From positions 366,901 to 430,900 of the forward strand of contig NZ_WLZY01000005.1 in assembly GCF_010122465.1 (NCBI RefSeq): DNA of 64,000 bases, written 5' to 3'. The position numbers and the translations under genes are program-made. Source of the stretch: Phytoactinopolyspora mesophila (GTDB lineage: Bacteria; Actinomycetota; Actinomycetes; Jiangellales; Jiangellaceae). Shown here piece after piece: positions 1 through 64,000 of this stretch (position 1 is the first letter of the stretch; every line of letters begins with the position of its first letter). Under the pieces are notes generated by a model. It saw only the letters and a list, made by a program, of their open reading frames with translations. It was not told the origin of the DNA and searched no databases.

Positions 1-1
1 G

Positions 2-1615
2 CCGCCGCGGCAGCGGACGCTTCGGGCCATGATCGACTGGAGCTGGGAGTTGCTGACCGACGACGAACGCACCGTCTTGCGCCGGCTCGCTGTTCAGCCG
101 GGCGGGAGTACGTTGCCGGCGGCTGAAGCGATCTGCGGTGATGATCGCGTGGCCGCTGGCAGCGTTCCCGATGTGCTGGCGCGGCTGGTGGACCGGTCGC
201 TGGTCACGGTGGCTCACGGCCCCCGCGGGGAGCGCCGATTCAGGTTGCTCGAAACAGTCCAGGCCTATTGTGTGCAGCGGCTGGAGGAAGCTGGTGAGCT
301 ACCGGCTACCCGCCGCCGGCAGCTGCGCTTCTATACCGAACTGGCCGAGCGTGCCGAGCCGCACCTGTATGGAGTGGCGCAGCGGCAGTGGCTGGAACGT
401 CTCGACGCCGAGACCGCCAACTTGCGTGCCGCGCTCGACGGAGCGGCTCAGCTGCCGGACTCGACGCTCGGTTTGCGCTTGAGTAACGCGCTGACCTGGT
501 ACTGGGTGTTGCGTGGCCGACTGGGAGAGCTTGGCCGGTCGCTGGGGACGGCGTTGGCCGTTCCGGGGTCTGCACCAGCCACCGTCCGGTCTCGTGCCGT
601 CGTGTGGCGGGCCGCGTTGGCCTTCGGTACCGGTGCGGAGCCGGACTGGGCCGGTATGAGTGATGAGGTTCTTTCGGCTCTCGAAGACCTCGATGATCCA
701 CTCGATCGAGCACGCGCCGAGTGGGCCCTTGGCTACTGCCTGCTGAGCGTCGGAAGTAGTGCCGGAGGTATCGGCTCCGGCCTGCTCGAGCAGTCGTTGA
801 CGACGTTCCGGGCCACGGGTGACCGGTGGGGTATGGCAGCGGCGCTCGTCGTGCGCGGCAGCTATCGTCTGCGCCAGGGTGCGGTCTCCTCGGTTGCCCG
901 GGACGGCGAGCAGGCCATGGCGTGGTTCGAAGAGCTGGGTGATCAATGGGGTGTCGCGATGGCCGCCAGCCTTCTCGGCGAACGCGCGATCCTGACTGGT
1001 GATTTCGATGAGGCCGCCCGGCTGTACCGAACGTCGCTGCGCATCTCCGAAGAACTCGGGCTGTGGGCAGATGCGTGTTTCGTGCTCTGTGGCCTCGGCC
1101 AGATCGCGTGGCTGACCGGCGATAACGTGGCGGCCAAGGAATTCTTCGAGCGTGCCCGGCGGCTCGCCGGCGACCATTTCATCAAGGTGGCGATGGAGCT
1201 CGCGGAGGTTGGCCTCGGGGGTGTCGCCCGGCGTGATGGGGAGCTCGACACCGCGGAGGTTCGGTTGCGGGGCTGGCTCGACTGGAATCGCGGGATCCAA
1301 GCGCACGATCGAGTCGCCCACATTCAGACCGAACTCGGGTTCGTCGCGGTCCAGCGTGGCGACGTCGAAGCGGCGCTGGGGCTGTTCGGAGAGGGGCTGG
1401 ATGCGGCCAGGCGCGTGGGTGACCCCTGGCTGCAAACACGCGCGCTGGAAGGGATGGCCGGCGCGTACATGCTGGCCGGGCAGCACGACGACGCCGCCCG
1501 CCGGCTCGAGGCCGCCGCCGGGATCCGTTCCGCGGCGCACGTTCCCGTGGCCCCGGCAGAGCAGGCCGAACTCGAGCGCCTGAACGCGCGGGTGGGAGCG
1601 GCACGTAGGCGCTGA
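2..1615 (+). CDS. C-terminal part of SARP/AfsR- or LuxR-type ATPase-TPR regulator (5' truncated by window)
   Basis: The reading frame is open from base 2, and the residues before the first ATG (RQRTLRAMIDWSWELL) are the linker that follows the NB-ARC ATPase in AfsR/SARP and related LuxR regulators, so the gene starts upstream of the window. What remains is a winged-helix segment (about residues 1-90 of the visible part, with LTDDERTVLRRLAVQPGG) followed by a long alpha-helical TPR-like region rich in Ala, Leu and Arg up to the stop. The family acts as cytoplasmic signal-responsive transcription factors or STAND switches. The DNA-binding domain lies outside the window, so SARP (BTAD) and LuxR versions cannot be told apart. 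The gene converges on the sugar ABC operon with a 15-bp gap. Confidence 0.8.
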   Translation, partial: PPRQRTLRAMIDWSWELLTDDERTVLRRLAVQPGGSTLPAAEAICGDDRVAAGSVPDVLARLVDRSLVTVAHGPRGERRFRLLETVQAYCVQRLEEAGELPATRRRQLRFYTELAERAEPHLYGVAQRQWLERLDAETANLRAALDGAAQLPDSTLGLRLSNALTWYWVLRGRLGELGRSLGTALAVPGSAPATVRSRAVVWRAALAFGTGAEPDWAGMSDEVLSALEDLDDPLDRARAEWALGYCLLSVGSSAGGIGSGLLEQSLTTFRATGDRWGMAAALVVRGSYRLRQGAVSSVARDGEQAMAWFEELGDQWGVAMAASLLGERAILTGDFDEAARLYRTSLRISEELGLWADACFVLCGLGQIAWLTGDNVAAKEFFERARRLAGDHFIKVAMELAEVGLGGVARRDGELDTAEVRLRGWLDWNRGIQAHDRVAHIQTELGFVAVQRGDVEAALGLFGEGLDAARRVGDPWLQTRALEGMAGAYMLAGQHDDAARRLEAAAGIRSAAHVPVAPAEQAELERLNARVGAARRR

Positions 1616-1630
1616 GCAGGGGCCTTCCGG

Positions 1631-2527
1631 TCAGCCTTTGACGGCTCCCGCGACCAGCCCGGTGGTGAGCCGTTTGTGCACGAACAGGAAGAACACCACC
1701 ACCGGCAGGGTGAACAGGAGCGATGCGGCCATGATCGCGCCGTGGTCCACCCGTTCCTGTTCGACGAAGAAGGCCAGCCCCACCGGCAACGTGCGCAGTG
1801 ATTCGCTGCGCACGAACGTCAACGCGAACAGGAACTCGTTCCACGCCGCGATCCAGGCGAAGATCGAGACGGCGGCGATGCCTGGCCCGGCGAGCGGGAG
1901 GACGACCCGGCGCATGGCACCGAACCGGGTGCAGCCGTCGATCAAGGCTGCTTCCTCGAGTTCGTTCGGAACCGACAGGAAGAAGCCGCGCAGGATCCAG
2001 ATCATCAGCGGCGTGATGAACGCGAGATAGGCGACGACCAAACCCCATAGGCTGCCGGTCAGCCCGAGGTTGCGCATGACGATGAACAGCGGGATGAGCA
2101 GCACGACTACGGGAAACAGCTGGGTAGCCAGAATCACCAGCGCGAGGTACTTCCGCAACGGGATCCGGAACCGGGCGAGCGCGTAACCGGCCATCGTCGC
2201 CACGACGAGCCCGATGGCCGTGGTGGTGACGGCGACGATCAGCGAGTTTCGCAGAAACCGGCCGAAGCCCCGGTCGATCACCTGGGGAAAGCGGTCGAAG
2301 ACCAGCTCGGACGGCCACCAGACCGGTTCAGGGGTGATGATCTCCGCCTGCGGCTTGACCGCCGTGATGGCCATCCAATAGAGCGGGAAGACGGCGAACA
2401 GGCCGACGGCGATGGCCGCCAGATAGATGAAGATCCGCTGGACGATCCGGCGGCGGCGCAGCTGTTGCGCCGTGGGGTAGCGCGGTCCGGTACGCGGTGC
2501 CGCGGGCGGGGTGAGCGAGGTGGTCAC
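1631..2527 (-). CDS. Carbohydrate ABC transporter permease, MalG/LacG type
   Basis: A 298-residue inner-membrane permease of binding-protein-dependent sugar importers. The N-terminus is cytoplasmic and basic, with about six membrane segments and the EAA loop (EEAALIDGCTRFGAMRRVV) that contacts the ATPase. The GTG start at 2527 overlaps the stop of the preceding permease by four bases (GTGA), which fixes the start and shows translational coupling. It is the last gene of a three-gene operon: binding lipoprotein, MalF-like, MalG-like. No MalK-type ATPase lies beside it, so the complex probably borrows a shared MsmK/MsiK-like ATPase, as is common in actinobacteria. The sugar is not predictable. 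Confidence 0.93.
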   Translation of the reverse strand: MTTSLTPPAAPRTGPRYPTAQQLRRRRIVQRIFIYLAAIAVGLFAVFPLYWMAITAVKPQAEIITPEPVWWPSELVFDRFPQVIDRGFGRFLRNSLIVAVTTTAIGLVVATMAGYALARFRIPLRKYLALVILATQLFPVVVLLIPLFIVMRNLGLTGSLWGLVVAYLAFITPLMIWILRGFFLSVPNELEEAALIDGCTRFGAMRRVVLPLAGPGIAAVSIFAWIAAWNEFLFALTFVRSESLRTLPVGLAFFVEQERVDHGAIMAASLLFTLPVVVFFLFVHKRLTTGLVAGAVKG

Positions 2528-3453
2528 GAGATCTGCTCCTCCTCGCGGATCAGCTTGATGTAGATGATCGTGATGACGATGAGGATGACGAACAGCACCA
2601 TGGCCAGCGCCGAGCCCATGCCCCACTGGCTCTGGGTGATGCCCTCGACGTAGGTGCTGACCGAGAGCACCTCGGTGCGCCGGGCGGGCCCACCGCCGGT
2701 GAGCACCCAGACCTGGTCGAACATCTTGAAGTCCCAGATCGTTGAGATCACGACCAGCACGAGCAGCAATGGTTTCAGCATGGGCAGGGTGACCATCCTG
2801 AGCCGTTGCCAGGCCGTGGTGCCGTCCAGCTTCGCAGCCTCGATGATGTCGTTCGGAATCGTCTGCAGCCCGGCCAGCAGCGCGATGGTGACGAAGGGGA
2901 ACGACTGCCAGATCACCACGATGCCGACGACGGTGAAGGCCGTGTAGTACTGGGTGAACCAGGAGAACTCGTCGAACGTGGAGAAACCAAGCGATGACAA
3001 CGTCCAGTTGACGACGCCGTATTGCCCATTGAAGAGCCATTGCCAGACGAACGACGCCGCGATGTGCGGGATCGCCCATGGCAACAGCACCAGGACACCG
3101 AGCAGCCTGCGTCCACGGAACGGCTGGTTGAGCAGCAGGGCCACCGCGATACCCAGTGCCATCGTGCCGACCACGCAAATCAGGCCGAACACGACGGTGG
3201 TGATCGCGGAGCGGCGCAGGATCGGATTGGAGAAGATCTCGACGTAGTTGCCGAGGCCGATGAAGTTCATGTCGCCTTCGGTCAAGGCGCGGATGCCGGC
3301 GGCGTCGGTGAAAGACAGCCACGCGGTGCGCACGACCGGAAAGCCCACCAGTCCGACGATGAAAATCAGCGCAGGGGCGATCAGCAGGAGGGGGAACAGC
3401 CTGTCGTCGAAGATCCGCCGCCACGACCGCGTGGGTCCGGGCCGTGGCGTCAC
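2524..3453 (-). CDS. Carbohydrate ABC transporter permease, MalF/UgpA type
   Basis: A 309-residue membrane permease that pairs with the MalG-like protein encoded immediately downstream. A basic N-terminus (RSWRRIFDDRLF) precedes the first membrane helix (LLLIAPALIFIVGLV), followed by about five more helices and an EAA loop (IEAAKLDGTTAWQRLRMV). I chose the GTG at 3453 because it gives the usual short cytoplasmic tail. A TTG at 3513 overlapping the stop of the binding-protein gene would add 20 residues and is a real alternative, since no strong ribosome-binding site precedes the GTG. Confidence 0.9.
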   Translation of the reverse strand: MTPRPGPTRSWRRIFDDRLFPLLLIAPALIFIVGLVGFPVVRTAWLSFTDAAGIRALTEGDMNFIGLGNYVEIFSNPILRRSAITTVVFGLICVVGTMALGIAVALLLNQPFRGRRLLGVLVLLPWAIPHIAASFVWQWLFNGQYGVVNWTLSSLGFSTFDEFSWFTQYYTAFTVVGIVVIWQSFPFVTIALLAGLQTIPNDIIEAAKLDGTTAWQRLRMVTLPMLKPLLLVLVVISTIWDFKMFDQVWVLTGGGPARRTEVLSVSTYVEGITQSQWGMGSALAMVLFVILIVITIIYIKLIREEEQIS

Positions 3454-3509
3454 CTGGTGCCCCGTGCCGGGAACCAGAGACGGTCCCCGGCCAGGTGCTC
3501 CAGCCTCAC

Positions 3510-4817
3510 TCAATTCGAACCGTTCCCGGTCCGGCTGTTGATCTCGTTGTCGAGGTTGGCCGCGGCCTCCTCGACGGTGAAGTTCCCGGCGATGAGCTCC
3601 TGCAGGGTGTCCTTCACCGCGGTGGCGCCTTCGAGCGCACCCCACCAGCCGGCCACCGGATAGGCACGGGCGTGCTCGATGAACTGCTCGGCAGCCACCG
3701 GAGAGAGCCAGTCGTCCTCGTCGACGATGGCCTCGGCCTCGGCTACCGTGCCCGGGAAGAATCCGGTGGTCTCGGCGAAGTCGGTGGCCTGTTCCGAGGC
3801 GATCATGTATTCGGCGAACGCCGCGGCGAGATCTTTCTGCTGGGACTCTTCGAACACCACGAGGTGGCTGCCCCCGGCCAGTGTGTCGCGGTTGCCAGCC
3901 GGACCGGCCGGCATCAGTACGGCGCCGATGTTGCCCTCAAGGTCCGGATTGTCGGCGATGATCCCGGTGACCTGCCAGGGCAGCGCCGTCACCATCGCCG
4001 ATTGGCCATTGGTGAACTCCTCGGCGAGGCTGAGCGAGGTGAAGTCGTCGGTCTGGGCGTCCGGCGGACTCCAGCCGGTCTGCCACAGGGTGTCGAAGTA
4101 CTCGAAGGCTGCGTGCCCTTCGGCGGTGTCGAATCCCGGCGTCCAGGTGTCACCTTCTTGAGTCGCGATCTCGCCGCCGGCCTGCCATACGAGCGGCAGG
4201 AAGAAGTGCTGGTTGTTGGCCGCGACCTGAAACGCGGCGACACCGGTTTCGGCTTCGATCGTCTCGCCGATCTCAAGCACATCGTCCCAGGTGTCCGGCG
4301 GTTCGACGCCCGCCTCGTCGAAGAGGTCCGTGCGATAGAGCAGGACCCGTGAACCTCCGTACCAGGGGTAGCCGTAGGTCGCGCCGTCGAAGGTCGCGGA
4401 TTCCTCGAGTACTGGTACGAACTCGTCCCGGCTGAGATCCACCTCTGCGAGCACGCCCTCCTCGGCGAACTCCGGCGTCCACGTATTGCCGGATTCCGCC
4501 AGGTCAGGAACTTCGCCGGCGATGATCGCGTTGGTGTAGTGATCTTTCCCCGCGGTCCACGGCACGTATTCCACGTTGATGCTGACATCCTCGTGCTCGG
4601 CTTCGAATGCCGCGGCCATCTCGCCGACGGCGCTGCCGACGGGATCCGCGGCGTCGCCCATGATCCAGACGGTCAGTTCGCCCGAGTGATCGCCATCGGG
4701 ATCCGGGGCCGCGGCGTCGCCGTCGTCGTCGTTGCCGCACGCGCTGACCACCAGCGCCAGAACTGCGACGGCAGGGACCCAGTTCAGGGCCTTCTTGGTG
4801 CCAGATCTCATGTCCAT
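3510..4817 (-). CDS. Sugar ABC transporter substrate-binding lipoprotein
   Basis: A 435-residue extracellular binding protein of the family 1 (MalE/UgpB) fold. The signal peptide ends in a lipobox (VVSAC, Cys about residue 25), so the mature protein is lipid-anchored outside the membrane. It continues with an acidic linker and the typical start of the fold (GELTVWIMGDAAD). Later segments (GYPWYGGSRVLLYRTDLFDEAG) are typical of sugar-binding members. The ATG at 4817 has a good ribosome-binding site (GGAAGG) and starts a proper signal sequence. First gene of the three-gene import operon. The ligand is unknown. Confidence 0.92.
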   Translation of the reverse strand: MDMRSGTKKALNWVPAVAVLALVVSACGNDDDGDAAAPDPDGDHSGELTVWIMGDAADPVGSAVGEMAAAFEAEHEDVSINVEYVPWTAGKDHYTNAIIAGEVPDLAESGNTWTPEFAEEGVLAEVDLSRDEFVPVLEESATFDGATYGYPWYGGSRVLLYRTDLFDEAGVEPPDTWDDVLEIGETIEAETGVAAFQVAANNQHFFLPLVWQAGGEIATQEGDTWTPGFDTAEGHAAFEYFDTLWQTGWSPPDAQTDDFTSLSLAEEFTNGQSAMVTALPWQVTGIIADNPDLEGNIGAVLMPAGPAGNRDTLAGGSHLVVFEESQQKDLAAAFAEYMIASEQATDFAETTGFFPGTVAEAEAIVDEDDWLSPVAAEQFIEHARAYPVAGWWGALEGATAVKDTLQELIAGNFTVEEAAANLDNEINSRTGNGSN

Positions 4818-5408
4818 GACCCTTCCGTTGAGGTGAGTGCGGAGTTCGCGCACCCGGTTGAGCCGCCGGTGAGCACCGTGAGTGGCCGGCGGCGCCGCAG
4901 GACGGCGTCCCGTTTCCGGCGATGAGTGCGGGAATAACGCAGGCACAGGACACCTGCCGCACGGAGTCCTGCGTGGGTGAGTTGTTCGATGTCAGTTCGG
5001 AGCCGACCGGGATTGCCGGTCGCTGTCAGGCCGAGACGTGCTGGGAGGGTGGCCAGCCGGCAGCCGTCCTCATACGTGCCCTGATGAGCCGTGACACGAG
5101 ACCTGCCGAGCCAAGGTGCCGATTCCTGCTTCGATGACCGGCCTCCGGGTGGACGCCAAGTGACCGACCACTTGCTCGTGCATGGAATGGCACGTGTGGG
5201 TACATACCGTTCCTCTTCCGTACTCAGGACGTGAACCAGGGTTGACCAGTGGCCTAGGACCGAACTGGAAGCAATCCTAACGAAAGGTAGTCCCTTTGGT
5301 GGGGATCGTGATGGAACCGAGATGAAGGGGTGTAGTGCGGAGTGTGAGCGCTGGTCAGAGCTTCGCCCTTCGGGTGTGTGCGGCTGGCGGAAGTGATCGC
5401 GAACAGCG
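4818..5408. other. Long upstream region of the sugar ABC operon, no convincing gene
   Basis: About 590 bases between the binding-lipoprotein start and the terminator of the protease gene. Open frames here lack recognisable domains and good starts. On the minus strand a TAGGAT (near 5275) could be a -10 box, but I see no convincing -35 partner. If real, it would give a leader of about 450 bases. No clear LacI-type operator was found. Confidence 0.4.
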
Positions 5409-5440
5409 ACTTGGGGCGGGTGCAAGCACCCGCCCCAAGT
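5409..5440 (-). terminator. Strong hairpin terminator of the protease gene
   Basis: A perfect inverted repeat of 15-bp arms (ACTTGGGGCGGGTGC and its complement) separated by only AA, starting 27 bases downstream of the protease stop. No T-run follows, as is usual in high-GC actinobacteria. Confidence 0.8.
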
Positions 5441-5467
5441 GATTTCCCCGGATTGTCGTGATTAGCG

Positions 5468-6616
5468 CTACTGCGTGACCAGCCTGAGATTCCAGCTGCT
5501 CAACATGGGGTTGACCGGCTGGAAGAAGGTCTGAGGCGGCTGACCGGAGCCGCAGAACCCGGAACCGCCGGAAGTGACACCCTGGGCATTGATTCCAGCG
5601 GCGATGAAGGAACCGCCCGAATCACCAGGGGCTGCGCACGCGTTGGTCCGGGTCAGCCCGCGGACCGGCCCTTGCGCGTAGTTCACGGTCTGGTTGTAGG
5701 CCTGGATCTGGCCACACCGGTAGCCACTCGTGCGGCCGGAGCGGCAAGTGGTGGCACCGATGGGGGCGACCTGCGAGCCGTTCACGGCGGCGAAGGTGCC
5801 GTCGTAACGAGAGACGAGAGCGCGCGGGGTCCAGTTCTGGTTGACCGACACATAGGCGGCATCCGAGCCCGGGAACACCGAGCGCTCGAAGACGCCTTGG
5901 GCCGCGCCGTTGTGGCCGGTGGTGCGGGTGCCCACCCGGCCGCAGTGGCCAGCTGTGACGAAACCACGTGGCTGGACAGCAAAGCCGACCGAGCAGCCCG
6001 AGCCGGGAACGTTGTACGGATAGCCGCCGATCACGTCATAGAGGGGTTCGGGTGCGGTCCTGGAGGTCTTGATCTGCACGGTATCGGTGTCGACACCCAC
6101 CTCGGCGAGCCATTCCCGGGCCAGCGGTCCCGCACCTGGTGCCGCTTCCACCACAACACTGTTCGACTCGACGTCGACGAACCAGCCGTGGATGTCGGAT
6201 GCGTCTGGAACATTCGACTCGTCTAGATCTGCCACGACCTCACCGAGGTCTTGCTCGCTGTGCTCGACCAGCTTGGCCTTGGCGCCGCTGGCGCGCACCT
6301 CGGCTGCCTTGCTCCGGTCGGTGATCGCCACGACCAGGTCGCCGCTCTCGTCGATCCAGCTGCCGCCGAGAGCGTCGCCCAGGGTTTCGGTCAGCTCCTC
6401 GTGCGTCTCGATCGCATCGAGGTCGCTGGCGAACAGCTCGATCGCTTCCTGTGTGCTCAGGTCGAGGTCGCGTTCGGCCGCGGCGAGCATCTCTGGCGTG
6501 GCCAGGTCGGCGACGTCCACATCGTCGCTGGCGACCGCGCTCAATGGTGTGGCGAGCGCGATGGCCAAGGCCGCGGGCAGGGGTACCGCGGCCAGTCTCT
6601 TCAGTCGTCGATCCAT
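5468..6616 (-). CDS. Secreted chymotrypsin-fold serine protease (streptogrisin / alpha-lytic protease family, S1E)
   Basis: A 382-residue preproprotease. The signal peptide spans residues 1-30 and is followed by a roughly 160-residue acidic pro-region of the alpha-lytic type. The mature domain starts near residue 195 (YDVIGGYPY). The triad is visible as His224 (VTAGHCG), Asp252 (GSDAAYV) and Ser333 (GDSGGSF); cysteine pairs at 208/225, 291/301 and 327/361-region suit the family's disulfides. The ATG at 6616 has an AAGGAG ribosome-binding site. It ends in a strong hairpin terminator and is divergent from the regulator gene at 6792, which may control it. Role: extracellular protein degradation. 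Confidence 0.95.
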   Translation of the reverse strand: MDRRLKRLAAVPLPAALAIALATPLSAVASDDVDVADLATPEMLAAAERDLDLSTQEAIELFASDLDAIETHEELTETLGDALGGSWIDESGDLVVAITDRSKAAEVRASGAKAKLVEHSEQDLGEVVADLDESNVPDASDIHGWFVDVESNSVVVEAAPGAGPLAREWLAEVGVDTDTVQIKTSRTAPEPLYDVIGGYPYNVPGSGCSVGFAVQPRGFVTAGHCGRVGTRTTGHNGAAQGVFERSVFPGSDAAYVSVNQNWTPRALVSRYDGTFAAVNGSQVAPIGATTCRSGRTSGYRCGQIQAYNQTVNYAQGPVRGLTRTNACAAPGDSGGSFIAAGINAQGVTSGGSGFCGSGQPPQTFFQPVNPMLSSWNLRLVTQ

Positions 6617-6709
6617 TGTGGGGATCTCCTTACTGGGACGAGGGTGATGGAGGGTTGAACCTCCAGGGGGTATCCGTACAGTAGAGGGGCGCCCGCTCCG
6701 GCGGGTACA

Positions 6710-6753
6710 TACCAGCTGGGTCATATCGCCGCGTGAGCGTCCCTGAGCTGGTA
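6710..6753. promoter_or_regulatory. Spaced inverted repeat between protease and regulator
   Basis: TACCAGCT at 6710-6717 and AGCTGGTA at 6746-6753 are exact complements separated by 28 bases, in the divergent promoter region between the S1 protease and the TrmB/LuxR-type regulator. This is a candidate operator for that regulator. The assignment is inference. Confidence 0.35.
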
Positions 6754-6791
6754 CTTCGGGACTGGGCAGCGTCGAGCGAGGGCGAGGAGGA

Positions 6792-7805
6792 ATGGTGTTC
6801 GAGGCGGTCGGGCTCAGCGCGGCCGAAGAACGCATGTATCGCCTGTTGGTCGGCGTCGTCGAAGCCGATTCGGTCGCCATGGCCGCGATGCTGGAGGTCA
6901 CCGCGTCCGAGGCGCAGAATGTCCTGGACTCGCTGCACGCCAAGGGCTTGGTCAGCCGCCGTGTCAATGGCGAGTCCGTGCGCTTCACCGTGACGGCGCC
7001 CGACATCGGGCTCGGACCGCTGCTGCTCAGCGGCCAGGAAGCGCTCGAGCGCGCCCGCGGAGCGGTCGCGCACCTCGCCGACGAGTACCGCAGCAGCGTC
7101 CGCCGCCGTGACGCCACACAGCTGGTGGAAGTGGTCACCGGAGCGCCGGCGATCCGGCAGCAGTTACGCAACCTTCAGCTTGGCACCCGGGAGGAATCGC
7201 TGTGGTTCTGCCGCTCCGGTCACGTGGCCATGCCATCGGAGGACAACAACGAAGAGTTCGAGATGCTCGCGCGCGGTGTGCGTTACCAGGTGATCTACGA
7301 GCAGGCGCTGCTCGAAGAGCCGGGCATGATCACCAACGTCGCGGCAGGCATCCGGCAGGGCGAGCAGGCCCGGGCCACCCCGCACCTGCCGGTGCGCATG
7401 GTGATTGCCGATCGTCAGTTGGCGTTGTGCCCGCTGGTGCGTGGTGGCGACGGTCCCGGCGAACCTACGGCCGCGCTGGTCCGCGACAGCAACCTCCTCG
7501 CAGCCCTGATCGCCTTGTTCGAGAGTTACTGGACCAACTCCTCGCCCCTGAAGGTCACCGAAGCCGCCGGCGCCCTGCCGGCCATTGAGCACGCAGCGCC
7601 CGAACGTACCTCGGAAGCTGTCCGGCACGATGACCTCTATCTGCTGTCGTTGCTGGTGGCCGGTGTCAGCGACAAGGCGATCGCGACCCAGCTGGGCATC
7701 AGCCAGCGCACGGTGCAACGCCGGATCAGCGACATGATGCAACGGGTTGGTGCCGAGACTCGCATGCAGCTGGCCTGGCAGGCGGCCCGCCACGGCTGGG
7801 TGTGA
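6792..7805 (+). CDS. Two-HTH transcriptional regulator (TrmB-like N-terminus, LuxR C-terminus)
   Basis: A 337-residue cytoplasmic regulator. Residues 1-65 form a TrmB-like winged helix (LSAAEERMYRLLVG ... VTASEAQNVLDSLHAKGLVSRR). A middle sensor-like region follows, with WFCRSGHVAMPSEDNNEEFE. The C-terminal 60 residues are a LuxR/GerE helix-turn-helix (LLVAGVSDKAIATQLGISQRTVQRRI). Such proteins are common in Streptomyces-like genomes and often sit beside secreted hydrolases. The ribosome-binding site GGAGG ends one base before the ATG, so the in-frame GTG three bases later (6795) may be the true start. Divergent from the S1 protease gene; autoregulation or protease control is inferred. Confidence 0.85.
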   Translation: MVFEAVGLSAAEERMYRLLVGVVEADSVAMAAMLEVTASEAQNVLDSLHAKGLVSRRVNGESVRFTVTAPDIGLGPLLLSGQEALERARGAVAHLADEYRSSVRRRDATQLVEVVTGAPAIRQQLRNLQLGTREESLWFCRSGHVAMPSEDNNEEFEMLARGVRYQVIYEQALLEEPGMITNVAAGIRQGEQARATPHLPVRMVIADRQLALCPLVRGGDGPGEPTAALVRDSNLLAALIALFESYWTNSSPLKVTEAAGALPAIEHAAPERTSEAVRHDDLYLLSLLVAGVSDKAIATQLGISQRTVQRRISDMMQRVGAETRMQLAWQAARHGWV

Positions 7806-7844
7806 CCCAACCGTGGCGGCCCGCGCGGGTCCTAAAGGGTTCGA

Positions 7845-10800
7845 TCAGCGGCCCCCGAGTCCGTACGCGCGCTCGATGGTCTGCTTGACGATGTTGCCGG
7901 CGTCGTCCTCGGCCTCCACCTGGAGCCAGACGTAGCCGTCGGTGGCCCGGAGCGGTGGGTGACGGACAAGGGCCCGGTACTCTCCCGCTCCGTCGTCGAG
8001 CAGGCGGACGTCCTCCCAGGTAGTTCCGTCGTCGTAGGAAGTTCGCACTGACATCCGGACCACATCGAGCTCGCCCAATCCATCCTGGTGCCGCGCGGTC
8101 AGGCCGAGGTGAACCACCCGTCCCGCCGGCGCCTGGTTGCGCACGTCAGTGGGGACGTCGTAGTCGATCTGAATTAGTGGCAGTGGCTCTTCCGGCTGTG
8201 CCGGACGCGCGGAGGTGAAAGTCCACGTCGTACTGGTGCGCGGCGAGAACTCCCATTCCGGCTGGTCGCGCTCGACATCGAGATCGAGACGGTATCGGGC
8301 CGGCCCGGCGGCCACCAGGTAGTCGCCCCACGCGCCGATTCCCTCGAAGATGAGCTCCTCGTCCTGATACAGCCTGGCCGTGACCTCGTCACCCCAGGCT
8401 TCGTCCGCGTCTTCGGCGAATCCGTAGTGGTCGGAGCTGCTGTCGGCGAACTCCGGAATACGGATGGTCAAGACATCACCTTCGCGGTAGCTGGTCAGCC
8501 CGTCGACGGCCCGCGGGATCGCCGGGCGTACCACCGCCTGATGCCAATCGGTGTTGAGACGCTCGCCGGATTCGTAGGTGCGTGGCAGGTGAGTCATGCC
8601 GCCTTGGACCGGTATCCCGCTCAGCCAGGGCGAGTCGTGGCGGACCCGGTGCTGCCAGAGCGTGCCGCCGGAGCTGACCGTCTCTTCCCGCACGTGCGGG
8701 CTGCGCAGATGTCTCTCGGTCTGGTTGATGACCGACCCCATCCATTCCCGCCAGCCGAATCGCTGCTCCTTGACCCACTCGTCGCCTCCTGTGCCGTGGT
8801 ACCGGTTGATGACGGTGGCGCTGGTGTCTCGATCCACGACGTGCCGGACACGCTCGGGAATCCGGCCTTCGGACACCTGCATCACGTCGTACAAGTACGG
8901 ACTGTCGATCATCCCGGTCAGCCGGACCTTGACGTCGCGTTCGGCGAGCAACTCCAGAAGCGGTCCGGCCTGCCGGGGCGGAACGAACGTGCTCATCGCC
9001 GGCAACCGATAGTCGCCGGGCTGCCATTCGCTGAACCAGCTGTAGGTTCCTGGCGGCACGAACGCGGCCATCGCGGCGCCGGCGTCCGCGGCCACTTCCG
9101 TCAGAGCGTTGAAGTCGGGATCGCCGGATGGCGTGACGAGCGCCATGGCGTCTCGGACGTCCACGCCGGCATAGTCCTCCGGCGTGCCTTCGCCCACATG
9201 GACAACAGGCAAGGTCGTGGTGCCTTCGAGCGCGATGGAAGGAGAGTAGTAATACAGGTCCAGCTCTTGCCGCGGCCGCCCGACCACCTCGGCGGTCAAC
9301 ATCGGAGCGCGTAGCTGCCACCGGGAGTTGAACTCGAATCCGCCTGAGACAGCCTCGGTGGGGGTGACGAAGAGGCGTTCGGTGTGCGGGAACTTCATCA
9401 CTGCGTTGCCGACGGTCCGCGAACCGATGTCGCGGTAGGCGTAGTAGCTGTAGATGCCGGTCTGCTCGGCCGGTTTCGGTGTCTCGATCTCCACCTCGAC
9501 CGCGTCGCGTGCGTCGAGCACGACGTCCATGTCCTCGGTGATCTCCAGCTCTGGCAGGACGACGACATGTGCGCTCTCGCCGTACTCGTCATCCCAGTGG
9601 TCCATGTTGGCGAACACGTAGTACGAACCCTCGCCGAACTCGCGGGTGATCGTCTGCCCCGGCTGCCAGAGGTCGGTCACCATGTCGAACCGGGGATCGT
9701 CGCCGTAGACGGCCAGCGGCAGGGCGGTTCCCGGCCGCCCGTCTGGATCAGTGACCGAAAACGTCACGGTGTGCATCGGCGGTTCTTTCAGCAGCGAGAT
9801 CACGCTGCCGACTTCGGTGTGGCCGGCCCGGGCCGTGAGCCGGCCGGAGTAGCGGCCCCTTTCGAGCACATCTGGAGCGACGACGACCTCGACCGACGCC
9901 GTCGAGCCGGCGGGCACGCGCAGATGGCGTTGCTCGAGGCTGACTGCGTTCTCACCGGGTTCATCGCCGCCCGCGGTGGTCAGTGTCAGGTCCAGTTCGA
10001 GGTCGACGTCGGTGTCCGTGGTGTTCGTGTACACGACGTCGGTGCGGGTGTGCTCGTCGTCATCCTCCGTGAAAGTGCCCAGGTGGACCATGCCACTCGC
10101 GTAGAGCCCCGGGCCGACGGCTCGGGCCACGTCCACGCGGCCGCCACCTTGTTCGTCCGCGGTGTATTCAGCCGCTGCCACACTGGTGCTGACCAGCGCA
10201 TCCTTGAGTTCGTCTGCGGTCCACCCGGCGTGCCGCTGGGCCAGGATCGCCGCCGCGCCCGCTACGTGGGGGGTGGCCATCGACGTCCCGTTGGCCGCTG
10301 TGTAGAACTCGTCCACCGGGCTGCCCATGGACGTTCCGGCCGCTCGGGCGGCGGTGATGCCTACGCCGGGAGCGGTGATCTCGGGCTTGATCGCCAGGTC
10401 GCCGAGGCGTGGGCCACGGCTGGAGAACCGGGCCAGCGACTCGTCGCGGTCAACGGCTCCGACCGTCAGCGCGGCGTCGGCACTGCCCGGCGTGCCTACC
10501 GTCGTACTGGCCGGACCGGAGTTGCCGGCGGCGACGACGAACAGGGCACCGGTCTCTTCGGTCAAGGCGTTCAACGCCAGGCTCATCGGGTCGGTACCGT
10601 CGGTCGGCCCGCCTCCGAGGCTCAGGTTGACGATGTCGGCTCCGGCGGCGACGGCCCACTCCATGCCTTCGATGATCCATGAGCTCAAGCCGGTGCCACC
10701 GTCGTCCAGCACCTTGCCGTTCAGCAGTTCCGCGCCAGGTGCTACGCCGGTGCGCAGGCCGTCGGAGGCGGCGCCGCTGCCGGCGATGGTTGCCGCGACA

Positions 10801-11645
10801 TGGGTTCCGTGTCCGATCAGGTCGTTGGTCGACCCGCTTCCGGTGAAGTCACGTTCGTCGCTGATCTTGCCGGCCAGATCCGGGTGCTCCGTGTCGATCC
10901 CGGTGTCCAGCACGGCGACCGTGATGCCCGTGCCGTCGAGTTCATGTTCCCAGGCAGCGGGTGCGCCGATCTGTTCGACGCTGTGCTCGAGGGCCGGTTC
11001 GACCTTCGCGTCCAGCCAGATCATCTCGATGTCATGGTCGAGTGTCGCTGAGACGTCGGCGTCGTCCCGGTTGTCGACCGAGTCCCAGAACGCGGCCGCG
11101 TCCCGTTTGTCGACGCTGATCGCGTGGGCGTCGACGCTCTCCAGCGAGAGCTCGTGCTCTGCGCTGGCCAGCACGTCCGTTGTGTCGTCACCGAACGGTG
11201 CCGCCGCGTCGCCGTAGCGGACGATCAGCGGCAGGGTGTCCATGGCTTCGTCGTGATAGCCCTGCTCGATGAGCTGATCGACGTTGAACAGCGCCTGGTC
11301 CAGCTGGTCGCCGTCCAGGTACGGGATGGCGACGTGGGGGATGACGAAGAGTTCGCCGTCGAGTTCGAGCTGGTGGAAGTCGATCAGTTCACGGCCCTCG
11401 GCCGGTTCGACGGTGACGACCTGGCGTCCGGCGCCGGCTCGTTCGACCCGCACGACGTCGCCGGTCACCAGCATCACCGTGTGCGAGACGCCCCGGGGGA
11501 TGCCGTCGCCGGAGGTCGAGCCCAGAGCGAATGGCGGGTGGTGGCCGGGGCTGGTTGCCGTGCTGACGGAGATTCCGGTCGTGGCAGCCAGGGTGATGAG
11601 GACGAATCCGGCCACGACGTGTCGAAGTCTTGACAACGGGAGCAT
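7845..11645 (-). CDS. Large secreted subtilisin-like serine protease (S8)
   Basis: A 1266-residue exported protease. It has a signal peptide (about residues 1-32) and a pro-region opening with SHTVMLVTGDVVRV, a module typical of giant actinobacterial subtilases. The S8 domain carries the full triad: Asp247 (VAVLDTG), His279 (GHGTHVA) and Ser455 (NGTSMATPHVAGAA). About 750 residues of beta-rich, carboxylic C-terminal modules follow, including an Ig-like segment near residue 1200 (MSVRTSYDDGTTWEDV). I chose the ATG at 11645 because it begins a signal peptide and follows an AAAGG site. It converges on the regulator at 6792-7805 with a 39-bp gap and is divergent from a paralogue at 12082. Role: extracellular proteolysis; substrate unknown. 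Confidence 0.95.
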   Translation of the reverse strand: MLPLSRLRHVVAGFVLITLAATTGISVSTATSPGHHPPFALGSTSGDGIPRGVSHTVMLVTGDVVRVERAGAGRQVVTVEPAEGRELIDFHQLELDGELFVIPHVAIPYLDGDQLDQALFNVDQLIEQGYHDEAMDTLPLIVRYGDAAAPFGDDTTDVLASAEHELSLESVDAHAISVDKRDAAAFWDSVDNRDDADVSATLDHDIEMIWLDAKVEPALEHSVEQIGAPAAWEHELDGTGITVAVLDTGIDTEHPDLAGKISDERDFTGSGSTNDLIGHGTHVAATIAGSGAASDGLRTGVAPGAELLNGKVLDDGGTGLSSWIIEGMEWAVAAGADIVNLSLGGGPTDGTDPMSLALNALTEETGALFVVAAGNSGPASTTVGTPGSADAALTVGAVDRDESLARFSSRGPRLGDLAIKPEITAPGVGITAARAAGTSMGSPVDEFYTAANGTSMATPHVAGAAAILAQRHAGWTADELKDALVSTSVAAAEYTADEQGGGRVDVARAVGPGLYASGMVHLGTFTEDDDEHTRTDVVYTNTTDTDVDLELDLTLTTAGGDEPGENAVSLEQRHLRVPAGSTASVEVVVAPDVLERGRYSGRLTARAGHTEVGSVISLLKEPPMHTVTFSVTDPDGRPGTALPLAVYGDDPRFDMVTDLWQPGQTITREFGEGSYYVFANMDHWDDEYGESAHVVVLPELEITEDMDVVLDARDAVEVEIETPKPAEQTGIYSYYAYRDIGSRTVGNAVMKFPHTERLFVTPTEAVSGGFEFNSRWQLRAPMLTAEVVGRPRQELDLYYYSPSIALEGTTTLPVVHVGEGTPEDYAGVDVRDAMALVTPSGDPDFNALTEVAADAGAAMAAFVPPGTYSWFSEWQPGDYRLPAMSTFVPPRQAGPLLELLAERDVKVRLTGMIDSPYLYDVMQVSEGRIPERVRHVVDRDTSATVINRYHGTGGDEWVKEQRFGWREWMGSVINQTERHLRSPHVREETVSSGGTLWQHRVRHDSPWLSGIPVQGGMTHLPRTYESGERLNTDWHQAVVRPAIPRAVDGLTSYREGDVLTIRIPEFADSSSDHYGFAEDADEAWGDEVTARLYQDEELIFEGIGAWGDYLVAAGPARYRLDLDVERDQPEWEFSPRTSTTWTFTSARPAQPEEPLPLIQIDYDVPTDVRNQAPAGRVVHLGLTARHQDGLGELDVVRMSVRTSYDDGTTWEDVRLLDDGAGEYRALVRHPPLRATDGYVWLQVEAEDDAGNIVKQTIERAYGLGGR

Positions 11646-11759
11646 CTGTGCAGCCTTTCGGGAACCGAGCGGGGCAGCCGCGGCTGGGTGCCGCGTATCG
11701 CCCAGATTCGCCTGACAACCCACGGCGAGTCACTAGTTTGAATGTGCCGTTGTTATGAC

Positions 11760-12010
11760 ATGTCGCATTTTCGACATCGCCAGTTCGAATGTCGAACAGG
11801 GGAACAATGGGTGATTTACCCACTCGCGTCCGGTGCTTCGACGGCGCATCGTGTACACCCATGGACGGACCCGAATCGCCCGGTCAAGCTCCGGAGCGCG
11901 ACCCAGATGAGCCGATGACCACACAGCGGGACACTGACGACGAACCCCGCCCGGCGGAACGGTGGGAGCCGCTATAGCAGGACGCCGGCGCAGCTTTGGG
12001 TGATACACCC
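11760..12010. promoter_or_regulatory. Four palindromes in the shared promoter region of two divergent S8 proteases
   Basis: The 436-bp intergenic region holds ATGTCG-N6-CGACAT (11760-11777), GTTCGA-ATG-TCGAAC (11783-11797), and two copies of a third motif, GGGTGATTTACCC (11809-11821) and GGGTGATACACCC (11998-12010), each followed by ACTCGC. The repeated third motif, one copy nearer each gene, suggests a common regulator for the two proteases. I see no gene in the region. Confidence 0.55.
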
Positions 12011-12081
12011 ACTCGCAACGCACACCGGACCGGGACACGATGTGCCTCACGGTCGCCCGTCGGGAGAGAAGAGGATCCAGG

Positions 12082-15000
12082 ATGCGCACCACACCTGCCC
12101 ATCGATCCGTGCGTCGCCTACTGGCGCCGGCGGTCAGCGTCATGCTGGTGGCGACGCTGGCCGGGCCGCTGCCGGCAGCCGGGAGCGGCTCTGCGTCCGG
12201 ACCGGAGGATCCACCCGTCACGGACACGTCGTCCGGCACCCCGGCGACGGTGACACTTGTAACGGGCGACCGGGTCACGCTGACGCCGTCTGCCGGCGAG
12301 CCGGAGGTCATGTTCGATCCGGCACCCGGCTCCGAGCCGTCGGGGTTCAGTGTGTATCGAGACGGCGCTGACGTGCACGTCGTGCCCGATGACGTCGCTT
12401 CGCTTGTGCCGGAGGTGCTGGATCCGGCGTTGTTCAACATCACCACTCTCGTGGAGATGGGCTACGACGATCAGCATTCTGACGCCTTGCCGCTGATCGT
12501 CCGCAGCGCCGGCTCGGTGAACACTTTCGCCGACAACACGGGCCTGTTTCGGGCCGGTGAACAGCTCGAGAGCATCACCGGTGCCGCGGTCGAACTGGAC
12601 AAGGAGAATGCGGCTGATCTTGGTGCCGCCCTGGCCGAGATCAGCGAGCCACGTCCGATGGCCGCCGCCGACGCGCTCGGGGGTGTGGACAAGATTTGGC
12701 TGGACAGCAAAGTCGAGGTTGCCGCTCTCGACGGCTATCTCGATCAGATCGAGGCGCCGGCGGCCTGGGACTCCGGGCTGGACGGCTCCGGTGTCACCGT
12801 CGCTGTGCTGGACACCGGTGTCGATGACGCGCACCCGGGACTCGAGGGGCAGGTGCGGGCACACGCCAACTTCACCGGCGCGGAGTCCGCGGCGGACATA
12901 CACGGCCACGGCACGCACGTGGCGTCGCTCGTCGCCGGAACCGGCGCGGGTGCCGATGGTGCCCGGCAGGGTGTCGCACCGAGCGCCACGCTGCTGTCGG
13001 CCAAGGTGCTCGACGACGACGGCGCCGGGCAGGCTTCGTGGGTGATCGCCGGCATGGAATGGGCGGTCGATCAAGGCGCCGACGTGGTCAACCTCAGCCT
13101 CGGCGGTCCAGCTAGTGATGTCGACGACCCTGTGGTCGAGTCGCTGGAAGCATTGGCTGAGCAGACCGGAACCCTGTTCGTCGCCGCCGCCGGGAACGAC
13201 GGCGGCTTCGGTGAGACCTATTTCACGATCAACACGCCGGGCTCGGCTGCGTCGGCCCTCACCGTCGGTGCAGTCACCGAGACGGAGGCGACGTGGATGT
13301 ACTCGGGCAACGGTCCCACCCTCGGCAGCTACCGGCTCAAGCCGGAGATCACCGCACCGGGCGTGGAGATCCTGGGTGCGCGTGCGGGAGCGCGGGACAG
13401 CGATCTGTACGTGCCGATGACCGGCACGTCGATGGCTACGCCGATCGTCGCCGGTGCCGCGGCCCTACTCATGCAGCAGCGGCCGGAATCGAGCTGGCAG
13501 GAGATCAAGGCACAGCTGGTCACCACCGCGGAGACCTACGAGTATCAGACGTCCTGGTCGCACGGCAACGGCCGGCTCGACCTGAACCGTGCGGTACACG
13601 AGAACCTCCGTGCCGATCTCGCCACCCTCGATTTCGGCTACCTGCGATTCGGTGACAACACACCTCGGAGGCAGAAACTCACGCTGACCAACGACGGCGC
13701 GGAGCCGGTCGCGGTCGATCTGGTCGGCGAGCTCAGTACCAGTCGTGGTGTGCCCGCCGCCGACGGCGCTTTCGACGTCAGTCCGGCCACCCTGACGGTG
13801 CCGGCGAGCGGTTCGGCCACGACCACTGTCACGCTCCATCCGGAACTGCTGTCCGCGGGGCCGTGGGACGGCGGCGTGTCGGTCCGCTCCGGCGAGACCA
13901 CGTTGCTCCGGCTGCCCATCGGCGTATTCAGTGAGGAGGAGCGTTACGACCTCGAAGTCCAGCTGCTGGATCGAAACGGTGAGCCGTACGATCCGGCGAC
14001 TGGCCTGGGACTCCCGAACGCCGACCCGACGATCCAGGCGGTCAACGCGGAGACCGGCTTGATGCGACGGCTGTACCCGGACGAGAACGGGTATGCCTCG
14101 GCCCGGGTGGACCCCGGCAGCTACAGCGTGTTCACCCGCATCGTCAGTCCGTCGGACGACGGAGGGCGGGAAACGCTGACGATCGCGGGAACCACCGGCC
14201 TCGAGGTCCGCTCCGACATCTCGTACGTGATCGATGCCCGCGAAGCGCAACGTCTGGAACCTCCGACGATCCAGGGCCAGCCGACCGAGGCCCGCGATTT
14301 CGCCGGCATCTTGTACGCCACTCACAGCGACGACCAACGAGGTTACTTCGAGGCCGTCTTCGTCGATGCGGAGATGGTCGCGGACGGGCAGGTTTTCATC
14401 ACCCCGACCGAGCCGGTGGAGACCGGCAGGTTCGACGCGGTGTTCCGGTGGCGGTTGGGATCGACCGGACGTGGCAACTCGGCTAATCCAGATATCTTCG
14501 ATCTCGTGCTGGACGCGCCGCGGTTCTCCGACCCGCTGTCCCGCACGCTGACCCAGCGTGAGGTCAATGACATGGCCAGAGTCGAGGCCAAACACCACCC
14601 GATCCGGGCGGACGGCGAGCACGTCAATGGCCTGGGTTTCGGCTTCAGCGGAATCGGGATCAGTTTCATGAGCTGGATGCCCGCGGACGTGCCGAGTGAA
14701 ACGGACATGTTCATGACGGCGGGCCCGGATGTTTCGTGGCGGCATTGTCTCGGCGTACTGAAGGACACCTATTTCGAGATCTGCGACGACTTCCATACCT
14801 ACGAGCGGCGTGAGCGAACCCAGTTCCAGGTCGGTGCGGCGTTGCGTCCCGCGCCGGAAGTCTCCCGGCACAGCTCGGTCGCGCTGAACGCCGAAATTGG
14901 GGTCGGCACCAGTGGGCGGGTCGGTCAGTTGAACGATGACCTCGTGGAGTCGAGCCAGATCACGCTGTTCAAAGACGGGCAGTTGATCGACAGCCAGGAC

Positions 15001-15498
15001 ACGTACGCCGGCCATTTCCCGGTGCCGGACGAGGCCGGCCGGTTCCGTCTCAAGCACGACCTGACGTTGCGCGATGACTTCATGCGTTCGCAGCGGGCCC
15101 GAACGGTGTGGACGTTCGACTCCGAGCCTGCCGGTGATCCGTTCGGGGGCGGGTTGACCATTCCTCCATTGCTGATCCTCGACTACGACGCGGACCTCGA
15201 TGAACTGGCGCACGCCTTCGCCCGGCGGCCCCTTCATCTGGATCTGAGGGCACGGCATCTGGCCGGGGTGGAAGTACCGGAGCGCATCGAGTCGATGCGG
15301 CTTTGGTGGTCAGTCGACGATGGTGAGACGTGGCGGGAGGCGCCTGCGCGGCGCACCGGCGAGGCCACCTTCCGGGCGACGCTGCTCCCGGTGAGCGCGT
15401 TGCAGTCCGGCGCGAGCGTATCGCTGCGAGCCGTCGCCACAGACACGGCCGGCAACGAGGTGGACCAGACGGTCCTGGGGATCATTCCGGTGCGATGA
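12082..15498 (+). CDS. Large secreted subtilisin-like serine protease (S8), paralogue
   Basis: A 1138-residue exported protease, paralogous to the divergent neighbour over the pro-region and the catalytic domain. Signal peptide at residues 1-35 with Arg-rich start; pro-region with TVTLVTGDRVTL; triad Asp244 (VAVLDTG), His276 (HGHGTHVASL) and Ser450 (TGTSMATPIVAGAA). The C-terminal 600 residues are beta-rich and end in a segment like that of the paralogue (MRLWWSVDDGETWREAP). The ATG at 12082 follows GAGGATCCAGG and starts the signal peptide. The gene ends at a bidirectional hairpin. Duplication followed by inversion would explain the head-to-head pair. Confidence 0.95.
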   Translation: MRTTPAHRSVRRLLAPAVSVMLVATLAGPLPAAGSGSASGPEDPPVTDTSSGTPATVTLVTGDRVTLTPSAGEPEVMFDPAPGSEPSGFSVYRDGADVHVVPDDVASLVPEVLDPALFNITTLVEMGYDDQHSDALPLIVRSAGSVNTFADNTGLFRAGEQLESITGAAVELDKENAADLGAALAEISEPRPMAAADALGGVDKIWLDSKVEVAALDGYLDQIEAPAAWDSGLDGSGVTVAVLDTGVDDAHPGLEGQVRAHANFTGAESAADIHGHGTHVASLVAGTGAGADGARQGVAPSATLLSAKVLDDDGAGQASWVIAGMEWAVDQGADVVNLSLGGPASDVDDPVVESLEALAEQTGTLFVAAAGNDGGFGETYFTINTPGSAASALTVGAVTETEATWMYSGNGPTLGSYRLKPEITAPGVEILGARAGARDSDLYVPMTGTSMATPIVAGAAALLMQQRPESSWQEIKAQLVTTAETYEYQTSWSHGNGRLDLNRAVHENLRADLATLDFGYLRFGDNTPRRQKLTLTNDGAEPVAVDLVGELSTSRGVPAADGAFDVSPATLTVPASGSATTTVTLHPELLSAGPWDGGVSVRSGETTLLRLPIGVFSEEERYDLEVQLLDRNGEPYDPATGLGLPNADPTIQAVNAETGLMRRLYPDENGYASARVDPGSYSVFTRIVSPSDDGGRETLTIAGTTGLEVRSDISYVIDAREAQRLEPPTIQGQPTEARDFAGILYATHSDDQRGYFEAVFVDAEMVADGQVFITPTEPVETGRFDAVFRWRLGSTGRGNSANPDIFDLVLDAPRFSDPLSRTLTQREVNDMARVEAKHHPIRADGEHVNGLGFGFSGIGISFMSWMPADVPSETDMFMTAGPDVSWRHCLGVLKDTYFEICDDFHTYERRERTQFQVGAALRPAPEVSRHSSVALNAEIGVGTSGRVGQLNDDLVESSQITLFKDGQLIDSQDTYAGHFPVPDEAGRFRLKHDLTLRDDFMRSQRARTVWTFDSEPAGDPFGGGLTIPPLLILDYDADLDELAHAFARRPLHLDLRARHLAGVEVPERIESMRLWWSVDDGETWREAPARRTGEATFRATLLPVSALQSGASVSLRAVATDTAGNEVDQTVLGIIPVR

Positions 15499-15550
15499 GA
15501 TCGCCAGGGTGTCCCGGAGGTGCGGGCGGGTGATCTCGCGCTGGTGTCGG

Positions 15551-15583
15551 GATCGTGCCGAGGAGCGAACGCTCGGCACGATC
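15551..15583. terminator. Bidirectional terminator hairpin
   Basis: Twelve-base perfect arms (GATCGTGCCGAG and its complement) around a 9-base loop, midway between the convergent protease and XRE-cupin genes. Confidence 0.75.
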
Positions 15584-15614
15584 CGCCGCGAGGCGAGTTC
15601 CGTTGCGCGCTCCG

Positions 15615-16175
15615 TTACGTGTGTTCGGAGACGAGGACGGCGGAGGTGTCCGGCTCCAAGGCCTTGAAAATGTGCGCGACGTCGCCCGGATACGCGATGT
15701 AGTCGCCGGGATTGAGCTCAACGGGGTCCTCGGCCACACCGATCATCGCTCGGCCACGGCTGAGGATCACATGCTCGGTCACACCGGGCATATGCGGCTC
15801 GGACTGGCGGGGTGCGCCGGGTTCGCCTGCGATGAGGTAGATGTCGCGGCGGGCGTTGGGCGGGCAGGAGGCCAGCAGGGTGGCGACGTAGTCGGCGTGT
15901 TCGGCGGCGAGAGCGGGTCCCTCACCTTTGCGGATGATCTGCACCTTGGGGCGGGTCGGCTGCACCAGCTGAGCGAACGGCACGTCCAGCGCGACACCAA
16001 GTGCCCAGAGTGTCTCTACGCTGGGGTTTCCCGTGCCGGACTCGAGCTGAGACAAGGTGGATTTGGCGATGCCCGCCCTACGGGCGACCTCGGTGAGCGA
16101 GAGCCCACTGCGTTTGCGTTCACGCCGCAAGGAGGCGGCTATCACGGCCAACGGGGCGCCGGAATCCTGAACCAT
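15615..16175 (-). CDS. XRE-family regulator with cupin sensor domain
   Basis: A 186-residue cytoplasmic regulator. Residues about 8-65 form the XRE helix-turn-helix (RSGLSLTEVARRAGIAKSTL), and residues about 110-180 form a cupin barrel (EHVILSRGRAMIGVAEDPVELNPGDYIAYPGD). I chose the ATG at 16175 because GGAG lies six bases upstream; an upstream in-frame GTG would add four residues. It is divergent from azlCD, a common arrangement in which the cupin senses a small molecule and controls the exporter. Three matching palindromes lie in the shared promoter region. Confidence 0.92.
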   Translation of the reverse strand: MVQDSGAPLAVIAASLRRERKRSGLSLTEVARRAGIAKSTLSQLESGTGNPSVETLWALGVALDVPFAQLVQPTRPKVQIIRKGEGPALAAEHADYVATLLASCPPNARRDIYLIAGEPGAPRQSEPHMPGVTEHVILSRGRAMIGVAEDPVELNPGDYIAYPGDVAHIFKALEPDTSAVLVSEHT

Positions 16176-16197
16176 CGTTCGCTCCACAAGTCGTTTC

Positions 16198-16261
16198 GTT
16201 CGGCTTGACGAACAGTCTTGCTCCGTTCATCATAGAACGCTATGCGTTCGATATGGCGAAC
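16198..16261. promoter_or_regulatory. Three palindromic operators between XRE-cupin gene and azlC
   Basis: GTTCG-GCTTGA-CGAAC (16198-16213), CGTTC-ATCATA-GAACG (16224-16239) and GTTCG-ATATGG-CGAAC (16246-16261) are each perfect 5-bp-arm repeats with 6-base spacers, with centres 26 and 22 bases apart. The third lies over the first codons of azlC. They are the likely binding sites of the divergent XRE-cupin protein. Confidence 0.65.
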
Positions 16262-16940
16262 ACTCGGTCCCGAACTGGTGCGCGACGTCGCGCTGGTCTG
16301 GGCGGCGGGCGGGATCGTCGGTGTGTCTTTCGGGGCCATTGCCGTCGGTTCCGGGTTGCCGGTGTGGATGCCGATGCTGCTTTCGGTGGTGGTGTTCGCC
16401 GGCGCGGCCCAGTTCATGTTCGTCGGATTGGTCGCCTCGGGCGGCAATCCGGTGGCGGCTGTCATTGCCGGTCTGCTGGTCAATGCTCGGCATCTGCCGT
16501 TCGGGTTCGCCCTCGGCGACGTTCTCGGTCAGGGTTGGCTGCGGCGAATCGCCGGCACTCACCTGATGATCGACGAATCGGTCGCATTTGCTTTGGCCCA
16601 GCACGATGCTGATAAGCGCCGCGCCGCCTATTGGGCGTGCGGACTGGGGCTGTTCGTCTCATGGAACCTCGGAGTGGTGATCGGCGCCGTTGGCGGCACC
16701 GTGATCACGGATACCGATGCGCTCGGGCTGGACGCGGCTTTCCCGGCCGTCTTGCTCGCTCTGGTGCTGCCGTCGCTGCGGGACCCGGCTGTACGGCGTG
16801 CCGTTCTTCTGGGTGTCGTGGTGGCTGTGGCCACGGCCCCGTTCCTTCCGGCCGGGCTGCCTGTGCTGCTGGCCTTGGTGGGGGTGCTGGCCGGCGCCGG
16901 ACGCAAGCCTGAGCGGCGGCAACAGGAGGTGGCCTCGTGA
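16242..16940 (+). CDS. azlC: AzlC-family branched-chain amino acid exporter, large subunit
   Basis: A 232-residue inner-membrane protein with about seven to eight hydrophobic segments and the family's conserved start (GGIVGVSFGAIAVGSGLPVWMPM) and LVNARHLPFGFAL motif. AzlC with AzlD forms an exporter of branched-chain amino acids or analogues such as 4-azaleucine. The ATG at 16242 has no Shine-Dalgarno sequence, so the message may be leaderless. It overlaps azlD by four bases (GTGA). Controlled in all likelihood by the divergent XRE-cupin protein. Confidence 0.92.
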   Translation: MRSIWRTLGPELVRDVALVWAAGGIVGVSFGAIAVGSGLPVWMPMLLSVVVFAGAAQFMFVGLVASGGNPVAAVIAGLLVNARHLPFGFALGDVLGQGWLRRIAGTHLMIDESVAFALAQHDADKRRAAYWACGLGLFVSWNLGVVIGAVGGTVITDTDALGLDAAFPAVLLALVLPSLRDPAVRRAVLLGVVVAVATAPFLPAGLPVLLALVGVLAGAGRKPERRQQEVAS

Positions 16941-17251
16941 CCACATTGGTGTTCGCGGCGATAGTGCTCGGAGTCGGCACGTTCGCTTTCAGATTCGCTG
17001 GTCCGGTCCTGCGGGACCGGGTCGAGTTGTCGCCGCGAGTGGAGCAACTGATGGCGGTCTCGGCGGTGGTTCTGCTCGCAGCGCTGGTGGTGACCTCGGC
17101 GGTTCTCGACGGCCAGGAGTTCGCCGGTTTTGCCCGGCCGGCGGGGGTGGTTGTTGGTGGCGTGCTGGCATGGCGCCGGGCGCCGTTCGTCGTCGTCGTG
17201 CTGGCCGCGGCGATCACGGCCGCCGGACTGCGGCTGATCGGGGTGCCCTGA
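16937..17251 (+). CDS. azlD: AzlD-family exporter small subunit
   Basis: A 104-residue membrane protein with four hydrophobic segments, the usual AzlD size. The FRFAGPVLRDRVELSPRVEQLM stretch near the N-terminus is typical of the family. The GTG start sits inside the stop of azlC, so the two are translationally coupled and form one exporter. Confidence 0.9.
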   Translation: MTTLVFAAIVLGVGTFAFRFAGPVLRDRVELSPRVEQLMAVSAVVLLAALVVTSAVLDGQEFAGFARPAGVVVGGVLAWRRAPFVVVVLAAAITAAGLRLIGVP

Positions 17252-17367
17252 ACCGTCATCGCCGACGATGTCAGTGGTCGCTGGACTCACCTGATTTGTT
17301 CAAGCCGACGAATTCGCGCTATCTTGTTGATTTGTTTATTCCGGAGAATTCCGAAAGGCAAGAAGCG

Positions 17368-19779
17368 TTGAATGCGACCGATTATACCGTGATTGAAAAG
17401 CCTTCGTCAATCGACAATATGAAAAAAGAGATTGAGGCTGAACAGGCCTACGTCTCTGTGGTATATGAGCGGTTCGATGCCTTGCGCGATGGGTCCTATC
17501 AGCACTTCGTTGACGGCATCGGGGCGGAGCAATCACCGACCCACCAGGCGAAGCTCGAACGAGATGTCGCGGCGCAGCACCATTCCAGCCGGGCTGCGCG
17601 GCTCTCCGCCGCCGAACACGGTCTGGTGCTCGGCCGCCTGGACGTCGACGACGATGCTCCGCTCTACATCGGACGGGCCGGCATTTACGACGAGGAATAC
17701 GATCCGCTGCTTGTCGACTGGCGGGCGCCGGCGGCGATTCCCTTCTACCGTGCCACGCCTGCCGAACGGCTCGGTGTGCGGCGTCGCCGGCATATTCATC
17801 TGAAGGGCCGTAGCGTGATCCGCCTCGACGACGACCTCCTGGCGCTGGACGAACTCGGCGAGGACGAGATCAAGCACCTGACCGGTGAGGCAGCCCTGCT
17901 GACGTCGCTGAAGTCGGCCCGCACCGGCCGGATGGCCGACATCGTCGCCACCATCCAGGCCGAGCAGGACCGGGTGATCCGTTCCGGTTCCGAGGGCATC
18001 CTCGTCGTCGAAGGTGGGCCTGGCACCGGAAAGACGGTCGTCGCCCTGCACCGTGCTGCCTATCTGCTGTACACCCACCGGGAGCGGCTCTCCAAGAACG
18101 GTGTTCTCGTGGTGGGGCCGAACGCCACGTTCGTGCGCTATATCGATCAGGTGCTGCCCGGCCTGGGCGAAACAGACGTCGTTCTTGCGTCCATGGGGGA
18201 GTTGTATCCGGGTGTGGCAACGTCGCGGCCGGACACCGAGGCGGCGGCCGTCGTCAAAGGCGATCTGCGGATGGCGGCCGTGTTGGAACAAGCGGTCCGC
18301 AACAATGAACGTGCGCCCATCGGTGGCATGAAGGTTGTCACCGATCGAGACACCTACGTTCTCGACGACCAAACCTGCCGGCGAATCCGGGACGAGGCCC
18401 AGGAACTGGCGCGGCGCGCTCAACAACCCCACAACCGGATGCGCCGGTTCGTCGTGCGCGCCGTGCTGGAGGAACTCACCAGTCAGGCGCTCACGGCGAT
18501 CGAGTCCGTGCTCGACGGCGTCGAAGCACCCGACGAGAACGAGGACGAAGTCGATCAAGAGCTTTCCGGGCTCATCGACCGTGACGCGCTGCACCAGGAG
18601 CTGCGCTCCTCGCCTGGTGTCCGGGAAGCGCTCGACGTGCTGTGGCCGGAGCTGACCCCCGAAGGGCTTCTCGGCGATCTGCTGACCGACCCGGTGCTGC
18701 GCGCGGACGTCGCCCCGCAGCTCAGCGTGGACGAGCGAAACGCCGTGCAGCGGGCCGACCGCGGCTCCTGGACCGTCGCCGACGTGCCTCTGCTGGACGA
18801 GATCGCGACGCTGGTCGGAGAGCTTGACGCCACGCTCGACCGGCTTGCCGGCCAGCGGATGCTGGCGGAGATGGAGCGTTCGAGGCATACCGAAGAAGAA
18901 CGCCAGCTGGTATCGGATGCGTACGACGTGGCGATGGACATGGCCATCGACGAAGAAGTGGCGATGCCGGTCGACGCCGAACTCGTGTTGTCGAGGTACC
19001 ACGACACCGGGCCGGACGCGACGCTGTCCCAGCGCGCCCGGCGGGACCGGGAGTGGCGCTACGGCCACGTCATCGTCGACGAAGCCCAGGAGCTGTCGCC
19101 GATGGCGTGGCGGCTTCTGCTCCGGCGCTGCCCGACACTGTCGATGACGGTCGTGGGCGATATCGCTCAGACCAGCGCCCCAGACGGAGTCACTTCGTGG
19201 GCGGAGGTGCTCGATCCGCTGGCTGCCGGCCGGTGGCGCCGGGCCCGGCTGACGGTGAACTATCGCTCCACCGAAGCGATCATGGCTGTCGCATCAGACG
19301 TGCTGGCCGCGGGTGGTTCGGACGGGGCAGCGCCGCGTGCGGTGCGAGAAGGTGGCGACCTGCCGTGGTCGTGGTGTGTCGCCCCGGATCAGCTCGCCAC
19401 CGTGCTGCCCGAGATCGCCACCCGTGAGCTCGCGGCCCTAGGCGAGGGCACACTCGCGTTCGTCGTTCCCGTCTCCTTGCTCGCCCGGAGCATGGCGGCG
19501 ATCAAGCCATACCACCCAGGGGCACGGGGCGCCGGGGATCCGGACATGCTCGATGCTCAGGTCGCCGTGTTGACATCTGAGCAGGCCAAGGGCCTGGAGT
19601 TCGACGCCGCCATCGTCGTGGCGCCGGATGAGATCATCGCCGACTCGCCGCGTGGCTACTCTGACCTGTACGTGGCGCTGACCCGGCCCACCCGCCGTCT
19701 GGGCGTCGTGTACAGCGGTGAGCTGCCGGCTGGATTGTCGCGCCTCGACCCGGTCGGCGAATATCGGCCGAGTGCCTGA
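17368..19779 (+). CDS. HelD/HelR-like UvrD-family ATPase associated with RNA polymerase
   Basis: An 803-residue cytoplasmic SF1 helicase-like protein. The N-terminus (AEQAYVSVVYERFDAL) is a coiled-coil as in actinobacterial HelD. The family signature follows (PLYIGRAGIYDEEYDPLLVDWRAP), then Walker A GGPGTGKT (residues 216-223), Walker B VDEAQE and the C-terminal helicase lobe (LTSEQAKGLEFDAAIVV, YVALTRPTRRL). HelD proteins bind stalled RNA polymerase and recycle it; some confer rifampicin tolerance. The TTG at 17368 has AAAGG 10 bases upstream; an ATG at 17419 lacks a site but begins closer to the conserved part. No rifampicin-associated inverted repeat is visible upstream. The 140 bases before 17430 are clearly AT-richer than the surroundings. 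Confidence 0.88.
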   Translation: MNATDYTVIEKPSSIDNMKKEIEAEQAYVSVVYERFDALRDGSYQHFVDGIGAEQSPTHQAKLERDVAAQHHSSRAARLSAAEHGLVLGRLDVDDDAPLYIGRAGIYDEEYDPLLVDWRAPAAIPFYRATPAERLGVRRRRHIHLKGRSVIRLDDDLLALDELGEDEIKHLTGEAALLTSLKSARTGRMADIVATIQAEQDRVIRSGSEGILVVEGGPGTGKTVVALHRAAYLLYTHRERLSKNGVLVVGPNATFVRYIDQVLPGLGETDVVLASMGELYPGVATSRPDTEAAAVVKGDLRMAAVLEQAVRNNERAPIGGMKVVTDRDTYVLDDQTCRRIRDEAQELARRAQQPHNRMRRFVVRAVLEELTSQALTAIESVLDGVEAPDENEDEVDQELSGLIDRDALHQELRSSPGVREALDVLWPELTPEGLLGDLLTDPVLRADVAPQLSVDERNAVQRADRGSWTVADVPLLDEIATLVGELDATLDRLAGQRMLAEMERSRHTEEERQLVSDAYDVAMDMAIDEEVAMPVDAELVLSRYHDTGPDATLSQRARRDREWRYGHVIVDEAQELSPMAWRLLLRRCPTLSMTVVGDIAQTSAPDGVTSWAEVLDPLAAGRWRRARLTVNYRSTEAIMAVASDVLAAGGSDGAAPRAVREGGDLPWSWCVAPDQLATVLPEIATRELAALGEGTLAFVVPVSLLARSMAAIKPYHPGARGAGDPDMLDAQVAVLTSEQAKGLEFDAAIVVAPDEIIADSPRGYSDLYVALTRPTRRLGVVYSGELPAGLSRLDPVGEYRPSA

Positions 19780-19799
19780 ACGACGACCCCCGGGCGGCG

Positions 19800-21047
19800 C
19801 TACGTCGTCGGCGGTCCCTGCTGGAAGCGGATCCTTAATGCTGCCGCGGCGGCGAGGATGAAGGTGCCGAGGAATGCCGCTACGAGCAGCGCGCCGCGCT
19901 CGCCGAGGTTGTCGATCACGAAAGCGAAGACGATGGGCGCACTGGCTGAGAGCATGAAGCCGGGCAGCAGCAGCCGCCCGACGAACGCGCCGTAGGTGTG
20001 GTGGTCGAACAGCGCGAGCGGCAGTGTGCCGCGAGTGATCGTCAAGAGGCCGTTGCCGGCCCCATAGAGCATGGGAAACGCGATCGCGAGGATCAGCAGC
20101 TCTCCGGCCCCAAGGCCCGCGACGAAACCGAGCGGCAGGAGCGGGGTGGCGATCAACGCCAGTGTGAGCGGATGGATACGCCGCCCGAACAGGACGTCGG
20201 CGAGTCGGGCTACCGATTGCGCGACACCTCGCAGGGCGGCGACCCAGACCGCCGCTGTGGCTGCCAGGCCCAGGCCGGTCAGGATGCTGATCATGTGCGC
20301 CGACATGCTGGCGCCGAGAAAGGCTACCGAGGTCATCATCACGGCGTAGAGGCTCCCCGCGATGAGCCGTTCGCGGCCGGTCCTCGCCAGCGGTTCCGGC
20401 ACCGCTGCGGATGGTGGTGTCGTACCCGGCTCCGGTGGCTCCGCCGGTGAAGGCGCGGGTCCCTTGTGCGGCGACGCATCGGAGGTCTCACCGTATCGGC
20501 CGCGTGGCAGGGCGAGGTGCAGCGGGAGGGTCACCAGGGCGATGGCGGTGTAACACAGGACCGCTCCGCGCCAGCCGACCAGACCGGTGAGACCGTGTCC
20601 GATGGGCCAGAACGCGGTGGACGCCAGCCCGCCCAGCAGGGTGATCTGCGACATGGCACGCCTGGCGGTCGGCCCGCCGATACGTGCCAGGGTGGCGAAT
20701 GCGGCGTCGTACAACGTGCACCGCATGGCCACTCCGAGGCAGACCCACGCGGCGTAATAGGTCGCGAGGGAGGTGGACACCGCCAGGCCGGTGCAGCCGG
20801 CGGCGGCGAGTACCGACCCGATGCTCATGATCTTGCTGCCGCCGTGTCGGTCGATCAGCCGGCCGACCACCGGTGAGGCAAACCCCATGACCAGCAGTGC
20901 CGCCGAGTAACCGCCATAGACCTGCGCGGATTCCCAGCCGAGATCGTCCTCGATGTGACTGCCGAATACGCCGATCAGGTAGTGCGTGACGCCCCAGCAG
21001 ACCAGCTGGGAGGTACCCAGAAAGTGCACCGTGCGGCGCGGGATCAA
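19800..21047 (-). CDS. MFS transporter
   Basis: A 415-residue major-facilitator protein with about twelve membrane segments. The loop 2-3 motif is recognisable (GRLIDRHGGSKIM). The central cytoplasmic loop is Pro/Glu-rich (SPAEPPEPGTTPP). The TTG start at 21047 overlaps the stop of the upstream acetyltransferase gene and has a GGAGG site 10 bases before it; frames further upstream belong to that gene's shadow. Co-transcribed with the GNAT gene, so together they may modify and export, or resist, a toxic amino-group compound. Substrate unknown. Confidence 0.88.
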   Translation of the reverse strand: MIPRRTVHFLGTSQLVCWGVTHYLIGVFGSHIEDDLGWESAQVYGGYSAALLVMGFASPVVGRLIDRHGGSKIMSIGSVLAAAGCTGLAVSTSLATYYAAWVCLGVAMRCTLYDAAFATLARIGGPTARRAMSQITLLGGLASTAFWPIGHGLTGLVGWRGAVLCYTAIALVTLPLHLALPRGRYGETSDASPHKGPAPSPAEPPEPGTTPPSAAVPEPLARTGRERLIAGSLYAVMMTSVAFLGASMSAHMISILTGLGLAATAAVWVAALRGVAQSVARLADVLFGRRIHPLTLALIATPLLPLGFVAGLGAGELLILAIAFPMLYGAGNGLLTITRGTLPLALFDHHTYGAFVGRLLLPGFMLSASAPIVFAFVIDNLGERGALLVAAFLGTFILAAAAALRIRFQQGPPTT

Positions 21048-21656
21048 GGCTGCCGGTCCTCCGGGCTTCCAAGCTCGGGCGCGGTGTGCTGGCCGAGTCC
21101 GATCTCGCGTTGCATCAGCGCGGTGTCGATCCATTGGCCGAACTTGTAGCCGGTAGCCGTGAGGGTGCCGACGTAGCGGAACCCGAGCTTTTCGTGCAGC
21201 GTGACGGACCCGGTGTTGTTGCTGTTGCCGATCACGGCGATCATTTGCCGCCAGGGACCCGCGGCGCACCGCTCGATCAGAGCCGAGAGCAGCAAACGTC
21301 CAACGCCGCGTTGCTGTGCGTCCGGGGCCACGTACACCGAGTCCTCGATGGTGTACCGGTACGCCGGCCGGGGCCGGTAGACCGTGGCGTAGCTGTAGCC
21401 GACGACGGCCCCGCCCGCCTCGGCCACCAGGTAAGGCAGACCGGCCCGCAGAACGGCCGCCTGGCGGGACCGCATCTCGTCGACAGTCGGCGGCTCTTCT
21501 TCGAAGGTGGAGAGCGTGTGCCGCACATAGTGTGCGTAGATCTGCTGAATGGCCGGGACGTCGGCATCGGTGGCGTCACGAACGGAACTGGTGCGGTGCT
21601 GATGGTCGCGCGGATCGAGGATCGACGTCACCGCACGAGCATAATCATTGCTCATT
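21044..21656 (-). CDS. GNAT acetyltransferase, phosphinothricin acetyltransferase-like
   Basis: About 203 residues, one GNAT domain. The N-terminal VRDATDADVPAIQQIYAHYV and STFEEEPP motifs are characteristic of Pat/Bar-type enzymes and related methionine sulfone/sulfoximine acetyltransferases. The acetyl-CoA loop is VAPDAQQRGVGRLLLSAL and the C-terminal motif is NSNNTGSVTLHEKLGFRYVG. The ATG at 21656 has no ribosome-binding site, which suggests a leaderless transcript; a GTG at 21632 is an alternative. Overlaps the MFS gene downstream and faces a LysR gene across 32 bp. Confidence 0.88.
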
Positions 21657-21660
21657 GACG

Positions 21661-21675
21661 TTATACAGTGCATAA
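21661..21675. promoter_or_regulatory. LysR-type operator in a 32-bp divergent promoter
   Basis: TTATACAGTGCATAA is an imperfect palindrome containing the T-N11-A core of LysR-type sites. It is centred between the GNAT start (21656) and the LysR start (21689). The flanks add a wider repeat, ATTGCT (21648-21653) and AGCAAT (21675-21680). Confidence 0.6.
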
Positions 21676-21688
21676 GCAATGCTTTGAT

Positions 21689-22582
21689 ATGCATGAGTTC
21701 AATCTGGCTCAGCTGCACGCATTCGCCGAGGTGGTGGAGGCTGGCAGCTTCTCAGGGGCGGCGGAGCGGCTGAACCTCACCCAGCCGGCCATCAGCCTCA
21801 GGGTCCGCCAGCTCGAGGAGCGCCTGGGCGTGCGGCTGGTTGAACGGGTCGGCAAACGAGTCACCCCCACGGCCGCCGGTGCCCAGCTGTTGGTGCACTC
21901 CGGGCGTATCGAGGGCGCCGTAGCCAGCGCCATGGAAGCCCTTGCTCCGTATGCCACCGGCCAGGCCGGCCGGGTACGGCTCGGGACGGGCGCAACCGCG
22001 TGCATCTACGTGCTCCCGTCCATCCTGCGTAGCCTGCGCCGGCGCATGCCGGCTCTGGAGTTGGTCGTGCGCACGGGTAATACAACGGACATCCTGAAAC
22101 TGGTCGAGGAGAACCGTCTCGACGTCGCGCTCGTCACCACGCCGGCGCCCGGCCGGATCTTCGAGGTGACGCCGGTGCTGAGCGACGAACTCGTGGTGAT
22201 CGCTCCGGCTGACGACGATGCCCTGCCGCACACCGTGACCCCCGGCACCCTGAGCACACTGCCGCTGGTCCTGTACGAGCCCGGCGGCCACTCCCGGCGG
22301 CTCGTGGACGACTGGTTCGCCCGCGCGGGCATAGCGGTGAAGCCGATCATGGAGCTGGGGAGCGTCGAGGCGATCAAGGAACTGGTGGGAGCAGGGCTCG
22401 GATACGCCATTCTGCCGGGCATGGCGGTCCGGGAGGAGAGTGAGCGCGCGGCCATCGTTGCGCGCCCCTTGTCGCCACTGCTGCACCGGGAGCTCGCGCT
22501 CGTCGTCAGGCGAGACAAGCCCGTGCACCGTGGCCTCGAGGAAACGATCGAGACGCTGCGGGCCATGACGTCCAGCCGTTGA
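21689..22582 (+). CDS. LysR-family transcriptional regulator
   Basis: A 297-residue regulator. The winged helix-turn-helix covers residues 1-65 (FAEVVEAGSFSGAAERLNLTQPAISLRVRQLEERLG), followed by a substrate-binding domain to the end. The ATG at 21689 gives the standard LysR N-terminus; the ATG seven codons upstream would invade the operator. Neither has a clear ribosome-binding site. Its target is probably the divergent GNAT-MFS operon. Confidence 0.93.
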   Translation: MHEFNLAQLHAFAEVVEAGSFSGAAERLNLTQPAISLRVRQLEERLGVRLVERVGKRVTPTAAGAQLLVHSGRIEGAVASAMEALAPYATGQAGRVRLGTGATACIYVLPSILRSLRRRMPALELVVRTGNTTDILKLVEENRLDVALVTTPAPGRIFEVTPVLSDELVVIAPADDDALPHTVTPGTLSTLPLVLYEPGGHSRRLVDDWFARAGIAVKPIMELGSVEAIKELVGAGLGYAILPGMAVREESERAAIVARPLSPLLHRELALVVRRDKPVHRGLEETIETLRAMTSSR

Positions 22583-22628
22583 GCAAGGGTGGCGAGAGGC
22601 GGTCCGGGAGGTCACCCTCGGGCACGTC

Positions 22629-22672
22629 GTCAACATAGGTTGACCACGGTACGCCTGTCAACTAAGGTTGAC
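22629..22672. promoter_or_regulatory. Twin perfect palindromes upstream of small HTH gene
   Basis: GTCAACATAGGTTGAC (22629-22644) and GTCAACTAAGGTTGAC (22657-22672) share perfect 6-bp arms and a 4-base spacer, with centres 28 bp apart. The second ends three bases before the ATG of the HTH gene. The arrangement indicates tight autoregulation, probably by that protein. Confidence 0.65.
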
Positions 22673-22675
22673 GCC

Positions 22676-22912
22676 ATGAGTGATGATGTGCTGACGACGC
22701 TGGCTCGTTCGGCCGCGGAGGATGATCCGCTGACTGCGCTTGCTGCGGCTGGGCGGTTGCGCCAGGAGCTGGAGCGGCGCGAGGCGGTGCTCGTCCGCAA
22801 GGCCCGCAATGCCGGTGTCACGTGGGCCGAGATCGCCGCGGCGCTGGGCGTGTCGAAGCAGGCTGTGCACAAGAAGTTCGGTGGTCGTGGGCTGTTCAAG
22901 GGGCAGCCATGA
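22676..22912 (+). CDS. Small helix-turn-helix protein
   Basis: A 78-residue cytoplasmic protein. The first 45 residues are helical and acidic to basic (LTALAAAGRLRQELERREAVLVRKAR); the rest is a helix-turn-helix (GVTWAEIAAALGVSKQAVHKKF) of the AsnC/sigma-region-4-like kind. The ATG at 22676 lies directly after the second palindrome and has no Shine-Dalgarno sequence, so translation may be leaderless. It overlaps the serine hydrolase gene by four bases (ATGA). Small proteins like this are found in actinobacteria next to Clp_N-domain or hydrolase genes; the signal it senses is unknown. Confidence 0.75.
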   Translation: MSDDVLTTLARSAAEDDPLTALAAAGRLRQELERREAVLVRKARNAGVTWAEIAAALGVSKQAVHKKFGGRGLFKGQP

Positions 22913-23910
22913 CTGGTGTGAATGGCGACGTCGAGCTCGCGGCTACGGTCAGCCGGCTCCTTCGGGGCAGGCGGCGAGCGGTCGCGGCCGCCAGTGTCAC
23001 TCCGGACGAGGTTCGCGTCGCCGGTATCGGTGCTGCCCGCGGCGCGGACTTCGAGATCGGCTCGATCTCCAAAGGGGTCACCGGGCTCCTCTATGTGGAT
23101 GCACTCGCTCGTGGGGAGGTCGCCCCGACGTCGACGCTCGGCGATCTGCTGCCGCTGCTCGGCACCCCGGCGGCCGGCCTGGAGCTGGGCTCGATCACGG
23201 TCCATCGCTCCGGGTTGCCTGGGTTGCCCGCGTTGCCCGGATCGGCGTCGGCGATCAGAAGAACGCTGTCGCTGTGGGTGCACGGTGCGAACCCGTACGG
23301 TGAGAACCTCGACGAGCTGCTGTCCCAGGCCCGCCTGGCCAAGCCGGGGGCAACGCGGTCGCGTTACTCCAACTTCGGCTTCGAGTTGCTCGGGCATGCT
23401 CTCGCCAGCGCGGCGGGTACGACGTTCGCCGAACTCGTCCAGCGGCGCATCGCTGGCCCTCTCGGGCTCACCACGTTCTATGTACCTGCCGCTCCCGAGG
23501 GGCTTCGGCCGGCTGCGCTCGTGGGTAGGAACAGGTTCGGACGGACCCGAGAACCGTGGACCGGTGAGGCGATCGGCCCGGCCGGCGGTATCCGGGCTGG
23601 CATCGAGGATATGGCGTGTCTCGTGCAGGCCCTCCTCAACGGCGCTGCGCCCGGTGCCGCGGCACTCGACCCAATCGACGTATTCGGTGGACGCCGTGTC
23701 CGGATCGGAGCGGCCTGGATCACCATCGAGGTCCGCGGCCGGTCGATCACCTGGCACAACGGCGGCACTGGAGGTTTCCGCTCCTGGCTCGGCCTCGATC
23801 GCGACGCCGGTACCGGCGCGGTAATCCTCTCCGCGACCTCGGCCTCCGTGGACGCCGCCGGCTTCCGGCTGTTGGCCGAGCTCACAGAGGAGGCACACGC
23901 GCGGCGATGA
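22909..23910 (+). CDS. Beta-lactamase-fold serine hydrolase (class C / DD-peptidase-like)
   Basis: A 333-residue protein of the AmpC/DD-carboxypeptidase/esterase superfamily. SxxK is seen as SISKG, YxN as YSNFGFELLG, and the KTG-box equivalent is HNGGTGG. Unlike secreted beta-lactamases it shows no signal peptide, so it is predicted to be cytoplasmic. It is translationally coupled to the small HTH gene. The substrate could be an ester, an amide or a beta-lactam; sequence alone does not decide. The pairing with a dedicated autoregulated HTH suggests inducible detoxification. Confidence 0.82.
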   Translation: MTGVNGDVELAATVSRLLRGRRRAVAAASVTPDEVRVAGIGAARGADFEIGSISKGVTGLLYVDALARGEVAPTSTLGDLLPLLGTPAAGLELGSITVHRSGLPGLPALPGSASAIRRTLSLWVHGANPYGENLDELLSQARLAKPGATRSRYSNFGFELLGHALASAAGTTFAELVQRRIAGPLGLTTFYVPAAPEGLRPAALVGRNRFGRTREPWTGEAIGPAGGIRAGIEDMACLVQALLNGAAPGAAALDPIDVFGGRRVRIGAAWITIEVRGRSITWHNGGTGGFRSWLGLDRDAGTGAVILSATSASVDAAGFRLLAELTEEAHARR

Positions 23911-24064
23911 CGAGCGGCGACACGTTGCCGAGCGGCATTCGTCGTCTACCCAGTGCCGCCGATCACCTCTGGTGACGGAGCGTCTCGTGGCCTTCCATGG
24001 GCGCGGCCTCGCTCCTGGCCGGCGATCGCCGTTGGAGATGTGAGTGCTCGTTAGGAGGGTTGAA

Positions 24065-24080
24065 TCGAACAGGTGTTTGG
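24065..24080. promoter_or_regulatory. LexA (SOS) box-like sequence
   Basis: TCGAACAGGTGTTTGG matches the actinobacterial SOS consensus TCGAAC-N4-GTTCGA in 10 of 12 defined positions and lies a few bases upstream of a TATGGT -10 candidate for the DUF222-HNH gene. Some mycobacterial 13E12-family (DUF222-HNH) genes are LexA-regulated, which supports the reading. Confidence 0.5.
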
Positions 24081-24189
24081 CATATGGTGGGGGGTAGCTG
24101 CCGGGAGGGTCGTTGGGTTCTCCATCGGCGTGTGACGAGTAGCGGGCTTTCGGGTGTGGCCGGGCCATCGAACAATCCCCTTGGTGTGT

Positions 24190-24208
24190 CTGTGGCCGTC
24201 AGCCACAG
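24190..24208 (+). other. Leader hairpin before the DUF222-HNH gene
   Basis: CTGTGGC-CGTCA-GCCACAG is a perfect 7-bp stem, 32 bases before the ATG. It could be a small attenuator or an mRNA-stability element. Confidence 0.35.
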
Positions 24209-24240
24209 CGTGCCGGTGATTCGCACAGGGAGTGCTCGTC

Positions 24241-26586
24241 ATGTACGTTTCCGACCCGGACGGTGGTGTGGAGGGGGATCCCGGCGGGCCGACGCCGGTT
24301 CCTGAGGGGTTGTCCACCATGACGCCTGGCCCTCGTTTGGCTGCGTTGCTGGCTGAGATCTCGGTTGAGCTGGTCTGTGGGTTTGACACGGTAGAGGTGA
24401 TGGCCGCGGCGTACCGGCAGGCTAATCATGATCGGGCAATTTTCCTGCGGGCGTTGCTGGAGACTGGCATGCGCCAAGCGCACACGCCGGATTCGGTGGC
24501 CAGGGTCGAGCATCCAGGCGAGTTCGCCGCTGAGGAAGCCCGTGCGGCTTTGGTGTGGTCACGCCGACGCTCCGACACTACGTTCGCGCTGGCCTATGAC
24601 ATCCATGATCGTTTGCCGATGCTGGGTGAGGCGATGCTCGCAGGAGATCTCGACGAGCCACGCGCCATCGCATTCACCCAATGGACTTCTGGCCTGAGCG
24701 ACGACCAAGCCGCTCAGATCTGTCGTGACCTCATACCGGTCGCGTCAGGCATGCTGGTCGGTGAGCTGATCGATGCGATCAAACGCGCAGCTATCGCGAT
24801 TGATCCGGACTGGGCGCAACGCCGCTACACACAGGCGGTCAGAGGGCGTCGGGTACAGGGCTCACGCAACCCGGATGGATCGGCCAACGTGTCCGGCCTT
24901 GACCTGCCCGTTGAGCGTGCCGCCGCAGCGTGCCACCGTGTTGATGTCCTCGCCCGGCGGTGCAAACGTGGCGGCGACGCCCGGCCAATGAACCATATCC
25001 GCGCGGATCTGTACCTGGGGATGCTGGACGGCACGTTTCAGGCGATGGGCGATGAACAAATCATCGCTCACGTCCTCGCCAACCCTTTTGTTGAACCCGA
25101 GGACCCAACTGGTCCCAGCGACGGGCCCGGCTCAGGTGATGATGGCGGCCGGGGTGGTGGTCCTGGTGGTGATGGTGGCCGGGGTGACGGCTTGGGCGAT
25201 GGCGGGGGTGGCGGTCCTGGTGGTGGCGATGGCCGGGGTGATGGCTTGGGCGATGGCCAGGGTGGTGCTCCTGGTGGTGGCGATGGCAGGCGTGATGCTC
25301 CGGGTGGTGATGGTGGCCGGGGTGACGGCTTGGGCGATGGCCGGGATAGTGGCCCGACTGGTGATGGAGGCCCGGCTGGTAGTAGTGGCCCGGATGATGA
25401 CGGCGGCCGGGATGGTGGCCAGGCTGATGGTGGCCAGGCCGATGGTGGCCAGGCTGATGGTGGCCGGAGCGACGATCCGGCCGGTACCACGCGTGATGAG
25501 GCCACCGATAGTGGGTGTGTTGCGCCCGACGCCAGCGTGTCGTCAGGCGCCCGGGCCGCGGACTCTGGCCCGGCGGATGCAGGAGCTCGCTGTGCTGGCG
25601 GTTGGACTCCTGGCGAGGTGCGTATCAGCTTGGCAACCTTGGTCGGGCTTGATGAGCGACCGGCCGAGGTGGTCGGCTGGGATTTCATCCCCGCGACTAT
25701 TGGCCGGCGGATCGTGGCCACGATGGCCGGTGCCGAGTTCAGATGGGTGCTATGTGACGACAACGGTTACGTGATCACCGCCGGGATCAGCACAGTACGC
25801 GCGCGGGGGGGGGTTTCTCCGAACTCGCGCGTGTCGGGGGTGGCGCGCGGCATCGTGGAGTTGCAACTCTGTGCCAGCGATCTTTCCCGGCTCGACGCCG
25901 GGGCGCGAACTGCGCACCCAGGTTATGAACGCCTCATCGACGACATCAGCACTCAGATCGCCGCCACCGCTCCCGCCGCTCAGATGGCCGGTCGGGGTGA
26001 AGCTGCGGGTCGGGGTGAAGCTGCGGGCCGCGGTGATACAGCGCGATGTGCTGACACGAGCGATGGAGGCGGCGGTGCCGATAACGGTGGTGTAGCACGA
26101 GGCAACGGTGCGCGGCGGCGGTCAGCCGGGGCTGCGTTGCGCCGGTTGGTGCAGATCCGCGATCGATATTGCACGCATCCGGCATGTCGGGCACCGGCTG
26201 CCTACACCGACCAGGACCACGTCGTCGACTATGCAGATGGTGGGCTCACTACTGACACCAACTTGGGCTGTTGCTGTCGACGTCACCATCGGTTGAAGCA
26301 CGTTGGTGGGTGGGCAGTCGCTAAGCCGGGATCGCAGATCACGGTCTGGTCCAGTGGGCTCGGTCACCAGTATGTGAACCGGGCGCCGCCGGTCATGGCT
26401 TCAACGTCGCAACCACGCCCGCACGAGCATGACGCGGTCGAGCCCCCACCGACCCGTCTGGACTGTGGCTGCCTTGAGTACTGCGGCTGCGGTCCGACCC
26501 TTGCCAGCCCTAGAACGGCGCCGGGTGCCTCCGAGGTGCCGGGCAACCCCCATGCACCCGACCCCGAAGAAATCCCACCGTTCTGA
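24241..26586 (+). CDS. DUF222 / 13E12-family protein with HNH endonuclease domain and a Gly/Asp-rich linker
   Basis: A 781-residue protein. Residues about 30-290 form DUF222, residues about 295-420 are a low-complexity Gly/Asp/Pro linker, and residues about 635-690 hold the HNH domain (RYCTHPACRAPAAYTDQDHVVDYADGG ... CCRRHHRLKH). The DHVV and HHRLKH parts give the metal-binding histidines and the Cys residues a zinc knuckle. The family is abundant in actinobacteria, often in many copies, and is thought to be mobile-like or DNA-damage linked; its activity is unproven. The ATG at 24241 has GGGAG eight bases upstream. The run of nine G at 25805-25813 lies inside the frame. Confidence 0.85.
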   Translation: MYVSDPDGGVEGDPGGPTPVPEGLSTMTPGPRLAALLAEISVELVCGFDTVEVMAAAYRQANHDRAIFLRALLETGMRQAHTPDSVARVEHPGEFAAEEARAALVWSRRRSDTTFALAYDIHDRLPMLGEAMLAGDLDEPRAIAFTQWTSGLSDDQAAQICRDLIPVASGMLVGELIDAIKRAAIAIDPDWAQRRYTQAVRGRRVQGSRNPDGSANVSGLDLPVERAAAACHRVDVLARRCKRGGDARPMNHIRADLYLGMLDGTFQAMGDEQIIAHVLANPFVEPEDPTGPSDGPGSGDDGGRGGGPGGDGGRGDGLGDGGGGGPGGGDGRGDGLGDGQGGAPGGGDGRRDAPGGDGGRGDGLGDGRDSGPTGDGGPAGSSGPDDDGGRDGGQADGGQADGGQADGGRSDDPAGTTRDEATDSGCVAPDASVSSGARAADSGPADAGARCAGGWTPGEVRISLATLVGLDERPAEVVGWDFIPATIGRRIVATMAGAEFRWVLCDDNGYVITAGISTVRARGGVSPNSRVSGVARGIVELQLCASDLSRLDAGARTAHPGYERLIDDISTQIAATAPAAQMAGRGEAAGRGEAAGRGDTARCADTSDGGGGADNGGVARGNGARRRSAGAALRRLVQIRDRYCTHPACRAPAAYTDQDHVVDYADGGLTTDTNLGCCCRRHHRLKHVGGWAVAKPGSQITVWSSGLGHQYVNRAPPVMASTSQPRPHEHDAVEPPPTRLDCGCLEYCGCGPTLASPRTAPGASEVPGNPHAPDPEEIPPF
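25135..25480 (+). repeat. Coding minisatellite-like repeat (Gly/Asp-rich linker)
   Basis: Imperfect direct repeats built on GGTGATGGTGGCCGGGGTGA and GGCTTGGGCGATGGC units encode a (GDG)(G/R)n linker in the DUF222-HNH protein. At the end are three near-identical 15-base units (GGTGGCCAGGCTGAT type) encoding DGGQA repeats. Units are multiples of three, so copy-number change keeps the frame. Confidence 0.75.
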
Positions 26587-26630
26587 CCCGGGGCAACTCA
26601 GAACCTACGCGGGTTCGCCGTTGCCGCTGG

Positions 26631-27464
26631 CTAAGCCTGTGTTCCAGCGGTCGATCGGGGAATGACCAGGGGCGTCCCACTTTCGGGGTCGGTAATGATC
26701 CGGGACTGCATACCGAACGTGGCATGGACGAGCTCGCTCGTGGTGATCTCGGCCGGGTGGCCCTGAGCGTGAATCGCGCCGTCTTTCATACACACGAGGT
26801 GGGTGGCGTAGCGCGCCGCCTGATTGAGATCGTGCAGCACGGCGACGACGGTCCGGCCCGCTCGGTGCAGGCCGGCACAGAGATCGAGCACCTCGTACTG
26901 GTGGGCGACGTCGAGGAAGGTGGTGGGCTCGTCGAGTAGCAGGAACTCGGTCTGCTGGGCCAGCACCATCGCGATCCAGACTCGTTGCCGCTGGCCCCCG
27001 GACAACTCGGACACCTGACGCTCGGCGAGATGCGCCACGCCGGTCATGGACAGGGCCTCGTCGACTGCCGTGACGTCGGCGGCCGTCCATTGCCGCAGCA
27101 GGCTCTGGTGCGGATAGCGGCCGCGCCGGACCAGGTCCTGCACGCTGATCGATTCCGGCGCGATGGGACTCTGGGGCAGCATCGCCAGCCGCCGCGCCAC
27201 CGCCTTGCTGCGATACGAGCCGATCGCTCGCCCGTCAAGGAACACCTCGCCGGCCATGGGGCGCAGCACCCGAGCCAGCGCTTTGAGCAGTGTGGACTTC
27301 CCGCAGGCGTTCGGCCCGACGATGACGGTGAACTCCCCGGCGGGGACGTCGAAGCTGAGTCCGGTGGCGACAACACTCGATTCGTAGCCGAGCGTGACGT
27401 CGCGTGCGCACAGGGTCGAGTCGCTCGAAGGGACATCGGACGGGCCGCGGGGCGCGTCGTTCAT
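26631..27464 (-). CDS. Ferric-siderophore ABC transporter ATP-binding protein (FecE/FepC type)
   Basis: A 277-residue ATPase. Walker A GPNACGKST (residues 50-58), signature LSGGQ (154-158), Walker B LLLDEP (175-180) and the H-loop in VLHDLNQAARYA are all present. The ATG at 27464 overlaps the stop of the permease gene (ATGA). It is the last gene of the five-gene siderophore import operon and drives uptake at the membrane. Confidence 0.95.
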   Translation of the reverse strand: MNDAPRGPSDVPSSDSTLCARDVTLGYESSVVATGLSFDVPAGEFTVIVGPNACGKSTLLKALARVLRPMAGEVFLDGRAIGSYRSKAVARRLAMLPQSPIAPESISVQDLVRRGRYPHQSLLRQWTAADVTAVDEALSMTGVAHLAERQVSELSGGQRQRVWIAMVLAQQTEFLLLDEPTTFLDVAHQYEVLDLCAGLHRAGRTVVAVLHDLNQAARYATHLVCMKDGAIHAQGHPAEITTSELVHATFGMQSRIITDPESGTPLVIPRSTAGTQA

Positions 27465-28627
27465 ACCGACACCCTCTTCCATTCCTTGATCAGTAAATAC
27501 CCGAGGTAGACACCTCCGACGGCAGCCGTCAGGATGCCGACCGGGAGCTGGGTGTTGAGTGGTCCTTGTTGCACGATCAGATCCGCGAGCGCCAGGATGA
27601 GCGCTCCGGTCAACGCGGCAACGACGATGTTCGGTCCGGTAGCACGGGTGAGCCGTCGTCCGATCTGCGGCGCTGTGAGGGCGACGAAGGCGACCGGCCC
27701 CACGACAGTGACGGCAGCGGTGGCGCAGCAGATCGCCACTATGACGGTGCAGATCCGCGTAAGGTTGGCCCGCGCTCCCAACGATTCGGCGACCTCGTCA
27801 CCCATTTCGAGGACCTGCAGCCGTCGGCTCAGCATGGCCGCGAGTGGCAGCAAGATTACGAGCGCGACGGCCATCAGCCGGACGTCATCCCACGATCGCG
27901 AAGCCGTGCTGCCGTTCAGGTACGCGGCGATAACCGTGGCCTGCTCACGGCTCGTTCGGGTGATGATCCACTGGATGAACGCCAGCGCCATCGCGTTCAC
28001 CCCGATCCCGACGATGATCATTCGGGCCGGTGACGAGAAACCGTGACCGGTGCCGAGGTAGACCAGCAACATCGCGACGAGGGCGCCCACCAGCGCTCCC
28101 ATGGGCAGGGGCAGCACGCCGGTCCACATGAGTCCGAACGCCGCTGCTCCGGCGCCGGCACCGGCGGCGAGTCCGATGACGTCGGGGCTGCCGAGGGGAT
28201 TGCGGGTCACGGTTTGAAATAGCGCGCCGGCGATGCCGAGCCCGGCACCCGCCGTGACCGCGACAGCTAGCCTCGGCCCGCGCAACCGGCCCAGAACGAA
28301 CTCTTCCTGCGGACTCAGCCCATGGCCGAACATGTCGCGGAGCCGGTCTACCGGCAGGCCGAGATCACCCAGAGTGAGGGTCAAGACCGCCGTCGTCATG
28401 ATCGCCGCCGTCAGCAGGCATCCGACGACGACGCTTCGGGCGCCGACCGGCACGCTGACGATCTGCCCGACACGCAGCGTGCGGACCGGAGGCGACGTGT
28501 TCGGAGTTGTCGTGCTTGGAGTTGTCGTGCTTGGAGGTGTCGTGCCCGGAGGTGCTGTGGTGGGAGGTGCCGGGTTCGGAGGTGCCGTGGTTGCCCGGCG
28601 AGATCCGACGGCTGGTGGTCCGGTCAT
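27461..28627 (-). CDS. Ferric-siderophore ABC transporter permease (FecCD family), with Pro/Thr-rich N-terminus
   Basis: A 388-residue BtuC/FecCD-family permease with nine to ten membrane segments; family blocks GLAAGAGAGAAAFGL, GSTASRSWDDV and VGPVAFVALTAPQIGRRL are visible. The first 50 residues are an unusual Pro/Thr-rich tail coded by short direct repeats (28500-28590). A later in-frame GTG before the first helix could instead be the start, removing the tail. The ATG at 28627 overlaps the stop of the preceding permease by one base, which supports the longer version. Confidence 0.92.
   Translation of the reverse strand: MTGPPAVGSRRATTAPPNPAPPTTAPPGTTPPSTTTPSTTTPNTSPPVRTLRVGQIVSVPVGARSVVVGCLLTAAIMTTAVLTLTLGDLGLPVDRLRDMFGHGLSPQEEFVLGRLRGPRLAVAVTAGAGLGIAGALFQTVTRNPLGSPDVIGLAAGAGAGAAAFGLMWTGVLPLPMGALVGALVAMLLVYLGTGHGFSSPARMIIVGIGVNAMALAFIQWIITRTSREQATVIAAYLNGSTASRSWDDVRLMAVALVILLPLAAMLSRRLQVLEMGDEVAESLGARANLTRICTVIVAICCATAAVTVVGPVAFVALTAPQIGRRLTRATGPNIVVAALTGALILALADLIVQQGPLNTQLPVGILTAAVGGVYLGYLLIKEWKRVSV
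28500..28590 (-). repeat. Short degenerate tandem repeats coding a Pro/Thr tail
   Basis: About six units of roughly 15 bases (GGAGTTGTCGTGCTT, GGAGGTGTCGTGCCC and variants) are read on the minus strand as TTPSTTTPNTSPP-like sequence at the N-terminus of the second siderophore permease. Confidence 0.7.
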
Positions 28628-29808
28628 CAGATCCGGCCTTTCAAACGGCGGACCGTGAGCATCAGGATCGGCGCGCCGATGAACGCCGTCACCACCCCGA
28701 CCATCAGCTCTCCGGGCCGGGATGCCACCCGGCCGATCACGTCAGCGACAAGCAGAAGCACCGGTCCGAGCAGGACGCAATATGGCACCAGCCAGCGGTG
28801 ATCGTTGCCGGTGACGGCGCGGACCATGTGCGGCACGGCCAAGCCGACGAACGCGATCGGCCCACAAGCTGCCGTGGCGGCAGCACACAACAGCGTCGCC
28901 GACGCCGCGCCGCCGATCCGCACCGTGGTGGTCGATGCTCCCAGCGCCCGCGCGGTCTCGTCCCCGAGCGCCAGCACGTTCAACCCGGGTATCAGGGCGA
29001 ATGCCAGCACCAGTCCGGCGACCACGAACGGAAGGATCTCGCCGATGACGTCGAACCCGCGGCCGGCCAGCGAACCGACGATCCAGAAGCGGTGCCGGTC
29101 GAATACCGACGGGGTGCTCAGCGTGACCGCCTGGACATAGGCGGCGAGGACTGCCGTGATGACGGCGCCGGCCAGCACCAGCCGCAGCGGCGTGGCTCCG
29201 CGTCGGCCGGAGCCGAGGATGTACACCACGATCACCGCGATGAACGCTCCCGGAATTGCCACCCACACCGCAGCCGTCGCCAGTCCGAAGAAGGCCATAC
29301 CGGTGACGATCGCAGCCGACGCGCCAGCGTTGACGCCGAGCAGTCCGGGGTCGCCCAGCGGGTTGCGGGTGATGCCCTGGATCACCACACCCGCGACAGC
29401 GAGGCTGGCGCCCGCCAGGACGCCCAGCACGGTTCGCGGTATCCGGCTCTCGACGACCACATGTGCGTGGCTGCCGCCGGGTTGAGTTAGCGCCGTCCAG
29501 ACCTCCGCGATGGAGAGATCCTTATTTCCCACCGCCAGGCTCAGCAAGACGGCCGCGACGAACAACACACCCACCACGACCAACCCGAGAGACATGCGCG
29601 ACGCTGAACGGCGACGGTTCTGCCGGTCGGACGGCAACTGTTCATGCGACGCGTTGGCGTCCGATGCCTGGTGTGCCTCACGCTCCGGTGGTGGGCAGGA
29701 GGGCCTGGGACGGTCCGGGAGGCCGCCACTCGTCGTTGCCTGTGTGCCTTGCTCACCGGGTGAGGTCGAGCGGGTCTCCGAGGGCGGGACCGGGATTCCG
29801 GTGGACAC
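28627..29808 (-). CDS. Ferric-siderophore ABC transporter permease (FecCD family)
   Basis: A 393-residue permease that pairs with the neighbouring FecCD-type protein. About 70 hydrophilic residues precede the first helix (SLGLVVVGVLFVAAVLLSLAVG). Typical family blocks include RIPRTVLGVLAGASLAVAGVVIQG, NPLGDPGLLGVNAGA and GPIAFVGLAVPHMVRAV. The GTG at 29808 starts five bases before the stop of the binding-protein gene; an ATG just before the first helix is an alternative start. Middle gene of the operon. Confidence 0.92.
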   Translation of the reverse strand: MSTGIPVPPSETRSTSPGEQGTQATTSGGLPDRPRPSCPPPEREAHQASDANASHEQLPSDRQNRRRSASRMSLGLVVVGVLFVAAVLLSLAVGNKDLSIAEVWTALTQPGGSHAHVVVESRIPRTVLGVLAGASLAVAGVVIQGITRNPLGDPGLLGVNAGASAAIVTGMAFFGLATAAVWVAIPGAFIAVIVVYILGSGRRGATPLRLVLAGAVITAVLAAYVQAVTLSTPSVFDRHRFWIVGSLAGRGFDVIGEILPFVVAGLVLAFALIPGLNVLALGDETARALGASTTTVRIGGAASATLLCAAATAACGPIAFVGLAVPHMVRAVTGNDHRWLVPYCVLLGPVLLLVADVIGRVASRPGELMVGVVTAFIGAPILMLTVRRLKGRI

Positions 29809-29812
29809 GGCT

Positions 29813-30886
29813 TCAGTCCAGCTGATCCACGGCGTCGGAGATCAGCTCGAGGTAGTCGTCCAGCACCCATGGCACGGTGAGCGGTGTCATCAGGCTGGAC
29901 GCGGCAGCCAGGTGGTGGTCGTTGATGGGGACGTAGGTGCCGCGCTCCACCGCGGGGATGCGCGCATAGAGCGGCTGCGCTTCGATCTCTGCCTGGTTGG
30001 CGTCATCGTTGAACCAGGTGACGATGATGTCGGCGTCGTCGAGCAGGTCCGCCTGTTCGAGCCCGAGGTCAGTGGTGAACTGGCCCTCGCTCAACTCCAT
30101 CTCGGCCAGTTCCGGGACTTCCTGCAACCCGAGCCGGGTCAGGAACTCGACTCGCGGATCGTGGCGCTGGTAGAGGTGGAGCAGGCCGGGCTGCACGGCA
30201 TAGATGTAGGCGAAGGTGACGTCCTCGAACTCCGGGTGGGCCGCAGCGGCCTCGGTGAAGTAGGCGGTGATCTCGTCGATCAACACCGGTGCCTGATCAC
30301 TCTTGCCGAGCGCCTCGGCGATGAGCTCGATCTGGGTGTCCCACGGCGTCGCCCAAGCTCTTTCGGGATAGGCGACAGTGGGAGCGAGTTCGTTGAGAAC
30401 ATCGAAATCGCTCTGGGTGAGCCCGGAGTTCGGGGCGATGATCACGTCTGGTTCGAGCGCCACGATGGCGTCCATGTCGATCTCCGGAGTGGCCATGAAC
30501 GTCTCGGGCAGCTCGTGCCCTGCCTCCTCGACCGCCTCTCTGAACCAGGGCCGGTATCCGTCCTCGTCACCGGACCACTCGTCGTGCTCGACCCCGACGG
30601 GGACAACACCGAGCGCGAACACCAGGTCCTCCGGGCCCCAGCCGATGGTGACGACTCGTTCGGGCGGTGATTCGATGACGGCGGTGCCGAGCGCCGAGTC
30701 GATGCTCACGGGAAACTGTTCCGGGCTGTCCGAGCCGGTGTCTCCCGCACCTGCCGTGGTGTCGGCCGCGCCATCGGCTTCGGCAGGATCTTCCGCATTA
30801 GCGCAGCCAGCCATGATGAAGGCAGCTGCAGCCGCGGCAACGATCCATCCGGTGGTCCTCCGGGAGCGTGCAGTCATGGTGGACAC
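29813..30886 (-). CDS. Ferric-siderophore-binding lipoprotein 1
   Basis: A 357-residue binding protein of the FecB/FepB class III fold. The signal peptide ends in lipobox IMAGC. Conserved blocks are PERVVTIGWGPEDLVFALGVVPVG and EPDVIIAPNSGL. The GTG at 30886 has GAAAGGA six bases upstream; the ATG three codons later is weaker. It is strongly similar to the upstream gene's product (for example shared GDEDGY, ELAPTVAYP, PWDTQIELI), so the two arose by tandem duplication. Confidence 0.93.
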   Translation of the reverse strand: MSTMTARSRRTTGWIVAAAAAAFIMAGCANAEDPAEADGAADTTAGAGDTGSDSPEQFPVSIDSALGTAVIESPPERVVTIGWGPEDLVFALGVVPVGVEHDEWSGDEDGYRPWFREAVEEAGHELPETFMATPEIDMDAIVALEPDVIIAPNSGLTQSDFDVLNELAPTVAYPERAWATPWDTQIELIAEALGKSDQAPVLIDEITAYFTEAAAAHPEFEDVTFAYIYAVQPGLLHLYQRHDPRVEFLTRLGLQEVPELAEMELSEGQFTTDLGLEQADLLDDADIIVTWFNDDANQAEIEAQPLYARIPAVERGTYVPINDHHLAAASSLMTPLTVPWVLDDYLELISDAVDQLD

Positions 30887-30944
30887 CCCGTGTCCTTTCG
30901 TCGTCGGCGGGTCTCGAGCGGCGTCGGTCGAGAGGTTTCTGGTG

Positions 30945-31994
30945 TCAGAGCTTGCTGACGGCTTCTTCGATGTATGCGGCGTAGCGGTCAATCACCCAGG
31001 GGACGCTCAGCGGGGTGAGCAGGCTGGTGGCCGTGACGAACTGGCGGTCGTAGCTGACTACGTACGAACCCCGCTCGACGGCCGGGATCTGGGCGTACAG
31101 CGGCTGCGCTTCGATCTCGGCCTGCTGGTTCTCGTCGTTGAACCAGGAGAAGACCACGTCGGTCTCGTCGAAGAGATCGGCATTCTCCAAGCCCAGCACC
31201 GACGAGGCGGTGCCCTCCGTCATGGGTTGTTCGGCGATCGCAGGGTCGATGGTGAGTCCGAGACCGGAGATGAAGGCCGATCGGGGCTCGTCGGCCTGGA
31301 AGACGCCGAGTGAGCCGGGTTCGCCGGTGTAGATGTAGGCGAAGGTGATGTCCTCGAACTCCGGGTGCTCGGCTGCGGCCTGGGTGAACTCGCCGTTGAT
31401 GTCCTCGATGAGTGCCGCGGCATCGTCCGCGCGGTCGAGAGCCTGGCCGATCAATTCGATCTGGGTGTCCCATGGTGTGCTCCAGGCCTGACCCGGATAC
31501 GCGACAGTGGGAGCGAGCTCGTTGAGAATGTCGAAGTCGGCCTGGGGGATGCCGGACTGCGGGGCGAGGATGAGATCGGGTTCGAGCGCGACGACGGCAT
31601 CGATATCGAGTTCCGGCTGCCCGGCGAAGGCGACCGGCAGCTCATCCCCGGCAGCTTCGATTGTCGCCCGCAGCCACGGCTGGTATCCGTCCTCGTCGCC
31701 GCCCCACGGGTCGGCCTCGACACCCACCGGCACGACGCCGAGTGCCACGGCGGTGTCGGCTGAGCCTTGTCCTATGGTGACGACTCGTTCGGGCGCCGCC
31801 GGGATCTCCGCTGTGCCCAGCGTGGATTCGATAGTGATCGGATAACCGGACTGAGGCTGGCCGGCGCCCTGTGTCTCTGCCGCGGTGTTGTCGGTAGCGG
31901 CCTCGCCGGAGGCGTCGTCGGAGGTACATCCGGTGCCGCCCAGCACGACGAGGATTGAGGTCAGGACGGCGATGCGAGTACGGCCTCCGGACAC
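30945..31994 (-). CDS. Ferric-siderophore-binding lipoprotein 2
   Basis: A 349-residue paralogue of the next binding lipoprotein. The lipobox is LGGTGC, followed by an acidic linker and the FecB-type fold (PERVVTIGQGSADTAVALGVVPVG). The GTG at 31994 follows GGGAGGA and starts the signal peptide. It is the first gene of the operon and lies directly behind the iron box. Two binding proteins serving one permease pair would widen the range of ferric siderophores taken up. Confidence 0.93.
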   Translation of the reverse strand: MSGGRTRIAVLTSILVVLGGTGCTSDDASGEAATDNTAAETQGAGQPQSGYPITIESTLGTAEIPAAPERVVTIGQGSADTAVALGVVPVGVEADPWGGDEDGYQPWLRATIEAAGDELPVAFAGQPELDIDAVVALEPDLILAPQSGIPQADFDILNELAPTVAYPGQAWSTPWDTQIELIGQALDRADDAAALIEDINGEFTQAAAEHPEFEDITFAYIYTGEPGSLGVFQADEPRSAFISGLGLTIDPAIAEQPMTEGTASSVLGLENADLFDETDVVFSWFNDENQQAEIEAQPLYAQIPAVERGSYVVSYDRQFVTATSLLTPLSVPWVIDRYAAYIEEAVSKL

Positions 31995-32078
31995 GGTGGT
32001 TCCTCCCAAGCGGATGGACACTGGCCGAGGTACTTGCGTACCGGCGGGCAGCGGACAGGCGATCAAGTTAGCGCGCCC

Positions 32079-32102
32079 TTAGTATGGCATGCCTAACCTA
32101 AA
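32079..32102 (-). promoter_or_regulatory. IdeR/DtxR-type iron box
   Basis: On the minus strand TTAGGTTAGGCATGCCATA matches the first eleven bases of the DtxR/IdeR consensus (TTAGGTTAGGCTAACCTAA) exactly, with a weaker second half and an internal GGCATGCC palindrome. It lies 85-108 bases upstream of the first siderophore gene. Iron-bound repressor should shut the operon off when iron is plentiful. Confidence 0.75.
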
Positions 32103-32156
32103 TCTCTTTTATCGCCTGGGTCCGTGTCTGGTGCCTCGTGCCGCTTCTCCGTGGGG

Positions 32157-32296
32157 ACGTTCGATCCGGGCCGTTGAAATGCGGCTCATTGAATCCGGGG
32201 CATTGAACACAGGCGATTCAACTCCGGCGGTTCAAAGCAGCCAGTTCGAAGCGGGCGGTTCGAAGCGGGCGGTTCGAAGCGGGCGGTTCGAAGCGG
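32157..32296. repeat. Ten-unit 14-bp tandem repeat array
   Basis: Ten consecutive 14-base units with consensus GCGGTTCGAAGCGG. The last three units (32255-32296) are identical and the seventh differs at two bases; units degrade steadily towards 32157 but keep the TTNAA core (ATTGAA, ATTCAA, GTTCGA). The array lies between the 3' end of the DNA-methyltransferase gene and the iron box. Confidence 0.85.
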
Positions 32297-32300
32297 GCAG

Positions 32301-32822
32301 TCAGTACAGCGTGGGTGGCAGGACGCCCTCGTGGGTGAGGAGCCATCGCTTGACTTCCAGGCCGTCTCCGGCGCCGCCGCTGTAGCCGCCCAAACCGTCG
32401 TGAGCAACTACCCGGTGACATGGGACGACAAGAGGAATGGGGTTGGAACCCATGATCCCGCCCACGGCCCGGGCCGGTACGTCCTCACCGTGGCGAGCCG
32501 CCAGCTCCCCGTATGTGACCGAAGCGCCGTAGGGGACGGTGTTGTACAGCGTCTGCAGCAGGGAGCGGCGCGTGCCCGATAGGTGCCGCCAATCGATGGC
32601 TAGGTCGAACTGCCGGCGAGTGCCGGCGAAATACTCGGCCAGCTGGCCCGCTACCGGGTCAGTACGCAGCTCGTCGACTACTGCCGGTAGCGACAGCCGG
32701 GCGGCAAGTACCTGCGGCTCGGCCCAGCTCACGTCGACGAGGCCGGAGTGCGTCACCGCTACGCTGACCCGGCCGACCGGTGTGTCGATGCCGGTCACCG
32801 CCGCGTCGTCTTGTGGGTCCAT
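32301..32822 (-). CDS. Methylated-DNA--protein-cysteine methyltransferase
   Basis: A 173-residue DNA repair protein. The active-site motif PCHRVV places the acceptor Cys at residue 135, and the helix-turn-helix segment (YGASVTYGELAARHG) precedes it. It transfers alkyl groups from O6-alkylguanine to itself. The ATG at 32822 has GGAGAA upstream. The N-terminal ribonuclease-H-like domain is present, so this is an Ogt-like full-length enzyme. Stands alone; its 3' end abuts the 14-bp repeat array. Confidence 0.94.
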   Translation of the reverse strand: MDPQDDAAVTGIDTPVGRVSVAVTHSGLVDVSWAEPQVLAARLSLPAVVDELRTDPVAGQLAEYFAGTRRQFDLAIDWRHLSGTRRSLLQTLYNTVPYGASVTYGELAARHGEDVPARAVGGIMGSNPIPLVVPCHRVVAHDGLGGYSGGAGDGLEVKRWLLTHEGVLPPTLY

Positions 32823-33019
32823 GCACAGCATTCTCCGCGCCGGCACCGACAACACCCCGCCCGGTCAGCCGGTTGGCCGCGGACTCGTCGTATTGGCCCT
32901 GAGTTCGCGCAGTTCGGAAGCGTAAGTGTGGATCGCCGATGAGTTTCCTCCGAGATCAGGGTCAGAGTTCATGGCACGCCGCGCAGGCGCGCCGCCGCTG
33001 AGAACGGAAGGAATCTGCG

Positions 33020-34552
33020 ATGAACGCCAACACCCTCACCGAGTCCGGTACCCGTGCCGGAAGGCGGGAGTGGATCGGACTGGCGGTGCTGGCCCTGCCG
33101 ACGCTCCTGTTGTCCATCGACATGAGCGTGCTCTACCTGGCCTTGCCGCACTTGGCCGCCGATCTTCAGCCGAGTAGCAGCCAGCTGTTGTGGATCATGG
33201 ACATTTACGGCTTCATGGTGGCTGGCTTTCTGGTGACCATGGGCACGCTAGGGGACCGGATCGGCCGGCGCCGGCTGTTGCTGATCGGCGCGACCGCTTT
33301 CGGGGTGGCATCGGTGCTTGCCGCTTACTCGACCAGCGCCGAGATGTTGATCGCCACCCGCACACTCCTGGGTATCGCCGGTGCCACATTGATGCCCTCC
33401 ACATTGGCGTTGATCAGCAACATGTTCAAGGACCCGCGGCAGCGCGGCACGGCGATCGCGGTGTGGATCAGCTGCTTCATGGGTGGCACCGCGCTCGGAC
33501 CGGTGGTGGGCGGCATCATGTTGCACTGGTTCTGGTGGGGCTCGGTCTTCTTGCTCGGCGTGCCGGTGATGGTGTTGTTGCTGGCCACGGCCCCGGTACT
33601 GCTGCCGGAATACCGGGACGAGAATGCGGGCCGGCTGGATCTGAGCAGTGTCGCGCTCTCGCTGGCCACCATCCTGCCGGTCATCTATGGTCTGAAGGAA
33701 CTCGCCAAAGCTGACGCGATCGCCATCCCACTGGTGGCTATCGCCGTGGGCGGCGCCGTTGGCGTGGTGTTCGTCCGCCGCCAGTTGCGCCTTGCCGACC
33801 CGCTGCTCGACCTGCGTCTGTTCCGCAACCGCGCCTTCCGCGCCGCATTGACCACCATGCTGATCGGGGCGTTCTTCATGGGTGGCCTCTTCCTCTTTGT
33901 GAGTCAGTACCTGCAACTGGTCAGCGGACTGTCTCCACTCAATGCCGGCCTGTGGCTGGTGCCCGCCTCGCTGGGGATGATCGGCAGCACGATGCTGGCG
34001 CCCCGGCTGGCTCAGCGGTTCGGCGTATGGCCGATCATCACCGGCGGCATGGTTCTTGCTGCCGTCGGTATGGCGGTGCTGACCCAGGCCGGAGTGTCCG
34101 AGACGCCGTTGTTGGTGTTCTTCGGATTGCTCCTCGCCATGCTGGGTCTGGGCCCTGGCGCCGCATTGGTGACGGACATCGTGGTGGGTTCCGCGCCGCC
34201 GGAGAAAGCTGGCTCGGCGGCGTCGATGTCCGAGACCAGCGGTGAGTTCGGTATCGCCATGGGTGTGGCGCTGCTGGGCAGCTTGGGCACCGCGATCTAC
34301 CGGAGTCAGGTCGCTGTGCCCGAGGGAACTTCCGCGGACGTGGCTGCTGCCGTCAACGACGGCTTACCCTCCGCGGTGGTTGCCGCCGCTGACGTGCCGG
34401 GCGACTTGGGACATCAACTGCTGGACGGCGCACGAGAGGCGTTCACCAACGGGCTCAACGTGGTTGCCGGGATCGGGGCGGTAGCGATATTGCTGTTCGT
34501 CGTCGTGCTGATCCGGATGATCCGCCTCCCCCAACCCGGTGATCGTCAGTAG
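33020..34552 (+). CDS. DHA2-family MFS drug exporter (EmrB/QacA type)
   Basis: A 510-residue membrane protein with about fourteen helices. Motif D1 (LSIDMSVLYLALPHLAADL), motif A (GTLGDRIGRRRLLLIGA) and motif C (GPVVGGIMLHWFWWGSVFLLGVP, antiporter) are visible. The family exports drugs, dyes and biocides by proton exchange. The ATG at 33020 follows GGAAGGA. The final codons and stop lie inside a REP-like repeat, so the C-terminus (PQPGDRQ) may come from insertion of that element. Confidence 0.94.
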   Translation: MNANTLTESGTRAGRREWIGLAVLALPTLLLSIDMSVLYLALPHLAADLQPSSSQLLWIMDIYGFMVAGFLVTMGTLGDRIGRRRLLLIGATAFGVASVLAAYSTSAEMLIATRTLLGIAGATLMPSTLALISNMFKDPRQRGTAIAVWISCFMGGTALGPVVGGIMLHWFWWGSVFLLGVPVMVLLLATAPVLLPEYRDENAGRLDLSSVALSLATILPVIYGLKELAKADAIAIPLVAIAVGGAVGVVFVRRQLRLADPLLDLRLFRNRAFRAALTTMLIGAFFMGGLFLFVSQYLQLVSGLSPLNAGLWLVPASLGMIGSTMLAPRLAQRFGVWPIITGGMVLAAVGMAVLTQAGVSETPLLVFFGLLLAMLGLGPGAALVTDIVVGSAPPEKAGSAASMSETSGEFGIAMGVALLGSLGTAIYRSQVAVPEGTSADVAAAVNDGLPSAVVAAADVPGDLGHQLLDGAREAFTNGLNVVAGIGAVAILLFVVVLIRMIRLPQPGDRQ

Positions 34553-34626
34553 CTTGTGGTCGCCGTGGGGTGATCGTCAGGGCGTTGTGGTTGTGAATCC
34601 GCGACCACAACGCACTGACGATCACC
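34538..34626. repeat. Cluster of three REP-like palindromic units
   Basis: A 23-base unit (starts GGTGATCGTCAG, ends TTGTGGT) occurs directly at 34538-34560 and 34569-34591 and inverted at 34604-34626. The last two form a hairpin with 22 of 23 paired bases and a 12-base loop. The first copy contains the stop codon of the exporter gene. The layout resembles REP/BIME clusters. Confidence 0.75.
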
Positions 34627-34654
34627 GGGAGGGTGGGGCCAATAGAGTGAAGCG

Positions 34655-36553
34655 ATGGTGAGCGCGGAACAGTTGACAATGGTGCGCGATCTGATCGCGG
34701 ACCTTCCGGTGGCAGCCGATCCGCAGCTGTCATCCGACGGCGCCTGGGTCGCATGGATGGCCGGCCCTCCGACCAAGGCAGATGACCATTTCACCGGGTC
34801 GGTGTGGCTTGCCCCAACCGATGGCTTGACGCCACCCAGGCGGCTCACCGCTGCGGGGAAACACCGTGATCACCATCCGCGATGGTCACCGTCGGAGGGC
34901 ACGATCGCGTTCTTGTCCGATCGCCATGATCGGGGAACCGATGCTGTGATGTGTATATCCGTCGACGGTGGCGAAGCGGAGCCGTTGGTGCGTCGTGAGC
35001 GGAGCATCGAGACGTTCGCGTGGTCTCCGGACGGTCGCCGGATCGCCTTCGTCGCTCCGGATGAGCCGGACGAGGAGGACCAGCGCCGTGAGCGGGAGCG
35101 CGACGACGCCGACGTTTACGGAGAACGCTGGCCCTATGCGCGCCTGTACCTCGTCGATATCGACGACGGCGGTGTCACCGCACTGCCCAGCGGAGACCGC
35201 AACGTCACCGGCATAGCCTGGTCACCGGACGGCACGTCCATCGGATTCGTGGCAGCGCCCACCCCCGAGCTCGACAGCGGCGCGCAGGCGGAAATCTACC
35301 GGCTCGATGTCAGGTCTGGCGCTGTGCGACGCCTGTGTGCCGCTCCCGACGCACACTGGCTGACGTGGCTGAGTGACGGTCGGCTGCTCTGGACCGGATG
35401 CCGGAGTGGGCATCGTCGTGCCGCCCTGGCTACCTGGTCGGTCGCCGAAGATGGTGGTGAGCCGCGTATGGTGACGCGCCGCGACGACGTCTGCGAAGTC
35501 CAGGTGCAGCCGGTGGCTGGTGGCGATGGTGCCGTCGTCGCTGTTGCTGAAGGAATGGCCACATGGTTGCGCTGGGACGACGACGAGAAGCTCGGCTACG
35601 ACGCCCCGGGAGCGGAGATCCGTGGACTCGCGGTGGCGCATCCAACGGGCAGCGCGCCGGTCCTGGCCGTGGTTCGTAGCCGGGGTGACCAGCCACCGGA
35701 GTTGTGGGCGGGTTCGCCGGAGTCCCTGCGGCAGATCAGTGAGCACCAGGCTTCCTGGCATGGTCTCGAACTCGGCCGGCAGCGGCCGTTCGAATGGACC
35801 GCGCCGGACGGCTTGCGCCTCGACGGCCTGGTCCACGTCCCGCCGCGGCACCCGGGTGGGCCATTGCCGGCGGTTGTACTCGTTCACGGTGGACCGTACG
35901 CGCGATGTACGACGGGTTTCCACGTCTATCCGCTGCACTGGGCCCAATGGCTGGCCCTGCACGGGTACGCCGTATTGGAGCCGAACTATCGCGGTGGAGC
36001 GGGACGGGGCGACGAGTTCGCGGTCGCTGCCAGGTCGGGTGTCGGAGGCGACGAGTTCGGTGACGTCATGTCCATGGTGGACGCTGCCGTGGCGAGAGGT
36101 ATCGCCGATCCGGACCGGCTGGGTATCGGCGGATGGAGTCAAGGTGGTTTCATGACCGCCTGGGCGATTACTCAGACCGACCGCTTCAAGGCGGGGGTGA
36201 TGGGGGCCGGAGTCAGCGACTGGGGTGGGCTCACGATGAACACCGACATGCCGGTCTTCGAGAGCCAGCTGTGCGGCGGCACGCCATGGGACGGGCCGGG
36301 GCCCCATGAGTGGGCGCGGCGTTCACCCATCTCGTTCGCCAGCCAGGCGTCGACACCGCTGTTGATCCTCCACGGCGAACAAGACCGGCGGATCCCGGTG
36401 GGCCAAGCCGTCGGGTTCGCTCGCGCGCTCCGGCAGTACGGGTGTCCGGTGCGGCAGGTGGTGTATCCGCGGGAGGGGCACGCCGTCGCCGAGCGCCAGC
36501 ATGTCCTGGACGTCCACGATCGGGTCCGCGACTGGTTCGCACGCTGGCTCTGA
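34655..36553 (+). CDS. S9-family prolyl oligopeptidase-like peptidase
   Basis: A 632-residue protein with a seven-blade beta-propeller (repeats such as FAWSPDGRRIAFVAPDE and IAWSPDGTSIGFVA) in residues 1-370 and an alpha/beta hydrolase domain behind it. The triad is Ser495 (GWSQGG), Asp577 (HGEQDRRIPVG) and His609 (REGHAVAE). No signal peptide, so it is cytoplasmic. The family cuts short peptides or N-acylated residues. Monocistronic, ending in a hairpin. Confidence 0.93.
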   Translation: MVSAEQLTMVRDLIADLPVAADPQLSSDGAWVAWMAGPPTKADDHFTGSVWLAPTDGLTPPRRLTAAGKHRDHHPRWSPSEGTIAFLSDRHDRGTDAVMCISVDGGEAEPLVRRERSIETFAWSPDGRRIAFVAPDEPDEEDQRRERERDDADVYGERWPYARLYLVDIDDGGVTALPSGDRNVTGIAWSPDGTSIGFVAAPTPELDSGAQAEIYRLDVRSGAVRRLCAAPDAHWLTWLSDGRLLWTGCRSGHRRAALATWSVAEDGGEPRMVTRRDDVCEVQVQPVAGGDGAVVAVAEGMATWLRWDDDEKLGYDAPGAEIRGLAVAHPTGSAPVLAVVRSRGDQPPELWAGSPESLRQISEHQASWHGLELGRQRPFEWTAPDGLRLDGLVHVPPRHPGGPLPAVVLVHGGPYARCTTGFHVYPLHWAQWLALHGYAVLEPNYRGGAGRGDEFAVAARSGVGGDEFGDVMSMVDAAVARGIADPDRLGIGGWSQGGFMTAWAITQTDRFKAGVMGAGVSDWGGLTMNTDMPVFESQLCGGTPWDGPGPHEWARRSPISFASQASTPLLILHGEQDRRIPVGQAVGFARALRQYGCPVRQVVYPREGHAVAERQHVLDVHDRVRDWFARWL

Positions 36554-36556
36554 GTG

Positions 36557-36574
36557 AGAAGCCGCGCGGCTTCT
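36557..36574 (+). terminator. Terminator hairpin after the S9 peptidase
   Basis: AGAAGCCGCGCGGCTTCT, an 18-base perfect palindrome, starts four bases past the stop and is followed by TGCC. The 274 bases from here to bioY hold no recognisable gene or BirA operator. Confidence 0.65.
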
Positions 36575-36848
36575 TGCCGGACGATCTTGGCGACGTTCTC
36601 CAATACGGGCCGGTTCTCGATTGTGGGGAGCGGCCACGATTTGTGGGATCGTCCCAATTGCCGCGATCCTTGCTGGTGAATACCGCAACTGCGCGGCGAG
36701 CGACCGGTCCGGGAAAGTGTGATGGAGTGCCGGTGCTCCCAACGATGGTGCACGCTTGTCCGAGCGGCGTGGGTCGGAGGCGAGCCCGGTAGACCGGAAC
36801 CGCAGTGGAATCCCCGCGGTGTGGCTGGAACCAAGCTGGAGGACATCG

Positions 36849-37475
36849 ATGACCGAGCCCGACCGAACAGCCCGCACGTCCGGACCGCGCCGGCTGCCCG
36901 CCGCGGACATGGCTCGGGTTGCGGTGTTCGCCGCCCTGATTGCCGTGCTAGGCCTGCCCGGATCATTCAGCCTGTTCGGCAACGCCGTCCCGATCACACT
37001 CCAGACACTCGGAGTGTTGCTGGCCGGTGCCGTCCTCGGAGCCTGGCGCGGCTTGCTGTCGGTCCTGTTGCTCCTGGCTGTTGTTGCCGCCGGCCTTCCG
37101 CTGCTGGCAGGTGGCCGCGGTGGCCTCGGGGTCTTCGCCGGGCCTTCCGTCGGCTACCTCATCGGTTGGGCGGCGGCCGTGTTCGTCGTCGGCTGGCTCG
37201 TCGAACGCGGGGGGCGGCGACCGGCACTGATGTGGGTCCTGCCGGCTTGCCTCCTCGGCTCCGCGCTCATCCTGGTCATCGGCGTGCCGATCCAGGCGCT
37301 GGTGACGGGCGTCCCCCTGGACACCACCATCAAGCTCTCCCTGGCTTTCCTACCCGGCGATGCCGCGAAGTCGGTACTGGCTGCCGTGGTTGTGTTGGGC
37401 GTTCAACGGGCCTATCCAGAGGCGGCCCCGGCGGTGCGGCGTGCCCGGCGGGAGAGGTATCCCACGTGCCGGTAG
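36849..37475 (+). CDS. bioY: BioY-family biotin ECF transporter S-component
   Basis: A 208-residue membrane protein with six hydrophobic segments. The family blocks NAVPITLQTLGVLLAGAVLGAWRG and PLLAGGRGGLGVFAGPSVGYL identify BioY. It binds biotin (or a precursor) with very high affinity and works with an EcfT/EcfA energising module, or alone at low rate. GGAGG lies before the ATG at 36849. It overlaps the next gene by ten bases and starts a four-gene operon. Confidence 0.93.
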   Translation: MTEPDRTARTSGPRRLPAADMARVAVFAALIAVLGLPGSFSLFGNAVPITLQTLGVLLAGAVLGAWRGLLSVLLLLAVVAAGLPLLAGGRGGLGVFAGPSVGYLIGWAAAVFVVGWLVERGGRRPALMWVLPACLLGSALILVIGVPIQALVTGVPLDTTIKLSLAFLPGDAAKSVLAAVVVLGVQRAYPEAAPAVRRARRERYPTCR

Positions 37476-38896
37476 CCAGAGACGTACTCGCGCACGCCGC
37501 GAAAAGCCCGGACATGGTGGCCCTTCGCTCTCCTGGGCGTACTCGAACCTACGGGCAGCTCGGTGCCGACATCTCGGCGGCCGTGGGCGCGTGGTGGGCC
37601 GCGGGCGTGCGTCCCGGCCGGTTGGTGGCCGTGGACCTGGCCGAGCCGATTGACCTGCTGACCGCGGTGCTGGCCGCGGATCTGATCCGGGCGACGCCGC
37701 TGGTCTGTGATGCGTCCTGGTCCGCGGAGCAGAGAACGGCCGTGCTCGGCACCATCGGTCCCGACCTCCATGTCCGTGACTGGCCACCCGCGTCATACGG
37801 CGACGCGGGCGTGACCACCGGGCCAGAATCCGCCACCTTGGCCGGGGCACCCGCACCGTACGACGTCGCATGGGCCGGTTTCAGTTCGGGGAGCACGGGT
37901 CGGCCCCGGGCGGTGGCCCGGACTCGGGCCTCGTGGACCGGCTGCTATCCGGCTGTGGACAAGCTGACCGGCATGACCAGCGAAGACACGGTGCTGGTGC
38001 CGGGGCCGCTCGCGTCGTCGCTGTACTGCTTCGCGGCGCTACACGGGCTGGCCACGGGTGCGTCGGTCACTGTGACCGGCCGATGGGCGTCCGGTCTGGT
38101 GCGGTCGTATCTTGCAGACTCCGACGTCGTCCACCTGGTGCCTCATCTTCTCGAGCACGTTGTCGGCGAGCTTGCGTCGATGGGGCCTTCCCGGCTGCGT
38201 ATGGCCGTGTCCGGTGGCGCCGGGTTGCCGGCCGGACTGCGTGAGCGGGCTGGCGCGGCTGGTCTGGACGTCGTCGAGTACTACGGCGCGGTGGAGTTGT
38301 CCTTCGTCGCCGTGGACGCCGATGGCTTGGGGCTTCGGCCTTTCGACAATGTCGAGATCGACGTGCGCCAGGTGCCCGGCAGCTCGGGCCTGGGTGAGGT
38401 CTGGGTCCGGTCGCCATGGCTGGCCGAAGGCTATCTGGCGGGAGCAACCGGGCCATTCCGGCGTGATGACGACGGCTGGGCGACGGTGGGTGACCTGGCC
38501 GAGGCTGATTCGTCCGGTACGCGTGCGCTGAGGCTCAGAGGCCGTGGAGACGGCGCGGTGGTCACTGGTGGAGCCACGGTGGTGCCGGAGGATGTGGAAG
38601 CTGTTCTCGGCGGGGTCCCCGGGGTGCGAGACGTCGTTGTGGTGGGCACGCCACATCACTGGCTCGGTTCAGTTGTCACGGCGGTGATCGAGACCGCCGG
38701 CCCGCCGGTGCGGCGCAAGATCCTCGAGGCGGCGGCACGGCGGGAGCTGACACCGGCGCAGCGGCCGCGTCGCTGGTATGAGGCGGACCGGTTGCCGCGA
38801 ACACCGGCGGGGAAGCCGGCGCGGGCGATCATCGCCGAGGCTCTGATCGACGGCCGGCCGGACCACTCCGGCACGAGCATCCGGCTGATGAGGTGA
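37466..38896 (+). CDS. Class I adenylate-forming enzyme (acyl-CoA ligase-like) in the bioY operon
   Basis: A 476-residue enzyme of the ANL superfamily. The P-loop is SSGSTGRPRA (residues 140-149), the Y-G-x-x-E motif is YYGAVE, and the C-terminal catalytic Lys is residue 450 (RTPAGKPAR). It should activate a carboxylic acid as acyl-AMP and pass it to CoA or another thiol. The GTG at 37466 has GGAGAGG upstream. Position between bioY and a thiolase gene matches Bacillus yhfT, whose substrate is also undefined. A pimelate-like or fatty acid substrate is inference. It is short for a FadD (usually above 500 residues). Confidence 0.85.
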   Translation: MPVARDVLAHAAKSPDMVALRSPGRTRTYGQLGADISAAVGAWWAAGVRPGRLVAVDLAEPIDLLTAVLAADLIRATPLVCDASWSAEQRTAVLGTIGPDLHVRDWPPASYGDAGVTTGPESATLAGAPAPYDVAWAGFSSGSTGRPRAVARTRASWTGCYPAVDKLTGMTSEDTVLVPGPLASSLYCFAALHGLATGASVTVTGRWASGLVRSYLADSDVVHLVPHLLEHVVGELASMGPSRLRMAVSGGAGLPAGLRERAGAAGLDVVEYYGAVELSFVAVDADGLGLRPFDNVEIDVRQVPGSSGLGEVWVRSPWLAEGYLAGATGPFRRDDDGWATVGDLAEADSSGTRALRLRGRGDGAVVTGGATVVPEDVEAVLGGVPGVRDVVVVGTPHHWLGSVVTAVIETAGPPVRRKILEAAARRELTPAQRPRRWYEADRLPRTPAGKPARAIIAEALIDGRPDHSGTSIRLMR

Positions 38897-40098
38897 CGGC
38901 CGTGCAACGACGTGACGCCGTGGTGGTGGCAGCCCGCCGCACCCCGATCGGCACGGCGGGCCGGAGCCTGAGCGGCATCACCGTCGACCAGCTGGCCGCG
39001 CCGGTCCTGGCTGCCACCGTTCAGGAGCTCCGGGAATCCGGTGTTGGAGCTCGTGTCTCATCGTCGGATGCCGGGCTGGATGTAGCCGATGTCGTCCTGG
39101 GCAACTGTATGGGTCCTGGCGGCAACGTGGCTCGGGTCAGCGCGTTGTCAGCGGGACTGGGAGTCAGCGTGCCGGGCGTCACGGTGGATCGGCAATGCGG
39201 GAGCGGCCTGGCGGCAATCCTGCAGGCAGCACAGTCCGTGCGGGCAGGGGACGCGGACCTTGTGCTGGCCGGTGGCGCCGAAAGCGCGTCGACCGCGCCA
39301 CTGCGGGCGCACCGCGGCTCGGGCGCCGAACCGGACGTGGTGTACGAACGGGCGCCGTTCACCCCGCCGGAGTTCGGTGACCCGGACATGGGTGTCGCGG
39401 CCGAAACACTGGCCACGGCGCGAGGTGTCAGCCGGCGGCGTCAAGACGCCTATGCCGCCGCCAGCCACGCGAAAGCGCTGGCAGCACGGGATGCCGGCCG
39501 CTTCGAGGCGGAGCTGGTCGCTGTCGGCGGTTTGCACCACGACGAGCGTCCGCGCTCCCTGCGCGCCTCGACCCTCGCCCGAATGCCCGCGGCGTTCGTG
39601 CCGGGCGGAAGCGTCACCGCGGGCAATTCGTGCCCGGTCAGTGACGGCGCTGCCGCCGTCGGGATCGTCACCTCCGGCGCCCGGAGCGGCGTCGCGGGAT
39701 TGCGCCTGGTCAGCGGCGCTATCGTCGGATGCGATCCCCGACAGCCCGGTTGGGGCCCGGTTCCGGCCACCGAGCGGGTGCTGGAAGCGGCCGGGTTGAA
39801 AATCGGTGATGTCGCCGCTGTCGAAATCGTCGAGGCATTCGCCGGACAGGTCCTCGCGGTGACCGATGCGCTCGGTCTCGACCCGCTTGGTCGTGACGCC
39901 GACGTCGTCTGTGCTGACGGCGGCGCCCTGGCGCTCGGCCATCCGTGGGGCGCGAGTGGCGCGGTTGTGGTGGTGCGGCTGTTCAGCCGCCTGGTGCTCG
40001 GCGGCGCGCCGGCAGGGACACTCGGCCTGGCGTGCGCTGCCGTGGGCGGTGGCCTCGGTGTGGCCGCGCTGTTCGAGGTGGTTCGAGGCCCGTGCTGA
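38893..40098 (+). CDS. Thiolase (acetyl-CoA C-acyltransferase) in the bioY operon
   Basis: A 401-residue thiolase. The nucleophile Cys102 (VDRQCGSGLAAI), His350 (ALGHPWGASG) and Cys381 (LACAAVGGG) are all present. The usual NEAFA block reads VEIVEAFAGQ, so Asn is replaced by Val-Glu, which may alter activity or direction. The GTG at 38893 overlaps the ligase stop (GTGA). With the ligase it would cleave or extend a beta-keto acyl-CoA. The same neighbour set (bioY, ligase, thiolase) occurs in Bacillus as yhfUTS under biotin repressor control. Confidence 0.88.
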   Translation: MTAVQRRDAVVVAARRTPIGTAGRSLSGITVDQLAAPVLAATVQELRESGVGARVSSSDAGLDVADVVLGNCMGPGGNVARVSALSAGLGVSVPGVTVDRQCGSGLAAILQAAQSVRAGDADLVLAGGAESASTAPLRAHRGSGAEPDVVYERAPFTPPEFGDPDMGVAAETLATARGVSRRRQDAYAAASHAKALAARDAGRFEAELVAVGGLHHDERPRSLRASTLARMPAAFVPGGSVTAGNSCPVSDGAAAVGIVTSGARSGVAGLRLVSGAIVGCDPRQPGWGPVPATERVLEAAGLKIGDVAAVEIVEAFAGQVLAVTDALGLDPLGRDADVVCADGGALALGHPWGASGAVVVVRLFSRLVLGGAPAGTLGLACAAVGGGLGVAALFEVVRGPC

Positions 40099-40691
40099 CA
40101 GGCGCCTACGTGGCTCGCCCGTCGCCTCTGCACCGGATCCCCGCCGGGCCGAAGCTGGCAGCACTGGCGGGGGGCTGTACAGCGTTGTTGCTGGTGCGAA
40201 CCTTGCCCGGGGTCGTTGTGGGCCTGGCGGCCGTGGTGGTGCTGTACGCGGTGGGCCGGATCCGGCCTGTCGAAGCATGGGTCCAGGTCAGACCGTTGCG
40301 TTGGTTCATGGCGGTGCTGCTCGTCGTCCAGCTCTTGATCACCGATGTCGGCACGGCGGTCTCGCTGACTTCGCGGATCGTGCTGGCGGTGGCGCTGGCC
40401 GGACTTGTCACCCTGACGACGCGCACGACTGATCTGATGGCGGCCATGGAGCGAGGGCTCGGGCCGTTGCGCCGCGTCGGCGTGGACCCGGTCCGGGTGT
40501 CGCTGATGATGTCGTTGCTCATCCGCAGCGTGCCGGTCGTGACCGGGATAGCTCAGCGGGTCCGCGATGCTCAGCGTGCCCGAGGGCAAGAACGCAGCAT
40601 CCGCGCCTTCGCGGTGCCGTTGGTGGTCGGCGTGCTGCGCTACGCGGACACTCTCGGCGAGGCGCTCCAGGCGCGCGGCATGGACGACTAG
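40092..40691 (+). CDS. ECF transporter T-component (CbiQ/BioN family)
   Basis: A 199-residue membrane protein with four to five helices. The C-terminal coupling region contains the family's ARG motifs (RDAQRARGQE and ALQARGMDD), which contact the ATPase. The GTG at 40092 overlaps the thiolase gene by seven bases. It is the partner expected for BioY, but no EcfA/BioM ATPase gene lies in the window, so the ATPase must be elsewhere or shared. Confidence 0.88.
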   Translation: MLTGAYVARPSPLHRIPAGPKLAALAGGCTALLLVRTLPGVVVGLAAVVVLYAVGRIRPVEAWVQVRPLRWFMAVLLVVQLLITDVGTAVSLTSRIVLAVALAGLVTLTTRTTDLMAAMERGLGPLRRVGVDPVRVSLMMSLLIRSVPVVTGIAQRVRDAQRARGQERSIRAFAVPLVVGVLRYADTLGEALQARGMDD

Positions 40692-40737
40692 AACATGACC
40701 GACGACGGCGCACACCGGTGAGATGAGGAACAGGCCG

Positions 40738-41493
40738 ATGCAGGTAGCAAGGCTCGGGCTGACACCAGTCAAAGGCATGGCCCACGTCGCTCTGCCCGAG
40801 GTGGAGCTCACCCGCGGCGGTCCGCTTCACGACCGGGTGTTCTGCGTGGTCGAGGCAGACACCGGCCGGGTCTTGCGCACCGTCGAGAACGACATCGCGA
40901 TGGCGTGCGAGGCGGTCTGGACACCACCAGTGCTGACCATTCGGGCACCGGGCGGGGACGCGAGTGGCGAGGTGTCAGAGGGCGCGCTGATCGCCGGACA
41001 GTATTGGGACCGGGAACTGAAGCTGAATGTGATCGAGGGGCCCTGGGCCGGGCTGCTGAGCCGGCACTTCGGACGGCCGGTACTGCTCTGCCGGGTGGCG
41101 GGTCCGGAACGTGCGATATGGGCGGGCTCAGTGTCCCTGGTGACGACCTCATCACTGGCCGAAGTGGCCCGGCGAACCGGGTGCGGCCACGACGACGGCG
41201 CGCGGTTCCGGCCCACCATCGTGGTCGACACCGGCGAGGCACCGGCATTCGTCGAAGACACCTGGGTGGGATCGAGGCTGCGGATCGGTGCCGCCGTCGT
41301 CACTGTGGAAGAGCGGCTGCCACGATGTGCGGTGGTCGACCGGCGTCCCGCGGCGGGTGGACATGATGTCGCCGTTCTGCGCGCTCTGGCGGCCGACAGA
41401 CGCGACGGCAACGAGATCGTCTTCGGTGTCTCGGGCGAAGTCGAACAGCTGGCCCGCGTCGCGCTGGCCGACCCGGTGCGGCTCCTGGGCTGA
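40738..41493 (+). CDS. MOSC-domain protein with N-terminal beta-barrel
   Basis: A 251-residue protein. Residues 1-75 form the MOSC N-terminal barrel (VARLGLTPVKGMAH), and the MOSC domain follows (RFRPTIVVDTGEAPAFVEDTWVGSRLRIG) with the conserved Cys in LPRCAVVDRRP. Relatives (YcbX/YiiM type, mARC) handle N-hydroxylated substrates or molybdenum cofactor sulfur. GAGGAA lies before the ATG at 40738; an ATG at 40723 is an alternative. It starts 46 bases after ecfT and may be read through with it. Confidence 0.85.
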   Translation: MQVARLGLTPVKGMAHVALPEVELTRGGPLHDRVFCVVEADTGRVLRTVENDIAMACEAVWTPPVLTIRAPGGDASGEVSEGALIAGQYWDRELKLNVIEGPWAGLLSRHFGRPVLLCRVAGPERAIWAGSVSLVTTSSLAEVARRTGCGHDDGARFRPTIVVDTGEAPAFVEDTWVGSRLRIGAAVVTVEERLPRCAVVDRRPAAGGHDVAVLRALAADRRDGNEIVFGVSGEVEQLARVALADPVRLLG

Positions 41494-41553
41494 ACCTGCG
41501 CTCCGCTCTCCGGCGCCGCAGGCTCAGTGTTCAGGAACTCGGTGTTCAGGAGC

Positions 41554-41754
41554 TCAATGTGCTGGGACCGGAGCGTCGAGTGGGTGGTGCGAGTGGTGTG
41601 ACCAGCGCACCCGTTGGTCGCCGAACCCGGCGGCATGCGCTCCCTCGTGCCCGATCGGACGCCGGCAGCGGTAGCTCGGTGAATAAAGGTCTCGGCACGA
41701 ATCGCGGAAGCTCGTGTAGGCGAACTCGAGATCGAGACGGCGGTCGTCGCTCAT
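41554..41754 (-). CDS. Possible small Cys/His-rich protein
   Basis: A 66-residue frame with SCRDLYSPSYRCRRPIGHEG and then AHAAGF, giving a C-x9-C-x4-H-x3-H pattern that could bind zinc. Similar short C..PIGHxGxHA peptides occur in actinobacteria. Codon choice is unremarkable and the ribosome-binding site is weak, so this is a candidate. The surrounding gap (41494-42065) also holds two 15-base direct repeats (41527-41556, GTGTTCAGGAACTCG type). Confidence 0.35.
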   Translation of the reverse strand: MSDDRRLDLEFAYTSFRDSCRDLYSPSYRCRRPIGHEGAHAAGFGDQRVRWSHHSHHPLDAPVPAH

Positions 41755-41935
41755 GTGCATCACCTGATCATGCGGCGCGACCCCATTGTCCCGTGAATAT
41801 TGCTTCTGACTTTCACATTATGACCGGACATTGCCGCCAAACGCCACCGCCCCCCATTCGGCGGGCGAGCCGCGAAGCGACATCCCCGGCGTCACCCGCG
41901 CGACGACAAGACCACCTCAGCGCCTACGGCACGCT

Positions 41936-41977
41936 GAGCAGGGCACCCGAAACGGAACCGCATCGGGTGCCCTGCTC
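41936..41977 (-). terminator. Terminator hairpin of the formaldehyde dehydrogenase gene
   Basis: Perfect 15-bp arms (GAGCAGGGCACCCGA and its complement) with a 12-base loop, 88 bases past the dehydrogenase stop. Confidence 0.7.
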
Positions 41978-42065
41978 TGGTGTTCCGGCCCCGGGAGGTC
42001 CTCCCGAGATGTCGCCGGCCCGGCGAAGACCACATGGTTGATACGCCCGGCCGGGCAGGGCCCGC

Positions 42066-43280
42066 CTAGGCGATGGAGCCGTGCGGATCGAGCACGTACT
42101 TCTGCGCCGCTCCGCGGTCGAACTCCGCGTAGCCCTGTGCTGCCTGATCGAGCGGGAGGACGGTCGCGTTCACATTGCGCGCGATGTTCACCCGGTCATG
42201 CAGGATGGCCATCATCAGCTGCCGGTTGTACTTCATGACCGGGCACTGCCCGGTGGTGAAGGCCAGCGACTTCGCCCAGCCCAGACCGATCTGCAGGGAC
42301 AGGGACCCGTGCTTGGCGGCATCGTCAGCGGCCCCGGGGTCGCCTGTGACGTAAAGTCCGGGAATTCCGACGGCTCCACCCGCGCGAGTGACGTCCATGA
42401 CGGTGTTGAGAACGGTGGCCGGTCGTTCGGTTTCGGCCTGCTCGCCGTGTCCACGGGCCTCGAAGCCCACTGCGTCGACGGCGCAGTCGACTTCCCGGGT
42501 GCCCAGGATTTGCTCGATCTGGTCGGCTGGTTCGCCTCGGGAGACGTCGATCGTCTCGCAGCCGAAGCTGCGTGCCTGTGTCAGGCGCTCTTCTTGCAGG
42601 TCGGCGACGATGACCACGGCCGCGCCGAGGAGGAACGACGACGTAGCCGCCGCTAGGCCTACCGGTCCGGCGCCGGCGATGTACACGGTCGATCCGGGCC
42701 CTACGCCCGCGGTGACCGCGCCGTGGAAGCCGGTGGGGAAGATGTCGGAGAGCATCGCCAGGTCGACGATCTTCTCCATCGCACGGTCCCGATCCGGGAA
42801 CTTCAGCAGATTCCAGTCGGCATACGGGACCATGACGTACTCTGCCTGGCCACCGACCCAGCCGCCCATGTCCACGTAGCCATAGGCAGAACCCGGGCGG
42901 TCGGGGTTGACGTTCAGACAGATGCCGGTCTTGCGTTCCTTGCAGTTGCGACAACGCCCGCAGGCGATGTTGAACGGTACCGAGACGAGGTCACCGGTCT
43001 TGATGAACTCGACGTCGCGGCCGGTTTCGATCACCTCGCCGGTGATCTCGTGGCCGAGCGCGAGCCCTTCAGGGGCGGTGGTGCGGCCGCGGACCATGTG
43101 CTGGTCACTGCCACAGATGTTGGTAGCTATGACTTTGAGGACGGCGCCATGGGGTAGCTGGCGCCCGACGTTGTCCGGGTTGACACCCGGTCCGTCTTGG
43201 AGTTCAAAGGTCGGGTAGTCGATCTCTTCAACCTCGACGTGGCCCGGCCCCCGGTAGATGACAGCTCTGTTTCCAGGCAC
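42066..43280 (-). CDS. fdhA: Glutathione-independent formaldehyde dehydrogenase (zinc-dependent MDR)
   Basis: A 404-residue cytoplasmic enzyme of the medium-chain dehydrogenase family. Catalytic zinc ligands are Cys56 (NICGSDQHM) and His77-Glu78 (LGHEITG). Structural zinc cysteines are 107, 110, 113 and 121 (ACGRCRNCKERKTGIC). The NAD loop is YIAGAGPVGLAAA. The sequence follows the Pseudomonas putida-type formaldehyde dehydrogenase that keeps NAD tightly bound and can dismutate aldehydes. The GTG at 43280 has AAGGAG upstream. Monocistronic; role is aldehyde detoxification or C1 oxidation. Confidence 0.93.
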   Translation of the reverse strand: MPGNRAVIYRGPGHVEVEEIDYPTFELQDGPGVNPDNVGRQLPHGAVLKVIATNICGSDQHMVRGRTTAPEGLALGHEITGEVIETGRDVEFIKTGDLVSVPFNIACGRCRNCKERKTGICLNVNPDRPGSAYGYVDMGGWVGGQAEYVMVPYADWNLLKFPDRDRAMEKIVDLAMLSDIFPTGFHGAVTAGVGPGSTVYIAGAGPVGLAAATSSFLLGAAVVIVADLQEERLTQARSFGCETIDVSRGEPADQIEQILGTREVDCAVDAVGFEARGHGEQAETERPATVLNTVMDVTRAGGAVGIPGLYVTGDPGAADDAAKHGSLSLQIGLGWAKSLAFTTGQCPVMKYNRQLMMAILHDRVNIARNVNATVLPLDQAAQGYAEFDRGAAQKYVLDPHGSIA

Positions 43281-43564
43281 GACTGGTCTCCTTCCGGTCA
43301 AGCTGATGGGTGCCGGCGGCTCGCTGGGAGCCCGCGGGACGGCCGAGAGCACGGACAACGTGAACCCGGCCGTGCTGGGTACGCATGCATGGTCGGCGGG
43401 CACCACCCCCTCCTGCCCGGGTAACGGAGAGGTGCTTGGAATGCCTGTACCCACGAGTCTGGACCTGCCCGGCCGAGAAATCTATGGTGATGTGCGTTTT
43501 GATTCACACCGCCGCGCGGCACTAACGACTGGCTCTGGCGGGTGCCATCGGCTAGACAAGTGGA

Positions 43565-44791
43565 ATGAGCGCAGATCTTGAGCTACGTACAGCGACCGCC
43601 GCCGACGCCGAGGCCCGCGGCCGGCTGCTGGCAAGCACGTTTCTCGACGACTACGAGGAAGCGAGCTTTCGCCGCCACCAGATGGTGGATGAACTGGACC
43701 GTACCCACATCGTTGTCGATGGCTCCGAACAGGTCGCCACGGCCGGCGTGCTCTCACGTGATCTGAGCGTGCCCGGTGCGGTGACCCCCGCGGCGCATGT
43801 CACCGGCGTCGTCGTGGCACCCACCCATCGCCGTCGAGGTTTGCTGAGCCGGTTGATGGACGTCCAGCTGCGGGCGGTTCGTGAGCGCGGTACCGAGCCG
43901 ATCGCTGCGCTGTGGGCCAGCGAGGGGGCCATCTATGGGCGGTACGGCTACGGCATCGCATCGTGGCACGTGGACTACCGGATCCCTACGTCGGAGACCA
44001 CCTTGCCAGGCTCGACTCCTCCGGGCCGGTTGCGGGCCGTGACGCCGGCCGAGGCGCATCGTCAGGTCGCCGAGGTGTTCGATCGATTCCGGCGGCGCAC
44101 ACCCGGTGTCTCCGATCGGCGAGACCGGTGGTGGGAGTACCTGACCGCCGACCCCGAGACACGCCGCCGCGGGATGTCCGCGCTGCGCGGCGTCGTCTAC
44201 GAGGAGGACGGCGAGACGCTTGGCTATGCGTGGTGGCGCGCCAAGAGCCAGTGGAGCACCTCCGGACCGGACGGAGAGGTCGGGGTGAGCGAGGTTGTCG
44301 CGGAGAACACCGAGGCCTACGCCGCCTTGTGGCGTTTTCTGATGAACATCGACCTCACCCGCACGGTTACTTACCGGTTCGCCACCACGGACGAGCCGCT
44401 GGCATTTCTCGTCGACAATGCCAAACCGCTGGCCACAGGCGTCCGGCCTGGCTTGTGGGTGCGCGTCGTCGACGTGGCGGCCGCGCTTTCCACCCGGCGT
44501 TACGCCGCGCCGATCGATGCCGTGCTGGAAATCACCGACGCGCGGCTGCCTGAGAACGCTGGGCGCTGGCACCTGGTGGGCGACATGTCGTCGGCGAAAT
44601 GCTCGTCGACCGACATTATGCCGGACCTGACACTGGATGTCGGTGAACTCGGAGCGGCCTATCTGGGTGGTACCTCGCTTGCCTCACTGGCGGCGGCCGG
44701 GCTCGTCACGGAACATCAGCGCGGGGCGCTCTACGCGGCGTCGACAGCATTCGGCTGGCATCGGCAACCCGCGCCGATCGAAGTCTTCTAG
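43565..44791 (+). CDS. Eis-like GNAT acetyltransferase
   Basis: A 408-residue tripartite enzyme: an N-terminal GNAT domain with the acetyl-CoA loop (VTGVVVAPTHRRRGLLSRLM), a second degenerate GNAT domain, and a C-terminal sterol-carrier-like domain. It ends in a free aromatic carboxylate (PIEVF) as Eis proteins do, whose C-terminal Phe takes part in catalysis. The family acetylates amines in aminoglycosides, peptides and proteins. The 284-bp gap before it is shared with the divergent dehydrogenase gene and shows no clear operator. Confidence 0.9.
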   Translation: MSADLELRTATAADAEARGRLLASTFLDDYEEASFRRHQMVDELDRTHIVVDGSEQVATAGVLSRDLSVPGAVTPAAHVTGVVVAPTHRRRGLLSRLMDVQLRAVRERGTEPIAALWASEGAIYGRYGYGIASWHVDYRIPTSETTLPGSTPPGRLRAVTPAEAHRQVAEVFDRFRRRTPGVSDRRDRWWEYLTADPETRRRGMSALRGVVYEEDGETLGYAWWRAKSQWSTSGPDGEVGVSEVVAENTEAYAALWRFLMNIDLTRTVTYRFATTDEPLAFLVDNAKPLATGVRPGLWVRVVDVAAALSTRRYAAPIDAVLEITDARLPENAGRWHLVGDMSSAKCSSTDIMPDLTLDVGELGAAYLGGTSLASLAAAGLVTEHQRGALYAASTAFGWHRQPAPIEVF

Positions 44792-44818
44792 CCCGGCCGC
44801 CCCGCGGTCTTTTGGCCG

Positions 44819-44886
44819 ACTTCAATACGGCCAGGTGGCGCAGAACGGCAGACAAGGCCGCTAGACCCACCTGGCGGTATTGAAGT
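44819..44886. repeat. Long intergenic imperfect palindrome
   Basis: Two 20-base arms (44819-44838, starting ACTTCAATACGG; 44867-44886, ending GGTATTGAAGT) pair at 19 of 20 positions around a 28-base spacer. It lies between convergent Eis-like and NUDIX genes. It could be a terminator, but its length and single central mismatch resemble the REP-like unit at 34569. Confidence 0.65.
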
Positions 44887-45006
44887 GTCCCCGCCAGAGC
44901 CCTCGCGACGGTTTCACGGCATTCGCGGCCACAACCGCCCTCCACCTCACCCACACCAACCCGTGAAACAGCCACGAATCCGTGAACAGCCACTTGTCAT
45001 TCATGA

Positions 45007-45441
45007 TCATTGGAGGGGCAGGGTGAGGAAGCGCTGGACGGTGCCGTGGTCAAGCTCGTGCGTCAGCAATTGGATCGCGTCGTGTGGAGACAGCCAGCGC
45101 ACCGCGTCCACTTCGCGGTGCGGGGTGAAAGTGCCGCCGACGGCCCGCATCGCCCAGAATCGCACCACCTTGGGGCGGCGGAAACGGTCCGCTTTGGAGC
45201 CGTGTTCGACGTACTCGACTTGATCGACGAACGGGCCGAGCTCGACCTCCAGGCCGGTCTCTTCGCGCACTTCCCGCGCAGCCGCTTCTTCCCACGTTTC
45301 ACCAGGGTCGAGTTTGCCCTTGGGGAGCGACCAGTCGTCGTACTTGGGCCGATGGACGACGATGATCTCGACATCGGCACCCTTGGATCGCCAGACGACG
45401 CCGCCTGCCGCACGTACGGGATCGTCTTTCGGTCTGCTCAT
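45007..45441 (-). CDS. NUDIX hydrolase (MutT1-like)
   Basis: A 144-residue cytoplasmic hydrolase. The NUDIX box is complete at residues 42-64 ([17 protein letters not shown], then REETGL). The [21 protein letters not shown] context matches actinobacterial MutT1 N-terminal domains, which clean 8-oxo-dGTP or hydrolyse dinucleoside polyphosphates. MutT1 of mycobacteria has an added histidine-phosphatase domain that is missing here. Confidence 0.92.
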
Positions 45442-45589
45442 CTCGCCTGCCTCGCCACGTCCACATCATCCATCACGACGAAGCGTTGTTCCCGACCGGA
45501 ACCCGGGCACGCCTCGCGCTTCGCGCTGGCAGTGATCATCGTGCGGGCTGGTTGCCACCCGCACGGCATCAGCTGGATACCCTCAAAGG

Positions 45590-46393
45590 GTGGTGACACC
45601 AGCGACTGGTCCGGAATCCGGCGTGCCGGTTCAGACCCAGCCGGACGGCAGGTCCCGGCGCCGGCTCGGTGTCGAAGTATGGATCGTCCTTGGTCTTTCG
45701 CTCGGGCAGTCCGGCGTGTACGCGCTGGTGCGGCTCATCGAGCGGTTGACCCGAGAAGAGCGGCTGTCGGAACAGCGTGTGACGATGAACCGCTCACGGA
45801 GTGAGCGTGAGTACTTCGATCTGACGTTTCAGCTGCTCAACATTGGCTTCGCATTAATACCGGTGGCCCTGGCGCTCTTCCTCCTCTCTACGCCGGGGCA
45901 GTCGGTGCTGCGCCGGATCGGGCTGGACTTCAGCCGACCTTGGCGTGATCTGGCCATCGGCGCCGGGCTGGCGGTGATCATCGGCGTACCCGGCCTGGGC
46001 GTATACGCGGTGGGTGTCGCCTTTGACTGGAACGTTTCCATCTCCGCCAGTGGGTTGCAGGATTACTGGTGGTCGGTGCCCATATTGATCCTCAGGGCGC
46101 TGATGAATGCGCTTCTCGAGGAGGTCATCGCCGTTGGTTACCTGATGACACGGCTCCGGCAGCTCGGCTGGCACGTCTACGCCGCCATCGCGGCCAGTTC
46201 GGTGCTCCGCGGTTCTTACCATCTGTATCAGGGCTACGGGATGGCGTTGGGCAACATGGCGATGGGCGCGGTGTTCGCGTGGTGGTACCACCGGACCGGA
46301 AGAGTGATGCCTCTGGTGATCGCCCATACGATCCTCGACATCGTGTCCTTCGTCGGCTACTTCCTGTTCAGAGACACTCTCGATCTCCCCTGA
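45590..46393 (+). CDS. CPBP-family intramembrane metalloprotease
   Basis: A 267-residue membrane protein with about seven helices. The Abi/CPBP motifs are present: Glu177-Glu178 (LLEEVIAVGYL), His211 (RGSYHLYQG) and His246 (AHTILDIVSF). The family includes Rce1-type prenyl-protein and bacteriocin-immunity proteases. The GTG at 45590 is followed by a second GTG; the ribosome-binding site overlaps it. No CAAX or bacteriocin partner lies nearby. Confidence 0.88.
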   Translation: MVTPATGPESGVPVQTQPDGRSRRRLGVEVWIVLGLSLGQSGVYALVRLIERLTREERLSEQRVTMNRSRSEREYFDLTFQLLNIGFALIPVALALFLLSTPGQSVLRRIGLDFSRPWRDLAIGAGLAVIIGVPGLGVYAVGVAFDWNVSISASGLQDYWWSVPILILRALMNALLEEVIAVGYLMTRLRQLGWHVYAAIAASSVLRGSYHLYQGYGMALGNMAMGAVFAWWYHRTGRVMPLVIAHTILDIVSFVGYFLFRDTLDLP

Positions 46394-46421
46394 CGACGCG
46401 CTGGCGGTAACTGACAGCAGA

Positions 46422-47981
46422 TCACGACATGCCGTGCGGTGAGGTTCGGTCATCCGCCGTCGCGTAGCCGAACGGCAACGGCGCATCGATAGCCGTCTCG
46501 GTCCAGACCGACTTCGCCCGGCTGTATTCCAGGAGGCCGTCGAGGCCGCTGGAGCGGCCATAGCCGCTGTCTTTGAACCCGCCGAACGGTGACATCACGC
46601 TGATGGTCTTGTAGCTGTTGATCCACACGGTGCCCGCCTGCAGAGCGGCGGCAACGCGGTGGGCTCGTCCGACGTCGCCGGTCCACACCGCTCCTGCGAG
46701 CCCGAAATCCGAATCGTTGGCGACGGCCACGGCCTCGTCCTCGTCCTCGAACGGGATGGCGATCACCACTGGCCCGAACACCTCTTCGCGGGCGATGCGC
46801 ATCTGGTTGGTGCCACCCAGCACCGTGGGGGCGAAGTAGAAGCCGCCGCGCAACGCAGCGTCGTGATGACCGGCCGTCCCCCCGGCCACGACATCGGCGT
46901 CAGCGCCGAGCGCGGCGTTCACGAGTTCGCTGACGCGCCCCGCCTGGGCCCGGTTCTGTAGTGGTCCAACCTGAGTCGTGTCGGCCAGGGGATGCCCGAG
47001 CGTGATGCCGCGGGCGAGAGCGGCCAACCGGGTGACCACGTCGTCGAAGACGCTGCGCTGGACCAGGAGCCTCGAGCCAGCCACACAGCTTTGCCCGGCG
47101 CCGGAGAAGATCGCCGCGGCGGCTCCACCTACGGCCCGGTCGAGATCGGCGTCGGCGAAGACGATGTTCGCTGATTTGCCGCCGAGTTCCAGCACACACG
47201 GCGTGAGCCGGTCTGCGGCCTGAGTGGCGATACGCCGGCCGGTCTCCGGGGAGCCGACGAACACCACCTTCGCGACGTCGGTATGGCCGACGAGGGCGCT
47301 GCCCGCGGTGTGGCCGAGGCCGGCCAGGACGCTGATGGTGCCCGGCGGCAGGCCGGCGTCGAGCGCCAGCTTCGCCAGGACAACGGACGTGAGCGGGGTG
47401 AGCTCGGACGGCTTGAGCACCATCGCGTTGCCGGCCGCCAGCGCGGGCGCCAGCTGCCAGCCCGCGGTGAAGATCGGCGCGTTCCACGGGGTGACCGCCG
47501 CGACCACCCCGTATGGAGCACGCATGGTGTAGTTCAAGTGCGACGTCGGCACCGGGATGACTTCACCATGCTGTTTGTCCGCCCAGCCGCCGTAGTACTC
47601 GAACATCTCCGCGACCTTGGACACTTCGGCGGCGGCGTCGCGTAGTGGTTTGCCGGCGACGACGGACTCGAGCTGCGAGAGCGGTCCAGTGGCCGTGCGG
47701 ACCTGCTGGCCCAGCCCCCACAACAGGCGTCCGCGTTCTGACGCGGTGAGCCGTTGCCAGGCACGGGCGCCGTCGATACATGCGTGCACCGCGTCGACAG
47801 CGGCGGATTCCCCGCCGTCGGCATAGGAGAGCAGCGGTTGCCCCGTGGCGGGGTCTTCGAGGCCGATAACCTCCCCGGCACCGTTGAGCAAACCGTCGCC
47901 GACGAAACTCGCGATTGGGGCTCCGCGGCCGAACCAGCCCTCCCAGAGCTCGCGGACGAGAGCGGGCGAATCGACGGTCAT
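46422..47981 (-). CDS. NAD(P)-dependent aldehyde dehydrogenase
   Basis: A 519-residue soluble enzyme. The nucleophile is Cys299 (GAGQSCVAGSR) and the general base Glu265 (LELGGKSANIVF). VTPWNAPIF and VVFVGSPETGR belong to the Rossmann region. It ends the operon with a beta-hydroxyacid dehydrogenase and two membrane proteins, and its ATG overlaps the stop of the preceding gene (ATGA). It probably oxidises an aldehyde or semialdehyde produced in the same pathway. Confidence 0.93.
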   Translation of the reverse strand: MTVDSPALVRELWEGWFGRGAPIASFVGDGLLNGAGEVIGLEDPATGQPLLSYADGGESAAVDAVHACIDGARAWQRLTASERGRLLWGLGQQVRTATGPLSQLESVVAGKPLRDAAAEVSKVAEMFEYYGGWADKQHGEVIPVPTSHLNYTMRAPYGVVAAVTPWNAPIFTAGWQLAPALAAGNAMVLKPSELTPLTSVVLAKLALDAGLPPGTISVLAGLGHTAGSALVGHTDVAKVVFVGSPETGRRIATQAADRLTPCVLELGGKSANIVFADADLDRAVGGAAAAIFSGAGQSCVAGSRLLVQRSVFDDVVTRLAALARGITLGHPLADTTQVGPLQNRAQAGRVSELVNAALGADADVVAGGTAGHHDAALRGGFYFAPTVLGGTNQMRIAREEVFGPVVIAIPFEDEDEAVAVANDSDFGLAGAVWTGDVGRAHRVAAALQAGTVWINSYKTISVMSPFGGFKDSGYGRSSGLDGLLEYSRAKSVWTETAIDAPLPFGYATADDRTSPHGMS

Positions 47982-48832
47982 GATTGGGCCATCCGGTTGA
48001 AGTCTTCTCCCGCTCCGAGGTGGTCACGGGTGTCTTGCCAGGCTCGGGTGACGGCATTGGCCAGCGGGACGTCGGCGCCGATTGCGTGGGCCGTACTGGT
48101 GGCCAGAGCCACATCGCGTGCCATCAGCCCGAGCGTGAAGCCGGAGTCGAAGGTCTCCGGAAGTACCCAGCGGGGCAAGTTGATCTCGGTGACGGCGCTT
48201 CGCCCGGATGCTCCGTTCACCGCATTCAGCAACCGCTCCGGGTCGAGGCCGGCGGCGTTCGCGAGCCGGAGCGCCTCGCCCGCGATCTGCAGGTGTGTGG
48301 CGCACAACAGGTTGTTGATCAGTTTGGCGACGTTTCCGGCTCCGGGGCCGCCGACGTGGGCCACTCGCCGGGCAATGGTGTCCAGCACCGGCTTGGCTTC
48401 AGCGACGGCGTCGTCGGCACCACCGAGAAAGACGGTCAGGGATCCTTCGCGGGCTCCCGACCCGCCGCCGCTGACCGGTGCGTCGATCAGGCTGTGTCCG
48501 TGGTCGGCCAGCGTCGCGGCGAGGGCACGGGTGGACAGAGGGTTACTGGTAGACGTGTCGATGACCAGCCGGTGACCGACCCCGGCGGCCACGAGGCCGG
48601 CGGGACCGGTCAACACCTGCTCGACTTGAGGGGTTCCCGGGAGCGAGAGCACGAGCACCTGGGCTTCGCGGACCGCCGTGGCGGTGTCGACGACCGGTAG
48701 CTCGCTGCCCACCCGAGTTGCCGCGTCGGGCGACGGATCGACGCCGACGACATTCCATCCCGCTCGAGTCAGGGTGTGCGCGATCCCGGCGCCCATGGTG
48801 CCGAGGCCGAACACGGCTACCGTGCCTTGCAT
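47978..48832 (-). CDS. 3-hydroxyisobutyrate dehydrogenase-like NAD(P) oxidoreductase
   Basis: A 284-residue beta-hydroxyacid dehydrogenase. The cofactor loop is VFGLGTMGAGIAHTL, the substrate motif DAPVSGGGSGAREGSL, and the catalytic Lys lies in AGNVAKLINNLL. The product may be tartronate semialdehyde, methylmalonate semialdehyde or a related semialdehyde, which the downstream aldehyde dehydrogenase would oxidise. The ATG at 48832 has AAGGAG upstream; the frame is open further but lacks a start site. Confidence 0.92.
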   Translation of the reverse strand: MQGTVAVFGLGTMGAGIAHTLTRAGWNVVGVDPSPDAATRVGSELPVVDTATAVREAQVLVLSLPGTPQVEQVLTGPAGLVAAGVGHRLVIDTSTSNPLSTRALAATLADHGHSLIDAPVSGGGSGAREGSLTVFLGGADDAVAEAKPVLDTIARRVAHVGGPGAGNVAKLINNLLCATHLQIAGEALRLANAAGLDPERLLNAVNGASGRSAVTEINLPRWVLPETFDSGFTLGLMARDVALATSTAHAIGADVPLANAVTRAWQDTRDHLGAGEDFNRMAQS

Positions 48833-48881
48833 GACGATGATGCTCCTTGCGAGTGAGTTCCGTTGGTGAAGCGTGGGACGA

Positions 48882-49376
48882 TCAGCCGGTGATGCGCAGG
48901 ACGACGTCGGCGATGACAGCCGAGCCCAGGTAGGTGCCAGCCAGGACGAATACAGCCACCAGGAGCAGCTTCCATCCGGACTTCTTGACGACATCGATCT
49001 CCCGGCGGCTGACCGCCAGGCCCGCGTAGGCCAGGCAGGGCACGCTCAGGGCCAGGAAGTCGATCTCGGCGACGAGGTTCAGCACGGCTTGGTCCCACGG
49101 TGTGAACGGCAGTGTCGCGGCAATTCCGAGCAGCGAGATCCAGGCGACGCTGGGCAGGTAGAACGGCACGAATCGAGCGAGAAACAGCCCGCCGGCACAG
49201 AGGGCGTAGAGCCCGGCCATCCCGCCGAGTGCCTCCCATGGGGTCAGCTCGGTCGCGATCAGTTGCAGGGCCCAGCCGAGAATGCTGACCAGGGCAAGAT
49301 CACGCAGTGTCGGGAGCACATCGATCTTCTCCCGGGAGATCCGAGTGGGGTTCACGGCAGCGTTGTCGGCGCTCAT
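48882..49376 (-). CDS. Small membrane protein paired with DUF3100
   Basis: A 164-residue protein with four to five hydrophobic segments (LALVSILGWALQLIATEL ... FLARFVPFYLPSVAWISLLGIAATL ... KLLLVAVFVLAGTYLGSAVIADVVL). Function not recognised. It starts two bases past the stop of the DUF3100 gene, so the two are translationally coupled and probably form one complex. A gap of 49 bases follows before the dehydrogenase gene. It may be a small subunit of a transporter for the acid metabolised by the operon. Confidence 0.75.
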   Translation of the reverse strand: MSADNAAVNPTRISREKIDVLPTLRDLALVSILGWALQLIATELTPWEALGGMAGLYALCAGGLFLARFVPFYLPSVAWISLLGIAATLPFTPWDQAVLNLVAEIDFLALSVPCLAYAGLAVSRREIDVVKKSGWKLLLVAVFVLAGTYLGSAVIADVVLRITG

Positions 49377-49378
49377 GG

Positions 49379-50200
49379 TCAGCCGTCCTTTCCAGCGACG
49401 GCCGCATCGGGCCGCGCCTTGTTATACAGCCGCTCCACGAGAGGCAGAGCGACGAACAGGCTGATGTACATGCCGGTGGCGTAGGTGAGCAGGTTGCTCG
49501 CACCGGCAAGGGCGAGAATCGTGTCGCCCATCTCGGGTAGTGACTCGCTGAGCGCGCCGGTGCACGAGGCCATCATCGAGCCGCTGCCGACCCCGCATGC
49601 CATGGCCAGCGCTTCCGGCTGGAACACGTCGAGCGACGCCAGCAGGGATGCCATGACGGCGAAGATGAGCGTGCCGAAGAGGGTCCCGACGACGTACACG
49701 CCCATGACACCGGTGCCCTCGGGGCTTTTGAGCCCGTAGCGATCCGCGACGATCGCGATGTTCGGTTCGCGCGCCACCGAGAATGTCGCGCCGATCGATT
49801 CGCGGCCCATCTTCAGCAACCACACGGCGATGGGAAAGGCCAGTGCCACGGTGCCGAGGTTGCCCAGCTCCTGAAGGAGCAGCGCCGGCCCGGCCTCGAT
49901 GATCTCCTCGATCGCCGGACCGATGGTAGTGCCGAACTTGGCGATGAAGGGCATGATCGCGATGACGATGATGGGCGATGCCGCCTGCACCTCGCGCTGC
50001 CGGATGATCGCCGAAGCGCGACTGATCACGTTGGGGTTGAGCAGCACACCGAGAAGGAACGCGTACAGCAGTGGCAAGAGCAGGATCGCTCCGGTGCCCA
50101 GCGGAATCTGCTGGACACCGATGAACTGCGCGGCGATCACGATGACGAGCACGGCAACATGCAGCCGCCACATACTCACGGCGGAACGAACCGTGCGCAT
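49379..50200 (-). CDS. DUF3100 membrane protein, putative transporter
   Basis: A 273-residue protein with eight or more membrane helices. The start (WRLHVAVLVIVIAAQFIGVQQIPLG) and the GTGAILLLPLLYAFLLGVLLNP and GVGSGSMMASCTGALSESLPEMGD stretches are typical of DUF3100. The family is uncharacterised. The Gly/Ser-rich re-entrant-like segment (GVGSGSMMASCTGA) resembles those of secondary transporters. The ATG at 50200 follows GGGAGG. Genomic partners in this window (dehydrogenases, LysR) suggest uptake or export of a small organic acid. Confidence 0.85.
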   Translation of the reverse strand: MRTVRSAVSMWRLHVAVLVIVIAAQFIGVQQIPLGTGAILLLPLLYAFLLGVLLNPNVISRASAIIRQREVQAASPIIVIAIMPFIAKFGTTIGPAIEEIIEAGPALLLQELGNLGTVALAFPIAVWLLKMGRESIGATFSVAREPNIAIVADRYGLKSPEGTGVMGVYVVGTLFGTLIFAVMASLLASLDVFQPEALAMACGVGSGSMMASCTGALSESLPEMGDTILALAGASNLLTYATGMYISLFVALPLVERLYNKARPDAAVAGKDG

Positions 50201-50270
50201 GGTGGCCTCCCTGGTTGGTTTCGGTAGCCGAACTGTTGTGGCAGGGACGCTACGCACGGCCAACACGTTG

Positions 50271-50288
50271 CACAAGGAGTCAATTGTG
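50271..50288. promoter_or_regulatory. Candidate LysR operator before DUF3100
   Basis: CACAA-N8-TTGTG is a perfect 5-bp-arm repeat straddling the LysR stop and lying 71 bases upstream of the DUF3100 start. The length fits LysR-type sites. Confidence 0.35.
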
Positions 50289-51230
50289 TGACCGGGGTGT
50301 TGCTTGATCAGCAACACCCGGGCTCTGATCCGCCAGCGAGTCGAGCTGATGTGCGCAGTGGTCGAGAAGCTGCCGTGTGATGTACGACGGCGTACGACCA
50401 CGGCGCACCAGCAGTTGGGCGTGGACGTGGTCGTGGTCGTTCGTCGTCAGCGGGATGGCGCGGAGGAGGCCGCCGGCCAGTTGCTGTCCGACGGCGACGC
50501 GGGGAAGCAAGGTGATGCCGAGGCCGGAGAGAACGAAGTCCACAACCGCCTGGATCGAGCTGCTGACCATCCGGATGTCGAGCGAGACGCCATACATCCG
50601 CTGGATCTGATCGGTCAGCGTCCGGATTCCGAATCGCGCCGGCAGGACGGTGGCGGCTTGTCCGGCGAGTTCGCTCGGATCGATCCGCTGGTGATCCGCC
50701 AGGGGGTGGGCACGGGCGCAGATGACATGCAGGGGTTGCGGCGCCTGTTTGACAGCGGTCAGATCGGGGTGCGGTTTGGCGTGCAAGGCGAGCGCCAGAT
50801 CTACGTCGTCGGCGAGTAGCAAATCACAGATCTCATCGGTACCGCCGGTGGTCAGTTCGACGGAGACACCAGGGTGCACCCCGAGAAAGGGAATCAGGCC
50901 ACGTGTCATCAGATCGTCGACGAACCCTTCACCGGCGGCCAGCCGGACCCGCCCGCGACGCAGCCCGCGTAGGTCGTCAAGATTCTCGTGCAGGAGGTCT
51001 TCGAGGTGAGCCCGGTCGTTGGCGAACCGGGCCAGCAGGTCGCCGGCCTCGGTCGGCCGGATGCCGCGGGCACTACGCTCCAGCAGCGGAATACCGAGAC
51101 GGCGCTCGAGCTCGGCGATCTTCCGGCTGACCGCCGACGGCGCCAGGCCGAGTTGACGGGCAGCGGCACGGATCGAGCCCGTGGCATAGACGGCCCGGTA
51201 GTACTGCAGCGTCCGGTCGTCGGGAGCCAT
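50280..51230 (-). CDS. LysR-family regulator
   Basis: A 316-residue regulator. The helix-turn-helix is in residues 5-64 (YRAVYATGSIRAAARQLGLAPSAVSRKIAELERRLG), and the ligand-binding domain follows. The ATG at 51230 gives the usual seven residues before the domain; the ATG at 51242 is an alternative, and neither has a clear ribosome-binding site. It lies 79 bases upstream of DUF3100 on the same strand and probably controls that operon. Confidence 0.92.
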   Translation of the reverse strand: MAPDDRTLQYYRAVYATGSIRAAARQLGLAPSAVSRKIAELERRLGIPLLERSARGIRPTEAGDLLARFANDRAHLEDLLHENLDDLRGLRRGRVRLAAGEGFVDDLMTRGLIPFLGVHPGVSVELTTGGTDEICDLLLADDVDLALALHAKPHPDLTAVKQAPQPLHVICARAHPLADHQRIDPSELAGQAATVLPARFGIRTLTDQIQRMYGVSLDIRMVSSSIQAVVDFVLSGLGITLLPRVAVGQQLAGGLLRAIPLTTNDHDHVHAQLLVRRGRTPSYITRQLLDHCAHQLDSLADQSPGVADQATPRSHN

Positions 51231-51292
51231 ACGTCGCAGCATAGGGGTTGTCGTGTGGCTATCCCGCGGATTCGGGTCCACCTGGCTGGCCC

Positions 51293-51883
51293 GTGAGTCA
51301 GCGAACAGCTCCGCCAAATTCAGTTGAGCGCCTCGTCTCGAGCGAGCATCCTTGGCAGGTGTTGATCCGCCGTGAAGGTCCTGCCGATGCCGACCTCATC
51401 CGATCGCTGCATACCGCCGCGTTCGCGAAGTTCGCCGAGCCTGGACGGGTGCCTGTCGAAGCGGGCCTGGTGGACGAGTTGCGCGCCGACCCGGGCTGGA
51501 TTCCGGCCCTGTCCCTGGTCGCGGTCGAACACGGGAGCGAACAGATCGTCGGACACGTCGTCTGCACCCGGGCAACTGTCGGCAGTGCGCCGGTGCTGGG
51601 CCTCGGGCCTTTGGGTGTGCTGCCCGAATACCAGAAGCGCGGTGTCGGGGCGGCGCTGATGTACGCGGTGCTCGGTGCCGCGGACGCGCTCGATGAGACC
51701 GTCGTCGTCCTGCTCGGGCATACGGACTACTACCCGCGGTTCGGGTTCCGTCCAGCCGGCGGATACGGCATCGTCGCCCCTGATCCTCGATGGGGTGAGC
51801 ACTTCCAGGCCCGCACCCTATCGGCGTACCATCCCGGGATCCGGGGACAGTTCACCTATGCCGAGCCGTTTCGGTCCCTGTGA
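51293..51883 (+). CDS. GNAT acetyltransferase (YhbS-like)
   Basis: About 196 residues. Single GNAT domain with the YhbS pattern: VLIRREGPADADLIRSLHTAAF, LGPLGVLPEYQKRGVGAALM, then VVLLGHTDYYPRFGFRPAGGYGI. Substrate unknown. The start is uncertain: a GTG at 51293 is the longest plausible one, and a GTG at 51359 fits the usual N-terminus better. Divergent from the LysR gene. Confidence 0.85.
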   Translation: MSQRTAPPNSVERLVSSEHPWQVLIRREGPADADLIRSLHTAAFAKFAEPGRVPVEAGLVDELRADPGWIPALSLVAVEHGSEQIVGHVVCTRATVGSAPVLGLGPLGVLPEYQKRGVGAALMYAVLGAADALDETVVVLLGHTDYYPRFGFRPAGGYGIVAPDPRWGEHFQARTLSAYHPGIRGQFTYAEPFRSL

Positions 51884-52008
51884 AATGTCGCCACGCCGAC
51901 GCCGACTGATCACCTCCGAGGCGAACAGACGCAATCCCGATACGACAAAGTCACGACGAACTCCTAAACTAACCCGCTGGCTGTCGTCGGAACGAGTTGA
52001 GGAGCCGG

Positions 52009-52587
52009 ATGCGTCTGTGGATCTCGCCTGTCCTGGCGGTGATGCTGGCATTCGGCGTGGCAGCTTGTGGTTCGGACGACGAGTCGGCCGGCCTGGACGC
52101 CACAACTGGCGCCGAACAATCGCCTACCGACGACGAGTTGCCCCCGCCCAACGGCGACGAATCAGGAGCCGAGACTGATACGTCGGCCGACGACGAAGCC
52201 GCGGTGGAGCAGCTCTACGATCAGTTCTGGGATGCCGTGGTCTCAGCGGAGAACGGGCCGGATACCGATCCTGCACTCTTCGACGGAATCGGCACCGGTG
52301 CGATCGTCGAGATCTACGTGTCCCGTGCACGGGAGTGGGAGGACCTCGGCGTGCACCGCGACGGTGAACCGCAACTCGAAGACATCACCGTGGACGTCGA
52401 CGGTGACGAGGCTCGGGTTGAAGCGTGTAAGGATGAAGCCGACTGGCAGATGATCGCGGATGGCGAGCCGGTGCCGCTCGAGGATCGGGAACCATCCGCG
52501 CATGTCGTGATTGCGGAACGCACGGGCGATGGTTGGTTGTTCACCGACGAGCTCGCATCGGATGAGGCCGTCATCTCATGCGGTTGA
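52009..52587 (+). CDS. Lipoprotein of unknown function
   Basis: A 192-residue lipoprotein. The signal peptide ends in lipobox GVAAC (Cys20), followed by a 45-residue acidic Pro/Thr/Ser linker. The remaining domain (EQLYDQFWDAVVSAENGPDTD ... EDITVDVDGDEARVEACKDEADWQ) resembles NTF2/SnoaL-like fold lipoproteins, which is a weak guess. GAGGAG lies before the ATG. It overlaps the next gene by ten bases. Confidence 0.75.
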   Translation: MRLWISPVLAVMLAFGVAACGSDDESAGLDATTGAEQSPTDDELPPPNGDESGAETDTSADDEAAVEQLYDQFWDAVVSAENGPDTDPALFDGIGTGAIVEIYVSRAREWEDLGVHRDGEPQLEDITVDVDGDEARVEACKDEADWQMIADGEPVPLEDREPSAHVVIAERTGDGWLFTDELASDEAVISCG

Positions 52588-53087
52588 TCACGTCCGGAAC
52601 GGCGACCGTCTTCTGGCTCTCCCCTGTGTTGTGCTGGCAAGCCTACGGCGAGTTGATCTTCCTGGAGTTCACCGTCGATTTCAGCCCGCTCGGACTGTCT
52701 CTGGTGGATCTGGACACGTGGTTCTGGGTGGACGGGCCCGGCTCTGATCCCATCACCGGAACCTCCGCGGGCGGTGTGGTCGCTGTTGCGACGCCGCAGC
52801 ACATCGAGCTTGACCCGGGCGACGGCGTGGTCCCTATGACGTGCGAGTGGACAGTGTCGGAGTCGGACGCTTGCACCCACGCCTACCAGCGTGCATCCGT
52901 CAACGGGCCGTTGACCTCCGATGGCGGCGATCCCGCGTACGAGGCGCGTGCGCGTCTGGTGTTCGGCATCCACTTCGAGTTCGGCGGCGACGTGCTGGAG
53001 TTGCCCGGCCTGCCGGACGAGTTCGTGACCGATTGGCAGTCGGGTGCCGTTCCGGTCGCCGAGGTGCAGGCGGTTGTCACCGACTGA
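52578..53087 (+). CDS. Exported protein of unknown function
   Basis: A 169-residue protein; no domain recognised. The N-terminus is hydrophobic (ITSGTATVFWLSPVLCWQAYG), possibly a signal peptide. It contains WFWVDGPGSDPITGTSAGGVVAVATPQ and a cysteine pair (TCEWTVSESDACTHAY) that could form a disulfide. The ten-base overlap with the preceding lipoprotein gene shows coupled translation, so the pair probably works together at the cell surface. Confidence 0.6.
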   Translation: MRLITSGTATVFWLSPVLCWQAYGELIFLEFTVDFSPLGLSLVDLDTWFWVDGPGSDPITGTSAGGVVAVATPQHIELDPGDGVVPMTCEWTVSESDACTHAYQRASVNGPLTSDGGDPAYEARARLVFGIHFEFGGDVLELPGLPDEFVTDWQSGAVPVAEVQAVVTD

Positions 53088-53523
53088 CAACCGTGTCGCG
53101 GTCCGGCGGATGGACAGGCGCGTCTTGCGTCGGTGAAGCGAGTCTTTACCACGGGTGGATCGAGTACACCTGAGCCGGGAAATCGCCGGAGCCTCGCGTG
53201 CCCGGAATTGGTTTGGCCAGCCGGTCGAGTCTGTCGAGGACCTCGGATCAGGCGTAGTTGGGCGTAGCGCCGGCTCGATAGCCGGAACCTGCCGCCGATC
53301 ACCATGTGCCGTGGGTGTGTAAACCCACATGGTTGCCCATTCTGCGGCAGTTCTGGCGACGCGCATCTCTCTGAACAGTGATGATGGCCGCAAGGTTGTT
53401 TACTTAGTCTATATGTATTGACATATATACCTAGTCTGGTGAAGGGTAATGGAAACCCGCGCTTAACGATGTGGCGCTAGTGATGCGCCCCGGGCGTCGG
53501 GCGACACGACTTAGGAGGCCCGG
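53088..53523. other. Promoter region of the organic-phosphate operon
   Basis: A 436-bp gap. The first 300 bases hold nothing recognisable. The last 130 are distinctly AT-rich around 53396-53432 and carry the palindrome listed separately; AGGAGG precedes the first gene's ATG. Confidence 0.5.
53410..53427. promoter_or_regulatory. AT-rich palindromic operator before the organic-phosphate importer
   Basis: TATATGT-ATTG-ACATATA is a perfect 7-bp-arm repeat in an otherwise GC-rich genome, 97 bases before the binding-protein ATG. The overlapping GTCTATA (53407-53413) also occurs in GTCTATACAA at 60976, upstream of the GntR-UTRA gene. Confidence 0.6.
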
Positions 53524-54735
53524 ATGAACCACACGCACAGTGTCAGGCGCCGAGCGTTCGACGGATGGCGAGGAAAAGTCGTCGTGGCAGTTGGTGCCGC
53601 GGCCTTGCTGGCGGCCTGCGCGCCGTCGTCGACTCCTCAGGCTTCGCAGGATGAACCACCTGCCGAAGACCCTGTCGTTCCGGTAGGAGACGAGGATTTC
53701 GACCTCGACGATCTGATCGCCGCCGCCCAGGAGGAAGGTGAGCTCACCGTCTACGACGGCACCGGGAAGATCGAGCAGATGGCTGCCGAGTTTCAGGAGA
53801 AGTACGGCATCACCACAGCGGGCATCAAGGTGGACAGCGCCGAGATGGCGGAGAAGATGACCAGGGAGGCGCAAGCCGGGAACGTGACGGCTGACGTGGC
53901 CGCGCTCAGTGATGTCCCGGCGGTGTCCGAACAGCTCGTCCCCCAGGGCATCGTCGAGAACTGGGTTCCGCCCGATCTGGCCGGACTGATCCCCGAGACC
54001 ATGCACGATCCGCTGATCGTGATCACCGACCCCAGCTTGTACGCCTACAACACCGAGAAGCACGACACCTGCCCGGTCAGCAATGTCTGGGCACTCACCG
54101 ACGAGGAGCTGCTGGGTGACGGCGGTTTCGTCATGCAAGATCCACTCGGCAAACCCGACTACGCCGACTGGTGGAATCAGCTGAGCGTGCATGGCGACGA
54201 TCTGATGCGCCAGGCCTACGAGGATCTTTATGGCGAACCGCTGGAGACAAGCGAGCAGAGCGCGACCCATGAATGGATCAAGCGCCTCGCGGAGAGTGGG
54301 CCGCTTCTCACCAAGAGCAGCGAAGAGGCATCAGAGGCGGTGGGAGCGCAGGGCCAGTCGAATCCGCCTATGGGGTTGATGAGTTCGGCGAAGTTCCGCA
54401 ACAACGACGACAAGGGCTATGTGCTGGGCGTGTGCGATGAGATCGAACCCTGGGTGGGCTTCGCGAAGCCGAAAGCGATCGTCATGGCGTCGGGCACGAG
54501 TAACCCCAACGCAGCCAAGCTGTTCATCCACTACGCCATGACCGCCGAGGGAATCAAGCCGCAGGTAGACGACGGCAAGCTCTCGGCGAACTCGGAGGTT
54601 CCACCGAGCGACGAAGATCCGAGTAACGCCGCTGAGCTGACCGATCGCATCTTCTTCTTCGACAACGCAACCGCCGCGGAGGACTGGGCCAACCGCCAGA
54701 ACATGCACGACTTCTGGCGAGTGAATCGCCGGTAG
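53524..54735 (+). CDS. ABC transporter substrate-binding lipoprotein (AfuA/FbpA-like)
   Basis: A 403-residue binding protein. The lipobox is LLAAC (Cys about 33), then an acidic linker, then the domain (EGELTVYDGTGKIEQMAAEFQEKYGI). The fold is the FbpA/PotD-like type shared by importers of Fe3+, 2-aminoethylphosphonate and hexose phosphates (AfuA). Iron-binding tyrosine pairs are not obvious, which leans away from iron. Long, acidic C-terminus. AGGAGG precedes the ATG. First gene of the import operon. Confidence 0.88.
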   Translation: MNHTHSVRRRAFDGWRGKVVVAVGAAALLAACAPSSTPQASQDEPPAEDPVVPVGDEDFDLDDLIAAAQEEGELTVYDGTGKIEQMAAEFQEKYGITTAGIKVDSAEMAEKMTREAQAGNVTADVAALSDVPAVSEQLVPQGIVENWVPPDLAGLIPETMHDPLIVITDPSLYAYNTEKHDTCPVSNVWALTDEELLGDGGFVMQDPLGKPDYADWWNQLSVHGDDLMRQAYEDLYGEPLETSEQSATHEWIKRLAESGPLLTKSSEEASEAVGAQGQSNPPMGLMSSAKFRNNDDKGYVLGVCDEIEPWVGFAKPKAIVMASGTSNPNAAKLFIHYAMTAEGIKPQVDDGKLSANSEVPPSDEDPSNAAELTDRIFFFDNATAAEDWANRQNMHDFWRVNRR

Positions 54736-54788
54736 CTCGACCTCGCATGACTTGGCATCTGGTGTCCCACTGACAAGGAAGGTAGCCC

Positions 54789-56639
54789 GTGGTTGCTCCG
54801 ACACTGCGTCCGGACTCAGCGACGATCATGCCTCCGGAGCCGCCCAGAGGCAGATTCGGACGGACTCGATACCACCTGATCGTGGCGAGGCATGATCCCA
54901 CCAAGCTGATCGGGGTCTTGCTGGCGATCATCTTCTTGTACCTCATCGTCGCGCCCATCGTCTCGATCATCTCCGACGCGTTCCGCGTCCACTTCGGAGA
55001 TCACATCCATTCCGGACAGGACCCGGGCGAGTGGACCGGGTACTACCTCTGGCGGGTTTTCCGGTCGGATGTCAGCTCCATTCTGTTCTGGCAGCCATTC
55101 ATGAACACGATCGTCGTCGCGGTCGGAACCACGCTCTTCGCGCTGGTGGTTGGTGGGACGATGGCGTGGCTGATCGCCCGGACCGACGTCGCCGGCCGGA
55201 GGTGGTTCTCCACGGCGCTGGTCGTCTCGTACATGGTGCCTTCGTGGACGTTCGCTCTGGCCTGGCTGACGATCTTCAAGAATCGGCGGATGGGCGGCCG
55301 GCAGGGCTTCCTCGAGACCATGGGTTTCGAGCCACCGGACTGGCTTGCCTACGGTGCGTTCCCGACCATCGTCGCACTCGGACTGCACTACTACCCGTTC
55401 GTGTTGCTGCTGTTCGGCAACGCATTGCGCAGGATGGACTCGCAGCTGGAGGACTCCGCCCGGGTGCTGGGGGCGCCACGGAGGACGATCGGCCGTCGCA
55501 TCGTCCTGCCGCTGATGCTCCCGTCGCTGACGTCGGCTGTCCTGCTGATCTTCGCGAAGATCCTGGGCACGTTCGGGACGCCGTACATTCTCGGGCTGCC
55601 CGTCGACTATCAGGTGATGTCGACGTCGCTGTTCCAGAGTATCCAGAACCGGCAGAACGGCGTCGCAGCGGTCATCGCGGTAGTGATCATCGTGGTGGGC
55701 GTCCTGGTCATCGTCGTCGACTCGAGGATCCTGAAGGAGTACCGCCGTTTCGTGACGGTGGGCAGCAAGGGGTCCATGGACCGCCGCACCAAACTGCGGC
55801 GATGGCGGCTGCCCGCGTTCGGGCTCGTGTTGTCGGTCTTCGTGGTCAGCGTCGTGATTCCGCTGGGTGTTCTGTTCCTCTCGACCATTCAACGGATCCC
55901 GGGCCGATTCGAGTGGAGCAACTTCACGTTGCGGTACTGGATCGGGTCCGAGCTGGACAGCGTCGCATTCCCGCGCGGAGTTCTGGTCAGCGGGGAACTC
56001 TACGGAGCGGTGTGGAACAGCCTCCGCGTCGTCGGATTGGCGGCGATCTGCTGCGGAATTCTGGGTCTGCTGGTCGGTTACGTCGTGGTGCGCACGTCGG
56101 GCAGCCGGTTGTCTTCCATGCTGCGCCAGATATCGTTCCTGCCCTATCTCGTTCCAGGTGTGGCCTTCGCCGCCGCCTATCTCTCCCTCTTCGCGGTACA
56201 AAGAGGGCCGGTGCCGGCCCTTTATGGGACATTCACCATCCTCGTCATTGTCATGGTGATCGGCAATCTCCCATATTCCTCACGGGCCGGAATCTCGGCC
56301 ATGATGCAGCTGGGGAGAGATCCCGAGGAAGCCGCGCAGGTGAGCGGGGCGGGATGGTGGCGACGAGTGACCCGAGTGGTCATGCCCATTCAAAAAGGGG
56401 CGCTGGTCACCGGCATCATCTTGCCGTTCATCTCCGGTCTGAAAGAACTCAGCACGGTCATCATGCTGGCCACTTCCGACACCCAGCTGCTGACCACGCT
56501 GTCGGTGAAGCTCGTCGATTTCGGCTACCTCCAGCTGGCCAACGCCGTCGTTCTCATCATCGCTCTCATGGCCTTTGTCGCCACTTATCTGGCGCAGCGA
56601 CTCACCGGCAGCAATCTCGCCTCCGGACTTCAGGGATAG
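54789..56639 (+). CDS. ABC transporter permease, fused double-domain (AfuB/FbpB-like)
   Basis: A 616-residue membrane protein carrying two MetI-type permease domains in one chain, with about twelve helices. Each half has its own EAA loop (LEDSARVLGAPRRTIGRRIV and PEEAAQVSGAGWWRRVTRVV). This fusion is usual for Fe3+, phosphonate, thiamine and hexose-phosphate importers. The GTG at 54789 follows GGAAGG. The C-terminal end runs seven bases before the ATPase gene. Confidence 0.92.
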   Translation: MVAPTLRPDSATIMPPEPPRGRFGRTRYHLIVARHDPTKLIGVLLAIIFLYLIVAPIVSIISDAFRVHFGDHIHSGQDPGEWTGYYLWRVFRSDVSSILFWQPFMNTIVVAVGTTLFALVVGGTMAWLIARTDVAGRRWFSTALVVSYMVPSWTFALAWLTIFKNRRMGGRQGFLETMGFEPPDWLAYGAFPTIVALGLHYYPFVLLLFGNALRRMDSQLEDSARVLGAPRRTIGRRIVLPLMLPSLTSAVLLIFAKILGTFGTPYILGLPVDYQVMSTSLFQSIQNRQNGVAAVIAVVIIVVGVLVIVVDSRILKEYRRFVTVGSKGSMDRRTKLRRWRLPAFGLVLSVFVVSVVIPLGVLFLSTIQRIPGRFEWSNFTLRYWIGSELDSVAFPRGVLVSGELYGAVWNSLRVVGLAAICCGILGLLVGYVVVRTSGSRLSSMLRQISFLPYLVPGVAFAAAYLSLFAVQRGPVPALYGTFTILVIVMVIGNLPYSSRAGISAMMQLGRDPEEAAQVSGAGWWRRVTRVVMPIQKGALVTGIILPFISGLKELSTVIMLATSDTQLLTTLSVKLVDFGYLQLANAVVLIIALMAFVATYLAQRLTGSNLASGLQG

Positions 56640-56646
56640 GAGACTC

Positions 56647-57798
56647 ATGCCACAGATCACCCTGTCTGCGATCGACAAGTCGTACGAATCGGATCAGAAG
56701 TCGAAAGCAGTCGACAACTTGTATCTCGACATACCGGACGGCGCCTTCATGTGCCTGCTCGGCCCGTCCGGGTGCGGCAAAACCACCACGCTGCGCATGA
56801 TTGCCGGACTCGAGCAGCCGACGGCGGGTGAGATCCGGGTGGACGACCGCGTTCTCGATGCGGTTTCCCAAGGAATCTTCATTCCCACCGAGAAACGTCA
56901 GATGGGCCTCGTATTCCAGAGCTATGCACTCTGGCCGCATTTGACCGTCGAGAAGAATGTCGACTTCGGATTGCGCATCCAGAAGGTGCCGGCCTCGGAG
57001 CGGGCGGCCCGGACCGACGAGGTCCTGGGCCAGCTCCGCATCGATCAGCTCAAGGACCGCTATCCCGCCCAGCTGTCCGGCGGGCAGCAGCAGCGGGTTG
57101 CGTTGGCGCGGATGCTGGCGGTGAATCCGTCCGTGCTGCTGCTGGACGAGCCGCTGTCGAATCTCGATGCCCGGCTGCGGCTGGAGATGCGCGCCGAGCT
57201 CAAGCGGATCCACGACAGATGGCGCACCACCATCGTCTTCGTCACCCATGACCAGTTGGAAGCGATGACGCTGGCCACCCAGGTCGCGGTGATGAACCAG
57301 GGCGTGTTGCAGCAACTCGGCTCACCGATGGCGATCTACGACCGGCCGGTGAACAGATTCGTGGCCGAGTTCGTCGGTAACCCACCGATGAACTACGTGG
57401 TGCGCGGCGAGTCCACGGCTCCGAAGGTTGCGGCCTCGCTGGCCGGTTACGCAGAAGCGCGAGGATCGCTGGAGGGCAAGGTCGGGGCCGTCGGCGTCCG
57501 CCCGGAGTCACTGCGGCTGGTGTCGTCCCCGGTTGACGTACCGGATGGCGCCTGGCACGCACCGGCCCGTCTCGAGGCGGTGTTGCCCACGGGGTCGAGC
57601 TGGACGGTCCAGTTGCGCGTACTCGACGGCACCTTCTACCTGACCTCCGCTGACCCGGTGAACTATGACATGGATAGCGACGTCACGTGCTGGACGCGCG
57701 CGACGGATCTGCATGTGTTCGACGATTCGGACCGGCGGATCGCCACGTACGACGATTCCGTCGCACGCCGCCGCGTCGAAGTCGGGAGCGGTGCGTGA
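56647..57798 (+). CDS. ABC transporter ATP-binding protein with TOBE domain (AfuC/FbpC-like)
   Basis: A 383-residue ATPase. Walker A is GPSGCGKTT (residues 39-47), signature LSGGQ (143-147), Walker B LLLDEPLSNLDARLR. The MOI-family TOBE domain forms the C-terminal 130 residues (VGAVGVRPESLRLVSSP). GGAG lies before the ATG at 56647. Energises the fused permease; ends in a TGATG overlap with the HAD gene. Confidence 0.94.
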   Translation: MPQITLSAIDKSYESDQKSKAVDNLYLDIPDGAFMCLLGPSGCGKTTTLRMIAGLEQPTAGEIRVDDRVLDAVSQGIFIPTEKRQMGLVFQSYALWPHLTVEKNVDFGLRIQKVPASERAARTDEVLGQLRIDQLKDRYPAQLSGGQQQRVALARMLAVNPSVLLLDEPLSNLDARLRLEMRAELKRIHDRWRTTIVFVTHDQLEAMTLATQVAVMNQGVLQQLGSPMAIYDRPVNRFVAEFVGNPPMNYVVRGESTAPKVAASLAGYAEARGSLEGKVGAVGVRPESLRLVSSPVDVPDGAWHAPARLEAVLPTGSSWTVQLRVLDGTFYLTSADPVNYDMDSDVTCWTRATDLHVFDDSDRRIATYDDSVARRRVEVGSGA

Positions 57799-58574
57799 TG
57801 ACAGAAATCGCAACTACACCGAAGGCGCTTCTGCTCGATTTCGGCGGCGTGGTGGTCGAGACCGCTCGTCGCCCGAGTTGGCAGTCGGAGCTGGCGGCCG
57901 AGGTACACCGGATGCTGGCGGCCACCGGCCGGGCCGACTTGACGGCTGAAGACATCGAGCTGGACATTCGCGCCGGGCGCGCCGCGCACGGAGGGTGGAA
58001 AGACGCGATGTCCCGGCCGTACACGCCGAGGGAGGCCACGCACCGCGAGTTCTGGTCCGACTACGTCGCGGCGGACTGGCCGGAGTCCGACCGCGTTCTG
58101 GTCGAGGTCCATGCTCAGCACCTGTGCCGGCGGATGGTGGAGTTGCAGGCCGAGCGGAAGCCGCGCCACGGCATTCACGAACTCCTTGCCTTCGCTCGCG
58201 ACCGCGGCATCCTCGTCGGGATTGTCAGCAACGCCCTGGTCGGCGAGGTGCACCGGGAAGTGGTGCGCGAACTCGGTCTCGACGACTTCATCCAGGTCCA
58301 GGTGTATTCCGACGAGGTCGGCATCCGCAAACCGAACCCGCGGATCATCGGCCTCGCGTCCAGTGCGTTGTCCGTCGTTCCAGGCGACTCGTGGTACGTC
58401 GGCGACAACTACGACCGCGACGTCGTCTGCGGGCGACGGGCGGGGGCTGGCGCAACCGTCTTGATGATCGCCGAGGACACCTACGACCCGCCCTACCGGG
58501 TCAGGGACACACCGGACCTCACCGTCGAAGATCCGGCGGCGCTGCTCGCGGTCCTGCGACGGACCGGCTCATGA
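57798..58574 (+). CDS. HAD-superfamily phosphatase (IA subclass)
   Basis: A 258-residue cytoplasmic hydrolase. Motif I is LLLDFGGVVVET: the usual second Asp is Gly, as in the YihX/epoxide-hydrolase-N group. Motif II is GIVSNA, motif III Lys in GIRKPNPR, motif IV YVGDNYDRD. YihX-like enzymes hydrolyse sugar 1-phosphates, so a role on an imported phosphate ester is reasonable. The start overlaps the ATPase stop by one base, so it belongs to the importer operon. Confidence 0.9.
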   Translation: MTEIATTPKALLLDFGGVVVETARRPSWQSELAAEVHRMLAATGRADLTAEDIELDIRAGRAAHGGWKDAMSRPYTPREATHREFWSDYVAADWPESDRVLVEVHAQHLCRRMVELQAERKPRHGIHELLAFARDRGILVGIVSNALVGEVHREVVRELGLDDFIQVQVYSDEVGIRKPNPRIIGLASSALSVVPGDSWYVGDNYDRDVVCGRRAGAGATVLMIAEDTYDPPYRVRDTPDLTVEDPAALLAVLRRTGS

Positions 58575-58647
58575 GGCCGGAAACGTCGCCGCAAAGCCCG
58601 GGGGAATCAGTACACATCAATCGCAACAAGGAAGGGAGAGACCCGCG

Positions 58648-60117
58648 ATGACGGAAACGGATGGGTCAGCGCGCGCCAGATGGCGCCGTTCACCGGTAGC
58701 GGCCATGGCTGGTGCTGCGTCGCTGGCATTGCTGCTGGCAGGTGGCGCAATGAGCGAGTCCCCGGTATATGCGGGAACCGCTGCCGGTTCCTCCGGGGCG
58801 GAGCCGGCGGGGACGACGCAGACCGGCCAGCAAGGCTTCTACAGCACGAAGAAGCCCTACGAGCAGTTGGGCGGTCCCGAAGACTACGAACAACCTCCGG
58901 CCGGCTTCGAACCGGTCTTCGTCCAGCACGTCGCCCGACACGGCTCGCGGCTGCTGTCGAGCCGGAAATACGACGACCTGACTCTGCAGCTGTGGGAGGC
59001 GGCACGCGGCGAACAGGCGCTCACTCCGCTCGGTGCTCGGCTGGGTGGCGAGGTGCGGCGCCTGATGCGGCTGCACGAGCGCCTCGGATACGGCAACCTC
59101 AGCGAACTCGGCGCCCAAGAACACGAGGAGATGGCCCAGCGCGTGTACGAACGCCTACCCGGCCTCTTCGAGCACGCCCTGGACCACGGCGACCGTATTG
59201 GGATCGTCACCTCTGGCAAAGACCGCGCGGTCGATAGTGGAGTGAATTTCGCCGACGGGCTGGTCAAGGCCGACCCGGCGCTGGCGGAGATCATCGACGA
59301 ACCAGTGGCCGACGAGGACGTGCTGTACTTCCACAAGTCCGATGCGAATCAGGACTACCAGGACTACAAGGACAACGATCCACGCCTGCTGGCCGTCCTG
59401 GACGAAGTAGCGGCCGAACCGCAGATTCACGCGGCGGCACGGCGCATGCTGGAGCGGCTGTACACGGTGGAGTTCGTCGACCGGCTGGAGGCAGGTGAGT
59501 TCGATTTCGTCGATGGCGGCAAAGGTGAGACCCACCTGAACGACATCGCGAGCGCCGCCGACTATCTCTACAACCTGTACATCATTGCGCCCAACATTGC
59601 GGCCGAGGGGAACTGGCGCTTCGATCAGTACGTCACCCGCGAAGACGCCGAGACGATGGCCTACTTCGCTGACGCGCAGCAGTTCTATGAGAAGGGCCCG
59701 GCCTTCGCCGGCGACGACATCACCTATCGGATGGCCGATGTGCTGCTCGACGATTTCTTCGCCTCCATCGAGGACCGAACCAGCGGAGACGGCGATCACG
59801 CAGCGGTTTTCCGATTCGCGCACGCGGAGCAGATCATGCCGTTCGCGGCGCTGATCGAGCTTCCCGGTAGCACTCAGGAGATGCCGGAAGGGGAGTTGTT
59901 CACGTATGAGAACAACCCGTGGCGTGGCGATCAGGTGTCCCCGATGGGCGCGAACATCCAGTGGGATGTCTTCGCCGACGCCGACGGCGAACACCTGGTT
60001 CGGATGCTCTACAACGAAGAGGAGGTGGCTTTCCGGGTCGGCTGTGAGCCGTACACGGACGGCAGCGCCTTCTACGACGTGGCTGAACTGAAACGTTGCC
60101 TTGGTGATGATCGCTAG
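58648..60117 (+). CDS. Secreted multiple-inositol-polyphosphate-phosphatase-like histidine phosphatase
   Basis: A 489-residue exported histidine acid phosphatase. A signal peptide covers about residues 15-42. The active-site motif is RHGSR (residues 97-101) and the proton donor is HAE (392-394) in place of the usual HD. This HAE form marks the MINPP class, which removes phosphates from phytate and other inositol polyphosphates with relaxed position choice. Two Cys near the C-terminus could form a disulfide. GGGAGAG precedes the ATG. The stop overlaps the convergent GntR gene. MINPP-class enzymes occur in gut and soil bacteria and in plants and animals. Confidence 0.85.
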   Translation: MTETDGSARARWRRSPVAAMAGAASLALLLAGGAMSESPVYAGTAAGSSGAEPAGTTQTGQQGFYSTKKPYEQLGGPEDYEQPPAGFEPVFVQHVARHGSRLLSSRKYDDLTLQLWEAARGEQALTPLGARLGGEVRRLMRLHERLGYGNLSELGAQEHEEMAQRVYERLPGLFEHALDHGDRIGIVTSGKDRAVDSGVNFADGLVKADPALAEIIDEPVADEDVLYFHKSDANQDYQDYKDNDPRLLAVLDEVAAEPQIHAAARRMLERLYTVEFVDRLEAGEFDFVDGGKGETHLNDIASAADYLYNLYIIAPNIAAEGNWRFDQYVTREDAETMAYFADAQQFYEKGPAFAGDDITYRMADVLLDDFFASIEDRTSGDGDHAAVFRFAHAEQIMPFAALIELPGSTQEMPEGELFTYENNPWRGDQVSPMGANIQWDVFADADGEHLVRMLYNEEEVAFRVGCEPYTDGSAFYDVAELKRCLGDDR

Positions 60118-60851
60118 CGATCCACGAGCGTCGTCTCGTAGGAGTATCGGGATGCACGATAGGAGTCGAATGCGTACTCGACCGCCTGGCCGACGTCACC
60201 GAACGTGGTGCGGGTCATGGTCAGCAGCGGGGCGCCGCGGTTCTCGTCGAGTAGTCGCGACTCCGCGGTGGTGGCGGGCGTGGCGCCGATCTGCTGCGAG
60301 GCGACCCGGAGATGGACGCCGTTGGCCCGCAGGAGCTGGTAAAGGCCATGCTGTTCCAGCTGTTCCGTGGTCAGGAAGGCGGCGAGTTCCTCGGGCAGCC
60401 AGTTGCGCAGGATGGCCAGCGGTCCGTCCTGGGTGCCACGAAGCCGCTCGATGGCGAGTACGTTGCTGCCTTCCGGCACGCCCAGGGCGGCGGCGGCTTC
60501 GGGTGGGGCGGGCTCCAGGGCGAGCTTCAGCACCTTGGTGCTGGGGGTGCGGCCGGCCTTGACGAGATCGTCGTAGAGGCTGGTGAGCTTGGCCGCGCGT
60601 TTGACCTGGCCATGGACCACCTGAGTGCCTACCCCGCGCTTGCGGACGAGCAGACCTTTGTCCACCAGGTGCTGGATGGCACGCCGGATGGTCAGACGCG
60701 ACAGGTTGAGTTGCTCGGCCAGGAGGAGTTCGTTCTCCAGGCGCGTGCCAGGTTGGAGTGTGCCGTCCGCGATGGCCGCCTCGATCTGGCGCGCGATCTG
60801 GAAGTAGAGGGGAACAGGGGCGGAACGGTCAAGGTCGAGAGAGAGCTTCAT
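60114..60851 (-). CDS. GntR-family regulator, HutC/UTRA subfamily
   Basis: A 245-residue regulator. Residues 10-80 form the winged helix (PLYFQIARQIEAAIADG ... LAEQLNLSRLTIRRAIQHLV), and the UTRA ligand domain follows to the end (YSYETTLVDR). UTRA proteins commonly sense phosphorylated sugars or other polar metabolites. The ATG at 60851 is chosen over the upstream frame because it starts the winged helix domain. It converges with and overlaps the MINPP-like gene by four bases and faces the IMPase gene. Likely local repressor. Confidence 0.92.
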   Translation of the reverse strand: MKLSLDLDRSAPVPLYFQIARQIEAAIADGTLQPGTRLENELLLAEQLNLSRLTIRRAIQHLVDKGLLVRKRGVGTQVVHGQVKRAAKLTSLYDDLVKAGRTPSTKVLKLALEPAPPEAAAALGVPEGSNVLAIERLRGTQDGPLAILRNWLPEELAAFLTTEQLEQHGLYQLLRANGVHLRVASQQIGATPATTAESRLLDENRGAPLLTMTRTTFGDVGQAVEYAFDSYRASRYSYETTLVDR

Positions 60852-60919
60852 GACGGCGTTTCCATGGCTTGATTGGGGGCTTCTCGACGGTATTCGACCA
60901 TCGCTCAAGCCGACCTGAT

Positions 60920-61019
60920 TTGTTCAGACAACATATCATAGTGAGTTGATTCGCCAGGGCTCATGGGGATGACCTGTCTATACAAACTATTGGCCGGTTG
61001 AACATACAAATCTGTTGTA
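60920..61019. promoter_or_regulatory. Operator cluster between GntR and IMPase-family genes
   Basis: TTGT-TCAG-ACAA (60920-60931), GTCTATACAA (60976-60985) and TACAA-ATCTG-TTGTA (61005-61019). The arms share TTGT/ACAA, and the middle one resembles HutC/UTRA sites (GTNTATAC type). The 217-bp region is notably AT-rich. Probable binding region for the GntR-UTRA protein. Confidence 0.6.
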
Positions 61020-61067
61020 ACGCGGGTGGCGACGGCTATGCCTGGTGCCACGACAAAGGAGATGCTC

Positions 61068-61898
61068 GTGACTGAACTTCGTGACCTATCACGCCGGCTG
61101 AGCGAGGTAGCCGGACAAGCGGCTCAAACCGTCGGTGATCAGCTGCGCACCGCTTTCCGGCAAGCGATGGAGGTCGACTACAAGCGGGACAACCACGATC
61201 TCGTCACGAGATACGACCGTCTCGCCGAGGACCGGATCCGGGAGGCAATCCTCGAACAGGTGCCGGACAGCGTCGTCGTGGGAGAGGAGCGCGGCGCCGA
61301 AGGGAGTGGTGACGTGCGATGGTACGTCGACCCGATCGACGGCACCGCGAATTTCGTCTCCGGGTTCGCCTTCTTCTGCACGTCGATCGGGGCGGTAGTC
61401 GACGATCGTGTGGTGGCCGGGGCGGTGTTCGATCCGATCGCGAACAACCTCTTCGCCGCCGATCTCACCGGCGCATATTGCAATGGTGAGAAGATCATCT
61501 CCACGGGCACGGCCGATGAATCCCATGCTGTGCTGATCACCAGCTATCCCACGGCGCGTGATCTCGATCGTGATGGTCCGGTGTCTCTCGAGCGCCTCGG
61601 CGAGCTGATCGACACATATAGCTCGTTGCGCCGTCCGGGCAGTGCTGCGTTGACGCTGTCTCACGTCGCGGCCGGATGGGTGGACGCCGCCTTCGGCACC
61701 ACGGTGAACCCCTGGGACGTGAGTGCCGGCATACTCCTGGTCGAGCAGGCCGGTGGACTCTATCGGCCGTTGGGCGCGGATCAGGCAACGCCCGCCTGGG
61801 CGGCGCCGGCGTACGTCGCGAGCACCGGTTCCCTGGAGCCGAAGGTCCTGGACCGGATCGTCACGGCGTTCGAGCAAGGATTGCCGCCTCAGGGTTGA
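61068..61898 (+). CDS. Inositol-monophosphatase-family phosphatase
   Basis: A 276-residue cytoplasmic Mg-dependent phosphatase. Metal sites are GEE (residues 72-74), DPIDGT (88-93) and WDVSAG (Trp216-Asp217). The family dephosphorylates inositol monophosphate, histidinol phosphate, fructose bisphosphate or 3'-phosphoadenosine phosphate. Its position in this locus suggests inositol monophosphate or another final phosphate ester. AAAGGAG lies six bases before the GTG at 61068; an ATG two codons upstream overlaps the site. Confidence 0.9.
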   Translation: MTELRDLSRRLSEVAGQAAQTVGDQLRTAFRQAMEVDYKRDNHDLVTRYDRLAEDRIREAILEQVPDSVVVGEERGAEGSGDVRWYVDPIDGTANFVSGFAFFCTSIGAVVDDRVVAGAVFDPIANNLFAADLTGAYCNGEKIISTGTADESHAVLITSYPTARDLDRDGPVSLERLGELIDTYSSLRRPGSAALTLSHVAAGWVDAAFGTTVNPWDVSAGILLVEQAGGLYRPLGADQATPAWAAPAYVASTGSLEPKVLDRIVTAFEQGLPPQG

Positions 61899-62241
61899 GA
61901 CCGCGGCTGGGGCGCGTACCCTCATGCGGGCGGACCGTGTTCACCGTGCGTGCGGCTTGCCGGGGCCGATGTTCGTGGCGAGGCCCCGTGGGCAGCAACG
62001 TTGTGGAGTCACGCATGAGCAGACTCCTGATCGCGGAGGAAGCAAACTCGGCGGCGAGCGTTTCGTCACGGTTCGCGGGAACGGCTACCGCGGGTCCGGT
62101 GCCGAGCTCCAACGCCGTGATGGCGCCGATCGCAATCCACTTCCACCACCTGGGTCAACCAGGCAGCGAGGAGCTAGCGCGGGCGACATGTGCGGACGAC
62201 CTCGGCGGGAGCGACGGCGAGGCGGAAGGCAGGATGGTGCC
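61899..62241. other. Gap before the DUF885 gene
   Basis: A 343-bp stretch. A 76-residue frame (62015-62245) ends in an ATGA overlap with the next gene but has no ribosome-binding site or recognisable domain, so I do not call it. No operator or hairpin stands out. Confidence 0.4.
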
Positions 62242-63948
62242 ATGACTGCCGACCAGAGCACCGGGCCCTCCGACACTCTTCGCAAGATCGCCGACGACTA
62301 TTGGGAGGGCGTGCTCGAAGCCGGTCCCATCTATGCGTCGTTCCTTGGTGAGCACCGCTTCGACGACCGTGCGGACGACCTCTCCGCCGAAGCTGAACAA
62401 GAGAAGCGCCGGCGCTGGTCCAAGTTGCGCGAGCGCGTCGCCGCGGTCGACGAAGCCGATCTCGGCGAGACCGACACGGTCACGCGTGACCTGTTGCTCG
62501 GCGAACTGGACGAAGGTATTCGGGGCATCGACCTGCGCTTGACCGAGCTGACCTGGGATCAGATGCAGGGGGCGCACGCCGAGCTCCTGATCGGTGGTGG
62601 GCAGCTCCAGGCGCCGGAGCCGGAATTCGCCCGGATGGCGGTGACCCGGATCAGCGGCATGGCCCGGATGCTCGATCAAGCCGCGCAGCGGTATCGCGAA
62701 GGTGTGGCGGCCGGACGCACGCCGGCTCGGATCAACGTCTCTCGATCTCGCAACCAGGTGGAGAACTATCTGGAGTCGGCGCTAGACCAAGATCCGTTCG
62801 TGAACATCAAAGGACCTGGCGGCTGGGAAGGCGAGCAGGCCTGGCGGGCTGAACTCGCCTCGAAGGTGCAGGACGTCCTGAGGCCCGCCTTCGCCCGGTT
62901 ACGCGACACGTTCGCCGACGAACTCGAGCCGATCGCCCGCCCGGACGAGCGACCCGGGCTGGCACACCTTCCGGACGGCGAGGAGCTCTACCATGCGCTG
63001 ATCCAGCAGCACACCGGCCTCCAGTTCTCGGCTGACGAGTTGCACGAGATCGGTTTGGAGCAAGTCACCCGATCACTGCGCGACGAGTTCGCCGAGGTCG
63101 GGGCCCGCGCATTCGGTATCACGGATGTGCCGGAGATCTTCGACCGGCTCCTCAATGACAAGAGCCTGCGTTATCGCTCGGCCGAGGAGATCCTCGAGCA
63201 CGCGCGCCGATGCCTGGACAAAGGCACCGCGGCGATGGGGGGCTGGTTCGGTCTCTTGCCGAAAGCCTCGTGCGAGCTCGTGCCGGTGCCGGACTACCTG
63301 GCCGCGGATGTCCCGCCCGCCTACTACATGCCTCCCGCTGCTGACGGCAGCCGGCCGGGCAGCTATTACGTGAACCTGAACGAGCCGGCCGACCGGGGCC
63401 GGCACCAGACGGCGTCCATCGCGTACCACGAATCCATCCCCGGGCATCATCTGCAGATCGCCATCGCCACCGAGCGTACCGACCTGCCGGCCTTTCGCCG
63501 GCTGTCGTTGGGGCACAACGCCTACATCGAGGGCTGGGGTCTCTACGCGGAGCGGCTCGCCGAAGACATGGGCCTCTACGACGACGACCTCGATCGGCTG
63601 GGGATGCTGGCGTCGGACGCATGGCGGGCCTGCCGGCTCGTCGTCGATACCGGCCTGCATGCGCGCGGGTGGACGCGGCAGCAAGCGATCGACTTCCTGG
63701 CCGAGTACGCTCCGATCGACCTCGACACCATCACGGTGGAAGTCGACCGTTACATCGGCATGCCGGGCCAGGCGCTTTCCTACAAGGTGGGTCAGCGCGA
63801 GATCCTCGAACTGCGGGCTCAGGCGCAGGCGGCTTTGGGTGGGCGGTTCGATTTCAAGGGCTTCCACGACGTGGTGTTGGGCGCGGCCACCGTCAGTCTG
63901 CCGGTGCTGCGCCGGCGGGTCGGCAGTTGGATCGCTGAACTGAGCTAG
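62242..63948 (+). CDS. DUF885-family metallopeptidase-like protein
   Basis: A 568-residue cytoplasmic protein with no signal peptide. The family's zinc motif is HESIPGHH (residues 396-403), and the second block is YIEGWGLYAERLAEDMG. DUF885 proteins are predicted M3-like or carboxypeptidase-like metalloenzymes; few are characterised. The ATG at 62242 follows AAGGCAGG. It lies outside the phosphate-ester operon in function and has no partner in the remaining 52 bases. Confidence 0.92.
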   Translation: MTADQSTGPSDTLRKIADDYWEGVLEAGPIYASFLGEHRFDDRADDLSAEAEQEKRRRWSKLRERVAAVDEADLGETDTVTRDLLLGELDEGIRGIDLRLTELTWDQMQGAHAELLIGGGQLQAPEPEFARMAVTRISGMARMLDQAAQRYREGVAAGRTPARINVSRSRNQVENYLESALDQDPFVNIKGPGGWEGEQAWRAELASKVQDVLRPAFARLRDTFADELEPIARPDERPGLAHLPDGEELYHALIQQHTGLQFSADELHEIGLEQVTRSLRDEFAEVGARAFGITDVPEIFDRLLNDKSLRYRSAEEILEHARRCLDKGTAAMGGWFGLLPKASCELVPVPDYLAADVPPAYYMPPAADGSRPGSYYVNLNEPADRGRHQTASIAYHESIPGHHLQIAIATERTDLPAFRRLSLGHNAYIEGWGLYAERLAEDMGLYDDDLDRLGMLASDAWRACRLVVDTGLHARGWTRQQAIDFLAEYAPIDLDTITVEVDRYIGMPGQALSYKVGQREILELRAQAQAALGGRFDFKGFHDVVLGAATVSLPVLRRRVGSWIAELS

Positions 63949-64000
63949 CCGCTTCCGTACTCCTCAGCCTTTCCCCATCCCTCAGCCCGCTCCTACCCTT

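Follow-up and report, generated by a model that had tools for sequence, protein, structure and literature searches.

A bioY operon of Phytoactinopolyspora mesophila with an acyl-CoA ligase, a thiolase-fold enzyme predicted to lack the Claisen base, and a putative BioM-type ATPase gene at a separate locus

The biotin regulon includes BioY together with an acyl-CoA ligase and a thiolase-type enzyme in Bacillus subtilis (as yhfU-yhfT-yhfS) and in Staphylococcus aureus (yhfS-yhfT) (PMC6391492, PMC7235819, PMC11089781), and in S. aureus yhfS-yhfT is controlled by BirA (PMC6391492). In Corynebacterium glutamicum, bioYMN (BioMNY) forms one operon, and the BioQ motif is TGAAC-N3-GTTCA (PMC3398298). 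In thiolases, Cys378 acts as the base (PMC3406046).

The P. mesophila locus lies in an analysed stretch of 64,000 nucleotides (the window) and comprises four genes on the forward strand, which successively overlap by 10, 4 and 7 bases:

36849..37475, + strand: bioY, S component of an ECF biotin transporter; ATG start behind GGAGG; Pfam BioY 116 bits (cut-off 25)
37466..38896, + strand: acyl-CoA ligase (ANL superfamily); GTG start; Pfam AMP-binding 94 bits, AMP-binding_C 43 bits
38893..40098, + strand: thiolase-fold enzyme, Claisen base predicted absent; GTG start; Pfam Thiolase_N 172 bits, Thiolase_C 93 bits
40092..40691, + strand: ecfT (bioN-type T component); GTG start; Pfam CbiQ 46 bits (cut-off 25)

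All four proteins score above the curated Pfam cut-offs, and the bioY gene is the only one in the genome. All 17 relatives examined at this locus have the same four-gene order, so the arrangement is not due to chance; coordinates, domains and relatives thus bear out the initial annotation, which had described four overlapping genes at these positions and compared them with the B. subtilis trio, a parallel that papers on B. subtilis and S. aureus support. The operon differs from those systems by the presence of ecfT and by enzyme scores that fall well short of the NCBI cut-offs for the families matched best.

The model of the thiolase-fold enzyme (pLDDT 91.7) superimposes on solved thiolases with TM of about 0.84-0.88. 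Alignment with family members placed four active-site positions of the Zoogloea ramigera thiolase:

39196..39198, + strand: nucleophile Cys102 (Cys89 of Zoogloea thiolase), kept
39829..39831, + strand: Val313, at the position of Asn316 in the NEAF motif
39940..39942, + strand: His350 (His348 of Zoogloea thiolase), kept
40039..40041, + strand: Ala383, at the position of Cys378; Claisen base predicted absent

The likeness to biosynthetic and degradative thiolases of the Zoogloea type thus covers the fold, the nucleophile Cys89 and His348, both residues being conserved in 108 of 108 family members. The difference lies in the other positions: Asn316 is found in just 14 of the 108 members, a Met that is invariant among the comparison thiolases is replaced by Pro in 102, and the position of Cys378 is occupied by Ala, Ser or Gly, never by Cys, in all 108 (members of the Actinomycetota/Pseudomonadota branch). 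Cys378 is kept in all 25 comparison thiolases and in all thiolases obtained from viral contigs. The absence of the Claisen base throughout this family of "thiolases", as read from the alignments, is new here, and because it is family-wide, normal thiolase activity of the operon enzyme is doubtful. Transfer of the acyl group from the CoA ester made by the ligase would be a plausible alternative function. Another residue could serve as the base, the acyl transfer being deduced from the missing residue alone. The best NCBI family match is PRK06690, for which the operon gene is the top locus of the genome; its score (294-296 bits) is below the curated cut-off of 498, and membership was not assigned.

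The ligase has the ANL features, an adenylation domain and a C-terminal catalytic Lys, and its Asp343, Arg360 and Lys450 are invariant among 30 aligned sequences. Its model (pLDDT 86.5) matches MatB, MenE and related acyl-CoA ligases; the resemblance concerns the fold and the catalytic residues, whereas identity to the solved structures is only about 20-26%. The fold is generic. Many operon ligases have just ~350-375 residues and are devoid of much of the N-terminal part. The best family match, PRK07638, was likewise discarded for a score of 179-195 bits against a curated cut-off of 518; a paralogue at another locus reaches 193 bits.

No ATPase gene lies inside the operon or directly flanks it, and no BioM-type ATPase gene was found in the window. 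The initial annotation had considered the missing BioM-type ATPase odd and proposed a genome search for bioM; the absence holds for the operon and the window and does not hold for the genome, in which one BioM-type gene was found away from the operon:

G000:C1:1040325-1040963: BioM-type ATPase; 63% identity, 264 bits (other matches in the genome 98 bits or less)

As in C. glutamicum, BioY and a BioN-type protein are encoded in one operon and a BioM-type gene is present in the genome (PMC3398298); here, in contrast, BioM is encoded apart from them, and bioY is separated from bioN by two enzyme genes. The ecfT product groups with BioN proteins from bioY-ligase-thiolase-bioM-bioN operons. The genome encodes two further CbiQ-type proteins, each of which has a pair of ABC ATPase domains next to it; by elimination, the distant BioM probably energises the BioY and BioN of the operon. 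A basal relative has bioY-bioM-bioN, without ligase and thiolase, next to the gene that is found ahead of bioM in 12 relatives. On the evidence of the trees, we moderately favour a scenario in which an incoming cassette displaced the resident bioY and bioN, while the resident bioM stayed.

BioB, the biotin synthase, is the last enzyme of biotin synthesis. No BioB match above the cut-off was found in this genome or in 22 genomes of the same order, and P. mesophila apparently cannot make biotin; the thiolase is kept in 20 of 20 near-complete genomes of the order. Outside the order, bioB was likewise not found in 22 of 45 further carrier genomes. Because BioB was not found, two proposals of the initial annotation fail here, namely that the enzymes make or recover pimeloyl thioesters and, in so far as the precursor still needs BioB, that the operon imports a biotin precursor.

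The gene set occurs with BioY in many actinomycete families, in Azospirillum and, by sequence match, in Sinorhizobium and Streptantibioticus, and on alphaproteobacterial plasmids the ligase and thiolase also accompany BioY; the suggested linkage of the enzyme pair to BioY across phyla is therefore upheld. In Knoellia and Janibacter the pair does not adjoin BioY. Rhizobium plasmids carry a related pair, and the stretches examined there have no gene annotated as bioY, which suggests that the ligase-thiolase chemistry need not concern biotin. A scan of genome contigs for YhfS-like proteins returned Actinomycetota, and there were no Bacillota among the listed matches of the plasmid search. Beyond the five genes, no recurrent neighbour was widespread across genera among the loci listed.

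Upstream of bioY, one conserved element was identified:

36641..36657, + strand: conserved box TTGTGSN7CYAA (TTGTGGGATCGTCCCAA), candidate operator; sole match in the window

The pattern, derived from these same upstream regions, has one match per locus in 16 of 16 relatives, 88-209 bases upstream of bioY; in the window, 0.13 matches are expected by chance and one is observed. It was not found (as a TTGTGG box) at bioM loci. The box corresponds to no known biotin operator. Neither BirA-type nor BioQ-type operators were found upstream of bioY in the operon's own family. In 53 of 55 Nocardia and Rhodococcus loci the BioQ-type palindrome TTGAACNNNGTTCAA lies before the operon, and bioB has similar sites upstream in these genera, which supports control by biotin supply. 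This palindrome and the BirA control known from S. aureus speak for the link to the biotin regulon; TGAAC-N3-GTTCA is absent from the window. The enzyme pair probably belongs to the biotin regulon, and the operon may respond to biotin in P. mesophila as well. Two observations count against the biotin reading of the operon: the box is no known biotin operator, and the single biotin ligase of the genome is encoded in a frame of 250 aa, which leaves hardly any space for a DNA-binding domain at the N terminus. At four plasmid loci, a search for BioR-type boxes (TTATMKATAA) gave no exact match and two one-mismatch matches far from the operon.

The recurrence of the gene set in distant bacteria, including a carrier without apparent biotin synthesis, indicates that the ligase and the thiolase-fold enzyme probably help cells to cope with scarce biotin and do not make its precursor. 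We tentatively interpret the operon as a biotin-uptake unit with a two-enzyme side module for biotin scarcity that performs acyl transfer without Claisen chemistry (probability of roughly 45%). BioY and BioN would import biotin, energised by BioM encoded elsewhere, and the module would come into use when biotin is scarce: the ligase would form the CoA ester of a carboxylic acid, the acyl group would be taken onto Cys102 of the partner, and the partner, with no base for Claisen or retro-Claisen reactions, would most likely hand it to another acceptor. Such a module would not be a pimelate maker. The guess that we prefer, though a weak one, is that the acid might be biotin or a side-chain variant imported by BioY, which the pair would trap or salvage.

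It is also possible, if rather unlikely, that the enzymes serve a biotin-sparing lipid response, in which acetyl-CoA carboxylase would falter when biotin is short, the ligase would activate free fatty acids, and the partner would shuttle the acyl moieties from CoA to ACP or another carrier and back, which would lower the demand for malonyl-CoA. This would explain common control with BioY of enzymes that do not act on biotin and would suit a Cys-His acyl carrier that lacks the Claisen base; the reduced surfactin of a B. subtilis yhfT mutant, seen likewise in mutants of the three other ligase genes, also counts for it (PMC7960918). However, YhfT is not one of the two ligases characterised in vitro in that work (PMC7960918), and the short operon ligases are unexpected for long-chain fatty-acid ligases. 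Unlikely, too, is biotin-vitamer salvage or trapping, with the ligase making a biotin-type CoA ester and the Cys-His acyltransferase partner moving or remodelling the acyl group, by which auxotrophs would reach or hold forms of biotin that are no direct substrate of biotin protein ligase. The thiolase-like fold and the overall sequence would suit ordinary fatty-acid enzymes, a normal thiolase and a fatty acyl-CoA ligase, placed beside bioY by happenstance and with no biotin link, but the stable linkage to BioY across many families and two phyla and the family-wide absence of Cys378 make this very doubtful. Production or recovery of pimeloyl thioesters for biotin synthesis, the main idea of the initial annotation, is highly improbable given the BioB results and the predicted absence of a Claisen base, even though ligase-thiolase chemistry could in principle handle dicarboxylic acids and BioQ-type sites are common to the operon and bioB in Nocardia and Rhodococcus.

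For organisms in which the ligase-thiolase pair apparently persists without biotin synthase, these results remove the pimelate idea. The split transporter, with bioM at its old locus after an apparent exchange of bioY and bioN, would, if true, be a clear case of ECF component exchange. In model Gram-positive bacteria the yhfTS-type genes are biotin-regulon members with no role assigned to them, and the apparent loss of the Claisen base alters which chemistry deserves testing for their "thiolases".

The arrangement of the operon is a variant of a known, so far unexplained gene set. Its four genes lie exactly at the positions given in the initial annotation and are probably co-translated, because neighbors overlap by 10, 4 and 7 bases:

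36849-37475, + strand, bioY
37466-38896, + strand, acyl-CoA ligase
38893-40098, + strand, thiolase-fold enzyme
40092-40691, + strand, ecfT (bioN-type)

All products have Pfam matches above the cut-off (BioY; AMP-binding and its C-terminal domain; Thiolase_N and Thiolase_C; CbiQ, that is, EcfT), and the host genome (6.5 Mb, 99.5% complete) has one BioY gene. The thiolase-fold enzyme is tied to Bacillus subtilis YhfS by published papers and by its top NCBIfam match (PRK06690), which is below the curated cut-off. The top match of the ligase (PRK07638) is likewise below its cut-off, and a paralog in the same genome reaches a similar score. The operon is preceded by an S9-type prolyl oligopeptidase gene (34655-36553; top NCBIfam match of the product lasso peptide isopeptidase, far below that model's cut-off) and followed by a MOSC-domain gene (40723-41493) with a downstream match in five of the relatives read.

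The order bioY-ligase-thiolase-ecfT with no internal BioM-type gene was found in all 17 relatives with the locus read, and all 20 near-complete genomes of the family, which is also the whole sample of the order, carry the thiolase. Beyond the family, few genomes have it at the chosen threshold: in a sample of 396 from the phylum, with only a few candidates scored in each, 7 carried it, the window's own among them. Except on annotated plasmids, gene orders were read from TBLASTN matches rather than curated annotation. A scan of named genomes yielded 80 loci, most of them ordered bioY-ligase-thiolase-bioM-bioN, in genera including Nocardia, Rhodococcus, Agromyces, Leifsonia, Nonomuraea, Sphaerisporangium, Microbispora and Haloechinothrix. 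Blastococcus and Geodermatophilus have ligase-thiolase with a bioY/bioM/bioN group close by in the opposed orientation; Knoellia and Janibacter have ligase-thiolase with no such group nearby, BioY being encoded elsewhere in both genomes. The order ATPase-EcfT-BioY-ligase-thiolase is annotated on an Azospirillum plasmid and was found by sequence matches on Sinorhizobium and Streptantibioticus plasmids.

The BioM-type ATPase, initially described as missing from the window, is encoded on another contig. A Nonomuraea BioM query identified one clear counterpart in nearly every family genome, including the window's (63% identity, 264 bits; remaining matches there at most 98 bits). In 12 relatives bioM, without bioY or bioN, lies directly 3' of a putative neutral zinc metallopeptidase gene (PF04228, 250 bits); the window's own genus showed no such gene next to bioM. 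An incomplete relative, G003, has a counterpart of this metallopeptidase gene (64% identity) followed by bioY-bioM-bioN, with neither ligase nor thiolase (L165:1990-4807). In trees, the family BioM joins that of G003 (support 99/97), whereas BioY and EcfT join the Nonomuraea group rather than G003; AU tests speak against the reverse placements with no more than moderate strength (p 0.026-0.042). Among possible histories, one is moderately favored: the cassette of bioY, enzyme genes and bioN came in and lost its own bioM, and the resident bioM was retained. The other two CbiQ-type T components of the genome each lie beside a pair of ABC ATPase domains, which leaves the window's T component and BioM unpaired and suggests, by elimination, that these work together.

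The positions of Cys89 and His348 (Zoogloea ramigera thiolase numbering) are conserved in all 108 thiolase family members, and that of Cys378, the base of the Claisen step (PMC3406046), is Ala, Ser or Gly and Cys in none, although these members, mainly Actinomycetota and half of them Nocardia/Rhodococcus, do not represent 108 independent losses. All 25 comparison thiolases, which come from viral contigs, retain this Cys, four being fragments that do not reach Cys89. Asn316, with His348 an oxyanion-hole residue (PMC3406046), is changed in most members, a Met invariant among the comparison thiolases is replaced by Pro, and the AGN-motif Ser by Cys. The predicted structure is a confident, plain thiolase fold. 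Judging from sequence, normal thiolase activity is unlikely because Cys378 is absent from the family and other active-site residues are altered; the enzyme could instead carry out acyl transfer.

The ligase keeps its catalytic residues, and its model resembles MatB, MenE, FadD13 and further ligases, with no single substrate indicated. The operon ligase has just ~350-375 residues in Nocardia, Rhodococcus, Knoellia and others. A second acyl-CoA ligase lies 3' of bioN in Nocardia and Rhodococcus (L034:10550-11917, L037:10805-11755), and in Rhodococcoides corynebacterioides-type loci the ligase after bioN is the only one detected. On three Rhizobium plasmids, thioesterase-ligase-thiolase was observed (L200:7020-10134, L204:4988-8146, L205:5027-8140), with bioY annotated nowhere within the 15-19 kb read; in the L200 thiolase, Gly occupies the Cys378 position. 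The presence of a thioesterase may be a clue to the reaction that the ligase-thiolase pair carries out.

The pimeloyl thioester pathway proposed initially would yield no biotin here, because BioB was not found in the genome (a single weak match, 37 bits versus a 225-bit cut-off) nor in any of 22 genomes of the order. Among 45 cassette carriers elsewhere, BioB was found in 23 and not detected in 22; these genomes come without completeness figures, and a few absences may be assembly gaps.

In Staphylococcus aureus, yhfS-yhfT is repressed by BirA with biotin (PMC6391492). Of 55 Nocardia/Rhodococcus loci (898 kb in total), 53 have exactly one copy of the palindrome TTGAAC-N3-GTTCAA, at bioY or just 5' of it; other actinomycete loci, totalling 666 kb, have none. 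Eight bioB regions were read, and seven of them (six from Nocardia/Rhodococcus, one from Knoellia) have an identical or one-mismatch palindrome 74-190 bases 5' of the bioB match. These sites are consistent with the BioQ motif given in PMC3398298. In the window's family, the box TTGTGSN7CYAA, a pattern built from the same upstream regions it was scored on, precedes bioY in 16 of 16 relatives in a single copy per locus, with one match in the window. The only biotin ligase of the genome is encoded within a 250-aa frame with little room for a DNA-binding domain. The operator may differ from clade to clade, since Agromyces and Leifsonia (L084, L086, L088, L102), read by eye, apparently share a different element, CCAAAATC ... 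TTGTACGG, upstream of bioY.

The novelty lies in the combination: a gene set that persists in the absence of biotin synthase, a thiolase family lacking the Claisen base, and bioM at a second locus.
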